Assembly (NCBI GenBank): GCA_021819085.1
Contig: JAKASJ010000001.1
Span: 248,001-312,000, forward strand
Source of the DNA: Pseudomonadota bacterium
GTDB lineage: Bacteria; Pseudomonadota; Gammaproteobacteria; Acidiferrobacterales; UBA6901
Length of the DNA: 64,000 nucleotides
Direction: 5' to 3'
Both the position numbers and the translations under genes were made by a program. The notes beneath the pieces were generated by a model that was given only the letters and a program-made list of their open reading frames with translations, was not told the origin of the DNA and made no database searches. Positions 1 through 64,000 of this stretch are shown piece after piece. How positions within the stretch are numbered: position 1 is the stretch's first letter; each line of letters starts with the position of its first letter.

Positions 1-1
1 G

Positions 2-451
2 ATCATCGCTGCCGCCGGCGGGCGGCCGAGTGGCATTCCCCTGGCAAGCACCGTCGCGGAGCCCGCAGCGGCACACCAGGAGGCGGACGAACAACTGCCT
101 CGAACGCCGGCAGCGCAGTTCGTACCGCTCGCTGGCGAACGCGCGCACGCCGCCGATCGCGGACAGGGCTGTTGCCTGTGGATCCCGACGCGCGATGCCC
201 ACGGGGTCGCCCAGGAAATCACGCATGCCTGCGGCGACAGCTACATCACCATCGAGGCGATGGTCCACAAGGCAGCGGCCGACGACCAGAGCCCTGCCTC
301 GGTCATCGTGATCACCGGTCCGGTTGGCGACGAGGACACGATCCTGGGCATAGTCCGGCGTCTCGAGACATTCAGCGCAGTATCGGGTCCGATCCGCTGC
401 ATGCGGCTCGAATCAATCGCAGTGCCGGAACTGGCGAGAACCGCGACATGA
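2..451 (+). CDS. hom: Homoserine dehydrogenase, C-terminal part (5' end outside window)
   Basis: The frame is open from the first bases of the window, so the gene begins upstream; about 149 residues are visible. The last 80 residues read as an ACT domain of the homoserine dehydrogenase type, with the motif ITIEAMVHK followed by VIVITGPV and a final GPIRCMRLES strand. The residues before it (AAGGRPSGIPLASTVAEP) resemble the end of the catalytic domain, where homologues have a G-A-G-G-x-x-T-A-S-A-V stretch. The enzyme reduces aspartate semialdehyde to homoserine for threonine and methionine synthesis in the cytoplasm, and the ACT domain usually mediates threonine feedback. The stop overlaps the next start (ATGA). 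The assignment rests on domain pattern only, since the NAD-binding part is not in the window. Confidence 0.62.
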   Translation: MIAAAGGRPSGIPLASTVAEPAAAHQEADEQLPRTPAAQFVPLAGERAHAADRGQGCCLWIPTRDAHGVAQEITHACGDSYITIEAMVHKAAADDQSPASVIVITGPVGDEDTILGIVRRLETFSAVSGPIRCMRLESIAVPELARTAT

Positions 452-1074
452 TGAACTACTGGCCGTGGTGGCTCGGATCTTTGGCGCTTGCTGCCATCAC
501 TATCGGCTTCTGGCTGCTGTTGCGACGCCCGCTGGGCGTTTCCGGCAGCTGGGCAAGCATCGTCGGCTGGCGTGAGGCGCGCGCCGTTGCGCGGGCCGAA
601 GCCCCTTTGCGCGTCAACGCAACAGCCATGGGTGACGCCCTGCTGGCGGCCACGCTGGCCGAATTCGGCGAACAGGCCACACTCCAGTCCCTGGCGAGAC
701 CCGGTGCAGGTGCCAAGTCTCCCTCCAAAGCGATCTCGCCGGGCGCACGCGCACACTGGTCCGTTCATCTGACTTTCCTTGCCGCAATGTTTGTGGGCGG
801 ATTCATCGCAGCGACGCTGAACGGCACCTTTGCGCTTCGCTTTGATCTCGGACCGGTATATACGCAGCTGTTCGGGTCGGGATGGCATTCCTGGCTGCTG
901 CTGATGCTCGGCGGCGGACTGGTCGGCTTCGGTACCCAGATGGCGGGCGGATGCACCTCGGGACACGGATTGAGCGGCTGCTCGCGCCTGGTGCCAGCAA
1001 GCCTGCTGGCTACCGCGATATTCTTCGCGACCGCGGTCGGAATCTCCTTCCTCGCACAGGTACTGGCAAGATGA
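448..1074 (+). CDS. YeeE/YedE family membrane protein, first half-transporter
   Basis: A 208-residue membrane protein of the YeeE/YedE (DUF395) family, whose characterised members import thiosulfate or related sulfur compounds. A hydrophobic helix spans about residues 5-22 and more helices lie in the C-terminal half. The family signature GTQMAGGCTSGHGLSGC, with its conserved cysteines, is present near residue 165. The ATG at 448 overlaps the stop of the homoserine dehydrogenase gene, and its own stop overlaps the start of the second half. The frame is open further upstream, but that stretch is out of frame with the ACT domain and is not used. In single-chain homologues both halves are fused; here they are two coupled genes, as in many proteobacteria. 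The substrate is inferred. Confidence 0.85.
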   Translation: MMNYWPWWLGSLALAAITIGFWLLLRRPLGVSGSWASIVGWREARAVARAEAPLRVNATAMGDALLAATLAEFGEQATLQSLARPGAGAKSPSKAISPGARAHWSVHLTFLAAMFVGGFIAATLNGTFALRFDLGPVYTQLFGSGWHSWLLLMLGGGLVGFGTQMAGGCTSGHGLSGCSRLVPASLLATAIFFATAVGISFLAQVLAR

Positions 1075-1496
1075 AAAAGCAATCGGTCTTCGGACAGCAT
1101 CTCGTCTACGGACTTCTGGGGCTGGCCCTGGGGTTTTCCCTGAGCCGCATCGGTTTTGCCAGCTACAGCCAGGTGCACCGCATGTTCGTCTTTTCCGATC
1201 TGCGCCTGCTCTATACCTTCGCCGGCGCCGTCGTCCTCACCATGATCGGATTCCTGGTGTTTGCCCACGGACAGCGGATTCCGTCCAAACCCTTCCATCC
1301 CGGCACGATCCCCGGCAGCATCCTGTTCGGCGCAGGCTGGGCCCTGACCGGTTCCTGCCCGGCGATCGCGATCGTGCAGCTGGGCGAAGGCCAGCTGGCG
1401 GCGGCGTTTACTCTGCTCGGGATTCTGTTCGGCGTATGGGTCTACCGGCAGGCACATGCCCAGTTCTTCCACTGGGACAGAGGTGCCTGCGAATAG
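1071..1496 (+). CDS. YeeE/YedE family membrane protein, second half-transporter
   Basis: A 141-residue membrane protein that is the partner of the preceding gene. It has about four hydrophobic segments and the second family signature, ILFGAGWALTGSCP, near residue 84-97. It starts with ATG at 1071, four bases before the end of the first half (ATGA overlap), which indicates translational coupling and a one-to-one complex in the inner membrane. The conserved cysteine of each half lies in a loop thought to relay sulfur compounds through the pore in this family. The secreted DsrE-like protein encoded next supports a role in sulfur handling. That role is an inference from family and context. Confidence 0.83.
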   Translation: MKKQSVFGQHLVYGLLGLALGFSLSRIGFASYSQVHRMFVFSDLRLLYTFAGAVVLTMIGFLVFAHGQRIPSKPFHPGTIPGSILFGAGWALTGSCPAIAIVQLGEGQLAAAFTLLGILFGVWVYRQAHAQFFHWDRGACE

Positions 1497-1644
1497 GATT
1501 GCGGCATGTCACCCGGGAATCCGGGCCGGCCGCTGAACTTCGTTGCCCACCGGGCTCCGCAGGCAGCACGGAAAGCTTGTGTCGAGCCGCGCCATGCGCG
1601 ATGCTTCCGTCAGATCCCCGGATTCGCAACCCAGGCAGACATCG

Positions 1645-2076
1645 ATGCATTACGCACGCAAGACGGCATTCCTCATCGCCACTCTGGCGCTGTTCCTGTC
1701 TTCGGTTCCCGCGCCGGCAGCAGCATCCGCGTACCACCCCGGGGTGATCGTCCAGGTCAGCAACAAAGACCCCGAATCGTGGGACCTCACTCTGCTCAAC
1801 ATCAAATATATACAGGAACAGACCACGAAAAACAGCCTTCCGATCGAAGTTGTCGCGTTCGGTCCCGGCGTCTACATGCTGATGCGCAATTCGGTGGTAC
1901 GCAACGGCCTGCGCCGGGCGATGCAGCATGGCGTGCGCTTCGTTGCCTGCGAGACCAGCATGCGCGCCCGCAGAATTATGCGCAAAGACATGTACCCGGG
2001 GGTCACATTCGTTCCGCTGGGGGTCGCCGAGATCATCACCAGACAGCGCGAGGGCTGGTCCTATCTGAAACCCTAG
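1645..2076 (+). CDS. Secreted DsrE/DsrF-like protein
   Basis: A 143-residue protein with a clear signal peptide (MHYARKT, a hydrophobic core, then PAPAAASA), so it is probably periplasmic. The mature part has the DsrE/DsrF-like pattern: a first strand GVIVQVSNKD, a middle strand IEVVAFGPGVYMLM, a cysteine strand VRFVACETSM, and a C-terminal YPGVTFVPLGVAEIITRQREGW motif (quoted in part). The cysteine in VACETSM sits where DsrE-type proteins carry their reactive or vestigial cysteine. The frame is open upstream to 1543, but only the start at 1645 puts the signal peptide at the N-terminus. A related protein is encoded at 63285-63797. A role in sulfur or sulfide chemistry is inferred from fold and neighbours. 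Confidence 0.75.
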   Translation: MHYARKTAFLIATLALFLSSVPAPAAASAYHPGVIVQVSNKDPESWDLTLLNIKYIQEQTTKNSLPIEVVAFGPGVYMLMRNSVVRNGLRRAMQHGVRFVACETSMRARRIMRKDMYPGVTFVPLGVAEIITRQREGWSYLKP

Positions 2077-2127
2077 CCACGGACCGTTCGCGCTGTCGAG
2101 ACCGGCGCGGCGCGCATTCCGGAATCG

Positions 2128-2694
2128 CTAGGTCTTCGGCAGCGTCACTCCGGTCTGTCCCTGGTATTTTCCGCCGCGGTCCCGGTAGGACACCTCGCAT
2201 ACCTCGTCGCCTTCGATGAAGATCACCTGCGCCACGCCCTCGTTGGCATAGATCTTTGCCGGCAGCGGCGTGGTATTCGAGAACTCAAGGGTCACGTGCC
2301 CTTCCCATTCCGGCTCGAGCGGCGTCACGTTGACTATTACGCCGCAACGCGCATAGGTCGATTTTCCCAGACAGATCGTCAGCACGTTGCGCGGGATACG
2401 GAAGTATTCGACCGTGCGAGCGAGCGCGAACGAGTTCGGTGGAATGATGCATACCTCACCCTTGAAGTCGACGAAACTTTTGGCGTCGAAGTTCTTGGGA
2501 TCGACAATTGTGGAGTTGATGTTGGTGAAGATCTTGAATTCGTCCGAGCACCGGATGTCGTAGCCGTAGCTGGACGTGCCGTAAGAGATGATCGGACCGC
2601 CGCCATTGCGCCTCACCTGCTTCGGCTCGAACGGCTCGATCATTCCCTGCTCCAGCGCCATGCGCCGGATCCACTTGTCGGATTTAATGCTCAT
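2128..2694 (-). CDS. dcd: dCTP deaminase
   Basis: A 188-residue protein that matches bacterial dCTP deaminase over its full length. It converts dCTP to dUTP and ammonia, the main source of dUMP for thymidylate in gammaproteobacteria. Visible family motifs are the N-terminal [13 protein letters not shown], the nucleotide-binding SSYGYDIR, the STYARCGV segment and [17 protein letters not shown], which holds the catalytic glutamate in EFSNTTPLP. The C-terminal tail [13 protein letters not shown] closes over the active site in the trimer. It lies 78 bases downstream of mrp on the same strand, a gene order common in gammaproteobacteria, so the two may share a transcript. Confidence 0.96.
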
Positions 2695-2772
2695 CGGATT
2701 TTTATCGTACTGCGAACCGCAGGGCTGGTGTCGGTGCCCGTGAACACCGCCCCGAAGTACGCAACCTTTCCG

Positions 2773-3864
2773 TCAGGTATTCTGGATCACAATGTTCGGG
2801 AACTTGGCGCTGAAGTCCTTCTTCTGCAGCGACAGCTTGGCCGCCACACGCCGCGCGATTTCGCGGTAGACCTGCGCCAGGCGCCCGTCCGGATCGGCCA
2901 CCACCGTCGGCTTGCCGTTGTCGGTCTGTTCGCGGATGCGGATATCAAGCGGAATCGCCCCAAGGAAATCGACGTCGTACTGCTCGGCCATGCGCACTCC
3001 GCCGCCCTCGCCGAAAATATGCTCCTCGTGTCCGCATTTGCTGCAGATATGGGTACTCATGTTCTCGACGATCCCGAGAACCGGTATTTCCACTTTCTCG
3101 AACATCTTGAATCCCTTGCGCGCATCGAGAAGCGCGATGTCCTGTGGCGTGGTGACGATCACCGCGCCCGTGACCGGGACCTTTTGGGCAAGCGTAAGCT
3201 GGGTGTCTCCGGTGCCGGGCGGCAAATCGATCACGAGGTAATCGACGTCGCTCCAGTTGGTTTCCTTGAGCAGCTGTTCCAGCGCCTGTGTGACCATCGG
3301 GCCACGCCAGATCATCGGAGTCTCCTCGTCGATCAGGTAACCGATGGACATGGACTGAAGGTGGTAACTCACCACCGGTTCCATCTTGCGGCCGTCCTTC
3401 GACTCCGGCTTGGCATGGGTGCCGAGCATGCGCGGCTGGCTGGGACCATAGATATCCGCGTCCAGAATCCCCACGTTTGCCCCCTCTACCGACAGGGCCA
3501 GAGCCAGATTCACCGCGACCGTGGACTTGCCAACGCCGCCTTTGCCCGAAGCAACGGCAATGATGTTCTTCACTCCTTCGATGGGCTTCACACCTTTCTG
3601 CACCCCGTGGGAGGCGATCTTGGAGGAGACGTTCATGCTGACCTCCTTCACCCCCGCAATCGCGGCAACTTTTTCCTTCAGCTTTTCGGCAAGACTGTCT
3701 CTGGAGCCCTTTGCCGGATATCCAAGAACCACATCGACGGTGACCTTGCCACCATCCACAGCGATCTTCTTCACACACTTGGCAGACACCAGGTCCTGCT
3801 CAAGGTACGGGTCGATGACCTCTTTCAACGCCGTCTCGACCTGCAACTGGGAAACTTCTGCCAT
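2773..3864 (-). CDS. apbC: Iron-sulfur cluster carrier protein Mrp/ApbC
   Basis: A 363-residue P-loop NTPase of the Mrp/NBP35 family that binds a [4Fe-4S] cluster and delivers it to target apoproteins in the cytoplasm. The N-terminal 90 residues form a MIP18-type (DUF59) domain. The deviant Walker A motif SGKGGVGKST follows at about residue 108-117, then the switch motif LDADIYGPSQP and LVIDLPPGTGD. The cluster-binding CSKCG pair is near residue 275. A good ribosome site (GGAGAG) precedes the ATG. The gene is divergent from metG, separated by about 220 bases that must contain both promoters. Confidence 0.95.
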   Translation of the reverse strand: MAEVSQLQVETALKEVIDPYLEQDLVSAKCVKKIAVDGGKVTVDVVLGYPAKGSRDSLAEKLKEKVAAIAGVKEVSMNVSSKIASHGVQKGVKPIEGVKNIIAVASGKGGVGKSTVAVNLALALSVEGANVGILDADIYGPSQPRMLGTHAKPESKDGRKMEPVVSYHLQSMSIGYLIDEETPMIWRGPMVTQALEQLLKETNWSDVDYLVIDLPPGTGDTQLTLAQKVPVTGAVIVTTPQDIALLDARKGFKMFEKVEIPVLGIVENMSTHICSKCGHEEHIFGEGGGVRMAEQYDVDFLGAIPLDIRIREQTDNGKPTVVADPDGRLAQVYREIARRVAAKLSLQKKDFSAKFPNIVIQNT

Positions 3865-4088
3865 AAATCTCTCCGCGGAGTGCTCAATTTTTTTGAACCC
3901 GCAATGCTACACCGGGAGTCCCGAAAAGTCATGTTTGGCATGGATTAACAGGAGCTTATCCCATGCAGGATCTGTGGATGCTTGCTGCCGGATCCGGATG
4001 TCGTCGCGACCTCGGGCGGCGTCGCACACCTTCCCTGCGGATGCGGCGAGCGACCAGGGCCGCCGCTTTTTGGTTTACAATGTCGCCC

Positions 4089-6191
4089 ATGGTCCAAGCG
4101 AAACGCAAGATCCTCGTAACCAGCGCCCTGCCCTATGCCAACGGCCCGATTCATCTCGGGCACCTCGTCGAATACATCCAGACCGACATCTGGGTCCGGT
4201 TCCAGAAAATGCGCGGCCACGACTGCTACTATGTCTGCGCCGACGACGCCCATGGCACGCCCATCATGCTGCGTGCCCAGAAGGAGGGTATCGAACCCGC
4301 AGCGCTGATCGCGCTCATGGGGCAGGACCATCTGCGCGATTTCACGGATTTCGGAGTCGCATTCGACAACTACGGGTCCACCGACTCGGCGGAAAACCGG
4401 GAGCTCGTGACCCAGATCTACCGCCGGCTCAAGGCCGGTGGCCACATCAGCACGCGCACGATCAAGCAGGCCTACGATCCGGTAAAGAACATGTTCCTGC
4501 CCGACCGGTTCATCCGTGGCACCTGCCCGCGGTGCGGCGCGCCGGACCAGTACGGAGACTCGTGCGAGGTATGCGGGGCAACCTACGCGCCAACCGAACT
4601 GAAGAACCCGGTATCGGCCATCTCCGGGGCCACACCGGTGCAGAAGGAGTCCGAGCATTACTTCTTCCGGCTCGGCGACTTTGAAGACGCGCTGCGGACC
4701 TGGCTCTTTCCCGACATCACCGAGCCGCGTCACGTGCAGGCGGAAGTCGCCAACAAGCTCGACGAGTGGTTCTCGGCAGGACTCCAGGACTGGGACATCT
4801 CGCGCGATGCGCCCTATTTCGGCTTCGAGATTCCGGATGCCGCTGGAAAGTATTTCTACGTCTGGCTGGATGCGCCGGTCGGCTACATGGCGAGCTTCAG
4901 TCAGCTGTGCAGACGTGCCGCAATCGACTTCGACGAATACTGGGCGACGGACGCGAAACCTGAACTCTACCACTTCATCGGCAAGGACATTCTCTACTTC
5001 CATGCCCTGTTCTGGCCGGCCATGCTCGATGGGGCCGGATTCCGCAAGCCCACCGCGATCTTCGCCCACGGCTTCCTCACGGTAAACGGGCAAAAGATGT
5101 CCAAGTCGCGCGGCACGTTCATCAATGCACGTACCTACCTCGACCATCTCAACCCGGAATACCTGCGATACTACTTCGCCAACAAGCTTGGGCCGCACGT
5201 CGAGGACATCGACCTCAACCTCGATGACTTCGTCGCCCGCGTCAATAGCGATCTCGTCGGCAAATACGTGAACATTGCCAGTCGCGCTGCCGGGCTGCTG
5301 CACCGGCATTTTGCCGGAACGATAGCAGACCTCGGGCCGGGAAGCGCCGCCTCAGCCATCGCGGAAGATGTTATTGGAAACGCACTCCAGGCCGCTGCGC
5401 GCATCGGTGATTCCTATGAAGAGCGGCGCTTCGGTTCGGTCGTGCGCGAAACCATGAATCTCGCCGACGCCTTCAACCAGTGGTGGGACCGGCACCGGCC
5501 ATGGGAACTGTCGAAGCGGTTCGAACATCCTGCGCAGCCGCAGGACAACGAGGCACTGCACGCGATCTGCTCGGCGGCGCTCGAGGGATTCCGGATCCTG
5601 ACTCTGTTTCTCAGGCCGGTGCTGCCCGAACTCGCGCGCAATGCGGAACACTTCCTGAACCTTGGGCCGCAGACATGGAAGGATCTCACGGTTCCGCTGC
5701 GAACCGGCCACCGCACCAACCCGTATCAGCATCTTGCCGCGCGCGTGGACCCGAAACAGGTGCAGGCCATGCTGGACAACTCGAGGGAGAACCTGTCCAT
5801 GACAACTCAGATGCCAGTGACTGTGCCGGGTTCCGGCACTGCGGTCATCGAAGAAATCAAGCCGGAGATTACGATCGACGATTTCGCCAAGGTCGATCTG
5901 CGCGTTGCGCGCATCGTGAAAGCGGACTTTGTCGAGGGGGCCGACAAGCTGCTGCAGCTGACGGTCAATCTCGGTGAGGGCCGGACCCGCAACATTTTTG
6001 CCGGCATTCGTTCCGCCTATGCACCTCAGGATCTGGAGGGCAGACTGACGGTGGTGGTCGCCAATCTCGCTCCACGCAAGATGAAATTCGGAATCTCGGA
6101 AGGCATGGTGCTGGCCGCCGGACCCGGAGGCAAAGACCTCTGGATTCTATCTCCAGACAGCGGAGCGCAGCCGGGCATGCGCATCAAATAA
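4089..6191 (+). CDS. metG: Methionyl-tRNA synthetase
   Basis: A 700-residue class I aminoacyl-tRNA synthetase that charges initiator and elongator tRNA-Met. The HIGH-type motif HLGH lies at residues 22-25 and KMSKS at 336-340. A zinc knuckle with four cysteines (CPRC ... CEVC) is at about 148-164. The last 105 residues form a Trbp111/EMAP-like tRNA-binding domain ([20 protein letters not shown]), as in the long dimeric form of the enzyme. The frame is open far upstream, but the conserved start region ([15 protein letters not shown]) places the start at ATG 4089 or ATG 4080. Neither has a clear Shine-Dalgarno sequence, and TTTACAAT just upstream looks like a -10 element, so a very short leader is possible. 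Confidence 0.96.
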
Positions 6192-6195
6192 GGTT

Positions 6196-6228
6196 TGCCT
6201 GCGTGGCTGGCGCGCAGCCACGCAGGCA
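6196..6228. terminator. Perfect GC hairpin between convergent genes
   Basis: TGCCTGCGTGGCTG (6196-6209) pairs perfectly with CAGCCACGCAGGCA (6215-6228) around a five-base loop. It begins 5 bases after the metG stop and 20 bases before the stop of the gene on the other strand. No U-run follows on either strand, so it is either an atypical intrinsic terminator working in both directions or an RNA 3'-end stabiliser. Confidence 0.7.
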
Positions 6229-6247
6229 GTCAGCCGCGCCCAGTTCT

Positions 6248-6742
6248 TCAGTAGATCCAGGGAATCAGTTTCCTGACCCGCTTCCGGTAATCAGGGTACG
6301 AGGCAAACTTGAGGCTCAGCCAGTATTCCTCATACGAGGCCTTGCGGTCGAAAAACAGTCCGAGAACCACCGCGAACACCACTCCTGGCCAGCTCAGGGA
6401 CCACAGCGACCAGCCGGTTGCGGAGAGGATGAGGGCGGAATACATGGGATGGCGCACGACACCGTAGATCCCGCGGTCGCGAAGACACGCATGCTCCCTC
6501 GGCCGGGGGAACGGGGTCAGATAGCGCCCCAGGGCGGCGAACGCCGCAAGCGCCATGGGCACCGCCACGAGCACCAGCGCGGCTCCGGCAAACCGCACCA
6601 GCCGTTCCGGAAGCGTTTGCGCATCGGCACCGTACCGTATGGGCAGGAAATAGGCGAGTGCCATCAACGGAACCTGCGCCAGCACCCACCAAAGGTCGCG
6701 CACGATTATCGGCTTCGGTCTGCTCTGGTTCATGGACTGCAA
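6248..6742 (-). CDS. Isoprenylcysteine carboxyl methyltransferase (ICMT)/PEMT-like membrane protein
   Basis: A 164-residue integral membrane protein of the ICMT/phospholipid methyltransferase superfamily. The first 120 residues hold about four hydrophobic segments. The cofactor-binding signature is visible: [10 protein letters not shown], followed by [19 protein letters not shown] and the terminal IPWIY. These enzymes transfer a methyl group from S-adenosylmethionine at the membrane face; in bacteria the substrate is usually unknown. The start is uncertain: TTG at 6742 has GGAG four bases upstream, while ATG at 6733 is spaced too far from it. It is divergent from the ferredoxin gene and convergent with metG. 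Confidence 0.75.
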
Positions 6743-6828
6743 AATTCTCCGCAGCGCGGGGTGCGCGAGAACCCTGCGACGTCCGGGATTATTGCTTCAA
6801 ATCCGGCCCAAGGCCATACTCCGCTTCC

Positions 6829-7512
6829 ATGCACAGACCCGAGACAAATTCGCGCTCGTCCGCCGATCCATCGATGGCCGTGCTGATCGATGCGCGGTTG
6901 CCGCAAACCCAGTGCATGCGCTGCGGATATCCCCGCTGCCGCGACTACGCCGAGGCGCTCGCCCGCGGAGAAACCGACCTAAACCGCTGTCCGCCCGGGG
7001 CGGATGCAACCATCGAAGCACTGGCCGCACTGCTGCACCGTCCGCGCAAGCCGCTCGATCCTCGTTGCGGCAGCGAAACCGGACGCCGGCGTGCCGTGAT
7101 CGACGAAGAGCACTGCATCGGCTGCCGCAAATGTATCGATGTCTGTCCGGTGGATGCGATCGTTGGAGCGCGCCGCCTTATGCACACCGTGATCGCACGC
7201 GAGTGCAGCGGCTGCGAACTGTGCCTGGCAGCCTGTCCGGTCAACTGCATCGCCCTGACGGCGGTGGCCGAAGAAAAGAACCGGCGCGGACTGTGGCGAC
7301 ATTATGGTGCCGACGAGGCGGATAACTGGAGGCGACGCAATGCATCGCGTCTGTCCCGGCGTGCCCGCCCGAAGCAGGCGCAGCCGCCGCAGCACGGCGC
7401 CGTCGCGGATCAGCAACGTGCGCTGCGCAGGGCCGAGATCCGCGCTGCGGTAGAGCGCGTACATCGCAGGAAACAGGCCACTTCGCCGCCTGACCGGCAA
7501 CCGGCTGGCTGA
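6829..7512 (+). CDS. rnfB: RnfB-type electron transport ferredoxin
   Basis: A protein of about 227 residues resembling the soluble RnfB/RsxB subunit found in many beta- and gammaproteobacteria. An N-terminal Fe-S motif with cysteines at [19 protein letters not shown] and NRCPPGA binds one [4Fe-4S] cluster. Two ferredoxin motifs follow, [12 protein letters not shown] and [12 protein letters not shown]. The last 70 residues are basic and low in complexity ([12 protein letters not shown]). It lacks the N-terminal membrane anchor of full-length RnfB, and no other rnf gene is near, so it may be a stand-alone electron carrier, perhaps supplying Nth or other Fe-S proteins nearby. Starts at ATG 6829 or 6874 are both possible. 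Confidence 0.8.
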
Positions 7513-7564
7513 TGCGATGCCCCGGCTGTAAGGATCGCCGCGTCTCACGGCGGCGGCGCCAACA

Positions 7565-10120
7565 ATGAAGAAACGGATACTCAATTCGCTCGGTTCCCTG
7601 TTCGGCCTGCTGCTTTTCGGGGTCGCACTGTGGGCGCTGCACCATGCCCTGCGACACCACCAGTACCAGCAGGTTGTCGGGCAGCTCAGCGCCATACCCC
7701 TGACGCACATTCTGCTTGCCTTTGTCCTGACGGTTCTCGACTACGCCGTCCTGACCGGCTACGACACGCTCGCGTTTCGCTACATCGGCCAGCCACTCGA
7801 GCTCGGCAAGATCCGCCTGGCCTCGTTCATCGGTTATGCCTTCAGCCACAACCTCGGATTCTCGCTGGTTTCGGGCGGCTCGGTACGTTACCGCCTGTAC
7901 TCGTCCTGGGGTCTGTCGGCAATCCAGGTCACCAAGCTGGTCGCGTTCTGCGGCGTGACGTTCTGGCTCGGCTTTCTCGCACTCGGCGGGGGGGCATTCC
8001 TGCTCGAGCCGCCCACCATCCCCGGAGGCCTGCATCTCCCGTTTGATTCGGTCCGGGCGGCAGGTGTGCTGTTCCTGGCGCTGGCCGCGATCTACCTGGG
8101 CTGGGCCTTCCTTCGGAAAAAACCGATGAATGTCCTGGGCTGGGAGTTCTCGCTGCCGCGCCCGCCCCTCGCCCTCGCCCAGCTTGCGGTCGCCGTGACC
8201 GACTGGGCGCTGGCAGCGGCCGTGCTGTACGTGCTGCTGCCGGCCAACAGCCCCTGGGGCTACCCCGAATTCCTCGGCATCTTCCTTCTGGCCCAGATTA
8301 GCGGCATGGTCAGCCAGGTGCCCGGCGGCCTGGGAATTTTCGAGACCGTGATGCTGCTGTTCCTGTCGCCCGCGCTTCCCTCGGCCGCGGTCATCGGTTC
8401 GCTGCTCGTGTTCCGCGGCCTGTATTACGTCCTGCCCCTGGTGGTGGCGGCATCGCTGCTCGGCGCGCTCGAACTGCTGCAGCGACGTGAGGGCATCAAG
8501 CGCGTGGGGCGTCTGGTTGGCCAATGGCTTCCGATTCTCACGCCGCATGTCATCGCCTTCACCGTGTTCGTCGGCGGCGCGATCATGCTGTTTTCCGGTG
8601 CCACGCCGGCCGATCACTGGCAGATCGAGTGGCTGCGCCGGTTCGAGCCGCTACCGCTGCTTGAAATCTCGCACTTCACAAGCAGCGTCATCGGCGCCTG
8701 CCTGCTGATACTGGCGCGCGGTCTGCAGCGCCGGCTCGACGCCGCCTACCACCTGACCGTCGTGCTGCTCGGCGTAGGCGTCGTGATGTCCATTCTGAAG
8801 GGCTTCGACTACGCGGAGGCGGCAACACTGGCGGTCATGGTCGCTGTACTGCTGCCGACCCGGCGGCACTTCCACCGCAAGGCCTCGCTCATCAGCGAAC
8901 GATTCAGCGTCGGCTGGGTGGCGGCAATCATTCTGGTTCTGGTCGCGTCGATCTGGCTCGGCATGTTCTCCTACAAACACGTCGAGTACCGCGAGGACCT
9001 GTGGTGGCGTTTTGCGTTCTCCGGCAACGCGCCGCGCTTCCTGCGCGCTTCGGTGGGCGCCCTCGGCGTGGCACTGATCTTCGGGATCATGCGGCTGATG
9101 CGTCCGGCGCCTGCGGAACCGGAGCTCCCGGGCCCGCTCGAATTCGGGAAAGCCCGGGACATCGTGCGCCGGTCGCGCTATGCGGCGGCCAATCTTGCGC
9201 TGCTCGGCGACAAGCATCTGCTGTTCAGCGATAGCGGCAATGCGCTGCTCATGTACGGGGTGATCGGAAGCGCCTGGGTGGCCATGGGCGACCCGATCGG
9301 GCCGCGCGAGGAGCAGGAAGAACTGGTCTGGCAGTTCCGGGGGATCGTCGACGGCCATGACGGCTGGACCGCGTTCTACCAGGTCCAGCCGGACAACCTG
9401 CCCCTGTACCTGGACCTCGGACTCTCGCTGCTCAAGCTCGGCGAAGAGGCGCGCGTTCAGCTCGACAGATTTTCGCTGGACGGCGCGACCGGCAAGGGCA
9501 AGCGCAACCTCGTAAACCGGCTCGAAAAGGAAGGCTGCGAATTCGAGGTCCTGCCGGCAACCGAGGTACCGCCGCTGCTGGGACGTTTTCGCGCGATCTC
9601 CGATGCCTGGCTGGACCTGAAGGCAACGCGCGAAAAGCGCTTCTCGCTCGGCTTCTTCGATGAAGCCTACCTGCGCAACTTCCCGGCTGCGGTCGTGCGC
9701 CGCGGCGGAGCAATCGTAGCCTTTGCCAACCTGTGGCTGGGAGCGGAAAAAGAGGAAGTGTCGGTCGACCTCATGCGCTATGTCCCGGACGCTCCGGAGA
9801 GCGTCATGGAGTATCTTTTCATCAAGCTCATGCTCTGGGCCAAAACCGAGGGCTTCGGCTGGTTCAACCTGGGCATGGCCCCCCTGGCCGGGCTCGAGGA
9901 TCATACGCTCGCGCCGCTGTGGACTCGTCTTGGCGCCATGGTGTTCCGCCACGGCGAACACTTCTACAATTTCCAGGGACTGCGTCAGTACAAAACGAAG
10001 TTTGACCCGGTCTGGACGCCGCGCTATCTGGCAAGCCCGGGGGGTATCGCACTGCCGCGCATACTGACCGGCATTGCAACGCTGATTTCCGGCAGCCTGA
10101 AAGGAGCGATCGTCAAATGA
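7565..10120 (+). CDS. mprF: Bifunctional aminoacyl-phosphatidylglycerol synthetase/flippase MprF
   Basis: An 851-residue inner-membrane protein with the full MprF layout. Residues 1 to about 510 hold some 14 hydrophobic helices: first the UPF0104/LPG flippase part (VSQVPGGLGIFETVML near 255), then a second membrane block. Residues from about 530 to the end are the cytosolic DUF2156 domain with the GNAT-like fold (YAAANLALLGDKHLLFS, WVAMGDPIG, WFNLGMAPLAGLEDH). It moves lysine or alanine from aminoacyl-tRNA onto phosphatidylglycerol and flips the product, lowering surface charge. The stop overlaps acvB by four bases. In Agrobacterium and Rhizobium the equivalent pair, lpiA-acvB, responds to acid. 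Which amino acid is used here cannot be read from the sequence. Confidence 0.94.
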   Translation: MKKRILNSLGSLFGLLLFGVALWALHHALRHHQYQQVVGQLSAIPLTHILLAFVLTVLDYAVLTGYDTLAFRYIGQPLELGKIRLASFIGYAFSHNLGFSLVSGGSVRYRLYSSWGLSAIQVTKLVAFCGVTFWLGFLALGGGAFLLEPPTIPGGLHLPFDSVRAAGVLFLALAAIYLGWAFLRKKPMNVLGWEFSLPRPPLALAQLAVAVTDWALAAAVLYVLLPANSPWGYPEFLGIFLLAQISGMVSQVPGGLGIFETVMLLFLSPALPSAAVIGSLLVFRGLYYVLPLVVAASLLGALELLQRREGIKRVGRLVGQWLPILTPHVIAFTVFVGGAIMLFSGATPADHWQIEWLRRFEPLPLLEISHFTSSVIGACLLILARGLQRRLDAAYHLTVVLLGVGVVMSILKGFDYAEAATLAVMVAVLLPTRRHFHRKASLISERFSVGWVAAIILVLVASIWLGMFSYKHVEYREDLWWRFAFSGNAPRFLRASVGALGVALIFGIMRLMRPAPAEPELPGPLEFGKARDIVRRSRYAAANLALLGDKHLLFSDSGNALLMYGVIGSAWVAMGDPIGPREEQEELVWQFRGIVDGHDGWTAFYQVQPDNLPLYLDLGLSLLKLGEEARVQLDRFSLDGATGKGKRNLVNRLEKEGCEFEVLPATEVPPLLGRFRAISDAWLDLKATREKRFSLGFFDEAYLRNFPAAVVRRGGAIVAFANLWLGAEKEEVSVDLMRYVPDAPESVMEYLFIKLMLWAKTEGFGWFNLGMAPLAGLEDHTLAPLWTRLGAMVFRHGEHFYNFQGLRQYKTKFDPVWTPRYLASPGGIALPRILTGIATLISGSLKGAIVK

Positions 10121-11538
10121 AGCAGCTGTCGATGTCCGTCCTGGTCCTGCTCACCGTCTTCGTCTGGATCACGGCGACGCCGGCCGCCGAGGTGCGCTTC
10201 GGCCGTCTCGGCGCAGTCAGGGTCTATGGACGGACCGCGCATCCGGCACATGTGGCTTTACAGCTGTCCGGCCGCCGCGGCTGGACAGCCCGCGACACAG
10301 CACTCGCCCGGGCCCTGGCTGCGACCGACACCCTGGTCCTGGGGGTAAACCTCAGATCCTACCTGGGGCGCATCGGGCATGCCCGATGCGCATATCCGGC
10401 GGGCGACCTCGAGGCGCTGAGCCAGTACATGCAGAAACGGCTTCGTCTTCCCACCTATGTCCGGCCGGTGCTGGCAGGCCGCGGCCTTGGTGCCACAGTT
10501 GCCTATGGCACCCTGGCACAGGCGCCGGTCGGCACTTTCCGCGGCGCCGTGGGTTTCGATTTCTGCCCGCAACGCTCGCTCCCCCGACCCTTGTGCCGCG
10601 GTGACGGCTGGCCGATGAAGCACGATCCCCGGAACGGCACCTACCTGGTCCAGCCCGGCCGCCTGGGCGCGCCCTGGCTGGTCCTGAACAGCAGCGCGAG
10701 CAGGTCCTGCACCATCGCAAGCGCCGCCGGATTCGTTGCACGCGTACCCTCGGCGCACTTTACGATCGTGCACGCCCAGCCTGGGGAATCCATTCAGAGC
10801 GATGCGGCCTTGGCACTCGTGCGCCAGGCTTTTCTGCGGCTGGCAGCGCACCCTTCGGCATTCGGTCCGTCGAAACCGGTCACGGACCTGCCGCTGGTCG
10901 AGGTTCCAGCGACGGTACCGGCTAACGACAGCCTCGTAGTGATGGTCTCGGGCGACGGCGGATGGGCGGGCCTGGACCGGGAAGTCGCAATCGCCCTGGC
11001 CGCACGTGGCTATTCGGTCGTAGGACTGAACTCGCTGCGCTATTTCTGGACACGGCGTACCCCGGACGAGGCCGGCCGCGATCTGGCACGCATTCTCGAT
11101 TACTATCTCAGGCAGTGGAACAAGAAGCGGGTAATGCTGATTGGCTACTCCCGCGGCGCGGACGTTCTGCCCTTCATGGCCAGGCGCCTGCCGCCGGCAC
11201 TGAAAAACCGCGTCGACCTGATCGCGCTGCTCGGATTGGGTCGCACCATCGACTTCGAATTCCATCTGTCGGACTGGCTGTCGGTCGAGGGAAAGGACCG
11301 TTCGACGGCGCTACCGATCTTCCCCGAGATCGAAGCGCTTCGCGGCGGGCGGCATGTACTGTGCATTTATGGCCGGGACGAGGAGCACTCGCTTTGCCGG
11401 AAGTTCACCCCCCCGCTCGGCCAGACCCTGGCCCTAAAGGGCGGCCACCATTTCGATGGGGCCTACGCACGCCTGGCCGGACTGATTCTCGCTGCCCTGC
11501 ACCGGGAGCGCCGCGCCGGGGCGGAACCCGGGCATTGA
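10117..11538 (+). CDS. acvB: AcvB/VirJ-family periplasmic serine hydrolase
   Basis: A 473-residue secreted protein with an N-terminal signal peptide (hydrophobic VLVLLTVFVWIT, cleavage after TPAAE). It has two alpha/beta hydrolase-like halves, typical of AcvB; the second is the VirJ domain and carries the nucleophile motif GYSRGAD with serine near residue 345, an acidic GRDEEH segment and histidines in GGHHFDGAY. In Agrobacterium AcvB hydrolyses lysyl-phosphatidylglycerol, undoing MprF action. The ATGA overlap with mprF makes a matched synthase-hydrolase pair likely here. The first half lacks an obvious nucleophile elbow other than GRGLGAT, so it may be non-catalytic. Confidence 0.88.
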   Translation: MKQLSMSVLVLLTVFVWITATPAAEVRFGRLGAVRVYGRTAHPAHVALQLSGRRGWTARDTALARALAATDTLVLGVNLRSYLGRIGHARCAYPAGDLEALSQYMQKRLRLPTYVRPVLAGRGLGATVAYGTLAQAPVGTFRGAVGFDFCPQRSLPRPLCRGDGWPMKHDPRNGTYLVQPGRLGAPWLVLNSSASRSCTIASAAGFVARVPSAHFTIVHAQPGESIQSDAALALVRQAFLRLAAHPSAFGPSKPVTDLPLVEVPATVPANDSLVVMVSGDGGWAGLDREVAIALAARGYSVVGLNSLRYFWTRRTPDEAGRDLARILDYYLRQWNKKRVMLIGYSRGADVLPFMARRLPPALKNRVDLIALLGLGRTIDFEFHLSDWLSVEGKDRSTALPIFPEIEALRGGRHVLCIYGRDEEHSLCRKFTPPLGQTLALKGGHHFDGAYARLAGLILAALHRERRAGAEPGH

Positions 11539-11815
11539 CCCGACCTGTGCGCCGCAGACCTGCGGGAACCCGGTTCGGTCCGGTAGCCGATAGGGCGGTG
11601 AAGCAGTCCGGCCCGATATCCTCCAGACCCCATCGGCTTCGGTAACCCGACGTGATCCGGTAGCCCGGACAACCGGTCCGTAGCCTCCCGCCGGCATCTT
11701 GCCGATGCGTTCGCAGGGGTCGCGCACGTCCATTGGCAAATCCGCCGCGGGTCCGTAGAATGCAGCGGTTGCCCTTTCGGGCTCCGATTCGCCAGCCAGC
11801 AGGAGGCTCCACAGC

Positions 11816-12232
11816 ATGTCCGGTCATTTCCCCTTCATCGGCAAGGCAAACCGATTGGCAGTATTCGCCTTCTTCGAAGATCACGGCATGAGCGTGGCAC
11901 TGCAGGAGAAGTATTACCGCTGGTGGCATGAATGGACGAAGAACTTTGTCGCGAAAGATCCGGACCTGGCGCTCACCAAGGCCGTGGAACTCAGCCATTT
12001 TCCATTCGGCCAGCACGCGCACCTGAATTTCCACCTGCACGACTACATGTGGGCGACACCCATGCTGGATCTGGGAAAATTCATCGAGAACGTGATCTTC
12101 CCCAAGCTCGACGACAAGGCGATGCACCAGCTCGAGCGGGAACACGAAAAAATGCTCGAGGAGATCGGCCATGAAGCGGCCCAGAATCCCCGTGCCGCTC
12201 CGCCCGAGATCGGGCGCTACCGTCACACCTGA
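11816..12232 (+). CDS. Hypothetical protein, 138 residues
   Basis: The ATG at 11816 follows a very strong ribosome site (AGGAGG, 9 bases upstream). The product is soluble and rich in aromatic residues and histidine (QEKYYRWWHEWTKNFV, FPFGQHAHLNFHLHDYMW), with an acidic helical C-terminal part (LEREHEKMLEEIGHEAAQ). I do not recognise the family. Histidine clusters HAHLNFHLHDY could bind a metal, but nothing proves this. The last 62 bases overlap the only plausible upstream start of nth, so the true C-terminus or the nth start may differ from what is given. The spacing suggests it heads the nth-FIST-DUF1841 transcript. Confidence 0.7.
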   Translation: MSGHFPFIGKANRLAVFAFFEDHGMSVALQEKYYRWWHEWTKNFVAKDPDLALTKAVELSHFPFGQHAHLNFHLHDYMWATPMLDLGKFIENVIFPKLDDKAMHQLEREHEKMLEEIGHEAAQNPRAAPPEIGRYRHT

Positions 12233-12944
12233 AAACGCCCGCCCCCCGCGCTCCACATCCTCCGGGCGCGGCAAATCCGGCGGTACGCTGGTCGCGCACG
12301 CCAGCCTGCTCAGCCTGGCGCAGCGGCGGGCGCTGTTTGAGCGGCTCAAGGCGGAGAATCCGGCGCCAACCACCGAACTGCATTACCGCACGGCTTTCGA
12401 GCTGCTGGTGGCCGTCATGCTTTCGGCACAGGCGACGGACAAGAGCGTCAACAAGGCCACCGCCCGACTGTTTGCAGTCGCCGGCACGCCGCAGGCCATT
12501 CTCGATCTGGGCCTCGGCCGGCTGAAGGCCTACATCAAGACGATCGGCCTGTACAACACCAAGGCGGCGAACCTCCTGAAAACCTGCAGGCTGCTGCGCG
12601 AACGGCACGGAGGCGAAGTGCCGTCGACGCGCGCGGACCTGGAAGCCCTGCCGGGCGTGGGCCGCAAAACCGCCAATGTGATCCTCAATACCGCGTTCGG
12701 CGAACCCACGATCGCCGTCGACACTCATATTTTCCGGGTTGCTAACCGCACCGGGCTTGCCCCCGGCAGGACCGTGCTGGAAGTCGAGAACAATCTGCTC
12801 AAGGCAGTGCCCCGCCCCTACCGCCGGGATGCGCACCATTGGCTGATCCTGCACGGGCGTTATACCTGCGTTGCACGCCGCCCCCGCTGCGGCAGCTGCG
12901 TCATCTATGATTTATGCGCGTACCCGGATAAATTAGACGAATGA
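12171..12944 (+). CDS. nth: Endonuclease III
   Basis: A DNA glycosylase/AP lyase that removes oxidised pyrimidines and nicks the strand. The helix-hairpin-helix LPGVGRKTANV carries the catalytic lysine (K166) and the aspartate follows at D184 (AVDTHIFR). The C-terminal [4Fe-4S] cluster motif is C-x6-C-x2-C-x5-C (CVARRPRCGSCVIYDLC). Residues 45-257 align with the standard 211-residue enzyme. The N-terminal 45 residues are basic, low in complexity and atypical, and the start at 12171 lies inside the preceding gene. No ATG closer to the core exists, so either the extension is real or a non-ATG start is used. The stop overlaps the FIST gene by four bases. Confidence 0.95.
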   Translation: MKRPRIPVPLRPRSGATVTPENARPPRSTSSGRGKSGGTLVAHASLLSLAQRRALFERLKAENPAPTTELHYRTAFELLVAVMLSAQATDKSVNKATARLFAVAGTPQAILDLGLGRLKAYIKTIGLYNTKAANLLKTCRLLRERHGGEVPSTRADLEALPGVGRKTANVILNTAFGEPTIAVDTHIFRVANRTGLAPGRTVLEVENNLLKAVPRPYRRDAHHWLILHGRYTCVARRPRCGSCVIYDLCAYPDKLDE

Positions 12945-14038
12945 ACCGATCTGTCGCCACCGGCCTGAGCTACGGAGCAAAGGCCGTCCCCCAACATGCC
13001 GAGCGCGCCGTGGTTGCAGCACTGGAGCGCGCCGGGCTCGACAGTGCCAACGGCGTGCTGCTGTTCCTGACCCCTCATTACGCAAACCACCCGGAAGCCG
13101 CCCTGCGGGCCGCTGCGCGCGCTGCCGGCAGCCTGCAGATAGTCGGCTGTACCGGTGCCGGTGTTCTGACCGAACAGGAATGGCTGCTGGACAGCCCGGG
13201 TGCGGCGGCGATGGTATTCGGAAAGAACCTTCGCCTCGGCCTGCCTGGCGAGATGGAAGCGCAGGCGGTGGTGAGCCTGTGCACCCCGTCCGGCGCCACC
13301 GCCGACTGGTTCGACCTGCCCGTGCCGCGCATCGGTGCTGTATCCGGTGATATTTTCGGGCAGGGACCCTTCAAGGTATGGAGCGGCTGCCGCGTCGCCG
13401 ACAGCGGCCATGTCGAGGCGGTCATTTCCGGGAGCCGGAGCGCGATCCGGACTTCGCAGGGAGTGCGTGCGCTGACCTCGCCGATCGAGGTCGCGGAAGT
13501 CCAGGGCTACGATGTACTGCGCCTCGGGCACTACCCCGCGCTCAACGTGCTGGTCCAGGCTTTGCCTGTCGGTGTGCGCGAGATGGATCATATCCCGCTG
13601 CACCTGATCATGGGCGGCATTACGTTCGGGGATCCGCTGACTGCAATCCGCGACGGCCGTTACCGGCTCAACCACATTGTCTCGGCCAACCTGAGCGACC
13701 AGTCGATCACGCTTTCACATCCGCTCGAGCGTGGCGAGAAACTGTTTTGGGCAATGCGCGATGCGCTCGCCGCCGAGCGCGACATGCGTCTGGCCATCGA
13801 GCGCGCGCACGAGCAGCTCGCCGCTGCGCCGGATTTCGCGCTGCTGTTCCCGTGCATGGGACGCGGACCTCATTTCTACGGAAATCGCGACCGGGACCTG
13901 GACCAGCTGCGCACGGCCTTCCCGGATCTGCCCATTATCGGATTCTACGGTAACGGCGAGATCGGACCCGTCGATGCGGGCAATCACCTGTACCAGTATT
14001 CCACGGTACTGGGACTGTTCCGCACACAGCCCGGCTAG
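12941..14038 (+). CDS. FIST-domain signal protein
   Basis: A 365-residue cytosolic protein with the FIST N-terminal domain (residues about 30-225, motif QIVGCTGAGVLTEQEW) and the FIST C-terminal domain (about 230-345, motifs PDFALLFPCMGRG and PIIGFYGNGEIGP). FIST proteins are predicted sensors of small ligands, probably amino acids, and often act with chemotaxis or two-component proteins; the exact role is unknown for this subfamily. No kinase domain is attached. It starts within the nth stop (ATGA), so the two are translated from one message. The conserved cysteine in FPCMGRG matches a family position. Confidence 0.87.
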   Translation: MNRSVATGLSYGAKAVPQHAERAVVAALERAGLDSANGVLLFLTPHYANHPEAALRAAARAAGSLQIVGCTGAGVLTEQEWLLDSPGAAAMVFGKNLRLGLPGEMEAQAVVSLCTPSGATADWFDLPVPRIGAVSGDIFGQGPFKVWSGCRVADSGHVEAVISGSRSAIRTSQGVRALTSPIEVAEVQGYDVLRLGHYPALNVLVQALPVGVREMDHIPLHLIMGGITFGDPLTAIRDGRYRLNHIVSANLSDQSITLSHPLERGEKLFWAMRDALAAERDMRLAIERAHEQLAAAPDFALLFPCMGRGPHFYGNRDRDLDQLRTAFPDLPIIGFYGNGEIGPVDAGNHLYQYSTVLGLFRTQPG

Positions 14039-14046
14039 GAACCCCC

Positions 14047-14490
14047 GTGTATACGCAGGACCGCAACCGTATGCGGGAAACCTTCTTCCACGCGTGGCGG
14101 CGTTACCGCGACGGTGTGCCGCTCGAAGGAATCGAGTCGCTCATCGTGGCGGTGGTCGAACGGCATCCCGAGTACCACGCCATTCTCGAAAACGCTGACG
14201 AACACCGTGACCGGGATTACGAGGCCGAGTTCGGTCAGAGCAATCCCTTTTTGCACCTGGGCATGCACATCGCCATCGCCGAGCAGCTTTCCATTGACCA
14301 ACCGGCGGGCGTGCGCGCCTGCTACCAGGCGCTATGCGCCGGCGCCAGCGAACACGATGCCGAACATCGCATGATGGAGTGTCTGGGTGAAATGCTGTGG
14401 CAGGCCGGACAGGGGAATACTGCTCCGGATCCGCAGGCCTATCTGGACTGTCTGGCGCATCTGGCTGCCAGGAAGCCACGGCGGGGCTGA
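14047..14490 (+). CDS. DUF1841 family protein
   Basis: A 147-residue soluble protein of the uncharacterised DUF1841 family, recognised by FFHAWRRYRDG near the N-terminus and the core motif NPFLHLGMHIAIAEQLSIDQP. The GTG at 14047 is preceded by AGGAA and gives the length usual for the family; ATG at 14071 would cut into the conserved start. It begins 8 bases after the FIST gene, so it closes the nth operon. DUF1841 genes follow nth in many gammaproteobacteria, but no function is established. It is convergent with the glycosyltransferase gene, 39 bases away. Confidence 0.9.
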   Translation: MYTQDRNRMRETFFHAWRRYRDGVPLEGIESLIVAVVERHPEYHAILENADEHRDRDYEAEFGQSNPFLHLGMHIAIAEQLSIDQPAGVRACYQALCAGASEHDAEHRMMECLGEMLWQAGQGNTAPDPQAYLDCLAHLAARKPRRG

Positions 14491-14529
14491 GCCCGATCGA
14501 TCGCGTCCAGGACCGCCTGCCCGGAAAAG

Positions 14530-15204
14530 TCAGGATGAGTCGCGCTGGTCCAACGGGGAAATCCCCGGTGAACAGCCCGCCGCCAGCGGTTGCAGCGCCG
14601 GGCAGCACCGGGCGACACAGACCAGGTCTTCCCAGGTGTCTATGTCGCGCAACATGGCGAGCTTGCGGAACTCGACTCCCGCCGTCCGGGCCCGCGCCTG
14701 CGTTTCATTCAGGACCCGATGCCCGCCCCAGTCCATGCCGGCAAACAGCGCCGGCTCGGCCTGCTGCAACCCGATGAAATAGTAGCCTCCATCCATGGCC
14801 GGGCCAATGACATTGCCACCGCGGGCAAGCGTTTCGTAGGCGTCTTCCAGAGTGCCGGCATCACAGTGAGGCACATCGCAACCCATCACGGCCGCGGCGC
14901 CGCGCCGTCCGATGCCCAGACGCAGGGCGCGGAGCATGCGCTCGCCCAGGTCGCCTTCACCCTGGGCAGCCAGGTGCACATGCAGATCGTCGGCGAGATG
15001 CGCGAACAGCGGGTGGCAGGCATCGGGCGCACCACAGAGGTAGACTTCTCCTGGCCATGTGTCGGCCGCCAGGGCCACGGTCTGGCGGATAAGGTCGGCC
15101 GCGATCTCGGCGGCGCGGTCCGCCCCACAGACCTGTGCCAGACGTGTTTTGACCTGTCCGGCCAGCGGTTGCTTTGCGAACACGATCAAATCCGGTCTTT
15201 TCAT
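14530..15204 (-). CDS. TIGR04282-type (DUF2064) glycosyltransferase, arsenosugar-associated
   Basis: A 224-residue protein of the TIGR04282/DUF2064 family, related to nucleotidyl- and glycosyltransferases of GT-A fold. Motifs are the N-terminal VFAKQPLAGQVKTRLA loop, which binds the nucleotide, the acidic MGCDVPHCDAGTLEDAY, and GPAMDGGYYFIGL. It is named for its co-occurrence with arsenosugar genes, but homologues are widespread, and no arsM- or arsS-like gene is visible here. It lies 21 bases downstream of the TIGR04283 glycosyltransferase, and the pair is a standard two-gene unit. The substrate is not known. Confidence 0.88.
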   Translation of the reverse strand: MKRPDLIVFAKQPLAGQVKTRLAQVCGADRAAEIAADLIRQTVALAADTWPGEVYLCGAPDACHPLFAHLADDLHVHLAAQGEGDLGERMLRALRLGIGRRGAAAVMGCDVPHCDAGTLEDAYETLARGGNVIGPAMDGGYYFIGLQQAEPALFAGMDWGGHRVLNETQARARTAGVEFRKLAMLRDIDTWEDLVCVARCCPALQPLAAGCSPGISPLDQRDSS

Positions 15205-15225
15205 GGCGAGGCCACCCGCCGCAGT

Positions 15226-16041
15226 TCAGCGCACATCGGGATAGAAGCGCAAGAGCTGCGCCGGAGAGACGCCAAACCAGTAAAGAAGCCGCAGACCCCA
15301 CATGCGCAGCACGGTACGCGCGATCCCGCCGCGCTGCCAGCGTCGCGTCGCGCTGACCACCGGTACGCGGATGCGGGCGGGCCACGCCAGCGTGCGCAAC
15401 CGACGGGAAAGCTCAATATCCTCCATCAGCGGGATCGGTGCAAAGCCGCGCAACATCTCGAAAACATCGCGCCGCACGAACAGCGCCTGGTCTCCGGTGG
15501 CGATGCCCGTCAGCGCCGAGCGCCAGTTCATCGCCCGCTCTATGATGCGAAATGCAAACTGCCGCCCATCGAGGCGCACGTCGAAGCGACCCCATTCGCA
15601 ACCCTGCCGTACCGCCTCCCGGATCCTTTCTGCCGCTCCCGGCGACGGGCGGGTATCGACATGCAGAAAGAGCAGCACCTCGCCGGTGGCCGCATCCGCA
15701 CCCCGGTTCATCTGGAGGGCACGGCCGCGTGCACCCTGCAGCAGGACCACGCGGCAGGCAGGCCGGGACGCGCGCGCGCGGGCATCGGCCAGGGTCTGTA
15801 CCTGTGCCACGGTTCCATCGTCACTGCCGCCGTCAACCACGATTACCTCCTCGAATCCGGCATCGATCAGCACCGGTAGCCGTTCGTTGATATCGGCCGC
15901 CTCGTTCAGAACCGGAACGATCACTGTCACTGCGGGTCCCACGCGCCCGGCACCCAAGGCACCGGCCGCAACCGGGCCCGCCGCCGCTGCGATACCAGCT
16001 TCGCCGATGCCGACCTCTGTCCCGTTGGTTACTTCAGCCAT
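15226..16041 (-). CDS. TIGR04283-type family 2 glycosyltransferase, arsenosugar-associated
   Basis: A GT2 glycosyltransferase with VTVIVPVLNEAADI at the start of the GT-A domain, VVDGGSDDGT for nucleotide binding, a DxD-like HVDTRPSP motif and MEDIELSRRLR as the acceptor-side motif. A hydrophobic tail (WGLRLLYWFGVSP) may sit at the membrane. The domain begins about 37 residues after the ATG at 16041; another ATG at 16077 adds 12 residues without a visible ribosome site. The segment between start and domain is alanine- and glycine-rich. It forms a unit with the TIGR04282 gene downstream and is divergent from the leader RNA/DUF2156 module. Confidence 0.85.
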   Translation of the reverse strand: MAEVTNGTEVGIGEAGIAAAAGPVAAGALGAGRVGPAVTVIVPVLNEAADINERLPVLIDAGFEEVIVVDGGSDDGTVAQVQTLADARARASRPACRVVLLQGARGRALQMNRGADAATGEVLLFLHVDTRPSPGAAERIREAVRQGCEWGRFDVRLDGRQFAFRIIERAMNWRSALTGIATGDQALFVRRDVFEMLRGFAPIPLMEDIELSRRLRTLAWPARIRVPVVSATRRWQRGGIARTVLRMWGLRLLYWFGVSPAQLLRFYPDVR

Positions 16042-16211
16042 CGAACCACATTCTCGGTGATGCCCCTCCGCTGTCATTGCGGGAATCCGCAGATTTTGCG
16101 ATTTTCACGGTTTTCCGCCACGTCACCCGTCGGCGCACCCCTGCCGCAGGAGACTCCGGTTATCCGGCTCCGGAACCGGACACCCCGCCGTTCCACGGAA
16201 CGAACCCGGAC

Positions 16212-16233
16212 TCCGTCAGTCATTATATGACGG
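16212..16233. promoter_or_regulatory. Palindromic operator candidate
   Basis: CCGTCA (16212-16217) and TGACGG (16228-16233) flank a core GTCAT-TAT-ATGAC, which is itself a perfect palindrome (16217-16229). It lies between the divergent glycosyltransferase genes and the promoter at 16260-16288, a position suited to a repressor or activator acting on either side. The regulator is unknown. Confidence 0.5.
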
Positions 16234-16259
16234 ACAGGCAAGGCGAAAACAAAAAGCGC

Positions 16260-16288
16260 TTGCAATCGTCTACACTAGAGAGTAAATA
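16260..16288 (+). promoter_or_regulatory. Sigma-70-like promoter
   Basis: TTGCAA (16260-16265) and TAAATA (16283-16288) are separated by 17 bases. Transcription would begin near 16295 and read through the structured region toward the DUF2156 gene. TACACT at 16271-16276 is an alternative -10 element. Confidence 0.5.
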
Positions 16289-16294
16289 GCCGTC

Positions 16295-16414
16295 AGGATC
16301 ATGACTGACTCGACCGACTGTTGTAGTACTGAATCTACTTCGACCTCCGCGGCCCAGCGCAAGCGGAGGTCACAGGCTGTCAGGCGCCAACGGGGCTCAA
16401 TGCCCCGTTTTTTT
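16295..16414 (+). ncRNA. Structured leader RNA or small RNA ending in a terminator
   Basis: About 120 bases follow a promoter-like sequence and hold three stems: GTAG/CTAC (16323-16326 with 16335-16338), a perfect 9-bp stem GACCTCCGC/GCGGAGGTC (16342-16350 with 16363-16371), and a terminator (ACGGGGC/GCCCCGT plus seven T, 16390-16414). It could be a stand-alone small RNA or an attenuating leader of the DUF2156 gene. An ORF of 50 codons starts inside it at ATG 16301 (MTDSTDCCSTESTSTS...) with AGGA upstream, but it runs through the terminator, so full translation would need read-through. I do not recognise a known riboswitch class. Confidence 0.45.
16390..16414 (+). terminator. Rho-independent terminator
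   Basis: A 7-bp stem ACGGGGC/GCCCCGT with the loop TCAAT is followed by a run of seven T. It is a classic intrinsic terminator on the plus strand, 65 bases before the next ribosome site. It ends the leader/small RNA or attenuates the downstream genes. Confidence 0.85.
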
Positions 16415-16478
16415 ATTTCTGCCCATCCTCGCGCCAGCGGCCCCCATACCTGAACTTACCCCGATAAGGAGCCACACC

Positions 16479-16580
16479 GTGCCCGAGAAGAACGAAAACG
16501 AACCTCCCGAACCTATGACGGCGCCGACATGCGCCGGGACCCTGCATGACACAATTCATAAAGGGGACCGCCCATGCTGA
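16479..16580 (+). CDS. Short ORF of 33 codons coupled to the DUF2156 gene
   Basis: GTG at 16479 follows AAGGAG with a 7-base gap, one of the best ribosome sites in the window. The peptide begins MPEKNENEPPEPMTAP, is acidic and proline-rich at first, then contains TCAGTLHDTIHKGDRPC with two cysteines, the last being the final residue. Its stop overlaps the ATG of the DUF2156 gene (ATGCTGA), typical of translational coupling. It may be a leader peptide, a regulatory uORF or a substrate of the enzymes encoded next. I recognise no family, and the reading as a gene rests on signals rather than homology. Confidence 0.45.
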   Translation: MPEKNENEPPEPMTAPTCAGTLHDTIHKGDRPC

Positions 16581-17668
16581 ACGCCGTCAACGCCGTCATG
16601 GATGTCCACTTCCTCACCCCCGTCGGCCCTGCGCCCGTTCTCCCGGGCGATGCAGCGGGCGGGCACAGAACCGCCCGCCAGGATTCCGTCCGCAAACGTT
16701 ATCTCGTCGCCGGCAAATATCGCCTTTACCCCTTTGATCACAGTGCCAAGGCTTACTTCGACGAAGCCTGCGTCCGCAGCAACGTGGCACTGTCCGATTA
16801 CAGCTTCGCCAACAACGTCATCTGGCTGGCCCAGGCGAGCGGTTTCTACCAGATCATAGAAGGCTGTTTCTGCCTTTTTGCCTTGAACGGCAATGGCCTC
16901 ACCATGCTCTTGCCGCCGCTGGGCGATACCTCACGTCAGTATCGGGCGCTCAAGATCTGTATCAAGATCATGGACTTGTATAACCCGTCTCCGTTTCAGG
17001 CCCGGCTGGATTACGTATACAAGGACTTTCTCAAAGTTCTCGAACTGGATGGCGCAACCGGCGCGGCCCTGATCAACGGCGAGCGCTGGCACGTGGAGGT
17101 CACCAATCCGGATTACATCTACCGCACCCAGGATCTGATCGAGCTCCGGGGCAACGCTTACAAAACCAAGCGCAACGAGATCAACCAGTTCCGGCGCGCC
17201 TATCCGAACCACGCTCTGGTGCCTTTCAACAAGAGCCACCGAGACGAAGCGCGGGCCCTGGTGAATACCTGGGTGCAGAACCGCCTGCGCACTTTGCCGG
17301 ACGGGCCGGTCGAGGAGTTTCTGTACAACCTGGAGATGGAACGCAAGGCCATCCAGCGCGCCATCGCCCTGTGTGAAGAACTCGGACTGGAGGGCCTCAG
17401 CCTGTTCATCGATGGACGCCTGGAAGGCTTTACTTTTGGCGAACGCCTCAACCGGGATGTCGCCAACGTGCTGATTGAAAAGACGAACTTTAATATCCAG
17501 GGCGCTGCGCAGTACCTGTTCCGGGAGTTCAGCAAGGTCTTTGGCGATTGCACTTACATCAACGTCGGTGATGACCTCGGATTCGAGAACCTGCGGCGCG
17601 TGAAGATGAGCTATCGACCGGCCATGTTCGGCGAGAAGATCATCCTGAGACGCCCCTTGTCCGAGTGA
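16574..17668 (+). CDS. DUF2156 family (aminoacyl-tRNA-dependent transferase-like) protein
   Basis: A 364-residue soluble protein made up of a DUF2156 domain, related to the synthase half of MprF but without any membrane part. The fold is a tandem GNAT; visible segments are YRLYPFDHSAKAYFDEAC, DYIYRTQDLIELRGNAYKTKRNEIN (quoted in part), GLSLFIDGRLEGFTFGERL and TYINVGDDLGFENLRRVKMSY. Stand-alone members are predicted to move an amino acid from tRNA, or an acyl group from acyl-CoA, to an unknown acceptor. The start at 16574 has AGGGGA upstream; ATG at 16598 is an alternative. It overlaps the small ORF upstream and the acetyltransferase downstream, so all three are probably co-translated. Confidence 0.85.
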   Translation: MLNAVNAVMDVHFLTPVGPAPVLPGDAAGGHRTARQDSVRKRYLVAGKYRLYPFDHSAKAYFDEACVRSNVALSDYSFANNVIWLAQASGFYQIIEGCFCLFALNGNGLTMLLPPLGDTSRQYRALKICIKIMDLYNPSPFQARLDYVYKDFLKVLELDGATGAALINGERWHVEVTNPDYIYRTQDLIELRGNAYKTKRNEINQFRRAYPNHALVPFNKSHRDEARALVNTWVQNRLRTLPDGPVEEFLYNLEMERKAIQRAIALCEELGLEGLSLFIDGRLEGFTFGERLNRDVANVLIEKTNFNIQGAAQYLFREFSKVFGDCTYINVGDDLGFENLRRVKMSYRPAMFGEKIILRRPLSE

Positions 17669-18216
17669 TGTCTGCCAGGCCGGCGATACGTCGCGCCGGA
17701 CCGGCCGATCTTGACCGGATCGTCGAGATCGAACGTGAATGCTTCGGCACCGTTGATGGCGCCTTCTCGCGTCGCCAGCTCAGACGCCTGCTCGCCAATC
17801 CCAACGCCTACTGGATGCTGGGTGCCGACGGGCTGGCGGTGGCCTGCTGGCTGACTGCCAGCAACGGCCGCGCCCGCTGGGCGCGGCTCTATTCTCTGGC
17901 CGTGCACCCCAAGCTGCGCGGTCAGGGCTGGGGTGGACGGCTGCTGCGCGCCGGCCTGGCGTGGATGCGGGCACGGGACCTGTCGGTCTGCCGCGCGGAA
18001 GTAAACGCCCTCAATCATCCGGCACGCCGGCTTTACGCACGCTTCGGATTCCAGGAAGTTGGCCGGCTTCCCGGCTACTACGGACCCGCCGTCGACGGGC
18101 TGCGCCTGGTTCTGCACCTGAGTACCGAAAAATCTGCCGCAGCGGGCGACACCTCGGCCGGCAAGCGTTCGCAACGGCGCGGGCGCGGCTCATCGGGGCG
18201 CGTGCGCAACCCCTAG
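17668..18216 (+). CDS. GNAT N-acetyltransferase, RimI-like
   Basis: A 182-residue GNAT acetyltransferase of the RimI type. Acetyl-CoA-binding motif A is visible as LYSLAVHPKLRGQGWGGRLLRA (quoted here only as a landmark), followed by the RimI-like NHPARRLYARFGFQEVGRLPGYY. The conserved tyrosine in LYARFGF is the usual catalytic acid position. The last 35 residues are basic and disordered (GKRSQRRGRGSSGR). The ATG at 17668 overlaps the stop of the DUF2156 gene (TGATG). In this position it probably acetylates the same target as, or a product of, the DUF2156 enzyme; that is inference. Confidence 0.88.
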   Translation: MSARPAIRRAGPADLDRIVEIERECFGTVDGAFSRRQLRRLLANPNAYWMLGADGLAVACWLTASNGRARWARLYSLAVHPKLRGQGWGGRLLRAGLAWMRARDLSVCRAEVNALNHPARRLYARFGFQEVGRLPGYYGPAVDGLRLVLHLSTEKSAAAGDTSAGKRSQRRGRGSSGRVRNP

Positions 18217-19115
18217 GAACCTCCGCTGAGTCCGGCATCTTCGCGCACACCCAGTGCGAGCGCGGTCCAGTCCAGGTCGCCCCGGTTTCGGGCCAGTCCA
18301 GACAACAGCCGGTCATGCAGGAGACTCGCAAGCGGCATGGGCACCCGGCTCTCGTTGGCAGTCTGCTGCACGAGATCGATGTCCTTCTTCCCCAGAGACA
18401 GCTTGAACCCGGCAGGCTCGTAGATTCCGGAGGCGATAAGCCGGCCGTAGTTCTGGTAGATCGGGCCGCCGAACAGGGTTTCGCTCATCACGGTGGCAAA
18501 GCGCGCAGGGTCGACACCGTTCTTCGCAGCGAGCGCAAACGATTCCGCCATGGCCTCGAGGGCGGTGACGATCAGGAAATTGCCCGCGAGCTTGACCACG
18601 TTTGCAGACGCCGGGTTGTCCCCAAAATCATAAACCTGCTGCCCCAGGACCTCGAGCAGGGGCTGCACCCGGGACCGGGCAGCCGGCGCACCGGCCACAC
18701 AGATCCAGAGTTTCCTGGCGGCGGCCGCTTCCGGACGCCCGAACACCGGCGCCGCCACGTAGGCGCTGCCGCGGTCCGCGTGGTAGGCGGCGAGCCGCCG
18801 TGCCGTCGCCGGCGCCACCGTACTCATCGACAGGTGTACGCCGCCCTCGCCCAGCGCTTCTCCGAAACCACCCATGCCCTGCACCACTTCCTCCAGGGCC
18901 TGATCATTGGCAATCATGGTCACGACGATTCCGCCGGAGGCGACTGCTTCGACCGGCTTGGCCGCGGGCGTCACACCGGCGGCGCCAAGCTCCTGGACCC
19001 TCCCGGCACTGCGATTGTACGCACGCAGGCAATACCCCGCCGAGAGAAGATTGGCTGCCATGGGCTTGCCCATCTGCCCGAGGCCGATAAAACCGATCGT
19101 CTGGTCTTTGTCCAT
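18213..19115 (-). CDS. 3-hydroxyisobutyrate dehydrogenase-family oxidoreductase
   Basis: A 300-residue beta-hydroxyacid dehydrogenase. The Rossmann motif GFIGLGQMGKPMA opens the protein at residue 8, the substrate-binding LSMSTVAPATARRLAA is near 95-110, and the catalytic lysine lies in NVVKLAGNFL near 174. The family includes 3-hydroxyisobutyrate, tartronate semialdehyde and glyoxylate/succinic semialdehyde reductases; SMSTVAP with KLAGNF fits the GLYR-type subgroup, but the substrate is not certain. It is convergent with the acetyltransferase, overlapping its stop by four bases. GGAG lies 10 bases upstream of the ATG. Confidence 0.88.
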   Translation of the reverse strand: MDKDQTIGFIGLGQMGKPMAANLLSAGYCLRAYNRSAGRVQELGAAGVTPAAKPVEAVASGGIVVTMIANDQALEEVVQGMGGFGEALGEGGVHLSMSTVAPATARRLAAYHADRGSAYVAAPVFGRPEAAAARKLWICVAGAPAARSRVQPLLEVLGQQVYDFGDNPASANVVKLAGNFLIVTALEAMAESFALAAKNGVDPARFATVMSETLFGGPIYQNYGRLIASGIYEPAGFKLSLGKKDIDLVQQTANESRVPMPLASLLHDRLLSGLARNRGDLDWTALALGVREDAGLSGGS

Positions 19116-19586
19116 ACCGTGGTTTCTCCATTGTTCGGATTGAGAAAGACGTCACCGCATGCCGGATGCCACCGGACTGACGCAATACACCCCGGACCGC
19201 CTTCCGCCCCAGATGGGTCGCGCACGGCGACGTGAATTCTGCTCTCCACGACCGGCGCACCCGCTCAGTGATGCGGCAGCACGGCGCACAGCAGGCAAAC
19301 CCCAGGCAACGACAGCCCGGACAGACTCCCGTGTCCCGCGACATTGCAGAAACTTACGACGTTACCGGCACCCATGCAAATCCTCGCCGTACTGCTACGT
19401 CGCGATTCCATTCCCCCCGAGGAAGATTGAACTTTATCCAGTGGCGTGCGTATGATGCCGACGCCGGCTTCCGGCCCGTCACCGCAATCGGTAGCCCTGC
19501 AGGCTGCAGGGTGAGATTTTTCCGCGCTTCGCGCTGTGACGGCCGGTTTCCCCAAACACCAGACTGCAAAGCACCAGAGCAAGGCC
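19116..19586. other. Non-coding stretch upstream of the hydrolase gene
   Basis: This region of 471 bases has no convincing gene. It holds the promoter regions of two divergent genes. A hairpin CCCTGCA-GGC-TGCAGGG (19495-19511) lies about 75 bases before the hydrolase start and could be a terminator-like leader structure. Nothing else is recognised. Confidence 0.4.
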
Positions 19587-20198
19587 ATGCCCGCACCAAC
19601 CAAGCTGATGTTTCTTCCCGGAGCCCTTGGCAACCCGGACTTCTGGAAGCCGGTTTCCGACCTGCTTGTTCATTCAGCCTCCCGGACCCTGCTTGGCTGG
19701 CCTGGTTTTGGCTCGACGCCGATCGATCCGCTTGTCAACGGAATCGATGATCTGGTTGCCAAGGTGGTTTCCGGAATTGATCAGCCCACGGCCGTTATTG
19801 CCCAGTCAATGGGAGGCGTGATCGCCATGCAGGCTGCGCTTGAGCGCCCCGGCCTCGTCACGCACCTGGTGCTTGCGGCCACATCGGGCGGGGTCGACGT
19901 TTCCGATCTGCGTGCCGAAGACTGGCGCCCCGCGTTCCTCAGGGCCAACCCGTCGATTCCCCGCTGGTTCGTGGACTATAAATCCGACATTTCCGCCAGC
20001 CTCGCATCTATTCATGCGCCGGTCCTGCTTCTGTGGGGAGATGCCGATCCGATAAGCCCTGTTGCAGTTGGCTTGCGCCTGCACAAGCTGCTGCCCCGCG
20101 CACACCTGCACGTCCTTGCCGGAGGCGCGCATGATTTCGCCAATGTGCTCGCGCCCAGCGTTGCACGACTGATTGCTGAACATCTCCGCGCAGCCTAG
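19587..20198 (+). CDS. Alpha/beta hydrolase
   Basis: A 203-residue alpha/beta hydrolase, short for the family. It begins with the oxyanion strand LMFLPGALGNPDFW, carries the nucleophile elbow AQSMGG (serine near residue 74), an acidic residue in LLLWGDADPISP and the histidine in LAGGAHDF near the end. This arrangement matches small esterases or lactonases such as the BioH/MhpC type, with a reduced lid. The frame opens upstream at GTG 19536, but the conserved N-terminal strand and a GCAAGG ribosome site favour ATG 19587. It stands alone, and no substrate can be named. Confidence 0.85.
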   Translation: MPAPTKLMFLPGALGNPDFWKPVSDLLVHSASRTLLGWPGFGSTPIDPLVNGIDDLVAKVVSGIDQPTAVIAQSMGGVIAMQAALERPGLVTHLVLAATSGGVDVSDLRAEDWRPAFLRANPSIPRWFVDYKSDISASLASIHAPVLLLWGDADPISPVAVGLRLHKLLPRAHLHVLAGGAHDFANVLAPSVARLIAEHLRAA

Positions 20199-20507
20199 CC
20201 CATCGTCACAACGGGCCGCTCTTGGCGGGGGCTGGACTGAATTGCGTGAAAATAAAAATGCACCTCACGCCCTTATCGGTCATGGAAGTCCGTGATTGCC
20301 CGACTTCCGCAAACCTGACCCGTCGCTGATGTCTGGGGGGATTGCTGACCTGAGTTTCACCGAAGTGGCGGATGGGCCTCAGAAAACGCCGGCACAGGCG
20401 TGATGACCGTGCGCCTGCGGCTACCTAACCGGGCAACCGCATTTGCGCTGTCGCGCACGCAACGGCTGACTTACCGGCCAGGCAACGGAGCGCGATACCG
20501 CCCGCAC
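20199..20507. other. Non-coding stretch with an inverted repeat
   Basis: About 310 bases between convergent genes. GGAAGTC (20284-20290) and GACTTCC (20302-20308) form a short stem that may help terminate transcription. No gene or repeat is seen otherwise. Confidence 0.35.
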
Positions 20508-21101
20508 CTAACCGATCTTTTCTACTATCTCGGCAAACGAATGGGCTGGTATGGGGCTTTGCGCTACGTTTTTGAATAGCAGCTTGCTGATGCGGCTGGT
20601 TGAGAACATGCCTATCACTCGATGCGCTTGAGAGGCTGGATCGACCTGCGCGACGAGCGCGTGCTGGCGCGCAAGGCTGCGCAGAGTCGCGACAATATCA
20701 CCGACCATGGCCGCTTGCACACGCGCCGCGTCCAGGACCTGGATATCTGCCTGCGGGGTCATGATTGAGGCGACCGTGATTTTGGAACGCGGCAGGCGTG
20801 TCTGCCGGGTGACCTTGATCGGTCGTTCCCCCATGATGTCGGTGGCGGTAATGATTCCCATGATCTCGTCGATGTCGTTCATGACAAACAGAAGCCGCAC
20901 GCCCGCGGTTTTCATCTGCCCAAGCGCCGTGGCAATCGGAGTCTGTGGAGTCGTGGTAACGGGCGTGACGAAGGCGAAATCGGTCATGACCGAGGTCGCC
21001 GGACTATCGACATGAACCAGCCTGATTCCTCCGGTCGTGGAACTGAAGTTCGACTTCGGTTTCAGCGGAATGGACGGAAGGCCCGTGAACGTATCGAACA
21101 T
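20508..21101 (-). CDS. CBS-domain protein
   Basis: A 197-residue protein with a tandem CBS (Bateman) module. The first CBS motif is TPIATALGQMKTAGVRLLFVMNDIDEIMGIITATDI (residues about 55-90), and a second, more diverged one covers about 110-175 (VASIMTPQADIQVLDAARV ... HRVIGMFSTSRI). Such modules bind adenine nucleotides or S-adenosylmethionine and report energy state. No effector domain is attached, so it is a stand-alone sensor. AAGGAGG lies 8 bases before the ATG, so it should be well translated. The gene is monocistronic, with long intergenic regions on both sides. Confidence 0.87.
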   Translation of the reverse strand: MFDTFTGLPSIPLKPKSNFSSTTGGIRLVHVDSPATSVMTDFAFVTPVTTTPQTPIATALGQMKTAGVRLLFVMNDIDEIMGIITATDIMGERPIKVTRQTRLPRSKITVASIMTPQADIQVLDAARVQAAMVGDIVATLRSLARQHALVAQVDPASQAHRVIGMFSTSRISKLLFKNVAQSPIPAHSFAEIVEKIG

Positions 21102-21635
21102 CGTGTGCCTCCTTCAGGCATTTATCGGGACGTCTGGCGTGTTCATCCGGGATACATGCCGACGACATGGCGAGAAAGCCGGTAGCTGTTGTTCATGCCC
21201 GAGGTAAAGCAATCGCCATGCCAATACGGAATCCAGCGCCGAAGCCCGCGCCGGACCGCAATTTTTGGTGTGATTGAGTGGCTGGGTACAGTGCAATGAA
21301 CCGCATCGGTGGTGTCCGACGCATCGGCGTGGTGCAGCGGACCTCATGACCGCACTATTGCATGGCACATGCATTCCCGAATGCCTCCGGCGTCTATCCC
21401 GTCCCGGGAACGGATGTTGCCGCTCGATATTCATTCAATCCTGACCCGGGCGTGAAGCAAACCCGTGGCCCGGATCCGCACTGCCACTCCGCCGACCGCG
21501 TGCAAAATAAAAAACGCATCCACTGATTCAAGAACTGCGGTCCAGTCGCCCGCCTCCGGATCCAGGCCGGAACGCCGGGAACCGGGTCGAATGCGCCCAT
21601 TTTCGGAAACGCAGGGCGAGGCTTTCCGGAGCCGA
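21102..21635. other. Non-coding stretch
   Basis: A 534-base region upstream of the CBS gene. Frames here are short and of random composition, and no repeat or RNA structure stands out. It presumably holds the CBS gene promoter and the end of the MFS transcript. Confidence 0.35.
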
Positions 21636-22862
21636 TCACTGCGGTGGAGCAGCCCGAGTGTCAGGACCACGACGCCGGTCAGGCCTCAGGATAAGAATCG
21701 CTACGATTGCGGCCAGCGCAAGAAACGCAGCCAAAAGGAAGGCGCCGACCGGATGCATAGTCCACAGTGCTCCGGCAATCAGCGATGCAGGAACGTAAAT
21801 GATCCCGGTGAGAAAATTGTAGACACCGATCGCGGATGCCCGTCGATCCGTCTCGATGTCCGCAATGAACGCCTTGCTCTGTGCTTCGTCGATTGAATAG
21901 AACACGCCATAGACGACGAACAGGACAATGACCTCCCATTTTGTGGTCGCGAATGCAAAACCAGCGCTCATCAGAAAATAGACCAGGTACCCCAGAACGA
22001 TGATTCGCACCCTGCCGAAGCGGTCGCCAAGTTTTCCGACCACCGGCGCAGAAACGACCAGCGCCGCGTTGAACAGTGCGAAAAGCAGTGCAATATCATC
22101 GACAGCAAAGCCCACGCCATGCGCACGCAACAGCAGAAAACCGAAGCTGAAATAGCCCAGAGAGAAAATGCCTGCTGCCACCAGATAGCGCTTGAACTCC
22201 GGACTCAATATTTTCCATGTCCTGAACATATTCTCGCGCTTGTGCTGAACCCCTGGCTTTTCCTTTATGAAACTCAGCAGAGCAACGCTGAGCACTGCCG
22301 GAAAGAGCGCAACCCAGAACAGTGTCCGGAATGTGGAGGCCCGATTTCCTAGCCACCAGAGCAGGCCGTACGCGAAAAGCGGTCCGAAAATGGCCCCGGA
22401 CTTATCGAGAGCCTTGTGCACACCGAACGAGTACCCTCTTATGTCTTTGTCGGAGACCGCCGACAGCCAGGCGTCACGCGGCGCACTCCGGAAGCTTTTG
22501 CCCAGACGCTCGATAATCCGAAATGCACCAAGGCCAACAACCGAGCTGGTCAACAGAAGAATGATCTTGGCAAGAGTGGAAAAGCCGTACCCCGCCATGG
22601 CGAAGACCTTGCGCTTCCCGGTCCGATCTGACAACCAGCCAGCGAGGTAGTCCAGCGAAGATGCGGAAAAATCGGACAAGCCCTCGACCACCCCCAGCAA
22701 CGCAGCCGATGCGCCTGCAATCGTCGTAAAAAATATTGCGAAGACCGAAAAAATCATCTCGGAACTGAGATCGGTCATAAAGCTCACAAGACCCAGTTTG
22801 AGGACGTCCGGATGAACGCTGAAGTTCCTGTCAGCGGAATCAGGTGGTATCTGCTCCTGCAT
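21636..22862 (-). CDS. Major facilitator superfamily transporter
   Basis: A 408-residue MFS protein with 11-12 hydrophobic segments. The loop 2-3 signature DYLAGWLSDRTGKRKVF near residue 73-90 and its second-half counterpart GKLGDRFGRVRII near 265 mark the two six-helix halves. FMTDLSSEMIFSVFAIFFTT in helix 1 is typical of a subgroup of small drug-type exporters often annotated as MFS transporter only. The frame extends to a TTG at 22925 without a ribosome site; ATG 22862 is preferred. No substrate is indicated by the neighbours. Confidence 0.9.
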   Translation of the reverse strand: MQEQIPPDSADRNFSVHPDVLKLGLVSFMTDLSSEMIFSVFAIFFTTIAGASAALLGVVEGLSDFSASSLDYLAGWLSDRTGKRKVFAMAGYGFSTLAKIILLLTSSVVGLGAFRIIERLGKSFRSAPRDAWLSAVSDKDIRGYSFGVHKALDKSGAIFGPLFAYGLLWWLGNRASTFRTLFWVALFPAVLSVALLSFIKEKPGVQHKRENMFRTWKILSPEFKRYLVAAGIFSLGYFSFGFLLLRAHGVGFAVDDIALLFALFNAALVVSAPVVGKLGDRFGRVRIIVLGYLVYFLMSAGFAFATTKWEVIVLFVVYGVFYSIDEAQSKAFIADIETDRRASAIGVYNFLTGIIYVPASLIAGALWTMHPVGAFLLAAFLALAAIVAILILRPDRRRGPDTRAAPPQ

Positions 22863-23164
22863 GGTCGCCTGGCGCTCTTGGTAGGGTCTTCGTTGAGGGG
22901 TGCGACCTATCTTGGTATTGAGCAACCGCAGCTGCCGTCATGATCCCCGATGCCATATCATAATACCGATCTGGCATGCCCGGGCGGAACGCGCCAGGCT
23001 TGTCGGTCAGCACGCAGAGCATCTGCATCGTCATGCAACAGTGCCGGTCCGAGGCATCGAAGATGCTTTTAACAACGGATGTGGGCGTGGAATAACGTCG
23101 GGCTCGAGTATGGGCTTTTTGGCCAGGGACTGTCAGTCGACCCTTCGCGTTATCCATGACGCGG
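22863..23164. other. Non-coding stretch
   Basis: About 300 bases between the methyltransferase stop and the MFS start on the same strand. It contains GCCAGGGACTGTCAG (23122-23136), which recurs inverted in the tRNA-Sec remnant at 26532-26546. No gene is supported. Confidence 0.35.
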
Positions 23165-23824
23165 CTACGGTTTGCGCCACACACTGGCCAGCCAGGGTTG
23201 GCGCTCGCGCGGCAGGCCGGTTGGCCGGTAGTAGAATTCGAGTTCCGTGAACCCGGTATCTGACATATAGCGACGCCAGGCCTCCAGGTCGTGGTAAGCA
23301 CCGTAGCGCCCGCCGTTCCAGCCCTCCTCGTTTTTGCCGTGCGGGTTGGAACTGAACAGCACTCCCCCGGGCTTCAGTGCGGCGTGCAATTGCCGCAAAA
23401 CGCGCCGCAATTCCTGAGTCGGCACGTGAAACAGACTGGCGTTGGCAAAAATGCCATCGAAACGCTCTGCCGGCAGATCGAGCTCAAGGAAATCCTGCTG
23501 CCACACCTCGCACCGACTGTCGGTGCGCGCCATCGCAGCAAAGCCTGCGGCCCCCTCCAGGCCGATCGCAGCATGGCCCAGTTCCGAGAAGACCTTGAGG
23601 TCGCGCCCCGGTCCACAGCCGAAATCGAGAATCACGAAGGGCGGCTGGCCTTTGATATGCCGCAGTAATGCGGCAATGTTCTGGGAGACATCGTGATCAC
23701 GGGTGCGGTCGCGAAACGCTTCGGCGCGCCGCTCGTAGTGAGCGAGCGTCATGGCAGCAATCTCTTCCAGCTCGTGCGGCTCGAGCGGCTTGGCATGCAT
23801 AGGGGCGTTTTCGCGTTGGGACAT
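23165..23824 (-). CDS. Class I SAM-dependent methyltransferase
   Basis: A 219-residue methyltransferase. Motif I is VILDFGCGPGRDLKVF (residues about 50-65), motif II an acidic LEGAAGFAAMA, post-motif QDFLELDLPAERFDGIFANASLFHVP, and motif IV/V KPGGVLFSSNPHGKNEEGW. The end (DTGFTELEFYYRPTGLPR) is like small-molecule methyltransferases close to Tam/UbiE relatives. The acceptor is unknown. The ATG at 23824 is taken as start; an ATG at 23869 adds 15 residues with no ribosome site. It appears monocistronic. Confidence 0.88.
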   Translation of the reverse strand: MSQRENAPMHAKPLEPHELEEIAAMTLAHYERRAEAFRDRTRDHDVSQNIAALLRHIKGQPPFVILDFGCGPGRDLKVFSELGHAAIGLEGAAGFAAMARTDSRCEVWQQDFLELDLPAERFDGIFANASLFHVPTQELRRVLRQLHAALKPGGVLFSSNPHGKNEEGWNGGRYGAYHDLEAWRRYMSDTGFTELEFYYRPTGLPRERQPWLASVWRKP

Positions 23825-24895
23825 CTCGTCATTCCCATTATGGTCCAGATTGGCAGCGGGCGGAATCATGCCCGATCAGCGAAAACGTCAATCGCTGGAC
23901 CGGAGGCTTGCCTGCGCATGACAGGCGAATCGAATTGCAGCAGAGAACCGTAACCAGGACCAGTCCGTGTGTGGACCAGTGCGGGGCTCTTCGTTGCCTA
24001 ACCGCCCGGTGAGAAATTGCCGATGATCCCGATCGAGGCGCCGGAAAGCAGCTTAACGGGGCATCGCGGGAAAGATGCCTTATCGCCAGACGCACCGCAG
24101 AAAAGCTTGCGATCCCGGCAACGATCGCCTGACCGGAAAAGTAGACGTATCGTTCCCACGTCCGAACAAGCCCGGAATCGCGCAAATCCCCGATCCACCC
24201 GGTCCTGCGTGGATCCCGGTTTCAAATTCGCGCGGGCGCATGGCCATGACGAATAATAAATTCCTCATTTCATGCCGGACACACCGCAAGCCACGGCGTG
24301 CAAAGCGCTTCCGGCATGCGCACTGGCCGACGAAGCCGGTCAATCGCTCGAGACCAAAATGTTTGTGTTATGCTATTTACATGGAATGTAGCCAAGATGG
24401 ATGGCCATTCACCGTTGGCGGCCGCGACCGGAACCGGATCGACCGGTCGCTTGTGCGCAAACCTGACGCAACGGCGGAAGAACCGTTCCAGCAATCACCG
24501 ACATGTCCGGAGGCAAACGCAGGCCGAGCTGCCTTGACGCTCGCCGGGAAGAAGCTTCTTCGTTGAGACGGTACGTGGCGAGATCAGGACCGGCTTTCGC
24601 CCTCGTCCCGGACGCTTTTCTGCGCGATGCCGCGATTTCCTTCTGCTCCGCTTGCAACCCCACGAGGCTGGCGTCTCATGGCCCGGGACCGAACCGCTTG
24701 AGGGATTCTGGGTCCGCGAGCGTACCCTGCGGCCTGGGGACGACTCGGGGTCCGGTGCGTGCGCAGCGGGTCCATTCCCGCAGCCTGAATGGTGGCCGGC
24801 TGCAAACGGCCGGATCGTCGCCAAAGAAGCGAACACCTGGTTTCGGGTGATCAATAAAACCCGCTTTACTTTCGGACTGGGAGGAGACTTAAACC
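23825..24895. other. Long non-coding stretch of about 1.07 kb
   Basis: No frame here has recognisable protein character. The best small candidate is ATG 24382 to 24566 (61 codons, MECSQDGWPF...), without a good ribosome site. A T/A-rich spot TTATGCTATTTACATGG near 24366-24383 could be a promoter. The 3' end carries the strong ribosome site of the NfeD gene (GGGAGGAG at 24880-24887). The region may hold a decayed gene. Confidence 0.35.
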
Positions 24896-25345
24896 GTGTT
24901 CATCGTCGGCGTCATGCTGCTTATTGTGGGCGCTACGGTGTTGGTGGTAGAGACCCAAAGCCTCACGATCTACCTCATTGCCGTAGCAGTAGCCTGTCTC
25001 GTGTCCGGCGGACTCGTCTTGTTTGCGCATACCGGTCTTGCCACGACCTTAGTGGCATTTGCGCTGGTCCTGCTGGCTGGCCTGCCGGTCGCGCATTATG
25101 CGCGGCGGCACCTGAAGAATCCGGAGTCCGATCGCGTGAGCCGCGACGACGTGGGCGCAATGGTCGAGGTGGTGGCCGTACGCGGCGAGACACTGCGTGT
25201 TGCCTACCGGGGCACGGAATGGGATGCACGGCCGGCAGCCGGGTTTTCCACCGCCGGCCTCGTGGCCGGCACAACGCTTCAGGTAGTCCAACGCGACGGC
25301 AATACGCTTGTCGTCGCACAGCGCGGTGCTCCAGCGGGCGCCTGA
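24896..25345 (+). CDS. NfeD-family membrane protein
   Basis: A 149-residue protein of the short NfeD family: two to three N-terminal membrane helices (LLIVGATVLVVETQSLTIYL, LVAFALVLLAGLPVAHY) followed by an OB-fold domain (VGAMVEVVAVRGETLRVAYRGTEWDARPA...). It starts with GTG at 24896 after GGGAGGAG. Short NfeD proteins pair with stomatin/SPFH proteins to shape membrane microdomains and membrane protein quality control, and an SPFH gene follows 46 bases downstream. The partner protease half of long NfeD proteins is absent. Confidence 0.9.
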   Translation: MFIVGVMLLIVGATVLVVETQSLTIYLIAVAVACLVSGGLVLFAHTGLATTLVAFALVLLAGLPVAHYARRHLKNPESDRVSRDDVGAMVEVVAVRGETLRVAYRGTEWDARPAAGFSTAGLVAGTTLQVVQRDGNTLVVAQRGAPAGA

Positions 25346-25391
25346 CACACGGATTTTCCGCAGCAACCGAACAACAACAAAGGAGATTTCG

Positions 25392-26306
25392 ATGCCTGCC
25401 TCACTTGCCATTGCCATTACCCTGATCGTGATCGCACTGGCGATCGTAAGCCGCGGTGTCCGTGTCGTGCCGCAGCAGCGCGCCTGGATCGTCGAGCGAT
25501 TCGGGCGCTTTCACCGCGTTCTCGAGCCCGGTCTCAACCTGATCATGCCGGTCTTCGACCGGGTTGCCTACCGGTTCGACCTGCGCGAGGCGCCGATCAA
25601 TATCGCCGAGCAATCCTGCATCACCAAGGACAATACGCAGATTACGATCGACGGGATCCTGTACCTGCAGATCACCGATCCAAAGAAGGCAGCCTATGGA
25701 ACGAGTGATCCGTTCGTAGCCGTGGAACAGCTTGCGCAGACCGTGATGAGATCCGACGTCGGCCAGAAGCAGCTTGACGAAGTACTGTCCTCGCGCTCGG
25801 AATTGAACGTCTCCATCGTTTCCGAGCTCGACAAGGCGGCAGTGAACTGGGGCGTCAAGGTGCTGCGCTACGAAATTCGCAAGATCGAACCGCCGCAGGA
25901 GGTGGTGCGGGCGATGGAGCTTCAGATCACCGCCGAGCGCCAGAAACGGGCGCTGATCGCAAAGTCCGAAGGCGAGCGCCAGCAGGCGATCAACGTGGCC
26001 GAGGGCGAAAAGCGTTCGCGTGTATTGAGTGCCGAAGGCGAAGCCGAGGCGATCAATACGGTGGTCAAAGCACAGGCAGATGCGATTCGAACGATCGCGG
26101 CCTCACTCGGCGAAAAAGGGGGCGACGAGGCCATGCGCATGCGGCTCGCTTCGGACCTGATCGCCCAGTACGGCAACCTGGCCAAGGCATCCACCACGAT
26201 GATCGTGCCGGCGGAAATGGGCGATCTGTCCCGGTTCCTGGCCACCGCGCTCTCGATTCCAGGGGCAAAAAACAGCGCCGGTCTGCGTCCCGGAGCCCCG
26301 TCCTGA
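25392..26306 (+). CDS. SPFH/stomatin-like membrane protein (paraslipin, QmcA type)
   Basis: A 304-residue protein with one N-terminal membrane helix (ASLAIAITLIVIALAIV) and an SPFH/band-7 domain from about residue 20 to 180 (VVPQQRAWIVERFGRFHRVLEPGLN, quoted in part). A long charged coiled coil with alanine- and glutamate-rich repeats follows (QKRALIAKSEGERQQAINVAEGEK). It matches YbbK/QmcA-type paraslipins, which form large ring assemblies at the inner membrane and work with NfeD. AGGAG lies 7 bases before the ATG. The gene is co-oriented with and close to the nfeD-like gene, so the two form an operon. Confidence 0.93.
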   Translation: MPASLAIAITLIVIALAIVSRGVRVVPQQRAWIVERFGRFHRVLEPGLNLIMPVFDRVAYRFDLREAPINIAEQSCITKDNTQITIDGILYLQITDPKKAAYGTSDPFVAVEQLAQTVMRSDVGQKQLDEVLSSRSELNVSIVSELDKAAVNWGVKVLRYEIRKIEPPQEVVRAMELQITAERQKRALIAKSEGERQQAINVAEGEKRSRVLSAEGEAEAINTVVKAQADAIRTIAASLGEKGGDEAMRMRLASDLIAQYGNLAKASTTMIVPAEMGDLSRFLATALSIPGAKNSAGLRPGAPS

Positions 26307-26492
26307 ATGCGGGTGCCCCCGCAAGGCACCTGAACGGCCGGGTTCGAGCCGCGTCGACCCTCCACCGTGCAGGGAACACTTCCCTCCGGATCGGATCCAT
26401 CGCGGCGGGCGTCACACAGCTCTATTCTTTATCGTGGCCAAACGGACAGGAACGACGCCTTCCCGACACGCAAGGAATCCGATTGCACAAAA

Positions 26493-26590
26493 TGGCGGAA
26501 GCGGGCGGGAATCGAACCCACCCGGGGCCGGCTGACAGTCCCTGGCTGATCTGAAGTCAAGCCGCCCCAACCGGGGCGCGCATCGAAGCC
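26493..26590 (-). pseudogene. selC: Remnant of tRNA-Sec (UCA)
   Basis: Read on the minus strand, the sequence has the marks of a selenocysteine tRNA: a 6-bp D-stem with a GGTT tetraloop (CGCCCC/GGGGCG), an anticodon loop CTTCAGA with TCA, a long variable arm, a T-loop TTCGATT with a GTGGG/CCCGC stem, and an encoded GCCA end (3' end at 26493). The 3' acceptor strand is CCGCTTCC, so the 5' end should read GGAAGCGG. Instead the bases upstream of the D-stem are GGCTTCGATG and do not pair. The anticodon stem has a C-C mismatch and the variable stem an A-C. It therefore looks like a decayed or 5'-disrupted tRNA rather than a working one. The rest of 26307-26917 holds nothing recognised. Confidence 0.6.
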
Positions 26591-26917
26591 GTGGACACAC
26601 AGACCTTGAATGACCCGGTGCGATCAGCGTCCCGCTTCTCACAACAGCGCCTCGATCAGGCGGCATGATCGCGTTTTTGCTCCGGGCGAAATTGCGGGTC
26701 ACGGCAACTGCAGAGGGTTCGGCGGATCGATCAAAATCTGCGGCATCCTTCATTCATCCCGCTGTCGAACCGCCCAGCCGGGTTGCCGAGCCATTCCATA
26801 TCTGCAACCGCAGCCCCGGGCTTCCGGCGCCGGGCCATGATGACACACCCCAAACCGCGACCCCGCCACAGCTACCTGGATCCGAACCGCGGCCGTCGTG
26901 TGCTGCAGAAAAACGCC

Positions 26918-27226
26918 CTATCCGAAGTGACAGACGTAATCCAGCAGATCGTCCACCTCGATCTCGAAATGGGAGCTTCCGGGAACCGTGAAGCTGTCTC
27001 CCGCCTCATAATCGCTCCACGCTCCGGAACCGGAAACCTTCACCCGGCAGTGCCCCTGGGTGATGTCGATCCGCTCCGGCGCCTCGGTGCTGAACCGGTA
27101 GGTACCGGGCAGCATGATGCCGAGGGTCTTCATCTCGCCATCCGGCGTGATGATGCTGCGGCTGGTTACGCGCCCTTCATGGTATATGTTGGCCCGGGTC
27201 TTGACCTCGACGTTCTTGAAACTCAT
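26918..27226 (-). CDS. ppnP: Pyrimidine/purine nucleoside phosphorylase PpnP
   Basis: A 102-residue cupin of the DUF1255/UPF0345 family, whose E. coli member PpnP splits several ribonucleosides with phosphate to give the base and ribose 1-phosphate. The full-length match covers MSFKNVEVKTRANIYHEGRV at the N-terminus, TLGIMLPGTYRFSTEAPERI in the middle and DSFTVPGSSHFEIEVDDLLDYVCHFG (quoted in part) at the end. It overlaps the end of the sensor kinase gene by four bases (ATGA) on the same strand, so it is translationally coupled to it, which is an unusual partner. Confidence 0.93.
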   Translation of the reverse strand: MSFKNVEVKTRANIYHEGRVTSRSIITPDGEMKTLGIMLPGTYRFSTEAPERIDITQGHCRVKVSGSGAWSDYEAGDSFTVPGSSHFEIEVDDLLDYVCHFG

Positions 27227-29013
27227 TCAATCCTCGCGCTATCGCTGTCCAGGCCGGAATCATGCCATTGAGGAAGATCAAAGTAAAAACGGGTGGCCAC
27301 TCCGGAAACCGTATCGAATCCGACGCTGCCGCCATGTGCCTCCACGATCGCGCGTGCGATGTTCAATCCCAGCCCGGCGCCGTCGGCCGGAGCGGCAACC
27401 GGGTCTTCGGTGCGCGCAAAGGGCTGGAAAAGACGGTCTCGCAGGCTGTCCGGCACACCCGGGCCGTGATCCGTCACCGAAACGCGCACGTTGGCGCCTG
27501 CCGCCTCCACCCTCACCTCGACTGCACCTGCGCGCGGTGAAAAGCGTACCGCGTTCGAGATCAGATGGTCTATGACGTGGATCAGGCGCGTACCGTCAGC
27601 ATATACGGGGGCCTTCGCAAGCCCAGGCTCGAGCACCAGGGCCACACCGGACACCGCGGCCAGGCTGCGGCCCTCTTCGACCGCACGCGCTACGAGATCT
27701 GCCAGATTGAGATGGCGGAGATCGAGCTTCACGACTCCGGACTGGATGTCATCCATGTCGATGATGTCGCCGACCAGACGCGCCAAACGGGCGGTATTGT
27801 TGCGCGCGATAGCGAGCAGCGATCTCCCCGGCACGGACAGATCCCCGCCCACGCCTTCGGCCAGCAGGCTGAGCGAGCCGACCAGCGCGGTCAGCGGTGT
27901 TCTGAGCTCATGGCTTACCGCCGAGATGAAGCGGCTTTTCATGCGCTCCATCCTCTTGCGCTCGGTAATGTCGCGCACAATCCCGATCAACATGCGGCGT
28001 CGGCCCAGCACCATGTCGCTGACCGCCAGCTCCATGGGAAATATCGAGCCATCGCGGCGCAAGCCCGTGATTTCAAGCCCGAAACCCAGCATCCGCCGCT
28101 TTCCGGAATCCAGATAGCTCTCGACGTAACCCTCGTATTCGTCGCGCTCGGACTCGGGCAGAAGCATGCTGAAGTGCTTTCCCGCCATATCTGCCGCCGC
28201 ACTGCCGAATATGCGTTCGGCAGCCACATTCATCGACTCAAGCGTCCCGTGTTCGTCCATCGTGATGATGCCGTCGAGCACATTGTCCACGATTGCGCGC
28301 ATGCGGGCCTCGCTCTCGCGCAGGCCTTCCTCGACGCGCGCGCGTTCACCGATCTCGCGTTTGAGTTCGCGGTTGAGATCCTCCATCGCTGCCTTCTCGC
28401 ACGCAAGCACGGCGGCCAAATCGCTGTTTTCGAAGCGCAGTCTGAGCGAGCCGAGCGTGGCTTCGTACAGGCGCCACGCGGTAGCAAGCATCATGACCAT
28501 GAACAGAAAGGACAGCATCCCCATGGCAAACTGCAGGCTTTGTCCGAAGTAAAAGAGACGCGCTGTAAGCGGCAGCAGCGCCGGGGCAATGAAATACAGT
28601 GCGACCCTGGCAAGCGGGGCATAGCTCACCACCGCGCCCGCGGTCAAGCCGGCAAGAACAAGGACGATGAATACCTGATTGGGAATCTGGTCGGGAAGCA
28701 GGAGCATCCCGGCTGAACCCCAGGTGAGCCCTGACAGCAGGGTGCCGTACGCGATCCCGCGCTCCCAGCGTGCGACACGGTCCGGCCCAACCACGCGGCG
28801 ACGATAGCGCACGGCAAACAGATAGCGCGACAACGAAATGAGCGTGAGAACTGCGAACCAGGACCACAACACCGCGTGGCGGATGACGTGCCACTGTACA
28901 GAAAGCAGCAGTGCGCCGCTGAGCAGACCGGCAAGCAGCCCACCCGGCAGATTCGCGTAGAGCAGTTTGAGCTGCTCGGCGCGGATCCGGGCGTCACGCT
29001 CAGGCGCAGCCAT
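27223..29013 (-). CDS. PAS-domain membrane sensor histidine kinase
   Basis: A protein of about 596 residues. Residues 10-180 hold six to seven hydrophobic helices, like a MASE-type sensory membrane domain. A short coiled coil (MEDLNRELKREIGERARVEE) leads into a PAS domain of about 120 residues (MRAIVDNVLDGIITMDEHG ... GIVRDITERKRMERM). HisKA follows with the phosphorylated histidine in SHELRTPL near residue 366, then a HATPase with the N box HVIDHLISNAVRFSPR, DHGPGVP and GAGLGLNIARAIV. No response regulator is adjacent, so the kinase is an orphan. ATG 29013 is preferred over GTG 29094; neither has a clear ribosome site. The ppnP gene overlaps its stop. Confidence 0.9.
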   Translation of the reverse strand: MAAPERDARIRAEQLKLLYANLPGGLLAGLLSGALLLSVQWHVIRHAVLWSWFAVLTLISLSRYLFAVRYRRRVVGPDRVARWERGIAYGTLLSGLTWGSAGMLLLPDQIPNQVFIVLVLAGLTAGAVVSYAPLARVALYFIAPALLPLTARLFYFGQSLQFAMGMLSFLFMVMMLATAWRLYEATLGSLRLRFENSDLAAVLACEKAAMEDLNRELKREIGERARVEEGLRESEARMRAIVDNVLDGIITMDEHGTLESMNVAAERIFGSAAADMAGKHFSMLLPESERDEYEGYVESYLDSGKRRMLGFGLEITGLRRDGSIFPMELAVSDMVLGRRRMLIGIVRDITERKRMERMKSRFISAVSHELRTPLTALVGSLSLLAEGVGGDLSVPGRSLLAIARNNTARLARLVGDIIDMDDIQSGVVKLDLRHLNLADLVARAVEEGRSLAAVSGVALVLEPGLAKAPVYADGTRLIHVIDHLISNAVRFSPRAGAVEVRVEAAGANVRVSVTDHGPGVPDSLRDRLFQPFARTEDPVAAPADGAGLGLNIARAIVEAHGGSVGFDTVSGVATRFYFDLPQWHDSGLDSDSARIE

Positions 29014-29341
29014 GATGGCGTACGGTGCGGCACGCCCTTCCGTACAGGCACCTTTACTCACAGGATGTCCTGAACTGCGGACATGGCCGGCCACCGCGGG
29101 TTCCGATCAAACGAAGCACAGACGAACCACCCCTTGTCCCTGAAATCAATGCGGGGATCGGCCAGTTTCCGCAGACCAACCCCTTTCCTAGTTATTATTG
29201 AGAACCCATTGAATGATTATAGTGGGATTTCGCGCGACTTCCTTGTTTCCGACCCGTCAGGCCGCCAGCGCAACAGAAAGCAGGCGTCGCTCGAAGGGCG
29301 CGCCGTGTACGGCGGCGGGAGAGGCAAGCTATTGATACAGC

Positions 29342-30205
29342 TCACACTCCGGTCAGGATACGCACCATTTGCGTGCGCCGGGCCATGTCCGGCAGACCGC
29401 CACGGCCCGCCTGCAGGTCGTCACGGGCGTGGTCAGGCTTGTCCGTCGCCGGAATGACGCAGGTGACCGCCGGGTGGGAAAGGATGAACTTGAGCATGAA
29501 TTGCGCCCAGCTCGAGCAATCGAATTGCGTCGCCCAGGGCGGCAGCGGCCGGCCGCGCAGCCTGGCAAACAGGCCGCCTTCTTCGAACGGGCGGTTCACG
29601 AGAACGGCCACGCCCCGCTCCCGCGCCAGCGGCAGCAGACGGCGTTCGGCCGCAGTCGACACGATCGAGTAATTGACCTGAAGGAAATCGATATCGCCGG
29701 TCTTCAGCGCACGCTCCAGCTCCGGGTAGGCGCTCTCCGAATAGTGCGTGACACCAATGTAACGCACCCGGCCCTGTTCCTTCCAGGCGCGCAGCGTCTT
29801 CAGGTGCGTCATCCAGTCGACGAGATTGTGCACCTGCATCAGGTCGAGGCAGTTCACGCGCAGGCGTTTCAGCGATTCTTCCATCTGCCGGACACCTTCG
29901 TCGCGCCCCTGTACCCAGACTTTGGTGGCCAGGAAAAGACGGCCCCCCAGGCCCAGCTCCTGCGTCAGATCACCGACCACGGCTTCGGCCGATCCGTACA
30001 TGGGCGAGGAGTCCACCACCCGCGCCGCGCTCTGCGCGAACAGGCGTAGCACCTCGCGTGGCCCCGTGCGCCGTGCCGGATCCCTGCCCACGTCGAACGT
30101 ACGCGACGTGCCGAGCCCGACAACCGGCAGTGGTTCACCGGTTCCGGGAATCGGCCTGACCATCAGACCGGATGGCTCCACCGTCACCTCCGCTACCCTG
30201 TCCAT
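29342..30205 (-). CDS. Aldo/keto reductase
   Basis: A 287-residue aldo/keto reductase with a TIM-barrel fold. The catalytic set is visible: aspartate and tyrosine in VVDSSPMYGSAEAVVGD, lysine in RLFLATKVW and histidine in LDLMQVHNL. The phosphate-binding end of the NADPH site appears late in the chain (FILSHPAVTCVIPATDKPDHARDD, quoted in part). The frame runs open for 100 codons upstream, but homology begins only after VEPSGLMVRPI, so ATG 30205 is chosen; ATG 30226 would sit inside a perfect hairpin. It lies downstream of the RuBisCO cluster, but its own promoter (TATACT near 30249) is likely. Confidence 0.87.
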   Translation of the reverse strand: MDRVAEVTVEPSGLMVRPIPGTGEPLPVVGLGTSRTFDVGRDPARRTGPREVLRLFAQSAARVVDSSPMYGSAEAVVGDLTQELGLGGRLFLATKVWVQGRDEGVRQMEESLKRLRVNCLDLMQVHNLVDWMTHLKTLRAWKEQGRVRYIGVTHYSESAYPELERALKTGDIDFLQVNYSIVSTAAERRLLPLARERGVAVLVNRPFEEGGLFARLRGRPLPPWATQFDCSSWAQFMLKFILSHPAVTCVIPATDKPDHARDDLQAGRGGLPDMARRTQMVRILTGV

Positions 30206-30212
30206 ACCGTCT

Positions 30213-30239
30213 GCCCGCACGGCCATCGGCCGTGCGGGC
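30213..30239. repeat. Perfect 12-bp inverted repeat before the aldo/keto reductase
   Basis: GCCCGCACGGCC and GGCCGTGCGGGC are separated by ATC. The hairpin ends 7 bases from the ATG of the reductase and would lie in its leader or at the 3' end of the cbb transcript. No T-run follows on either strand. Confidence 0.7.
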
Positions 30240-30428
30240 CTGCACAGAGTATAAACGACCACCGCAGCCGGATACCTGCGGCGCAGGAAAACCTCAGGCT
30301 GGATTCGAAGGACTTCGCCGGCATCGCCGGATGGCGACTGCGGCGGAAAAGGATGCACGCGAGCGTCCGGCGCGAACCGGCCCTCCGGACAGAGCGTGCG
30401 TGCCAGCCCGGAACCGGAGTCGCCGCGC

Positions 30429-30782
30429 TTAGCGGCGCTTTTCCGCCAGACGCGCCTGCAGCAGCACATCCATGGTCGCAAGCGAGGTGCTGCTGATGAG
30501 TCCGGCATGCACGTGGTAGAGGTGCATCACGCATGGCACCGGCTCATGCAGGGCGCGCCCGGAAGGCGCGAATTCCGCCCATTCGACCAGCGGAAACTCG
30601 CTTTCGCCGTGCATGCACAGCCAGGAGGTGTCCCCGAGGAACATGTCGATCCCGCGCGGCAATTCCAGCCGCAGGGGATTCGTCAGGCGCCGCAGCGCCA
30701 GGCGCACCCGGTTGTACCGGACCGCATCCACCGACAGCGGCAGGCTGCGCAACGGCGGGATGTCACGCAGGCGTGTCGCCAT
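30429..30782 (-). CDS. Conserved small protein coupled to cbbX
   Basis: A 117-residue soluble protein with no recognised domain. It starts one base after the cbbX stop (TGACATG), so it is co-translated with the RuBisCO activase gene. The sequence has a basic N-terminal part (RYNRVRLALRRLTNPLRLELPRG), then FLGDTSWLCMHGESEFPLVEW and HLYHVHAGLISSTSLATMDVLLQARL; the LCMHGE, MHLYHVHAG and TSLATMD stretches look constrained. A role in RuBisCO assembly, repair or regulation is suggested only by position. It could also be unrelated and merely trail the operon. Confidence 0.7.
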   Translation of the reverse strand: MATRLRDIPPLRSLPLSVDAVRYNRVRLALRRLTNPLRLELPRGIDMFLGDTSWLCMHGESEFPLVEWAEFAPSGRALHEPVPCVMHLYHVHAGLISSTSLATMDVLLQARLAEKRR

Positions 30783-30783
30783 G

Positions 30784-31758
30784 TCACTTCGGGCCTGCGC
30801 CTGAAAGCTGTTCGTCGGGAACCCCTTCGCTGAATACGCGGCTCGCTACGATGTCCTCCGGCTCCAGGAGCATCAGGTCCCGCTTGGTAAGGCGCTCGCG
30901 TGCGCGGGCAAACAGCCGGTTGGCCTGACGCAGCCGCGCACGATCCAGGGCGTTTCGGATCGAACGCGCATTGGCGAAGTGCGGCATTTTCATGCGCCGG
31001 TGAATATAGTCGCCGAACGCCTTTTCCGCCTCCGGACTAAACCGGTACTGCACCTGCGCGAGCATGAGCGAGGCAATGCCCATGAGCTCTTCGGCCGCGT
31101 AATCCGGAAAGTCCAGATGGTGCGCGATGCGCGAGCGCATGCCGGGGTTGCTCAGAAAGAAGCGGTCCATCTTGTCCTTGTAGCCGGCGAGGATCACCAC
31201 GAGGTCATCGCGGTTGTTTTCCATGATCTGCAGCAGGATTTCTATCGCTTCCTGGCCGTAATCGCGCTCGTTCTCCGGCCGGTACAGGTAATAGGCCTCG
31301 TCGATGAACAGCACGCCGCCCATGGCCCGCTTGAGCACCTCCTTGGTCTTGGGTGCGGTATGCCCGATGTACTGGCCGACAAGATCGTCCCGCGTCACCG
31401 CCACCAGGTGGCCCTGACGCACATAGCCCAGTCTGTGCAGAATCTCGGCCATGCGCAGCGCCACCGTGGTCTTTCCGGTACCCGGATTTCCGGTGAAGGA
31501 CATATGCAGCGTCGGCGTCTCCGTGATGAGCCCCAGCTGCCGGCGCAGCCGGTCGACGAGCAGCAGCGCGGCGATTTCACGGATACGCGTCTTCACCGGC
31601 TTCAGCCCGACCAGCTCGCGATCGAGCTTGTCGAGCACCTCCTGCACCTGGGAGTCGCGGAACGCGGCTTCCAGGTCCACCGGGGTATCGTCCGGCACCG
31701 GCTGCGTATCCGTCTCTCCTGGCTGCGCACCGGCGTTCATTTCGATTGCTCCTGCCAT
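30784..31758 (-). CDS. cbbX: Red-type RuBisCO activase CbbX
   Basis: A 324-residue AAA+ ATPase that removes inhibitory sugar phosphates from form IC/ID RuBisCO by pulling on the C-terminus of the large subunit. Walker A GNPGTGKT is at residues 90-97 and Walker [11 protein letters not shown] near 157. The conserved segment [20 protein letters not shown] contains the RuBP-responsive and pore-loop region, and the arginine-rich [15 protein letters not shown] lies in the lid. The start ATG 31758 has GGAGAGG upstream; the frame is open further, but that part is not conserved. It is in the same operon as cbbL and cbbS, 223 bases after cbbS. Confidence 0.96.
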
Positions 31759-31981
31759 TTCTTGCCTCTCCGTTTCCTGGTATCGGGCGAGCGTCAGACC
31801 ATTTCCGTACCCGCTGCGCCGGCCGGACCGGTCAGGACCTGACCCGGACATGAAGAGAATCGATGCGCCGCGGCGGCCCCGAGGGCGATCGTGAACCGTC
31901 CGTTCGCACCGGGACAACACCCTGCCGCGGTCCGCGGAGCAGTGCCGACCCGGCACGAACGGCCTTGTCGTGCATCATCCG

Positions 31982-32419
31982 TCAGCGATAGCGCTCGCCC
32001 TCCGGCCGTTCGCTGGCATAGGAATGGATGGTGTAGCGGATGCGGCGCCCATCGACTTCCTGGCGGACCAGACCGAACCCCGGCTCGTTCTTCGGCCGAT
32101 TCACGAGGAACGACAGCTTTACGCTCTCCGTGCCGCGTGTACTGTCGAAGGCGGTGAGCCGGATATAGTGGTTCGGGTATGCCTTGCGGCACTGGTTGAC
32201 TTCGTAAAGAATTCCGGCCGCATCCTTGATGTCAAACATGGGGATTCCCCACATTTCCCAGTAGGTGTTGCGCGGATGCGGATCGTCCGTGAACTCGACG
32301 TTCAGAGCCCAGCCGTTCTTCAGGCAATACTGGATCTGCTTCGTGATCTGCTCGTCTGTCATGTCCGGCAGGAAAGAAAACGTTCCCTGCGTAATGCGGC
32401 TTCCGTGATTGGTCATCAT
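31982..32419 (-). CDS. cbbS: RuBisCO small subunit, form IC
   Basis: A 145-residue small subunit that caps the L8 core of form I RuBisCO. Family motifs are [45 protein letters not shown] (quoted in part) and [14 protein letters not shown]. The C-terminal extension [18 protein letters not shown] forms the beta-hairpin plug specific to red-type (IC/ID) enzymes, agreeing with the presence of cbbX. The start is at one of two adjacent ATG codons, with GAGGAA upstream. It follows cbbL after 18 bases, so the two are co-transcribed. Confidence 0.97.
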
Positions 32420-32437
32420 GGCAGTTGTTCCTCGAGG

Positions 32438-33931
<1,494 letters not shown>

Positions 33932-34060
33932 CTATGTTTGATGAATGCGTCGTGTTCGAACCCAGGGCGGTACCGCGTGATTCGGGCCGGTCGCCGCAGG
34001 ATTTACGTCATCCTCGGCAAAATCATCCATAAACAACAGTCAATTTTTTTTATTTTTATG

Positions 34061-34076
34061 ATAGATTTATATCTAT
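34061..34076. promoter_or_regulatory. CbbR-type palindrome overlapping the cbbR start
   Basis: ATAGAT-TTAT-ATCTAT is a perfect palindrome in the A/T-rich cbbL-cbbR intergenic region and ends within the cbbR start codon (ATG 34075). LysR-type regulators bind T-N11-A dyads of this kind. Binding here would block cbbR expression (autoregulation), while sites nearer cbbL would activate it. Confidence 0.6.
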
Positions 34077-35043
34077 GCGTCATATGACATTCAGACAGAT
34101 GGAGGTGTTCGAGGCAATCGCGCGCAATGGAAGCTTCACGCGCGCTGCCGAGGAACTTTTTCTGACCCAGCCGACCGCCTCGATGCAGATCAAGCGCCTC
34201 AGCGACACCATCGGCCAGCCACTTTTCGAACAGGTGGGCAAGCGCGTTTATCTCACCGACGTCGGGCGTGAACTGCACGCCACCTGCCGCGAGATTTTCG
34301 AGAGGCTCGACCGGTTCGAGATGACGGTGGCTGACATGAGGGGACTGAAGAAGGGCCGGCTGCGGCTCGCGGTGGTCACCACCGCGAAGTATTTCGCTCC
34401 GCGCCTGGTCGGACCGTTTTATAATCTCTATCCCGGTATCGACGTAGCGCTGAAGGTCACGAACCGCGAGCGCATCCTGGAAAGGCTGGCGGACAATCTG
34501 GATGACCTGTACATCCTGGGCCAGCCGCCGGAAGATCTGGACGCGGAATACCTGCCGTTTCTGGAAAATCCTTTGGTGATACTGGCCGCGGCCAACCATC
34601 CGCTTGCCAAGCGCAGGCGAATCCCGCTTGCGCGCATCGCCGAGGAGCCGTTTCTCATGCGCGAACCCGGCTCGGGAACACGCATGGCACTGGAACGCCT
34701 GTTCGAACAGCATCGACTGAAGATCAAGGTGCGCATGGAACTCGGCAGCAACGAGGCAATCAAGCAGGCGGTCATCGGGGGCCTGGGAATCTCGGTGTTG
34801 TCGCAACATGCCCTCGCGCTCGACGGCACTGCCGGCCCGTTCACCATCCTCGATGCGCAATCCTTTCCGATCCAGCGCCATTGGTATGTGGCCTACCCGC
34901 GCGGCCGGCAGCTTTCAGTCGTGGCACGCGCATTTTTTGACTATCTGTTCGAGGCCAAACAGCATTTCGCGGCTCTACCGTATCCGACTACGGCCAGGAT
35001 CCGTCGCAAGAAATCCGGCTCGCGGCGCGGCCGGACTGCCTGA
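34075..35043 (+). CDS. cbbR: LysR-type regulator CbbR of the RuBisCO operon
   Basis: A 322-residue LysR-type transcription factor, divergent from cbbL as CbbR usually is. The N-terminal winged helix-turn-helix covers MTFRQMEVFEAIARNGSFTRAAEELFLTQPTASMQIKRL (residues about 4-42, quoted as a landmark in part), and the linker helix runs to about 90. The effector domain follows (LRLAVVTTAKYFAPRLV, REPGSGTRMALERLF, GGLGISVLS). The HTH sequence and the FEAIAR motif fit CbbR/CfxR. The start may be ATG 34075 or 34084. The tail is basic (RRKKSGSRRGRTA). It is expected to sense Calvin-cycle or redox metabolites. Confidence 0.92.
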   Translation: MRHMTFRQMEVFEAIARNGSFTRAAEELFLTQPTASMQIKRLSDTIGQPLFEQVGKRVYLTDVGRELHATCREIFERLDRFEMTVADMRGLKKGRLRLAVVTTAKYFAPRLVGPFYNLYPGIDVALKVTNRERILERLADNLDDLYILGQPPEDLDAEYLPFLENPLVILAAANHPLAKRRRIPLARIAEEPFLMREPGSGTRMALERLFEQHRLKIKVRMELGSNEAIKQAVIGGLGISVLSQHALALDGTAGPFTILDAQSFPIQRHWYVAYPRGRQLSVVARAFFDYLFEAKQHFAALPYPTTARIRRKKSGSRRGRTA

Positions 35044-35652
35044 ATGGGCGGTTTTTCAGACACGGCGCTGGCCAGGCGGTGGCGTGACCATCGAGCGGGC
35101 GTGAGCGGCTGACATTCAGGACAACAGCGCGGCCGTCCTCGATCGAACTACTACGACCGGCGTTCCGGGAGCGGGTGCCGGCACCATGAAGGAATCGGGC
35201 ATCAAAAAGGCGGCACCTGCCGCCATAGACCCGACGCTACCGATCGTAAACCTCAATAAGCGCCGAAAACGCTATGGAACAAAGACGACGACGGGCAGAA
35301 GAAGACCTTCAGGATGGTTCCTTAGGAAGGACAGTTCCGTCACAGATTTTTCCTGCCATTTTTGCGATCCGCTGCCCCGAAGCGGGATTTTTGCAATTTC
35401 GGAATGTTCAATAGCAATCTGCATGGCTGGATCGATGCGTTTCCAAGCCAACGCCACGGTTTGCACATTGGTCATGGCGGATTCCGTTGTTTCTGATTTT
35501 TGTAGGAACTAGACCGGATTTGTTTTCCATGGGGCGAGCAGCGTAATGGGTCTCATTGGTCCGGAAGAAGGCGCGTACACGGATTAACTGCTGCTGCAGA
35601 AATCGGAACCGGCCGATGCATTTATGCGTTGGCGCGAGGAACGGCCGGTATA
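35044..35652. other. Non-coding stretch downstream of cbbR
   Basis: About 610 bases without a convincing gene. A possible terminator on the plus strand is CCGCT (35369-35373) with AGCGG (35381-35385) followed by GATTTTT. Short frames (for example 35186-35512) lack a ribosome site and family character. Confidence 0.35.
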
Positions 35653-36360
35653 CTAAACGAATACACTGTCACGGATATCATTAACCGCTCCGTAGCACCA
35701 GCACGACGCGCACGCCAGGCCCTTGCGGTCAAGAATCGTTATATGGCCGCGACTGTAGCGGATCAGATTTCTTTTCTGCAACAATGCGGCTGCCTTGGTG
35801 ACGCCAACGCGTCGCACCCCGAGCATGTTCGCCAGCATTTCCTGCGTAAGTTCAAGCTCGTTTGACTGTAGCCTGTCCAACGTCATCAGGAGCCGACGCG
35901 CCAGACGCGGTCCTAACTTGTGGTGCCGATTGCAGGCGGCCGTCTGCGCAACTTGGGCCAAGAATACATAGAGATACTTATTTAGCACCTCTCGTAACAA
36001 TGGATTACGCCTTAGTTCGCTGCGAAACGAAGTGGCCTTCATTCGCGCCGCAGTTCCCGAGGCCTGAACCAGCATGCGCAAAGATGAGACACTGACACCC
36101 AAGAAAAGCCCCATTCCCGCCATACCTTCCCTGCCGACCAGTCCTACCTCGACGCTTGTATGCCCGTCGACCGGGTTCAGTAACGAGATGATCCCGTTGT
36201 TGGGAAAGTAGACATGCCGCGTCGGCTTGCCTGGCTCACAAAGTATATCGCCAATCGCAAGATTCACCTGTTCGCTATGCGCGAGCAAACGCCGCCTTTG
36301 CACCGGCAACAGGGCCAGCAGCACGCTATTAGTTGCCTCGATGCGGGTGTTACCAGCCAT
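35653..36360 (-). CDS. Crp/Fnr-family regulator 1
   Basis: A 235-residue regulator. The N-terminal cyclic-nucleotide-binding-like barrel (HVYFPNNGIISLLNP, VGREGMAGMGLFLG) is followed by the dimer helix and a winged HTH (LTQEMLANMLGVRRVGVTKAAALLQ). It lacks the cysteine set of Fnr and the arginine-serine pair of cAMP-binding Crp, so the ligand is unknown. The segment QTAACNRHH is shared with its tandem paralogue at 37030. The frame is open to 36702, but the ATG at 36360 has AGAGGA upstream and matches homologues. A repeat-bearing promoter lies just upstream. Confidence 0.88.
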   Translation of the reverse strand: MAGNTRIEATNSVLLALLPVQRRRLLAHSEQVNLAIGDILCEPGKPTRHVYFPNNGIISLLNPVDGHTSVEVGLVGREGMAGMGLFLGVSVSSLRMLVQASGTAARMKATSFRSELRRNPLLREVLNKYLYVFLAQVAQTAACNRHHKLGPRLARRLLMTLDRLQSNELELTQEMLANMLGVRRVGVTKAAALLQKRNLIRYSRGHITILDRKGLACASCWCYGAVNDIRDSVFV

Positions 36361-36370
36361 TGAATTCCTC

Positions 36371-36420
36371 TGTGCGCCAGTTAATACACATCCGCCAGTA
36401 CATACTGTGCGCCAACGCAC
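36371..36420. promoter_or_regulatory. Operator-like repeats upstream of Crp/Fnr regulator 1
   Basis: TGTGCGCCAG (36371-36380) and TGTGCGCCAA (36406-36415) are direct repeats 35 bases apart. The second is part of an inverted repeat GTGCG-CCAA-CGCAC (36407-36420). A near-identical 14-mer occurs at 38083-38096 in front of the GGDEF gene, so the same factor may bind both. The other bases between 36361 and 37029 show no further element. Confidence 0.45.
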
Positions 36421-36841
36421 ATATCGTAATCGGACGTGAACAACCTCTGCCACAAGAACAGAGCACACATGCACGGGAAACAGCCTGCTACGAACCTGAA
36501 AAAGAACGATTAACGCGGTTCGCGGTAAATCTGATGGGCCACAGGAACACGATTGGTCCGCGATCCATGCCCCTTCGATCCCACATGTCCACCCGCTGAG
36601 CGCGAGCCGGAGCTGCCCAGGACTTTCCGGGTCCGGAAAACTCCGCATGAAACCGGCCGCGCTGGCAAGAATCTCGCTGACGGTTCCACTGCCAGCAACC
36701 AACCCCTCGACTGCTTGCTCCGCAACACAGGCAACAAATTGATTTTTTGAACCCTACTGATACATCGTGAGATAACCGATCGACGAGAACTTGGGTGTTA
36801 CGCATGCCGAAGCTGACAGGGTGATCGCGCCTGCTCCCGAT

Positions 36842-37033
36842 TTATCCCCTGCTGTCAGACAGGCCTGCAGAAAGCAGGCCCTCTATCCGCGGTTTGTATC
36901 CAGACCGGCCGCCACGCCCGGTCGCGTCTCCACGGATTCCGCGCAGGCCCGTGGCCATCTTCAATAGAGGTTGCTGGGCCATTCTTGTTATCATTGCATC
37001 CATGCTTGACCCTTCAGCGAAGAGACTGGTCAC
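36842..37033 (-). CDS. Possible small protein coupled to Crp/Fnr regulator 2
   Basis: A 63-codon frame starting with GTG at 37033, overlapping the stop of the upstream regulator gene (GTGA). The product (MTSLFAEGSSMDAMITRM ... LRGIRGDATGRGGRSGYK) has no recognised domain and is glycine- and arginine-rich in its second half. The overlap suggests translational coupling, but the composition could be chance. Confidence 0.25.
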   Translation of the reverse strand: MTSLFAEGSSMDAMITRMAQQPLLKMATGLRGIRGDATGRGGRSGYKPRIEGLLSAGLSDSRG

Positions 37034-37788
37034 GCTGGCATCAGGTCTTCCGCTCTCGCGGGAAGCAAGCGATCATATTCCTTTTTTACAACCGCATAGC
37101 ATTCGCATACCTCCTTCTCGAGTCCCGGGCGATCGAGGATCGTGATGCGGCCACGGGCATACTGAATCAGGCCCATGGCTTGCAGATTTCCCGCCGCCTG
37201 AGTGACACCTTCGCGGCGCACCCCCAGCATGTTGGCAATCAATTCTTGAGTCATGCTGAGCTCATTTGACGCTAAACGATCCAGGCTTAGCAGCAGCCAG
37301 CGACAGAGTTGCTGCTCAACCGAATGGTGCCTATTGCACACCGCGGTCTGTGACATCTGCGTGATCAATGCCTGGGTGTAGCGCAACAACAAATGCTGCA
37401 ACTCGCTGTGCCGCTCGAATTCCTTTTTAAGAATTTCTCCCTTCAGCTGAAATGCCTGACCGGCGCTTTGTACCAATGCACGACTGGGCGTAGTGCCGCC
37501 TCCCATGAACAAAGCGATGCCCACCATGCCCTCATCGCCGACCACGGCAATTTCCGCAGAGGACCCGTCCTCCAGGACATAGAGCATCGACACAATACAG
37601 TTCGGGACCGGAAAATATACATGCTCCAACTCCGCGCCGGATTCGTAGATCACCTTGCCGAGCGGCATGGCAACCAGCTTCAAATCCGGAACCATGCGCT
37701 TAAACACATCCCTGGACAGGGCGGCCAGCAGGCGGTTGTCCGTTGGAATTATTTTCGTTTCTGACTGAAAATCGGCTGATTTACTCAT
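37030..37788 (-). CDS. Crp/Fnr-family regulator 2
   Basis: A 252-residue paralogue of the regulator at 35653. The sensory barrel (KVIYESGAELEHVYFP, EIAVVGDEGMVGIALFM) and the winged HTH (MTQELIANMLGVRREGVTQAAGNLQAMGLI, quoted in part) are complete. Both paralogues carry a QTAxCNRHH motif after the dimer helix, and this one ends in a CECYAVVKKEYDRL helix. Such proteins are common in environmental proteobacteria next to stress genes; the ligand is unknown. The upstream region has repeated TTGTACAG and TGTAC boxes (about 37815-37881). Confidence 0.88.
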   Translation of the reverse strand: MSKSADFQSETKIIPTDNRLLAALSRDVFKRMVPDLKLVAMPLGKVIYESGAELEHVYFPVPNCIVSMLYVLEDGSSAEIAVVGDEGMVGIALFMGGGTTPSRALVQSAGQAFQLKGEILKKEFERHSELQHLLLRYTQALITQMSQTAVCNRHHSVEQQLCRWLLLSLDRLASNELSMTQELIANMLGVRREGVTQAAGNLQAMGLIQYARGRITILDRPGLEKEVCECYAVVKKEYDRLLPARAEDLMPA

Positions 37789-38202
37789 AGCTGTTGGCTC
37801 TTTGTAATGGAACGTATTTGTACAGGCGAGGCCAGACGATTGTACAGCGTACTGGGCGCACGTTATGTACGGAAGTGTACTTAGCCTAATACAGGCATTT
37901 ATGGAATAACAATCACCATGTGGTGAACTGTTAGCAGTGAGCCATGTATGCTGCTCATCAGTAAATCTGTTTTTGGATTGCGGCTTGATGAATGAAATTC
38001 AGGGCGCCGCACCGCGTCTCCTGCCGCCTGCGTGGAATAAGCCAGGTCATTCGCGCGGGCATTGAGGAGATCATGGGTGTATGTTCGCCAACGCACCGAG
38101 TACGCCCGCTTTTCTCTGTAAATAATCAACAGACGCTTGAATTTAACGTTTTGCGGCGCCGCGCAGTTCCGGCGTTGCGGGCAATTTATGGAGAACCCAG
38201 TC
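37789..38202. promoter_or_regulatory. Divergent regulatory region with TGTAC boxes
   Basis: Between Crp/Fnr regulator 2 and the GGDEF gene there are several TGTAC-containing boxes (TTGTACAGG and TTGTACAGC near 37817-37846, TGTACGGAAGTGTAC near 37865-37880) and a GTTCGCCAACGCAC element (38083-38096) matching that at 36407. These are candidate binding sites of one or both regulators. Confidence 0.4.
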
Positions 38203-39123
38203 ATGGCACGGAACTCTCGTACGAGTGAGACGGCGTACCTTAACGCAGTTCGGAGCACGAGACATCATAGCGAATGGCGCACTCACAGCGCCTCCCAAAA
38301 ATCGGCCTTCGGTATCGATGCGATGCGCATGCTACCGGCGTCATCCCTGAGGGCATTCACTAAAGAAATCTCCGAATTCCGACATCTTGCAAAAAAAGCA
38401 CAGCATCAAATCGATCTCCTGGTCGCGCGGAATATTGACATGCAGGAGGAGCTCACCGCGCTTCTTCAAAAGAAGGCGCAGGATCACCACTTGGCCTGCC
38501 ACGATGTGCTGACGGGCCTTCCCGATTGCAGCTTGCTTCTCGACCGATTCCGCCAGGCCATGTTTCAATCGGACCGGAATCACAAACGTCTGGCGCTGTT
38601 ATCGCTCGATCTGGACAAGTTCAGCTGCGTTAATGACACACTTGGACATGCCGGTGGAAACAAACTATTGCATGCCGTGGCGCAGCGCATAAAAACGGCC
38701 ATCCGCGGCGCCGACACTGCCTGCCGATACGGTGGAGCCAAGTTTGTCATCATGCTGGCCGAAATTGACAGCCCCACTTTCGCGACTGCACTTGCCATGG
38801 AAATCGGCGGGGGTCTCAGCGAACCGTACCAAATTGACGGTCACGAAATTCATCTGGGCGTCAGCCTGGGCATTTCAGTCTATCCGAGCGATGGACAGAA
38901 TTTTGACGATTTGATGAGCCTGGCTGATGTCGCCATGCATCATAACAAGGGCACAGGAATGCGTACCTCGATTACAGCACTGCCTCACGACGAGGGTCGC
39001 GACGCAGAATTGCCCGACCCGCTTTCCTCGGACAATTCCGACAGCATGCATGCGACGGGGCGATCGGTTCCCGATGAAGCAACGAAATCACAGCAGCAGC
39101 AACATTCACAGCCGGAGATGTAA
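38203..39123 (+). CDS. Degenerate GGDEF-domain protein
   Basis: A 307-residue protein. Residues about 50-105 form a coiled-coil helix (EISEFRHLAKKAQHQIDLLV), and a GGDEF domain follows (HDVLTGLPDCSLLLDRFRQA ... VSLGISVYPSDGQNFDDLMSLADVAMH, quoted in part). The signature is RYGGAKF instead of GGDEF/GGEEF, so the two acidic residues needed for catalysis are replaced. The inhibitory RxxD site (RGAD) five residues upstream is intact. It is therefore more likely a c-di-GMP receptor than a synthase. GGAG lies 9 bases before the ATG. The last 40 residues are polar (SQQQQHSQPE). It precedes the glucan synthase on the same strand. Confidence 0.85.
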   Translation: MARNSRTSETAYLNAVRSTRHHSEWRTHSASQKSAFGIDAMRMLPASSLRAFTKEISEFRHLAKKAQHQIDLLVARNIDMQEELTALLQKKAQDHHLACHDVLTGLPDCSLLLDRFRQAMFQSDRNHKRLALLSLDLDKFSCVNDTLGHAGGNKLLHAVAQRIKTAIRGADTACRYGGAKFVIMLAEIDSPTFATALAMEIGGGLSEPYQIDGHEIHLGVSLGISVYPSDGQNFDDLMSLADVAMHHNKGTGMRTSITALPHDEGRDAELPDPLSSDNSDSMHATGRSVPDEATKSQQQQHSQPEM

Positions 39124-39716
39124 GGTCAGCTTTCTAGTTCGAAACCCCAAACTGCAGAAAGTACGCGGGTATGGGCTTTTGCCAGGAGGTCCTATAGAGT
39201 GTTTTGCATGATTCACGCCAATACCGGCAACTAGGATGCCGCAGGATCCGGATCCGGACAGTCGATCGCATCATTTGCAAATCAGGATAAGATACGACCT
39301 GGTACCCGCCTAATTGGGCGCATCCCCGGGACGTTCCGGACCTGAACGCCACGCTGGCAACAAGTCCGCGGTCGATGAAAATCGTACCGGAATAATTTGA
39401 ATTGTTTTCCGGAAAAATACGAAAGTGCCAGATATATGGCATTGCCGGTAAAGCGCACGATTTTTCCCCGGAACGTACCGGCTTTAATTCGGCCAGGCGA
39501 AAATCAGCTGCAAAAGGCATCTGCTCTTCGACTTATTGCTATCCACATATCCGGAATCGTTATTCGTAAATTTTATGCCGCAGACATTCCGGTCCGCGAA
39601 TTCATGATCCTGGCAGGATTCGGCAAGCCACCAAGGCGGACTGCCTACGACACTGCCTGAATACTTTACGACGATCGGGTTCATGGTATATCCGCTGCAG
39701 ACAGGAGGCCTTTGAT
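39124..39716. other. Non-coding stretch upstream of the glucan synthase
   Basis: About 590 bases, A/T-richer than the surroundings. Small frames on both strands show no family signal. It should contain the promoter of the glucan synthase, whose ribosome site AGGAGG is at 39703-39708. Confidence 0.35.
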
Positions 39717-42700
39717 TTGAAGCCACGCAGCACGACCATCTTCGGACATTGGGGCCGTCTGCGGACGAAGCTTCGCGGAATCGGCGCGCCGCCGGCAAAC
39801 CCGAATGGCGAACCACCGCTGCGATCGGAATTGTTCAGTGCCGATCAGATGGAGAAGCATGGAAGGAGTCTCGCGGCCTCGCACCGACTGAGCACCGGAC
39901 CCGCTCCGGACCTGCTTCTGACACGGCTGGCTGACAATGAACGGGTTCTGGCCGGTACCCGCGATTTGCTCACAGCAGCGGTGACGGAAAGCCAGCGGAT
40001 CACGCCGGCCGGGGAATGGTTGCTCGATAACTTCTATCTGATAGAAGAACAGATCCACACCGCCAAGCGGCACTTGCCCAAGGGTTACAGCCGGGAGCTG
40101 CCACGCCTCGATCATGGCCCTTCGGCCGGACATCCACGCGCATATGACATTGCTCTGGAAATAATCGCACACGGCGATGGACGGGTGGATCCGGAGAGTC
40201 TTTTCCGTTTCGTCGCAGCGTACCAGACGGTCACCACCCTCAAGCTGGGCGAATTATGGGCCATCCCGATTATGCTGCGTCTGGCTTTGATCGAGAACCT
40301 CCGGCGCGTTGCCGCGCGCAGCGCGGCTGGCAGGATCGACCGGAACCTTGCCGGCTCCTGGGCCAACAAAATGATAGAGATCGCCGAAAGCGACCCGAAG
40401 AGCCTGATCCTCGTGATCGCGGACATGGCACGGTCGAACCCGCCGATGACAACCCCGTTCGTTTCCGAATTCACGCGCCGTCTGCAGGGACAGAGCGCTG
40501 CTTTGGCAATGCCGCTGACATGGATCGAGCAGCGACTCGCTGAGTCCCAGCTGACGATCGAACAGTTGGTACAGGCTGGAAACCAACAACAGGCCGCCGA
40601 CCAGGTCTCCATCAGCAACAGCATCGGCAGTCTCCGATTTCTGGGTGCCATGGACTGGCGCGAGTTCGTCGAGACACTGAGCGTCGTTGAACAGATCCTG
40701 CGCGAGGATCCTTGCGACGCATACCGAGGCATGGATTTCATCACACGTGATCGCTACCGTCATGTCATCGAAAAAACTGCCAATAAAAGCCGTCTTTCCG
40801 AGGCTGAGGTGGCGCGCAAGGCAATCCAACTGGCAAGCACCGGACCGGACCTTGCGTCAACTACGGCGCGTGGCGGCAATCGAACGGCACATGTCGGTTT
40901 TTATCTGATCGACAGTGGACTGCGCGAGCTCGAGCGGGCAGTCGCGGTGCACCCTTCCGCATTCCGGGCGCTGTCGAGCGCGGCGGGCCGTTTCCCATTC
41001 TCCCTGTATTTTGGTGCGATCGCGCTGATCACGGCGGTTCTCACCACCAGCCTGCTGGCACAGGCGGGTGCCAGCCGGATACACGATTGGATACTCGTTC
41101 CATTGGGTATTTTGGTGCTGCTGGCCACCAGCCAGCTGTCTGTTGCACTGGTGAATTGGCTGGCGACTTTATTGGTGACGCCCCACCCGCTGCCGCGGAT
41201 GGACTTTTCCGGAGGAATTCCGGAGAACTCGCGCACTCTGGTGATAATTCCAACAATGCTCACCAGCGTTGAGAACATCGAGGAACTGATAGAGGCGCAG
41301 GAAGTACGGTTTCTGGCCAATCAGGACGAAAATCTGCGTTTCGGACTCTTGACTGATTTTCCGGACGCACCTGAGGAAACGCTTCCGGGGGACGACGTAC
41401 TGTTGCAGCTGTCCGAAACACGAATCACCGAGCTTAATGAGAAGTACAGGTCTTCGATGGGCGACCGTTTTTTTCTTTTCCATCGATCACGCCGCTGGAA
41501 TCCACAGGAGCGGATATGGATGGGCTACGAACGCAAGCGCGGCAAACTGGCAGACCTGAATTTCCTTCTGCGCAGCAAATCAGAAGATCGCTTCTCGCTA
41601 GTCGTCGGAAACATCGATGTCTTGTCGAATGTGAAGTATGTCATTACGCTTGACACGGATACCCAACTGCCGCGCGACTCCGCACGGCAGTTTGTGGGCA
41701 CCATGGCGCACCCGCTGAATCGGGCGCGCTACGACGAAAACAGGCTAGTTGTCTGCGATGGCCACGGCATACTTCAGCCCCGGGTTTCCGCGAGCCTTTC
41801 CGGGACGAACCAGTCGCGGTATGCGCGATTGTACGGGGGCGAACCGGGCATCGACCCATATACACGCGCTGTCTCAGATGTGTACCAGGACCTGTTCGGT
41901 GAAGGCTCATTCATTGGCAAGGGCATCTATGACGTCGATGCGTACGGACAGCTGCTCGATACGCGCTTCCCCGAAAGCCGGATTCTCAGCCACGATCTCC
42001 TGGAAGGCTGTTATGCGCGGGCGGGCCTGATAAGCGATGTTCAATTATACGAGGAATATCCTTCACGTTATAGCACCGATGTAAGTCGCCGGCATCGCTG
42101 GATTCGCGGGGATTGGCAGCTGGCGCGCTGGCTGTGGCGAAGCGTTCCCGGACTTGAAAAAAATAGCCGCCAACGCAACCCGCTCTCGTGGCTGTCACAG
42201 TGGAAAATCCTCGACAACCTGCGGCGCAGTCTGGTTCCCATGGCATTAACGCTGTTGTTGCTGCTGGGCTGGACAGTCTTGTCGCGGCCCGGGTTCTGGA
42301 CCCTGATTGTGATCGGCATCATCCTGATTCCAATCTTGCTCACTTCTATTCTGGAAACACTTTGGAAGCCGCCCGATGTGTTGTGGAAACAGCATATCGC
42401 CTTCGCTGTACACTCAGCCGGTCCACGATTCGAGCAGGCGGTTTTTGCTCTTGCGTGCCTCCCCTATGAGGCGTTCTACAGCCTGGATGCGATTCTGCGC
42501 ACGCTCTGGCGAATGCTGATCGCGCACAAACGGCTTCTCGAATGGCGCCCATCAAGCGAATCGGGCCGCAACGGTCCTGCGGACCTTGCCGCCTCCTTCC
42601 GTTCCATGTGGATCGCCCCGGCTATCGCCGTTTCCATGGCAATCTACTTGTTGCTTGAGTTTCCGGACACCTTCGCCGTGGCAAGCCCCATATTGGTCTT

Positions 42701-45700
42701 ATGGTTTGCCTCTCCGGCCATCGCCTGGTGGATAAGCCGGCCACTCACCCGTCGCGGCACACACTTGACGGTTGAGCAGAATATTTTCCTACACAAGATC
42801 GCGCGCAAAACCTGGGCGTTCTTCGACACTTTTGCCAGCGCAGAAGATCATTGGCTGCCACCGGATAACTATCAGGAGTATCGCAGTGCCGTGGTAGCGC
42901 ATCGCACGTCGCCCACTAACATGGGACTTGCGCTGCTCGCGAATCTGTCCGCTTATGACTTCGGATACATTCCGTCCGGAACGCTCGTCGAACGCACCGG
43001 CTATGCATTCGGCACCATGCAAAAACTGGCACGGCATCGTGGCCACTTCTACAATTGGTACGATACACAGACTCTGAAGCCCCTGCATCCTGCCTATATT
43101 TCGTCGGTGGATAGCGGCAATCTCGCAGGTCATCTGTTGACACTGCGCTCCGGCCTGAGTGCTCTTTCAGATCAAAAGATCCTTGGGGCCCAGATCTTCG
43201 ACGGTTTGAAAGATACTCTGGGCATCCTCGTGGACGCTATCGCAGAACAGCAAACGCCAGCCCCTCTAGTCCGCATCCAAAATGAACTGGAATCAGCATG
43301 CGTCGGCCGCCCGGCTACGCTCGCGCACGCGAGACTCATATTTGATCAGCTGGCAGAACACGCGGACGAATTTTTCAAAAGCATCGATTCCATCCGTGAT
43401 ACTGATGCAAAGTGGTGGGCACAAACGCTGTCCCGGCAGTGTCACGTAATTCTAGATGAACTAACATTCTTGACTCCATGGCTGTTACTGCCAGTCGCAC
43501 CCGACCGGCTCCGCAACCTGCCCGGCATAAGCGAAATCCCGACGCTGCGCGGACTATCCGAACTCGATATGGATTTGGCGCCAGTCATGGAGCGGCTCGA
43601 CACGGATGCAACACCCGTAGAGCGCGCATGGCTAGGTGAGCTTCGACGGCATATAGCACAGGCCAGCGGCCGCGCCCATGCGCGGATGGCGGCAATCGAG
43701 CGCCTGGTATCGGAATCCGCCGAACTTGCGCGCATGGAGTACGACTTTCTGTACGACAAATCGCGTCACCTTCTGGCCATCGGGTACAACGTAGATACAC
43801 ACCGCCAGGACACCAGTTACTACGATCTGCTTGCTTCCGAGGCCAGATTCTGCACTTTCGTGGCGATTGCCCAGGGACAGCTTCCTCAGGAAAGCTGGTT
43901 TGCGCTCGGGCGCCGGCTCACGACCGTCGGTGGCCGCCCTGTTTTGCTTTCGTGGAGCGGTTCTATGTTCGAATACCTGATGCCGCTTCTCGTGATGCCG
44001 ACCTATGAAAACACACTGCTCGACCAGAGCTATAAGGCGGCAGTGGAGCGCCAGATCGACTACGCAAGACAGCGCGACGTTCCGTGGGGCATGTCCGAGT
44101 CCGGCTATAACATGGTCGACGTTCACGTCAACTACCAATACCGTGCGTTCGGAGTGCCCAGCCTGGGAATCAAACACGGACTCGCCGAAGATCTGGTCAT
44201 TGCGCCGTATGCATCGATGCTCGCGCTGATGGTGGCACCCGCGGAAGCGTGTTTGAACCTGCAGCGGCTCGCCGCCTCGGGCCTGACAGGAAGATTCGGA
44301 TTTTATGAAGCAATCGACTACACCCCGTCACGTCAACGACGCGGGGAGTCGAGCGCGGTGGTTTTGTCTTTCATGGCACATCACCAAGGGATGAGCCTTC
44401 TCTCGCTCGCCTATATATTGCTGGACTGTCCGATGCAGAAGCGGTTCGAGTCGGACCGGCTGTTCCAGGCAACCATGCTGTTGCTGCAGGAGCGCATTCC
44501 AAAGGCCACAGAGCTCTATGCGCAGACCGACGAGATTCCCGGCATCCGCATGAGATCGAGCGTTGCGGAGACGCCAATTCGTGTTTTCCATAGTCCCGAT
44601 ACGCCGAATCCGGCAGTGCAGTTGTTGTCAAATGGTCGATACCACGTCATGGTCACAAACGCGGGCGGCGGCTACAGCCGCTGGAAAGACCTCGCCGTGA
44701 CGCGCTGGCGTGAAGATCGCAGCTGTGACAACTGGGGCGTATTCTGTTATCTGCGCGACGTGGAGAGCGGAAAGTTCTGGTCAACTGCCTATCAGCCAAC
44801 GCTCAAGCGGCCGGAGAGTTACGAAGCAATCTTTTCCGAGGGGCGAGCGGAATTTCGCCGCCGTGACCATGATCTCGACATCCACACCGAGATTGTTGTT
44901 TCTCCGGAAGATGACATTGAATTGCGCCGTGTCCACGTCACCAACGGATCCCGGACACGCAAAGTTATCGATGTAACAAGTTATGCAGAAGTGGTTCTTG
45001 CCTCGCCGGCCGCAGATGCACTGCATCCGGCATTTTCCAATCTTTTCGTTCAAACTGAAATTATCCACACACAGCAGGCGATCCTCTGCACGCGCCGGCC
45101 CCGATCCGTCGGCGACCCGACACCATGGCTGTTTCACCTGATGGCCATCCACGGAGCGGGCGTCGGCGAAATATCCTATGAGACTGATCGCATGCAGTTC
45201 ATTGGCCGTGGAAACACCATCGCCGGTCCACAGGCGCTGCGCGAACCCGCCGCGCTTTCAGGAAGCCAGGGTTCTGTGCTCGACCCGATCGTCTCGATCC
45301 GCTGTCGCATTTCTCTCGATCCGGAGCAAACGGCAACGGTCGACATGGTTTTCGGCATCGGTGAAACTCGTGACGCCGCCTTGAGCCTGATCGGGAAATA
45401 TCATGATCGGCCGCTCGCAGACCGGGTCTTCGATCTGGCATGGACACACAGCCAGGTGGTGCTGCAGCAGATCAATGCCACCGAGGCAGACGCGCAGCTC
45501 TATGGACAATTAGCCAGCTCTGTCATCTACGCCAATGCGTCACTGCGCGCTGAACCGGGCGTTCTCCTTAAAAACCGTCGCGGACAATCCGGTCTCTGGG
45601 TCTACGCGATTTCGGGAGATTTGCCGATTGTTCTGCTGCAGATTGGAGACCAGGACAATATCGATCTGGTCCGCCAGATGGTGCAGGCCCACGCGTACTG

Positions 45701-48464
45701 GCGCCTGAAAGGACTGGCTGTGGATCTGATGATATGGAACGAAGATCGGGCCGGGTACCGACAGCTACTTCAGGAACAAATCATGGGATTGATTTCTGCG
45801 GGCGTCGAGGCACATGTGATTGATCGTCCTGGCGGAATTTTCGTACGGCCCGCTGAACAGATATCGGACGAAGATCGCATTCTTCTGCAATCGGTGGCGC
45901 GCGCCATCATCACCGACAGGCGCGGGACACTGGCTGAACAAATTAACCGTCACCGCCCGGCAGAATTTCGGGTACCACGCTTCAAACCGACTCGAATTCA
46001 GCGCGCCGAACCTCCCGCGACCACAGCGTTGGCAGGTCGCGATCTGATCCTGTTCAACGGACTCGGGGGATTCACCCGCGACGGGCGCGAATACGTCATT
46101 GTGACTTCGCCCGGACACCTCACACCGGCACCGTGGGTGAATGTGCTGGCGAATCCACACTTTGGCACGGTCATCTCGGAGAGCGGCCTCGCCTACAGCT
46201 GGGGCGAGAATGCACACGAGTTTCGCCTCACACCCTGGTACAACGACCCGGTAAGTGATGCCGGCGGAGAAGCCTTCTACCTGCGCGATGAGGACAGCGG
46301 GCACTTCTGGTCTCCCACGCCACTGCCCAGCCCGTCAGGACAGCCTTATGTCACCCGACACGGATTCGGTTATAGCGTTTTCGAGCACACCGAGGGTGGA
46401 ATCCGCTCGGAGCTGTGGGTGTATGTGGCCCTGGATGCCGCGGTGAAATTTGCGGTGCTGAAGGTAAGAAACGACACGGAACGATCCTTCCGACTCTCCG
46501 CCACGGGCTACGTGGAATGGGTGCTGGGAGATTTACGGCCAAAATCAGCCATGCACGTCATCACCGAGATTGACCAGGGCAGCGGCGCTCTGTTCGCGCG
46601 CAACCAGTACAACACGGAATTCTCCGGTCGGACGGCGTTCTTCGATCTGGATGATATTACCCGGACGTTGACCGGGGACCGCACTGAATTCCTTGGACGC
46701 AATGGCGCACTCAACAGCCCGGCCGCGATGACACGCTCGCGACTTTCCGGAAAGGTGGGGGCGGCGCTCGATCCCTGTGCCGCGCTCCAGGTATCGTTCG
46801 AACTGTCCCCAGGTCAGGAGCGCGAAATCCGGTTCACGCTCGGCATGGGGCACGACGCCGATGACGCCGGTCAGCTGGTACGTCGCTTTCGCGGAGCGGC
46901 GTCGGCGCGGAACGCCCTGGAAACCGTGTGGCAGTACTGGAAACACACGCTCGGCACCGTGCAGGTAGAGACACCTGACGAGTCTCTCAATGTCCTGACT
47001 AACGGCTGGCTGCTGTACCAGACGCTCGCGTGCCGTCTCTGGGCGCGCAGCGGATACTATCAGTCGGGAGGCGCCTTCGGTTTTCGCGATCAGTTGCAGG
47101 ACACGATGGCGCTGGTCCACGCAGAACCGCAACGGCTGCGCGAGCAGCTGCTGCTGTGCGCAAGCCGTCAGTTTGTGGAAGGAGATGTTCAGCATTGGTG
47201 GCATCCCCCATCGGGTCGGGGGGTGCGCACTCACTGTTCGGACGATTACCTGTGGCTACCTCTGGCAACATCCCGTTATGTGCTGACTACTGGGGACACC
47301 GGGGTTCTGGATGAACCTGTCCCTCTTCTGGAAGGCCGCCCCGTCAACGCAGACGAAGACTCGTATTACGATCTGCCCAGCCGGTCCGAAACAGCGATTA
47401 GCCTCTACGAACATTGTGTACGTGCCATCCTGATGGGCCTGCGATTTGGCGGGCACGGTCTGCCGTTCATCGGATCCGGTGACTGGAACGACGGCATGAA
47501 CCTCGTCGGAATACATGGTAAAGGCGAAAGCGTGTGGCTGGCATTTTTCCTTTATGAAGTACTGACGCAGTTTACGTTGGTCGCACACCTGCGCGGTGAT
47601 TCATCCTTCGCCGCACGCTGTGAAGAGGCGAAGGCTCATCTTAAAAATAACATCGAGCAGCACGGCTGGGACGGTGAATGGTACCGACGCGCTTACTTCG
47701 ATGACGGCACGCCGCTGGGATCAGCATCCAACACCGAGTGCCGGATCGATTCGATTTCGCAGAGCTGGGCTGTTCTATCCGGGGCGGGCGATGCCCAACA
47801 CGCACACCTTGCCATGGATTCTGTCGACAAATACCTAGTGCACCGCGAACACGCTCTGATCCAGCTTCTGGACCCGCCATTCGACACATCAGCATCGAAC
47901 CCCGGCTATATCAAAGGATACGTCCCGGGCGTACGCGAGAATGGCGGCCAGTACACGCATGCGGCAATCTGGGCAGCCATGGCGTTCGCCGAACTGGGCG
48001 ACAGCCAGCGTGCGTGGGAACTGATGACCATGATCAATCCGGTGAACCACGCGCGAACTGCGCAGGAAATTGCGATCTACAGAGTAGAACCGTACGTCGT
48101 CGCCGCCGATGTCTATGCACTCGCACCGCACACCGGTCGTGGCGGCTGGACCTGGTACACCGGTTCGGCCGGATGGATGTATCGTCTGATTGTGGAATCG
48201 CTCCTGGGATTTCGGCTCGACGTGGATAAACTGCATTGCGCACCGCGCCTTCCGCCAGGCTGGAAAACCTTCAATATGCACTACCGATATCGAGAAACGC
48301 ACTACCACATCATCGTATCGCAAACACGCGCCACCGATGGCACGAAGATCACCCGGACGAGCGTAACGCAGGATGGCATTGAACAGGTCGACAAGGCCAT
48401 TCGGCTGATTGATGATCATCGGGAACACTCAGTCGAAATCGAGATACTGACCCCTTACATCTGA
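39717..48464 (+). CDS. cgs: Cyclic beta-1,2-glucan synthase
   Basis: A 2915-residue membrane enzyme of the NdvB/ChvB type, the largest gene in the window. It builds, cyclises and trims beta-1,2-glucan from UDP-glucose for the periplasm. Helices lie near residues 430-485, then a GT84 domain with LDTDTQLP (D646, D648) and RHRWIRGDWQLARW, more helices at about 839-875 and 964-1010, and a middle glycoside-hydrolase-like (cyclisation) region with SGYNMVDVHVNYQYRAFG. The C-terminal GH94-type domain carries GSGDWNDGMN (D2592 as general acid), which sets chain length. It starts with TTG at 39717, 8 bases after AGGAGG. It is full length and intact. The adjacent stress genes fit osmoprotection. Confidence 0.94.
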   Translation: MKPRSTTIFGHWGRLRTKLRGIGAPPANPNGEPPLRSELFSADQMEKHGRSLAASHRLSTGPAPDLLLTRLADNERVLAGTRDLLTAAVTESQRITPAGEWLLDNFYLIEEQIHTAKRHLPKGYSRELPRLDHGPSAGHPRAYDIALEIIAHGDGRVDPESLFRFVAAYQTVTTLKLGELWAIPIMLRLALIENLRRVAARSAAGRIDRNLAGSWANKMIEIAESDPKSLILVIADMARSNPPMTTPFVSEFTRRLQGQSAALAMPLTWIEQRLAESQLTIEQLVQAGNQQQAADQVSISNSIGSLRFLGAMDWREFVETLSVVEQILREDPCDAYRGMDFITRDRYRHVIEKTANKSRLSEAEVARKAIQLASTGPDLASTTARGGNRTAHVGFYLIDSGLRELERAVAVHPSAFRALSSAAGRFPFSLYFGAIALITAVLTTSLLAQAGASRIHDWILVPLGILVLLATSQLSVALVNWLATLLVTPHPLPRMDFSGGIPENSRTLVIIPTMLTSVENIEELIEAQEVRFLANQDENLRFGLLTDFPDAPEETLPGDDVLLQLSETRITELNEKYRSSMGDRFFLFHRSRRWNPQERIWMGYERKRGKLADLNFLLRSKSEDRFSLVVGNIDVLSNVKYVITLDTDTQLPRDSARQFVGTMAHPLNRARYDENRLVVCDGHGILQPRVSASLSGTNQSRYARLYGGEPGIDPYTRAVSDVYQDLFGEGSFIGKGIYDVDAYGQLLDTRFPESRILSHDLLEGCYARAGLISDVQLYEEYPSRYSTDVSRRHRWIRGDWQLARWLWRSVPGLEKNSRQRNPLSWLSQWKILDNLRRSLVPMALTLLLLLGWTVLSRPGFWTLIVIGIILIPILLTSILETLWKPPDVLWKQHIAFAVHSAGPRFEQAVFALACLPYEAFYSLDAILRTLWRMLIAHKRLLEWRPSSESGRNGPADLAASFRSMWIAPAIAVSMAIYLLLEFPDTFAVASPILVLWFASPAIAWWISRPLTRRGTHLTVEQNIFLHKIARKTWAFFDTFASAEDHWLPPDNYQEYRSAVVAHRTSPTNMGLALLANLSAYDFGYIPSGTLVERTGYAFGTMQKLARHRGHFYNWYDTQTLKPLHPAYISSVDSGNLAGHLLTLRSGLSALSDQKILGAQIFDGLKDTLGILVDAIAEQQTPAPLVRIQNELESACVGRPATLAHARLIFDQLAEHADEFFKSIDSIRDTDAKWWAQTLSRQCHVILDELTFLTPWLLLPVAPDRLRNLPGISEIPTLRGLSELDMDLAPVMERLDTDATPVERAWLGELRRHIAQASGRAHARMAAIERLVSESAELARMEYDFLYDKSRHLLAIGYNVDTHRQDTSYYDLLASEARFCTFVAIAQGQLPQESWFALGRRLTTVGGRPVLLSWSGSMFEYLMPLLVMPTYENTLLDQSYKAAVERQIDYARQRDVPWGMSESGYNMVDVHVNYQYRAFGVPSLGIKHGLAEDLVIAPYASMLALMVAPAEACLNLQRLAASGLTGRFGFYEAIDYTPSRQRRGESSAVVLSFMAHHQGMSLLSLAYILLDCPMQKRFESDRLFQATMLLLQERIPKATELYAQTDEIPGIRMRSSVAETPIRVFHSPDTPNPAVQLLSNGRYHVMVTNAGGGYSRWKDLAVTRWREDRSCDNWGVFCYLRDVESGKFWSTAYQPTLKRPESYEAIFSEGRAEFRRRDHDLDIHTEIVVSPEDDIELRRVHVTNGSRTRKVIDVTSYAEVVLASPAADALHPAFSNLFVQTEIIHTQQAILCTRRPRSVGDPTPWLFHLMAIHGAGVGEISYETDRMQFIGRGNTIAGPQALREPAALSGSQGSVLDPIVSIRCRISLDPEQTATVDMVFGIGETRDAALSLIGKYHDRPLADRVFDLAWTHSQVVLQQINATEADAQLYGQLASSVIYANASLRAEPGVLLKNRRGQSGLWVYAISGDLPIVLLQIGDQDNIDLVRQMVQAHAYWRLKGLAVDLMIWNEDRAGYRQLLQEQIMGLISAGVEAHVIDRPGGIFVRPAEQISDEDRILLQSVARAIITDRRGTLAEQINRHRPAEFRVPRFKPTRIQRAEPPATTALAGRDLILFNGLGGFTRDGREYVIVTSPGHLTPAPWVNVLANPHFGTVISESGLAYSWGENAHEFRLTPWYNDPVSDAGGEAFYLRDEDSGHFWSPTPLPSPSGQPYVTRHGFGYSVFEHTEGGIRSELWVYVALDAAVKFAVLKVRNDTERSFRLSATGYVEWVLGDLRPKSAMHVITEIDQGSGALFARNQYNTEFSGRTAFFDLDDITRTLTGDRTEFLGRNGALNSPAAMTRSRLSGKVGAALDPCAALQVSFELSPGQEREIRFTLGMGHDADDAGQLVRRFRGAASARNALETVWQYWKHTLGTVQVETPDESLNVLTNGWLLYQTLACRLWARSGYYQSGGAFGFRDQLQDTMALVHAEPQRLREQLLLCASRQFVEGDVQHWWHPPSGRGVRTHCSDDYLWLPLATSRYVLTTGDTGVLDEPVPLLEGRPVNADEDSYYDLPSRSETAISLYEHCVRAILMGLRFGGHGLPFIGSGDWNDGMNLVGIHGKGESVWLAFFLYEVLTQFTLVAHLRGDSSFAARCEEAKAHLKNNIEQHGWDGEWYRRAYFDDGTPLGSASNTECRIDSISQSWAVLSGAGDAQHAHLAMDSVDKYLVHREHALIQLLDPPFDTSASNPGYIKGYVPGVRENGGQYTHAAIWAAMAFAELGDSQRAWELMTMINPVNHARTAQEIAIYRVEPYVVAADVYALAPHTGRGGWTWYTGSAGWMYRLIVESLLGFRLDVDKLHCAPRLPPGWKTFNMHYRYRETHYHIIVSQTRATDGTKITRTSVTQDGIEQVDKAIRLIDDHREHSVEIEILTPYI

Positions 48465-48918
48465 ACTCCGGTTCGATGCTCCAACATTCCAGCGCGTCTG
48501 CGCCAAGGCTTGCAGACCTGCGCGCCTTCAGCACCTGCCGCCTCGAGCACACGGCATACGCATGTTTTCCGAGAAGCAGGTCCGTTTTGTGTTCGCTAGC
48601 GCACGGAACCGGCAATACATCGCGGATAGGATAATTATCCTGATAGGGATATAAACGGCGACAGTTGCCATCGTACCGGTAGACGTCTTGGTCGGGAATG
48701 TATTGCGAGCTTCTGACCCGTCCCCGGAATATTGATGGCCAGCACGATCCTCACTCTCGCCTTCAGGATGAGTCATTTCTCCTTTCGGCATGAGCGATAC
48801 TGAAGTCTTCACAACACCCGCTGACGGAATGCCACAGTTTCAGAGAAACGTGCGCACTTTGGCTGCAGGAGGAGGACAGTTTTCATTGAAATAAACGGTT
48901 CGATTGTGAAAGGAGTCT
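48465..48918. other. Non-coding stretch with a 14-bp palindrome
   Basis: About 450 bases between the glucan synthase and the BON lipoprotein. AGGATAATTATCCT (48628-48641) is a perfect palindrome within an A/T-rich patch and may be an operator. AAAGGAG (48909-48915) is the ribosome site of the lipoprotein gene. No gene is seen. Confidence 0.5.
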
Positions 48919-49236
48919 ATGATGAAAAGCTCATTGAGAAATAGAAGTTGGGTGGCAATGACTGTGTTGCTGATTGGCCTGTCCGGTTGTGCCGCAACGT
49001 CTACGCGGCAGAGCACCGGTGCGTACATCGATGACGCGGCAATCACCACTAAAGTGAAGTCCGAGCTGATCGCCAACAAGGATGTGAGTGCCCTTGATAT
49101 TCATGTGAAAACCGTCAACGGCGTGGTGTATCTGACCGGGTCCGCTGATACCAGACAGGAATCCGATAAAGCGGCGGAGATTGCCAATGACGTTGCAGGG
49201 GTGAAGTCGGTGGAAAACAACATCCAGATCAAGTAG
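48919..49236 (+). CDS. BON-domain lipoprotein, OsmY-like
   Basis: A 105-residue lipoprotein. The signal peptide ends in the lipobox LSGC (cysteine near residue 24), and the mature part is a single BON domain ([28 protein letters not shown], quoted in part; [30 protein letters not shown]). BON domains bind phospholipid and are found in osmotically induced periplasmic proteins such as OsmY and YraP. Without an Asp at +2 it is expected in the outer membrane. The gene follows the osmoregulated glucan synthase and precedes a DUF1328 gene, a common pairing in stress-response loci. Confidence 0.9.
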
Positions 49237-49327
49237 CGAAATACGCAACCGAAAACAGGTTGCCGCAGCTGTCTGCGGTGCACGACTGATTTCCGGCCTG
49301 GCATATACGTCGAGAATGGAGATAGTC

Positions 49328-49501
49328 ATGCTCTACTATGCTGCTGTGTTCTTTTTAATTGCTATCATCTCCGCCATACTCGGTTTCGGCGGCATCGCCG
49401 CGGGCGCCGCCGGGATTGCCAAATTTCTGTTTGTCGTGTTCGTCGTGATCTTTCTCATCAGCCTAATCGTGGGAATCGGCAGCCACCGGCGCCGCTCATG
49501 A
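49328..49501 (+). CDS. DUF1328 small membrane protein
   Basis: A 57-residue protein with two membrane helices and the DUF1328/YtjA pattern: [47 protein letters not shown] (quoted in part). ATG 49328 has GGAG upstream and gives the family start; ATG 49316 would add four residues. The protein family is widespread in proteobacteria and often linked to stress genes; the function is unknown. It lies 91 bases after the BON lipoprotein, so the two may share a promoter. Confidence 0.9.
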
Positions 49502-49793
49502 TTCGCTCCGGATTCCTCGGCGAAGGACCGATACATGGCCATCGACATCAGCGCGCCTCCTCCTGCAGCCCCGGACAGATGCGCAATGTCCGTCTATAAA
49601 ATGCCAGTTACCCGACATTGGCGCTGCGGCCAACCGGGAACCAAGTTTCGCTTACGGCAGTTGATGTCCGCCCGCCACGCGCTCACGCCACTTTTGACCT
49701 GCATCAATGCGGCGGCTGGCATCCGGGATTAAATGAACGGACATTGCCGATGCCGGTGAACCTGCCGCGGCACCAAATGGAGTCACCCTGCCG

Positions 49794-51710
49794 ATGCCCT
49801 TTGCCGTACGTCGCATACGATTGCTGCTGATCAATCCCAGGTTTCCGGAGAGCTTCTGGAGCTTTCGCTGGGCACTGGAAAACATCCTCCCCGGCAAGCG
49901 TGCGCTCAACCCGCCGCTCGGACTGGCCACGCTGGCAGCACTTTGCCCGCCTGCCTGGCAGGTGGAGATCATCGATGAGAACATCGAGCCGGTTCCGTTG
50001 CATCCGCAGGCCGATATCGTCGGCATCTGCGGCATGGCTGTGCAGTTCCCGCGCCAACAGGAGCTGATCGAATACTACCGCGACCTCGGTTACTACGTGG
50101 TAGCCGGGGGCAGTTTTGCCTCATTGTGCCCGGAGCGATTCGAGGGCCTGGCCGACACCGTGGTGGCCGGGGAGGCCGAATATATCTGGCCTGCATTCTG
50201 CCGGGATTTCGAACAGAACACGTCCCGGGCCCGCTATCAGGAAAGCGGCGCGGTCAGGCTCGAAGACTCACCGACACCACGCTTCGATCTGCTGAAACTT
50301 GATCGCTACGTCACCGCGAGCATGCAGTTCTCGCGCGGCTGCCCTTACCGCTGCGAATTCTGCGACATCATCGTCATGTTCGGGCGCCGGCCGCGCACCA
50401 AGACTCCGCAGCAGATCGGCCGCGAGCTCGACGTGCTGCGCGCCGGCAACGTCCATAACGTATTCTTCGTGGACGATAACCTGATCGGAAACAAGAAGCT
50501 TGCCAAGGCGCTGCTTCGCTATCTTGTCGATTACCAGGAGCGCTACCATTATGACTTCCAGTTCGGCACCGAAACCTCTATCAACCTGGCAGATGATGCC
50601 GAGTTGTTGCAGCTGTTCCGGGCCGCGCACTTCGCCTGGGTATTCATCGGCATCGAATCCCCGGATGAAGACAGCCTGAAGGAATCTCTCAAGACCCAGA
50701 ATACCGGCCGCGATCTGTTGACTGCCGTACGCACCCTCTATGCACACGGCATCGACGTGCTGGCGGGGTTTATCATCGGTTTCGATAACGATACGCTCGA
50801 TACGTTCGACAAGCAGTACCGCTTCATCAGCGATTCCGGCATCCAGGTTTCCATGATCGGTCTGCTCACCGCACTGCCACGCACGCCGCTTTACGAACGC
50901 CTCGAGCGCGCGGGGCGGCTGATCATGGGGGCCGAACACGGCGACAACACCCGATCCGGCACCAATATCATCCCGAAGCGCATGAGCTACGCGGCCATGG
51001 TGCAGGATTACCAGACCCTCTACCGGCGTCTGTTCAGCGACCGCGGCATCGCCCGGCGCATCCTGACAAAAATCCGCTATCTGCGCAATCCGCTCTATGA
51101 AGGGAAGTATCCGCTGCCTGAGCGCCTGGGGATCGTGCGCCGCATGTTCACGCACGCTCTGCGCTCGGGCGGGCCGCTGCGGATCCTCCACGTCCTGCGC
51201 ACGCTGATGTTTTCGCCGCCGCGGGCCTGGCCGCAGGTGCTCGCTGACTGGATCGCGGGACTATCCATGTACGACTATATCAGGCGTAACTTCCTGGCCG
51301 ACCGCAGCCTGAGCCAGGGTCTCGCCCAGCGCACCAGTGTGATGCTGCATAAACTGTGTGCAGCTGACATCCATCGCGGTGTGATCGAAATCGGCAGTTG
51401 CGTCAGTGACGGCGAAGACCATCTGCAGATCAAGCTGCACGGCCAGGTCGGCCGCCTGTTCTTCGCGCGCGCCGCGCGCCACCTGGAGAGGATGTTGCAC
51501 CGCTCGGCAGCCACCGTGACCCTGCATATCGAAGCGCTACGCGAAGATCAGCAGCGGCAACTCGCCCGTCTGCTCAGACGCCTTGCCCCGTATGGGGATC
51601 GCGTCTCGGTCTGGATCGATGAGCGCATACGGCCGCTTGTGTCGATCGACCCCTCGGCATTTCATCTGGTGCTGACGCCGGTGCGTCCTGCCGGGATCCG
51701 GTCGGCTTAG
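49794..51710 (+). CDS. B12-binding-domain radical SAM protein (DUF4070 type)
   Basis: A 638-residue protein. The N-terminal 140 residues match a B12-binding domain without the classical DxHxxG motif (LLLINPRFPESFWSFRW; NPPLGLATLAAL). The radical SAM core starts near residue 175 with CPYRCEFC (C183, C187, C190), followed by VFFVDDNLIGNK and GIESPDEDSLKE, and a C-terminal DUF4070-like helical region with YRRLFSDRG. Members of this class often make methyl transfers or rearrangements on lipids or hopanoids; the substrate here is unknown. The last 130 residues have no recognised domain. It is monocistronic, convergent with the AsmA gene. Confidence 0.88.
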   Translation: MPFAVRRIRLLLINPRFPESFWSFRWALENILPGKRALNPPLGLATLAALCPPAWQVEIIDENIEPVPLHPQADIVGICGMAVQFPRQQELIEYYRDLGYYVVAGGSFASLCPERFEGLADTVVAGEAEYIWPAFCRDFEQNTSRARYQESGAVRLEDSPTPRFDLLKLDRYVTASMQFSRGCPYRCEFCDIIVMFGRRPRTKTPQQIGRELDVLRAGNVHNVFFVDDNLIGNKKLAKALLRYLVDYQERYHYDFQFGTETSINLADDAELLQLFRAAHFAWVFIGIESPDEDSLKESLKTQNTGRDLLTAVRTLYAHGIDVLAGFIIGFDNDTLDTFDKQYRFISDSGIQVSMIGLLTALPRTPLYERLERAGRLIMGAEHGDNTRSGTNIIPKRMSYAAMVQDYQTLYRRLFSDRGIARRILTKIRYLRNPLYEGKYPLPERLGIVRRMFTHALRSGGPLRILHVLRTLMFSPPRAWPQVLADWIAGLSMYDYIRRNFLADRSLSQGLAQRTSVMLHKLCAADIHRGVIEIGSCVSDGEDHLQIKLHGQVGRLFFARAARHLERMLHRSAATVTLHIEALREDQQRQLARLLRRLAPYGDRVSVWIDERIRPLVSIDPSAFHLVLTPVRPAGIRSA

Positions 51711-51755
51711 GTTCGGGGGGCATTACGCTGGCGTGGGTGCCTGGCTTCCGTCAGT

Positions 51756-53183
51756 TCACTTTGGAGGGGCGACTGACCCGGAGTAGAATACGGTGCACTG
51801 TCCTCCAGGAAACAGCTCTCTCCCCTTCTTCAGCAACTTGAGCACCGGCCCTGTAAGGGTTTTGAATATACTCGGCTTTTCCACTACCGGTTTCCCGAAG
51901 CTGCCAGTTATTTTCTGCTGCACCCTGGCGCAGCCCTTGTCATCGATCAGTGCCACGGTGACATCTTTGAACCGACCGCTGACAAAATCGAGTCCTCCGT
52001 GGAGGGCGATCCGATTGCGTTTCGTCGCCATGGCTACGTCCTGCGCCTGCGCCACGCCATGCTTGACGTTCCACTCGGAAACAAGCTTGATGATCTTGCT
52101 GCTACCTCCAGATCCTCGCAAGAGATTTGCAAAGTTGTATCCCTTAGTGATCGCCAGACCAAAAGGCCCGGCAAAGAAAAAAGCGCCCACATCCACGAGA
52201 TTGAAGTTCTGACTGGAACTAAACCGGGCAAACTCCCGATCGAGATCGCTACCGTTGAGCGTGAGGTTCTCGCCCGTAAGCAAGAGTTTTCCCGTCATGC
52301 TCTGTATCATTTCATGCACGGTTTTCCCCTGCATTGACAAATTTGCAGAGAAATCCATCGTCCCTGCCGCGACCTTCTGCGGCGTTATGGTCTTGAAGAA
52401 CTCCCCGATGTGGAACTGGGGAAGAAAGCAACGAACGTAGTACACGGGGATAGCGCCCGCGAAGTTCGCATGAATGCTGCCCGATCCTTGAGTGCCGAAG
52501 ACGCGCATCGTGACCGGTTTGAGATCAATGATCCCGTTCCTCCCGTCGGCTGCAAACTTTACATCGGACATTGTAAAGTCATTTCTCCTGATCGCCCGGC
52601 AGGCCACCTCTGCCGTGAACGACAGGTTCCTTCTGAGATCCGCACTTTTCCCGCCTGCAGGGCCCATACGATGCGCGCTCAGGCTGCAGCCGGTGGCCAC
52701 GAATCTCGTTCCGGATTTTTTGTCGGTGTAGTTAAGAGTTCCACCCGACAGCGACAAGTCCGTCAAATCCGGGAACGGCAACGTTCCTCGGGCCGCTGGT
52801 GGTTTTTCGAAGTTGAAACTGCCATTGCGTTCCTGCACGACCGAGATTATGGGTTGCTTGAGCGCAATCTTTCCGATCCGGACTTCCTTCCGGAGCAGGG
52901 GGAGGAAATCGATCCCAAGTGTGGCGTCCCGTGCGGAGACAACATCCTCCCCCCGGTTCAGAATATGTACGTCCTTAAGCGTGACGTGCAAGTTTGGCAA
53001 GAACCCGATTCCCAGCCGACCGCCTACTTTGACGTCCATTCCCAGTGCACCCGATGCGGCAGCTTCCAGCCGGGGTTTGTGGATGTTGATGTCCACAAAA
53101 AGAAACAGGACTGCGTAGACCAAGACGAGGAAACCAACGAATCCGCTGACTGTGAAGACGATGATTTTAAGGGATCTTGGCAT
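51756..53183 (-). CDS. AsmA family protein
   Basis: A 475-residue AsmA-like protein. One N-terminal membrane helix (IIVFTVSGFVGFLVLVYAVLFLFV, quoted in part) anchors it, and the AsmA N-terminal domain follows (RLGIGFLPNLHVTLKDVHILNRGEDVV, in part; LLRKEVRIGKIALKQPIISVV). The rest is beta-strand rich, with the C-terminal AsmA motif region near residue 280-380. AsmA-like proteins are thought to move phospholipids between membranes or shape the outer membrane. Its codon use and A/T content differ somewhat from the neighbours, and two long non-coding stretches surround it, so transfer is possible. Confidence 0.85.
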   Translation of the reverse strand: MPRSLKIIVFTVSGFVGFLVLVYAVLFLFVDINIHKPRLEAAASGALGMDVKVGGRLGIGFLPNLHVTLKDVHILNRGEDVVSARDATLGIDFLPLLRKEVRIGKIALKQPIISVVQERNGSFNFEKPPAARGTLPFPDLTDLSLSGGTLNYTDKKSGTRFVATGCSLSAHRMGPAGGKSADLRRNLSFTAEVACRAIRRNDFTMSDVKFAADGRNGIIDLKPVTMRVFGTQGSGSIHANFAGAIPVYYVRCFLPQFHIGEFFKTITPQKVAAGTMDFSANLSMQGKTVHEMIQSMTGKLLLTGENLTLNGSDLDREFARFSSSQNFNLVDVGAFFFAGPFGLAITKGYNFANLLRGSGGSSKIIKLVSEWNVKHGVAQAQDVAMATKRNRIALHGGLDFVSGRFKDVTVALIDDKGCARVQQKITGSFGKPVVEKPSIFKTLTGPVLKLLKKGRELFPGGQCTVFYSGSVAPPK

Positions 53184-54170
53184 AGGACTGATCCATCCTT
53201 TCGGTCATTTTACCGCCCAGCTAAAGCGGCACAACCGCCGATAGCCCCGGGAGGACCGCTCCGGATCTCTTCTAACTCGGCTGTAAGTTGTGTGGCTCCA
53301 TTGATCTTGCCGGTATAGGGTCAGATCACACATGAAAAACTTGAAGCAGTTGCAGCCGGTCTGCGGAGCGAGTGAAGTTTATGCGCGTATGAGAACATCT
53401 ATATAGTTACGACAGAGTGAAAAATGGGAGGATTCGCGCGTGCTGGATCCATCCGGGCTGGCAGTGGACGGGTACTGCCGGCATCACGGCATGGCCGTTT
53501 CGATCCTGTATCCCTGGCGGGCCGCGACCAAAAATGGGGCGGCCGTGGCGCTCAAGGGTGAAGGCACCCAGCCGGGACCGGGCGGTCGTGCGTCGTGGTC
53601 GCGGAGATTAACGCCGGAAATCTGACGCGGAAAAAGACTCGAGGCCAGGGGAGTTGCCCCAATGATCTGCGCAAACGGCGAACGAGAGTGATCATGCACA
53701 GTGAGAAATCCGACAAACAGGACATCGGCTAATAAGTCTCATCACAGGTGCGACAAGTTTTCTGGAGCACTGCCGGTTAGCGCTCGGCGCCTCACCGGGT
53801 ATCTGCGCAGGGTTTCCGGACTTTCCATCCGGGTGACCGGACGAATAGCACCATGGACAGCCATGCACACCGCCGACACGCATGCGATCGAGTGCACGTT
53901 TTGCGCAGCCGTCCAGGCAACGTTGCACTCGGGTAGCACCTGAATACAGGAAGCTCGCGCCGGAATCTCCAGCGCAGCCGCTCGCGTCGCCCGGTAACCC
54001 GCGCAGCCTCTTCGGCGACAAGTACGTCACCACGGTATATTCCGGGCTGCGTGACCGGAAAACGGAAGTCGTGGCGATCAAACCATCGTTAAGCGGCCAG
54101 GGGCAGAGCACCCGGGTCACGGGCGGCCACGGGCATGACCGCTCTGCGCGACCTAATCCGGCGCACGCCG
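53184..54170. other. Long non-coding stretch of about 990 bases
   Basis: No protein family can be recognised. A frame from GTG 53440 to 53625 (61 codons, MLDPSGLAVDGYC...) has GGGAGGA seven bases upstream and a TATATAG element before it, so a small gene is possible. The rest, on either strand, looks random. The 3' end approaches the stop of the universal stress protein gene. Confidence 0.35.
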
Positions 54171-54668
54171 TCAGCCTTTCTTCTCGCGAGCCTTGCCTTC
54201 CGCAGACGTCGTCGCAGACGATCCCCCGGTCTGTTCACGCATGAGCAGGACAGGCACCGGCGACAGACGCACCACCCCTTCGGATACGCTGCCAACCAGC
54301 AGATGTTCCAGCCCGCCGCGACCGTGGGTCCCAAGCACCAGCAGGTCGGCGGGCCAGGTTGCCGCCTCTTGTACGATAACATTGGGCAGGCGCTTTCCTA
54401 CGGTTTCCTGCAATACGGTCTCGGCCCGAACCCCGGCCCGGCCAGCCGTCGCAACGGCCTCATCCAGTATTGCCTGGCCGGATTTGCGCAAAGTCTCGAA
54501 AACCGAGTCGAGAATCATGCCACCGGCACTCCAGTAGATCACGTCTTCGTCGACAACGTGGATGAACCGCAGCCGGGCGTTCTGCTCCTTGGCAAACCTA
54601 ATCGCCTCTTCCGTCGCGAAACGCGCGGTGTCGCTGCCGTCAATCGCCACCAGAATATGCTGGTACAT
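54171..54668 (-). CDS. Universal stress protein UspA family
   Basis: A 165-residue cytosolic UspA-fold protein. It has the N-terminal MYQHILVAIDGSD and the nucleotide-binding GTHGRGGLEHLLVGSVSEGV, followed by PVPVLLMR. The G-2x-G-9x-G-S/T pattern indicates an ATP-binding (UspFG-like) member. The last 20 residues are polar and charged (GGSSATTSAEGKAREKKG). AGGAG lies 7 bases before the ATG. It is 265 bases downstream of argG on the same strand and probably has its own promoter. Confidence 0.93.
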   Translation of the reverse strand: MYQHILVAIDGSDTARFATEEAIRFAKEQNARLRFIHVVDEDVIYWSAGGMILDSVFETLRKSGQAILDEAVATAGRAGVRAETVLQETVGKRLPNVIVQEAATWPADLLVLGTHGRGGLEHLLVGSVSEGVVRLSPVPVLLMREQTGGSSATTSAEGKAREKKG

Positions 54669-54933
54669 CGCGTCTCCTGTCCCCGCCGCCCGTGATCGGC
54701 CCGCCCATGGACGGAAGCCGTGGATGCCAGTGCGGCGACGCCCGCGGCACGGACATCGCCGGGGCCTTTTCTGTACCCTGAACGATTATCAGTAGCGAGC
54801 AGCTGGCGGTCAATGCTGGCGCGCAGGAAATCCCAGGCGCAGCGTCGCGCCCATCCCGGCGCACCGCACCGCCTTCTGGGCGCGCCGGTCGCCGGAACCC
54901 TATTATCCCAACGCCCGGAACGGCGGCGAGAAT

Positions 54934-56151
54934 CTAGCGGCGTCTGCGCCGCCTGGCCGCGATGCGCATACGCAGCGCATTGAGCTTGATAAAGCCCTCG
55001 GCATCTTTCTGATTGTAAGCGCCCCTGTCTTCTTCGAAGGTGGCAATGCGCGGATCGAACAGGCTGTCGCTGTCGGACTTGCGGCCAACGACGCTGACGC
55101 TGCCTTTGTAGAGCCTGAGGCGAACCACGCCGTTCACGGTTTTCTGCGACGCGTCGATCATTTCCTGCATCATCCGGCGTTCCGGGCTCCACCAGTAACC
55201 GTTGTAGATGAGACTCGCATAGCGCGGCATGAGCTCATCCTTGAGATGGGCAACCTCGCGGTCCATCGTGATGGACTCGATCGCGCGATGGGCCTTGAGC
55301 ATGATCGTGCCGCCCGGCGTCTCGTACGCACCGCGCGACTTCATACCGACGTAACGGTTCTCGACGATATCTGCGCGGCCGATACCGTTTGCGCCACCCA
55401 CCCTGTTGAGATTCTTGAGCACCGCGGCCGCACTCATGGGCCGGCCGTTGACGGCCACGACATCGCCCTTGCGGTAGGTCAGCTCGATATAACTGGCCCT
55501 GTTCGGCGCCTTCTCCGGCGCAACCGTCCAGCGCCACATGGAAGGTTCCGGCTCCCGCCAGGGATCCTCGAGGATGCCGCCCTCATAGGATATATGCAGC
55601 AGGTTAGCATCCATCGAATACGGGGACTTCTTGCCGCGCTTCATCTCGACCGGGATGCCATGCTTTTCGGCATAGGCCAGGAGCTTGTCGCGGGAAGTGA
55701 GATCCCACTCCCGCCACGGAGCGATGATCTTGACGTCGGGCTTGAGCGCGTATGCGCCCAGCTCGAAGCGCACCTGGTCATTGCCCTTGCCGGTGGCCCC
55801 GTGCGCCACTGCATCGGCACCGGTTTCGTTGGCGATTTCCACCAGCCGCTTGGCGATGAGGGGCCGTGCGATGGATGTCCCAAGCAGGTACTCGCCCTCA
55901 TAGAGTGCGTTCGCGCGGAACATGGGAAAGACAAAATCGCGCACGAACTCTTCTTTCAGGTCGTCGATATATATCTGCTTAACTCCGAACTTGCGCGCCT
56001 TGGCGCGTGCCGGCGCGAGCTCCTCGCCCTGCCCGATGTCGGCCGTGAAGGTCACTACCTCGCACCGGTAGGTCTCCTGCAGCCATTTCAGGATGACGGA
56101 TGTGTCCAACCCGCCGGAGTACGCCAGAACGACTTTCTTTATCTTCTTCAT
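54934..56151 (-). CDS. argG: Argininosuccinate synthase
   Basis: A 405-residue enzyme that joins citrulline and aspartate with ATP in arginine synthesis. The PP-loop motif AYSGGLDTS is at residues 10-18, the citrulline site motif [11 protein letters not shown] is present, and [15 protein letters not shown] and [13 protein letters not shown]-like stretches match type 1 ArgG. GGAG lies 6 bases before ATG 56151, and the frame open to 56190 is not conserved. It is 69 bases downstream of the pyruvate dehydrogenase E2-E3 gene on the same strand and may be read through from it. The terminal RRRRR run is unusual. Confidence 0.96.
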
Positions 56152-56220
56152 AGACTCCGTATCACATTGCACGCGGGCGACACCTGCCAATCCGCAACGG
56201 CGTCGGGCTTGCGCGGTCTG

Positions 56221-58926
56221 CTATTTGCCGGCGGCCACCTTTTGCGTCCGGCGCAGGCGCGACAGCAGGCGCCGCGCCATCTCGCCGAACAGCTCAGTCT
56301 GGGTGGGGTGCGGATGAATGGCCTGCGCAACCTGCTCCAGGGTCATGTCGCCTGCGACCATCATCACCGCCTCGCCGATCAGGGTATCTGCGTGATCTGC
56401 AAGGAAATGGACGCCGATGATGCGCCGCGTTGCCCGGTCCGCCACGATCTTGATAAGCCCGTCGGTTTCAGCCGTTATCATGGCCTTGGCGTCTATGTTC
56501 AGCGGAATCTTCGCTTCCACCGCCTCAATGCCCTTGCTCTTGGCCTGCTCCACGGACAGCCCTACAAAGGCCGCTTGCGGCCGGGTGAAGATCACGCCGC
56601 AGTCCTTGTCCTGGTTGTACTCCATGGGCTCGCCGAGAATCGTGGCCGCCGCGACCCGTCCCTGTTGACCGGCAGTATGCGCCAGCATGAGTCCGCCGTT
56701 GACGTCACCCACCGCGAAGATGTTCGCAACGTTTGTGCGGCAGTTGCGATCGACCGTGATCACGCCGTGCGCATCGGCCTTCACGCCGGCCTTGTCTAGC
56801 TGCAGCGGGCCGGTCACGGGACGCTTGCCCGTAGCCATCAGAACATAATCGCACTTGAAACTCGTGGTCTTTCCCGATGCATCGACATAGGCGAGCGACA
56901 TCTGCCCCGGCTTGCCGGAAATCCGGCTTACCTTGGCAGAGGTGATCAGCGTGAGGTTCTTCTGTTTCTTGAGGAGTTCCACCAGCCCCTTGGCAATCTC
57001 GCCCTCGACCTCGGGGAGCGGACGTTCCTGCGCCTCGACGATCATGACCTTGGTGCCAAAATCGGCGAAGATCTGCGCCATTTCCAGGCCGATGGCCCCG
57101 GCCCCCACGATGCCGAGCCGCTTCGGCGCGGCTTTCAGACTCCAAACCGTATCCGAGGTAAGCACGCCCTTGATATCCGCGCCCGGAATCGGCGGGACAA
57201 ACGGCGGCGCACCTGCGGCGATGACACAGGCGCCGAAGGTAATGCGTTCGGTCTTCTTGCCGTCACCGCGCCGGGGGCGGGCGAACGGGTCTTTGCCGTT
57301 TCCCGTGGGATCGACGATAACGCTGTTGGCGGAATCGAAACAGGCGAAACCCTGTTTCAGATCGATCTTGACACCCTTGTCGGTCTTGAGCGCCATGTCG
57401 CCGCGAGTACTGAGCACTTCCTTGCGCATCTTTTCCAGGCCGGCCCAGCTGAGCCGGGCACCCGTGCTGTTAACCACACCCAGATGCGCATCGTGAGAAC
57501 GGTCACGTATGCGGTCGGCTGCGGCGCGCCACGCTTTCGACGGAATGCAACCGCGCCACAGGCATTCGCCTCCAGGCAGCGGCGCATCATTGATCATGAC
57601 CACCTTCTTGCCGTGGTCGGCAAGGTCGCGTGCGCAATCCTCGCCACCAGGCCCGCCGCCGATCACCACCACATCGTAGTCCCATTTGCCGGGCGTGATC
57701 ACCTCACTTCCGGTCGCGGCCACCAGGCTCATGCCGCTCAGCCAGGATGCCGGATTTTCGACGAGGCCCTTGAATGCATTCAAAAACTTGGCGGCATCGG
57801 CACCGTTAATGATGCGATGATCGGCGGTAATGGTTACCGGGACTCCCTGCGGCCCCTTGGTGGCAATCGCAAAAATCGCCGAGGTGCCCGGAGAAGGAAT
57901 GGCGTCGAACTGGCTCACCCCGAGCATGCCCATGTTGGAAATGGTGAATGTCGGGTTCGAATATTCCTGAGGTTTCAGACGCTTCACACGCGCGCGCGCC
58001 ACCAGATCCTTCCACTGATCGTTCATGGTCCGCAGACCGGTATTGAGCACGTCGCGCAGCACCGGCACCACCAGTCCCATGCCTTCGGTCTCGACCGCCA
58101 GGCCGATGTCAACCTGATCGCGTTCGACGATTCGATCCTCGTGCTGGTAGACCGCATTGACCCGCGGAAACTTCTGGATCGCGAGCGCTGCGGCCTTGGC
58201 AAACATCACGGTAAGTGAGTAACCCGCCTGCTTCGCCGCCGCCATCAGGCGCTCGGGCTGTATATTGACGCTCGCGCGGAACAGCGGCATGGACAAGGCG
58301 TATTCCATATTGTGGCTTACCGCCTTCTCCATCGCGTCCATCGGCCGGCCCGTTCCCGGCACCTGATAGATGCGCCGCGCCAGGGCACGCGGAATCTCTC
58401 CCTTGGTCACATCTGCGGCCAGAACGATCCCGGACGGGCCTGTTCCGACAATGCTGTTGATTTCGATACCGTGCGCGCCGGCAAGCTGGCGCGCGTACGG
58501 GGTGGCGTGGCCCGTGTGGGGTCGTGGTGCCGGCGTGGCACCATGAGGCATGGCAGGAATATGGGTTTTTGCCTTTTGCGTTCCGTACGGCTCGAAACGC
58601 ATCCCGGAAGGCTCCTCGGTCTCGACTGCGACCTCCCTGGCAACGGGCTTTACCGCTGCCTCGCCACCCCTGACGTCTCCCTTGTCCGTGACCAGGTAGG
58701 CAATGACCTCGCCGACCGGCACGACCGCGTCGACCGGCGCCAGCGGGCCGGACAAATAGCCCTCACGGAAGATCTCGACATCCATGATGGCCTTGTCGGT
58801 CTCCACCGTCGCCACTACCGTGCCGCGGCCGATATGATCGCCGATGTTCTTTTCCCACGACACCACCGTCCCTTCGGTCATCGTATCGGACAGCTTGGGC
58901 ATTTTTATCGCGTAGGGTTCAGCCAT
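56221..58926 (-). CDS. Pyruvate dehydrogenase E2-E3 fusion protein
   Basis: A 901-residue polypeptide with two enzymes of one complex. Residues 1-80 are a lipoyl domain (VETDKAIMD, lysine K45), about 140-175 a peripheral-subunit-binding domain (TPYARQLAGAHGIEI), and 190-405 the acetyltransferase core with DHRIINGA near 370. From about 415 a full dihydrolipoyl dehydrogenase follows: VVVIGGGPGGEDCA for FAD, the redox pair CLWRGC, LGIVGAGAIGLEMAQI for NAD, and C-terminal HPHPTQTE with the catalytic histidine. E2 is normally separate from E3. The canonical aspartate in DHRxxDG is asparagine here. The fusion is intact, with no frameshift. Confidence 0.94.
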   Translation of the reverse strand: MAEPYAIKMPKLSDTMTEGTVVSWEKNIGDHIGRGTVVATVETDKAIMDVEIFREGYLSGPLAPVDAVVPVGEVIAYLVTDKGDVRGGEAAVKPVAREVAVETEEPSGMRFEPYGTQKAKTHIPAMPHGATPAPRPHTGHATPYARQLAGAHGIEINSIVGTGPSGIVLAADVTKGEIPRALARRIYQVPGTGRPMDAMEKAVSHNMEYALSMPLFRASVNIQPERLMAAAKQAGYSLTVMFAKAAALAIQKFPRVNAVYQHEDRIVERDQVDIGLAVETEGMGLVVPVLRDVLNTGLRTMNDQWKDLVARARVKRLKPQEYSNPTFTISNMGMLGVSQFDAIPSPGTSAIFAIATKGPQGVPVTITADHRIINGADAAKFLNAFKGLVENPASWLSGMSLVAATGSEVITPGKWDYDVVVIGGGPGGEDCARDLADHGKKVVMINDAPLPGGECLWRGCIPSKAWRAAADRIRDRSHDAHLGVVNSTGARLSWAGLEKMRKEVLSTRGDMALKTDKGVKIDLKQGFACFDSANSVIVDPTGNGKDPFARPRRGDGKKTERITFGACVIAAGAPPFVPPIPGADIKGVLTSDTVWSLKAAPKRLGIVGAGAIGLEMAQIFADFGTKVMIVEAQERPLPEVEGEIAKGLVELLKKQKNLTLITSAKVSRISGKPGQMSLAYVDASGKTTSFKCDYVLMATGKRPVTGPLQLDKAGVKADAHGVITVDRNCRTNVANIFAVGDVNGGLMLAHTAGQQGRVAAATILGEPMEYNQDKDCGVIFTRPQAAFVGLSVEQAKSKGIEAVEAKIPLNIDAKAMITAETDGLIKIVADRATRRIIGVHFLADHADTLIGEAVMMVAGDMTLEQVAQAIHPHPTQTELFGEMARRLLSRLRRTQKVAAGK

Positions 58927-59065
58927 GCTCTGTTCTTCTGTTCTTGGTGATCATGAGTTGCAGTTTTTGAAATCCGGTCATCTGCGGCGCTGACTGCCGC
59001 CGCCTGGCGCCATAGCCACCCGCCCTGATCTGGACCGGCGACAAATTAGGTCATCCAGCGCGCTG

Positions 59066-60046
59066 CTAGATCCGCCCCATCACCTTGAGGGCGCCCTTAT
59101 AGACGTCGTGTTCGTCCGGGATGGCGGCGTGTTCCAGATTGGCCGCATACGGCACCGGAACGTCCGCAGCGTGAATACGCACCGGTTGTGCGTCCAGGGC
59201 AAAAAAGCAGTCCTCGATGACGATGGAAATGATCTCCGCACCGGTGCCAACCGCAGCCTCATCCTCTTCGGCAACCAGCACCCGGTGCGTCTTTTCGACC
59301 GAACGGCGGATCGTCTCGCGATCAAGCGGCTTGAGCGAGCGCAGATCTATGACCTCCGCGCTGATGCCGTCCTTAGCCAGCATATCCGCCGCCTTCATGC
59401 ACAGAACGAAGCTCCAGTTGTAGCCGATCAAGGTGATGTCCGTCCCCTTGCGCACGATTTCCGCACCTTCGAGCGGCCGGAAAAATTCCGTCTCCGGGAC
59501 ATCCTCCCGCATGTTGTACATGCGCTCGTGCTCGATGAAGATCACCGGATCGTTGCAGCGCACGGCGGACTTCAGCATGCCGCAGGCTTCCATGGGGCCA
59601 CGCGGCGTCACGACACGCAACCCCGAGGTGCTCATGAATACCCGCGCCAGACGTGCGGAATGCTGGGCCGCAAGCTGGTGCGCCGTGCCGCCCGGCGTGC
59701 GCATGACGATCGGGCAGGACACGCGCCCGCCCGACATGTAGCGGATCTTGGCCGCGGCGTTGATCAGCGTATCGAGAGCGAGCAGCGCGAAGTTGATCGA
59801 CATGATCTCGATGATCGGCCGCATCCCGGCCATCGAGGCACCGATACCGACGCCGGTGTAGGAATTCTCCGAAATAGGCGTGTCGATGATGCGTTTCTCG
59901 CCGTACTTCTGGTACAAGCCGGATGTCGCCTTGTAGGTTCCTCCGACAACTCCGATATCCTCGCCCATGGCGATGACCATCGGGTCATTGGCCAACTCCT
60001 CGTCGTGGGCGCGGCGTATCGCCTCCCAGTATGCCAGCTCAGCCAT
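59066..60046 (-). CDS. pdhB: Pyruvate dehydrogenase E1 beta subunit
   Basis: A 326-residue beta subunit of the heterotetrameric E1. Family motifs are MGEDIGVVGGTYKATSGL, DTPISENSYTGVGIGASMAGMRPI (in part), the aromatic FALLALDTLINAAAK, and SCPIVMRTPGGTAHQLAAQHSA, which positions the thiamine diphosphate. VLVAEEDEAAVGTGAEI lies in the C-terminal transketolase domain. It dimerises with E1 alpha to decarboxylate pyruvate. AAGGA lies 9 bases before the ATG. It sits between E1 alpha and the E2-E3 gene, as in alpha/beta-type operons of alphaproteobacteria and some other groups. Confidence 0.95.
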   Translation of the reverse strand: MAELAYWEAIRRAHDEELANDPMVIAMGEDIGVVGGTYKATSGLYQKYGEKRIIDTPISENSYTGVGIGASMAGMRPIIEIMSINFALLALDTLINAAAKIRYMSGGRVSCPIVMRTPGGTAHQLAAQHSARLARVFMSTSGLRVVTPRGPMEACGMLKSAVRCNDPVIFIEHERMYNMREDVPETEFFRPLEGAEIVRKGTDITLIGYNWSFVLCMKAADMLAKDGISAEVIDLRSLKPLDRETIRRSVEKTHRVLVAEEDEAAVGTGAEIISIVIEDCFFALDAQPVRIHAADVPVPYAANLEHAAIPDEHDVYKGALKVMGRI

Positions 60047-60087
60047 GCGTTGATCCTTCTCGTTGACGATTGCCTGACAGTCGGCCG

Positions 60088-61092
60088 TCAGGAGTTCTGC
60101 AGCGGCCCGATCCAGCGCGGATCCGGGTTGTCGTCCAGAACATACTTGTTGAGATCCTCGACTTTCGGCACCGGGCTTTCCTCGGCGAATTTCACGATGT
60201 CATTCTCGATCTCGTTCGAGACGTCGCGCTCCATGGCCTTGACATCGGCATCGGTCACGACCTTGGCCTTGACGAGCTTGTCCCGGTACAGCGTGATCGG
60301 GTCGCGCCGGGCCCATTCCGCCTCTTCTTCCTTGCTGCGATAGGCAGCAGTCTTGTCGGACATCGAATGCCCGCGCTGGCGGTAGGTGAGAAACTCGATG
60401 AAATAGGGACCCTTGCCGGAACGCACGTGTTCTATCGCCTTGGCGGCAGCGTCCATGACGGTATCGATGTCCTGGCCGTCATGCTGGCTCGAAGATATGT
60501 TGTAGCCGCATACCCGCTTGTACTGGTCGGTCACCGCCGTGGAACGGTCGATGCGCGTGCCGATGGCGTACTGGTTGTTCTCGCACACGAATAAAACCGG
60601 CAAGTGCCACAATGACGCCATGTTCATCGTCTCGTGGAAGGTGCCCTGATTGTTGGCCCCGTCGCCAAGAAAGCAGACCGCGATCTCGTCGGTACCTTTA
60701 TATTTGCATGCCAACGCCAGACCTGCCGCCAGCGGGAAGGGCTGGCCGACGAGCGCGTAGCCGCCCATGAAATGCGCGGTTGGATCGAAAATGTGCATAG
60801 AGCCGCCACGACCGCGCGACGAACCCGTTTCCTTGCCGTAGAGCTCCGCCATCACCTCGCGCGCCGGGGCGCCCGCCTTGATGGCATGGACGTGGTCACG
60901 ATAGCCCGTGATCACGTAATCCTTCCCGCGCCGGGTCATTTCCAGCACGCCGGTGGCCACCGCTTCCTGGCCAGAATACAAGTGCAGGAAGCCGCCGATC
61001 TTGTGTTCCATGTAGGCTTCGAAGCAGCGTTCTTCGAAGCGGCGGAAAAAGATCATCTCGCGCAACAGGCGTTTCTGGTCAGCGGCTTTCAT
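60088..61092 (-). CDS. pdhA: Pyruvate dehydrogenase E1 alpha subunit
   Basis: A 334-residue alpha subunit. The thiamine diphosphate motif begins at GDGANNQG (GDG 143-145) and closes with the NNQYAIGT region. The phosphorylation-loop-like YRQRGHSMSDKTAAYRSKEE (in part) and RDHVHAIKAGAP mark the active site entry. ATG 61092 has GGGAGA upstream and matches homologues; the frame is open to 61683, but that region has no conserved content. It is the first gene of the operon pdhA-pdhB-E2E3. Most gammaproteobacteria use a homodimeric AceE instead, so this alpha/beta form is notable. Confidence 0.95.
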   Translation of the reverse strand: MKAADQKRLLREMIFFRRFEERCFEAYMEHKIGGFLHLYSGQEAVATGVLEMTRRGKDYVITGYRDHVHAIKAGAPAREVMAELYGKETGSSRGRGGSMHIFDPTAHFMGGYALVGQPFPLAAGLALACKYKGTDEIAVCFLGDGANNQGTFHETMNMASLWHLPVLFVCENNQYAIGTRIDRSTAVTDQYKRVCGYNISSSQHDGQDIDTVMDAAAKAIEHVRSGKGPYFIEFLTYRQRGHSMSDKTAAYRSKEEEAEWARRDPITLYRDKLVKAKVVTDADVKAMERDVSNEIENDIVKFAEESPVPKVEDLNKYVLDDNPDPRWIGPLQNS

Positions 61093-61996
61093 GGATCTCC
61101 CTGGCATGGGGGAAAACGTTCTTTTCTCAATAACCGGCGCCCGATGCCATGCCGATAACAGTTCGGACGGATACCTGGCGAATTCAAGCGGCGTATGATC
61201 GTTTTTTTGTCCGGCGAGGTCAAGGTATTGACTTTCCAAGGCGATTTGAGCGGCCACTGAAATGTGGCAGGAGGAGTCGTGCGGCGCAAAGTCACCTGTT
61301 TCCGCGATAATACCGGCACAATCGCGATCGATTCGATGGCATTCGAGACATCGCGCAGCGCGGGTGGGCGCTGGGTCGACACCGGTCGCAAGCGACGGCC
61401 GTAAGTTCCTGATCGCAGCACAGGCAGCTCCGGTCCCGGCGCCGGACGGTTTCGGTACCTCCGGAGCACTTTTAAATACATTGAGCGCGGATCCGGGCAT
61501 TCCGGACGTCGCAACCCCGGCATTACCTGCCCGGGCAGAACGTGGGCGATCGGTGTTAGAATCTGAATAAAGGAGCTGCGTGAAATCCGGAGCCGGTTGC
61601 GTGCGCCATGCGCAACTCTGCGCGGTGAGGAAGACCGTGGTCAACCGGCAGGGATTGTCACGGGAACCAGAATTCCCTGCCACGGACGGTTGTTATCCGC
61701 GGAATCGTTGCCTCACCCGGCGGGAAACAATCCGCCGATGTCTCAGAAAAAGCTTACTCTGGGACGCAGGGATTGCAGCACTTTCTGAACATTGACGCCG
61801 GCGCATCGTGAAACGAATAATGCCGCGACGGCGAAACATTCATACCGTGGCAGCGCAATTTTGATCACTCGCATGGCCATTGTTGCTCCCGGACAGTGCC
61901 TGATGACGTTTTAAGGATAAACCCAAAATCAGCGGCCTGTTTAAAATCTAGCAAAAATTCTGCCGCACGCCGCTCCAACTTCGATAACCGAGGCTC
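61093..61996. other. Non-coding stretch between pdhA and the DsbG-like gene
   Basis: About 900 bases. TTGACC/TCATAC on the minus strand (61193-61223, 19-base gap) is a weak promoter for pdhA. On the plus strand GTG 61580 follows AAGGAG and TTAGAAT (61554-61560), giving a 71-codon frame with several cysteines (MKSGAGCVRHAQLC...), ending at 61795; no family is recognised. The promoter of the DsbG-like gene should lie close to its start. Confidence 0.35.
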
Positions 61997-62641
61997 ATGA
62001 CTGTGATCTATATTGAGAAACAATATGTTACCGACAGGCTGCGTATCGCAATCCTGTCCGGCTTGCTGCTTGTCGCAACCGGTTTTCTAGCCCTGCTGCC
62101 CCTCCGCGCCGCCGGGGCCGCAGCGGCGGCCCCCAGTAAAGCGCAGGCTGCCAACGAAAGAATAGCCGATTCCATCCTGAGCGGTATCGGAAAGGGCACG
62201 TGGATCGCGGAAGGCCACAACAAGCATGTCATCTACATATTCTTCGACCCGAATTGCCCGTATTGCCATAAGCTCTATGACGATTTGCGCCCTTGGGTCA
62301 ACCGGAACGAGGTCCAGTTGCGCTGGCTGCCTGTCGGAGTGTTGATGGCAACCAGTCCCGGGAAGGCAGCCGCGATTCTCGAAGCCAAGAATCGGCTTGC
62401 CGCATTCCGACGGAATGAACAAGGGTTCAGCCGGGCGTCCGGCTTCGGCCAGATACCCGAGGAACCTTTGCCGAATCCGGTGACCAAAAAGGAATTGCTC
62501 ATGAACGCGGAACTGCTGAGCCTCGCGGGCCAGGAAGCCGTGCCCGATATGGTGTTCCGCCTAAAGGGTGGTACACCGATCATAATCCAGGGAGCGCCCC
62601 CACGGCATATCCTGAAACAGATCATCGATCAGCTCCAGTGA
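61997..62641 (+). CDS. DsbG/DsbC-like thiol-disulfide protein
   Basis: A 214-residue protein with an N-terminal membrane segment or signal (ILSGLLLVATGFLALLPL) and a thioredoxin-like domain. The redox motif is FFDPNCPYCHKLYDDL (C87, C90), and the cis-proline lies in EAVPDMVF. It resembles DsbG-type disulfide isomerases and the thioredoxin-fold proteins of sulfur-oxidising bacteria, but the N-terminal dimerisation domain is very short. It probably works in the periplasm on protein disulfides or on sulfur intermediates. It is not in an obvious operon. Confidence 0.85.
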   Translation: MTVIYIEKQYVTDRLRIAILSGLLLVATGFLALLPLRAAGAAAAAPSKAQAANERIADSILSGIGKGTWIAEGHNKHVIYIFFDPNCPYCHKLYDDLRPWVNRNEVQLRWLPVGVLMATSPGKAAAILEAKNRLAAFRRNEQGFSRASGFGQIPEEPLPNPVTKKELLMNAELLSLAGQEAVPDMVFRLKGGTPIIIQGAPPRHILKQIIDQLQ

Positions 62642-62929
62642 GCGGGCGCAGCCTCACCGGCTCCGGGTGGTCTGGATGCCGGCCGCTTCAGGCAGAATCC
62701 CGCCGGCAAAAAGCCCCGGGCAGGCGATCTTTGATACGGATCAATACGGGTTGTCTGCCCGACGGATTAACATCTCCGCTGCGCTGGATATCCGGGATGA
62801 CCTCAAGCCAAGTCATAAGGAGGCGATACCGCATGTCGACATGCCGGTGCGGTGCGCTTGTGTTGGGCGTCCGAATGGGCGCAAAGTAACTCGGCATGCA
62901 TCGATATTACCTTCATGGAGGGCACTGAG

Positions 62930-63136
62930 ATGGCGAAATCAAAAGCCGTATCGACTGAAAGGATTTCCAAGGCACCGGTTACCGCATTGACGATCTCGGC
63001 GGAGGAACGGCGCCGCATGATCGCCGAGGCGGCCTATTATCGTGCACAGCGCCGCGGGTTCGTGGGTGGGGATCCGATCGAAGACTGGCTTACGGCGGAA
63101 GCCGAACTCGAGGGACGGCTTAACCGGGTGCATTAA
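62930..63136 (+). CDS. DUF2934 small protein
   Basis: A 68-residue soluble protein of the DUF2934 family, recognised by the C-terminal motif RRRMIAEAAYYRAQRRGFVGGDPIEDWLTAEAE (in part). The N-terminal 25 residues are polar (KSKAVSTERISKAPVTALTI). ATG 62930 has GGAGG upstream at 8 bases; ATG 62915 is an alternative that adds five residues. DUF2934 proteins are common in soil and water proteobacteria and often sit beside stress genes; the function is unknown. Confidence 0.85.
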   Translation: MAKSKAVSTERISKAPVTALTISAEERRRMIAEAAYYRAQRRGFVGGDPIEDWLTAEAELEGRLNRVH

Positions 63137-63145
63137 GCAGGCCTG

Positions 63146-63267
63146 CCGCCACGGACCCATCGGTCCCGTGGCGGACCACCCGGGAGCGGTTGCCGGACGC
63201 TAAAGTCACGGCTTTAGCCACCGAGCGGTGTGCGGTCGCCCGGTCGCGGGATCACCGCGACCGGGCG
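63146..63267. terminator. Three hairpins between convergent genes
   Basis: Three stems follow each other: CCGCCACGG/CCGTGGCGG (63146-63154 with 63166-63174), GCTAAAG/CTTTAGC (63199-63205 with 63212-63218) and a perfect 13-bp stem CGCCCGGTCGCGG/CCGCGACCGGGCG (63237-63249 with 63255-63267). They lie between the stops of the DUF2934 and DsrE-like genes and probably end both transcripts; none has a long T-run. Confidence 0.6.
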
Positions 63268-63284
63268 TGTGGAACACGAGCCAG

Positions 63285-63797
63285 CTAGAACGATGCGTGC
63301 GTCGGGGACGACGGGTGGATATAGGCCCAGCCCTCGGACTCCCGCAGGGTAATCTCGCCCATCCCCGAAGGCACGATGCTCACGAATGGATAGAGGCTGC
63401 TGCGGTTCACGTGCAGCTCACGGAGCGTATTGTTGCATTGCGCCAGAATGACGCCCTGCTTGCGCAAACGGAGCAGCCTTTTCTCGAACCCGTTATTCTT
63501 GACATAGATGGCATATCCCTTGCTGTTTGCGATCAGCTCAATCTTGACCTTTCCCTTCAATCTCGGATCGCTCAGCAGGTTCTCCACGTTATTGAGCGTC
63601 TTCTTGATCGCGCCATTGTTGCCATTGTCGATCTGAAAGATCGCCCCGTAGCTCGACTTGGTCGCAGATGCTCCATGAAATCCGCCGGCAGCTGCGGCCT
63701 GGCCGGGGATACCCAGCACTGCCGCAACCACCGCAACGGCGCCCAGTGCGCGCCGTGCAGATTTCAAGCCCGAAATTCTCCCGTTTACGCTCGTCAT
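63285..63797 (-). CDS. Secreted DsrE/DsrF-like protein
   Basis: A 170-residue secreted protein. The signal peptide (ARRALGAVAVVAAVLGIPGQAAAAGG) precedes a DsrE-like domain: YGAIFQIDNGNNGAIKKTLNNVENLL (in part), KVKIELIANSKGYAIYVKN, the cysteine strand KQGVILAQCNNTL and the C-terminal YPFVSIVPSGMGEITLRESEGW (in part). AAGGAGG lies just upstream of ATG 63797, which decides the start. The C-terminal motif matches that of the protein at 1645-2076 (YPGVTFVPLGVAEI), so the two are paralogues. A role in periplasmic sulfur handling is inferred. Confidence 0.82.
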   Translation of the reverse strand: MTSVNGRISGLKSARRALGAVAVVAAVLGIPGQAAAAGGFHGASATKSSYGAIFQIDNGNNGAIKKTLNNVENLLSDPRLKGKVKIELIANSKGYAIYVKNNGFEKRLLRLRKQGVILAQCNNTLRELHVNRSSLYPFVSIVPSGMGEITLRESEGWAYIHPSSPTHASF

Positions 63798-63820
63798 GCG
63801 CTCCTCCTTAATTGACAATT

Positions 63821-63835
63821 GACTGACAGTCAGTC
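63821..63835. promoter_or_regulatory. TetR-type palindromic operator
   Basis: GACTGAC-A-GTCAGTC is a perfect 7-bp dyad 11 bases upstream of the ribosome site of the DsrE-like gene. This sequence type is typical of TetR-family operators. The regulator may be encoded beyond the window end; nothing is recognised in 63836-64000. Confidence 0.6.
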
Positions 63836-64000
63836 TCTCGCTGATGGCAGTGCCGGCCTGATGCGGCCGGATTGCCCCTGCCTGTGTGAGCTGCTATGGG
63901 ACCGGCGTCTTTGCTTCCGGTCGCCATCCTCGGTTAAGGACGTCGCGGCCCTGCGGGTTTATTCCCTCGGCCGCCCCAAGCAGCGGTACATGACCGAACA

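Follow-up and report, generated by a model that had tools for sequence, protein, structure and literature searches.

The window analysed here, a 64,000-nucleotide stretch of contig JAKASJ010000001.1 from a gammaproteobacterial metagenome-assembled genome of the Acidiferrobacterales, carries three genes that overlap end to end: a short ORF, a gene for a soluble DUF2156 protein and a gene for a RimI-like GNAT acetyltransferase (Table 1). The Shine-Dalgarno sequence (SD) of the short ORF is well placed, with a spacing of 7 nt between AAGGAG and the GTG start, and at the far end of the second gene the DUF2156 stop overlaps the GNAT start (TGATG). An earlier note on this DNA had described the same layout, a short ORF with a good ribosome site running into DUF2156 and DUF2156 into GNAT; the coordinates and 24 conserved versions of the short ORF show that the description was right.

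Table 1. Features of the DUF2156-GNAT cassette and of the region upstream (positions in the window)
Feature	Position	Strand	Basis
Sigma-70-like promoter, TTGCAA-N17-TAAATA	16260-16288	+	Conserved pattern upstream in relatives
Putative upstream leader ORF1, M[ST][DA]S[TAV]DCCS...	16301-16453	+	Starts about 12 nt past the -10, runs into the terminator
Predicted intrinsic terminator, downstream of the promoter and ahead of the short ORF	16389-16416	+	Terminator-like site conserved in the split clade
SD of the short ORF, AAGGAG	16466-16471	+	Sequence; SD-like element also in relatives
33-codon ORF, candidate leader peptide	16479-16580	+	GTG start, product MPEKNENEPPEPMTAPTCAGTLHDTIHKGDRPC; 24 distinct versions conserved
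N-E-P-P-E codons, AAC GAA CCT CCC GAA	16497-16511	+	Acidic/Pro-Pro motif, conserved
Predicted RNA hairpin sequestering the DUF2156 SD (AAAGGGG) and start codon	16516-16589	+	Consensus fold, covariation, cost of opening the ribosome-binding site (RBS)
ATGCTGA start/stop overlap of the short ORF with DUF2156	16574-16580	+	ATGYTRA in 24/24 split-clade versions
Soluble DUF2156 / LPG_synthase_C protein, 364 aa	16574-17668	+	PF09924, 2.2e-32; profile match to 2HQY
GNAT acetyltransferase, RimI-like	17668-18216	+	PF00583, 1.1e-15; TIGR01575, 59.7 bits

The DUF2156 ORF lacks an MprF-type N-terminal membrane flippase domain, because the domain match covers residues 74-355 and leaves no room for one. The model of a homologue (L032) fits 2HQY with a TMt of 0.86, the catalytic domains of MprF with 0.55-0.67 and FemX with 0.54-0.58, and the enzyme therefore shares its dual-GNAT fold with tRNA-dependent aminoacyl transferases, a kinship that the earlier note had already suggested. 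Its closest counterparts in fold, the single-domain 2HQY from Bacteroides and the C-terminal domains of MprF, also belong to PF09924; unlike MprF, the enzyme is soluble and flippase-free, and its identity to the MprF domains is 11-15%. About 6.5 kb upstream lies a second LPG_synthase_C protein (matching part at 9170-10033), whose open frame of 862 aa, the size of MprF, makes it an MprF candidate. The genome thus has long and short soluble LPG_synthase_C versions.

For the GNAT gene, ATG 17668 is a likelier start than GTG 17665 because the homologues of congeners align from the ATG. Its product is not the true RimI: its TIGR01575 score is below the cut-off of 86.4 bits and a RimI above the cut-off is encoded elsewhere in the genome. 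Both EttA and EpmA are encoded in this genome, and the presence of EpmA/GenX above its cut-off makes it less probable that DUF2156 is an EF-P-modifying enzyme that senses polyproline.

Across the order, DUF2156 was detected in 36 of 57 genomes, and we retrieved 29 loci from named records. The window and the relatives whose DUF2156 is 73-98% identical, some of which carry the names Acidiferrobacter or Acidiferrobacteraceae, provide 24 distinct versions of the short ORF. These belong to two families in the numbering of our genome search, f1, the window's own, and f2. At every f1 and f2 locus that was analysed in detail, the short ORF is present, 26-34 codons long and varying in length by whole codons only. 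In all 24 versions there is an ATG or GTG start codon, an SD-like element and an open frame free of internal stops; all 24 encode Glu-Pro-Pro or Asp-Pro-Pro, (E/D)PP, and all 24 end in a Cys codon and stop that overlap the DUF2156 start as A-TGY-TRA, in which the ATG is the start codon of the enzyme. By this comparison of sequences, the short ORF is confirmed to be real and conserved above chance. Two oddities appeared among the loci. In a single-contig genome (L056), an indel directly past the overlap apparently shifts the N-terminal frame of DUF2156, either as a sequencing error or as a disrupted start. In two f2 loci (L024 and L025), the frame of the short ORF reaches back through the terminator to a start close to the promoter, an open stretch of 91-99 codons; this extended frame is closed in close relatives and may be due to chance.

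The two parts of the short ORF are under very different constraint. By codon-wise comparison, pN/pS from codon 2 to EPPE is 0.36 over all versions, 0.20 in the genus and 0.17 in f2-g4, against 0.92, 0.86 and 0.68 in the rest of the ORF. Given such low values in the N-terminal half and near-neutral ones in the C-terminal half, the former, ending in (D/E)NEPPE, is by these ratios the only part selected as a peptide. The earlier note had proposed looking for the short ORF in relatives that keep both enzymes, since its absence or random drift would count against it; the ORF and its N-terminal half are conserved in 24 versions from two families, and only the C-terminal half drifts. The acidic, proline-rich N-terminus to which it drew attention is precisely the selected part. 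The C-terminal cysteine, on which it also remarked, is instead forced by the overlap, because in A-TGY-TRA the end of the ATG and the following pyrimidine spell Cys ahead of the stop, and it does not in itself indicate a reactive cysteine. A profile search with the short peptide returned no family match.

RiPP and PEARL peptide clusters feature a small ORF beside a tRNA-dependent-type transferase, and our cassette resembles them in having such a neighbourhood together with a GNAT. In fact, a precursor peptide accompanied by tailoring enzymes was the interpretation offered in the earlier note, and the data do not support it. A RiPP precursor has a selected core, usually C-terminal, that is encoded apart from the enzyme. 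Here there is no conserved C-terminal core: the C-terminal half, the usual place of a modified core, drifts (pN/pS 0.68-0.92) and is constrained as a hairpin and RBS. Moreover, three other families carry the motif on the N-terminus of the enzyme itself, within its ORF and without a separate peptide, the Pro codons are biased away from CCG, and the terminal Cys comes from the gene overlap. If the short ORF is instead a regulatory leader, as proposed below, it illustrates how a short ORF coupled to enzyme genes can mimic a peptide-modification cluster.

These three families (f7, f28 and f119) are gammaproteobacterial families whose DUF2156 is ~54-61% identical; they have no separate short ORF. 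Most of their enzymes begin with M-L-x-Q-x-(E/D)-E-P-P, for example MLSQTEEPP, which places EEPP or DEPP at codons 6-9, ahead of a variable linker; the residue past the two prolines varies widely (P, S, R, L, Q or G). Counting both forms, EPP or DPP is found in 24/24 short ORFs that are split from the enzyme and in 17/17 of the fused proteins sampled, and it is absent from the more distant relatives f131, f185 and L035-L037. In the tree, all split loci lie in one clade (100/100), which fits a single fission, and the fused loci are scattered over several lineages. The constant distance of the motif from the initiator Met, in most fused proteins with the consensus above and variable linkers behind it, recalls a short linear motif by which the enzyme would dock to a cellular partner and which would have been split off in f1 and f2 to work as a free peptide. 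We consider this very unlikely, because a tether severed from its enzyme would have no obvious use and because of the slow-codon bias described below. In addition, the model of the fused homologue L032, confident over the domain (pTM 0.79), predicts a disordered tail that is not docked on the enzyme's own domain (pLDDT ~31-35).

The codons of the motif carry a signature of their own. Over split and fused loci together, the first Pro codon is CCT or CCC in 38/41 and CCG in 1/41, although in those genes 53-54% of all Pro codons are CCG. In E. coli, two successive prolines are joined more slowly on CCC and CCU, and Pro pairs are depleted of these two codons (PMC8129111). Neither a free peptide nor a docking tail would need such a bias, and a peptide acting in trans does not predict the avoidance of CCG. 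The bases that encode EPP, GAACCUCC, might however act as an anti-SD, through pairing with the GGAG of the same ORF, in which case the encoded peptide would be incidental. A GAA-CCT-CC bias exists, and SD and motif codons are complementary over 4-5 nt in 13/24 split and 10/17 fused loci (23/41), but the remaining 11 split and 7 fused loci (18/41, among them f2-g4, f28 and others) have no run of at least four pairs and still keep EPP, with CCC, CCA or CCG. Those 18 loci rule out pairing as the sole cause, and we judge this explanation highly improbable.

What constrains the C-terminal half appears to be RNA. In the window's genus, the hairpin over the DUF2156 ribosome site has a consensus fold of -34.1 kcal/mol and three two-sided covarying pairs. 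A hairpin also forms within the C-terminal half in f2, GCUUCCUCCC...GGGAGGAAGC, and its 3' arm is the DUF2156 SD; over 15 sequences, two-sided changes occur in 6 of its 15 pairs and 91.6% of cells are paired, against 38-58% when the partner is slid by 1-3 columns. The f1 hairpin differs from it, being longer and unrelated in sequence. In the window, opening the RBS would cost 17.8 kcal/mol, versus 9.6 (sd 1.6) with shuffled flanks, and f2 examples give z values of 1.4-3.1 against shuffled flanks; three loci (L014, L020 and L026) are exceptions, with little or no excess sequestration. The covariation and the folding costs together indicate that this half of the ORF is shaped by the hairpin and the RBS, not by its amino-acid sequence. 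An Rfam scan of the window gave no match at the gathering threshold.

The hairpin and the motif are in register. In both f1 and f2, the first hairpin pair is found at +10 nt, counted from the first base of the second Pro codon. When the cost of opening the RBS is modelled along the leader, its steepest fall is complete once the P-site has reached -1 to +2 relative to the second Pro codon in 23/24 versions, all of which go back to one origin, so that shared ancestry limits the count of independent trials; this fall amounts to at least 5 kcal/mol in 22/24. A ribosome parked at Pro-Pro would open the hairpin only in part, ~13-14.5 kcal/mol remaining in the f2-g4 and f1 models. As expected of a leader peptide, the RBS thus sits in an mRNA structure that the position of a ribosome can alter, except in L014 and L020. 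The ATGYTRA overlap, the hairpin over the RBS in most split loci and the gathering of these loci in one clade (100/100), versus the scattered fused ones, would also be compatible with plain translational coupling after gene fission, in which the short ORF does nothing more than bring ribosomes to the DUF2156 start and EPP is kept for an unrelated reason. This simpler scheme strikes us as rather unlikely because it leaves unexplained the conservation of EPP, the slow Pro codons and the register of Pro-Pro with the hairpin base in two unrelated hairpins.

The cassette also seems to have its own transcription signals. The pattern TTG[CT]A[AT]-N17-TA[ACG]AT occurs in 21/22 relatives with enough sequence, versus 3.3% of random 330-nt segments, and in these 21/22 relatives the candidate promoter, TTGCAA-N17-TA(A/C/G)ATA, precedes the short ORF by 156-298 nt. 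Closer to the short ORF, 41-77 nt upstream, 22/23 split-clade loci with enough sequence have a terminator-like site, versus 6% of random segments; the same scan of fused loci found it in 1/16. Comparing 22/23 split with 1/16 fused loci, we read this site as a candidate attenuator that was gained with the split clade or kept only there. Since the upstream gene is divergent in the window and in three congeners, the terminator would act on the operon's own leader and is probably a transcription attenuator. The upstream part of the window, at 12941-16077, contains a FIST-domain protein, DUF1841, DUF2064 and a glycosyltransferase-2 gene, and the last two, divergent from the cassette, occupy the same place in three congeners.

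Between promoter and terminator, the putative ORF1 has a pN/pS of 0.31 in frame across five congeners, against 1.78 and 0.60 when read in the other two frames, with third codon positions the most variable; as a peptide it is not recognisable outside the genus. Its product (MTDSTDCCS...) would be translated from a near-leaderless message and has a double Cys, and the frame looks coding-like in the five congeners.

A further regularity concerns the third gene. Wherever the sequence extends far enough, the EPP-bearing lineages all have a GNAT gene following DUF2156, as does f185; 5/6 of the EPP-lacking relatives are without a GNAT directly downstream. Among loci L057-L081, EPP and a downstream GNAT occur together across families; f185 has the GNAT without EPP, and f131, L035 and L036 have neither. 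This co-occurrence, seen in few lineages, possibly reflects a functional link. It is what would be expected if the peptide worked in trans, as a substrate, scaffold or co-factor for DUF2156 that is acetylated by GNAT and forms the N-terminal tail in fused lineages. Such a role would account for the conservation of the N-terminal half at the peptide level, for the fusion and fission of motif and enzyme, which suggest a functional link, and for a fold common to aminoacyl-tRNA-dependent peptide synthases. It would not account for a C-terminal half that is neutral at the amino-acid level and a terminal Cys that the overlap imposes, for the slow synonymous Pro codons, or for a fused tail that is predicted to be disordered and undocked; nor do the first residues (MP, MT, MD, MA or ML) offer a common site for acetylation. 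We thus find a trans-acting peptide improbable.

We propose that the short ORF encodes a leader peptide that acts in cis on the DUF2156-GNAT operon, a reading to which we assign a probability of about 0.62. A ribosome would load at the strong SD of the short ORF and translate the acidic N-terminal stretch up to Glu-Pro-Pro, where slow elongation or drop-off would set it against the base of the hairpin in which the SD and start codon of DUF2156 are buried. Its progress through the leader would then decide whether DUF2156 is translated, along two routes: a paused ribosome would free the RBS, and one that completes the leader would allow termination-reinitiation at ATGYTRA. The promoter-proximal leader and the intrinsic terminator probably add transcription attenuation to this control. 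The computed support consists of the conserved ORF, which lies directly 5' of the gene it would regulate and is conserved with it as in other leader peptides, the selection on its N-terminal half, the slow-codon bias, the covarying RBS hairpin in register with Pro-Pro, the promoter and the terminator. From these we infer that ribosomes actually pause at Glu-Pro-Pro and that their progress there may set the exposure of the RBS and hence DUF2156-GNAT translation; the signal could be EF-P, EttA, Mg2+ or the level of charged tRNA. Which way the response goes and what the enzymes act on likewise belong to this conjectural part of the model.

Not all observations favour a cis-acting leader. EPPE as a strong stall finds no support here or in the papers cited, and the main difficulty comes from the fused relatives, which have no separate RBS, so that the motif could act only on the enzyme's own translation, by slowing or aborting it. 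The position of the motif in f7, f28 and f119, at codons 6-9 of the enzyme, is nonetheless as expected for an early-elongation element. A programmed frameshift fusing the short ORF to the enzyme was also considered and rejected: in the window, the DUF2156 frame is open for only 4 codons upstream of its ATG, inspection by eye showed no X_XXY_YYZ heptamer in that stretch, and slipping by +1 at CCC-C would lead into the third frame.

Relatives of this arrangement can be found among known leader peptides. In the mgtC-mgtB intergenic region of Salmonella, the uORF MgtQ, a short ORF with acidic codons, releases an RBS that is sequestered by a stem-loop (PMC8092293). Our ORF likewise has acidic codons and lies directly upstream of a gene with a hairpin-hidden RBS; but MgtQ has 8 codons, no Pro-Pro and two alternative stem-loops, whereas here we find 26-34 codons, EPP, a start/stop overlap with the regulated gene, other target genes and no sequence relation. 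In MgtL (EPDP) and other E. coli genes, acidic residues and Pro within the first 30 codons provoke pausing or drop-off that is relieved by EttA, and such targets are documented in a leader peptide (MgtL) and in enzyme N-termini alike (PMC11282234). The same combination is found here, again both in a leader and in enzyme N-termini: 22/24 split ORFs have, within the first 30 codons, Pro and two acidic residues that are adjacent or one apart. MgtL, however, acts on Rho-dependent transcription termination, and here an RBS hairpin and an intrinsic terminator would be the targets. The RAPP/RGPP arrest peptides ApdA and ApdP (PMC12992588, PMC10987492) resemble our case in that a small ORF with Pro-Pro precedes the gene under control; they differ in that our motif stands in the N-terminal half, without Arg-Ala/Gly ahead of Pro-Pro, and that no protein-localization gene follows. 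An arrest of that type can be dismissed, as the motif is (E/D)PP and R-(A/G)-P-P near the C-terminus is absent. A search of the open-licence literature for leader peptides of DUF2156 or mprF, or of Acidiferrobacter, turned up no relevant paper. The regulatory leader peptide that our data support best is without a description in the papers covered by that search.

If this reading is right, an operon without known regulation or product would gain a bacterial leader peptide, and one with an unusual history, given that the same short nascent-chain motif exists inside an enzyme and as an independent upstream ORF. We can also envision, as an unlikely extension, that the acidic stretch with Glu-Pro-Pro and its slow codons is a portable nascent-chain element, kept in several gammaproteobacterial families with one enzyme of the aminoacyl-tRNA-dependent type, either as its first nine residues or as a separate leader ORF. 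There it would sense the state of the translation machinery on which the enzyme draws (e.g. charged-tRNA, EF-P or EttA capacity) and provide feedback control of a tRNA-consuming enzyme. If the leader peptide is real, these loci would offer natural variants for studying how early acidic-Pro sequences control translation. It would also give a handle on the orphan DUF2156-GNAT pair, because finding out when the pause is triggered or relieved should reveal the role of the enzyme.
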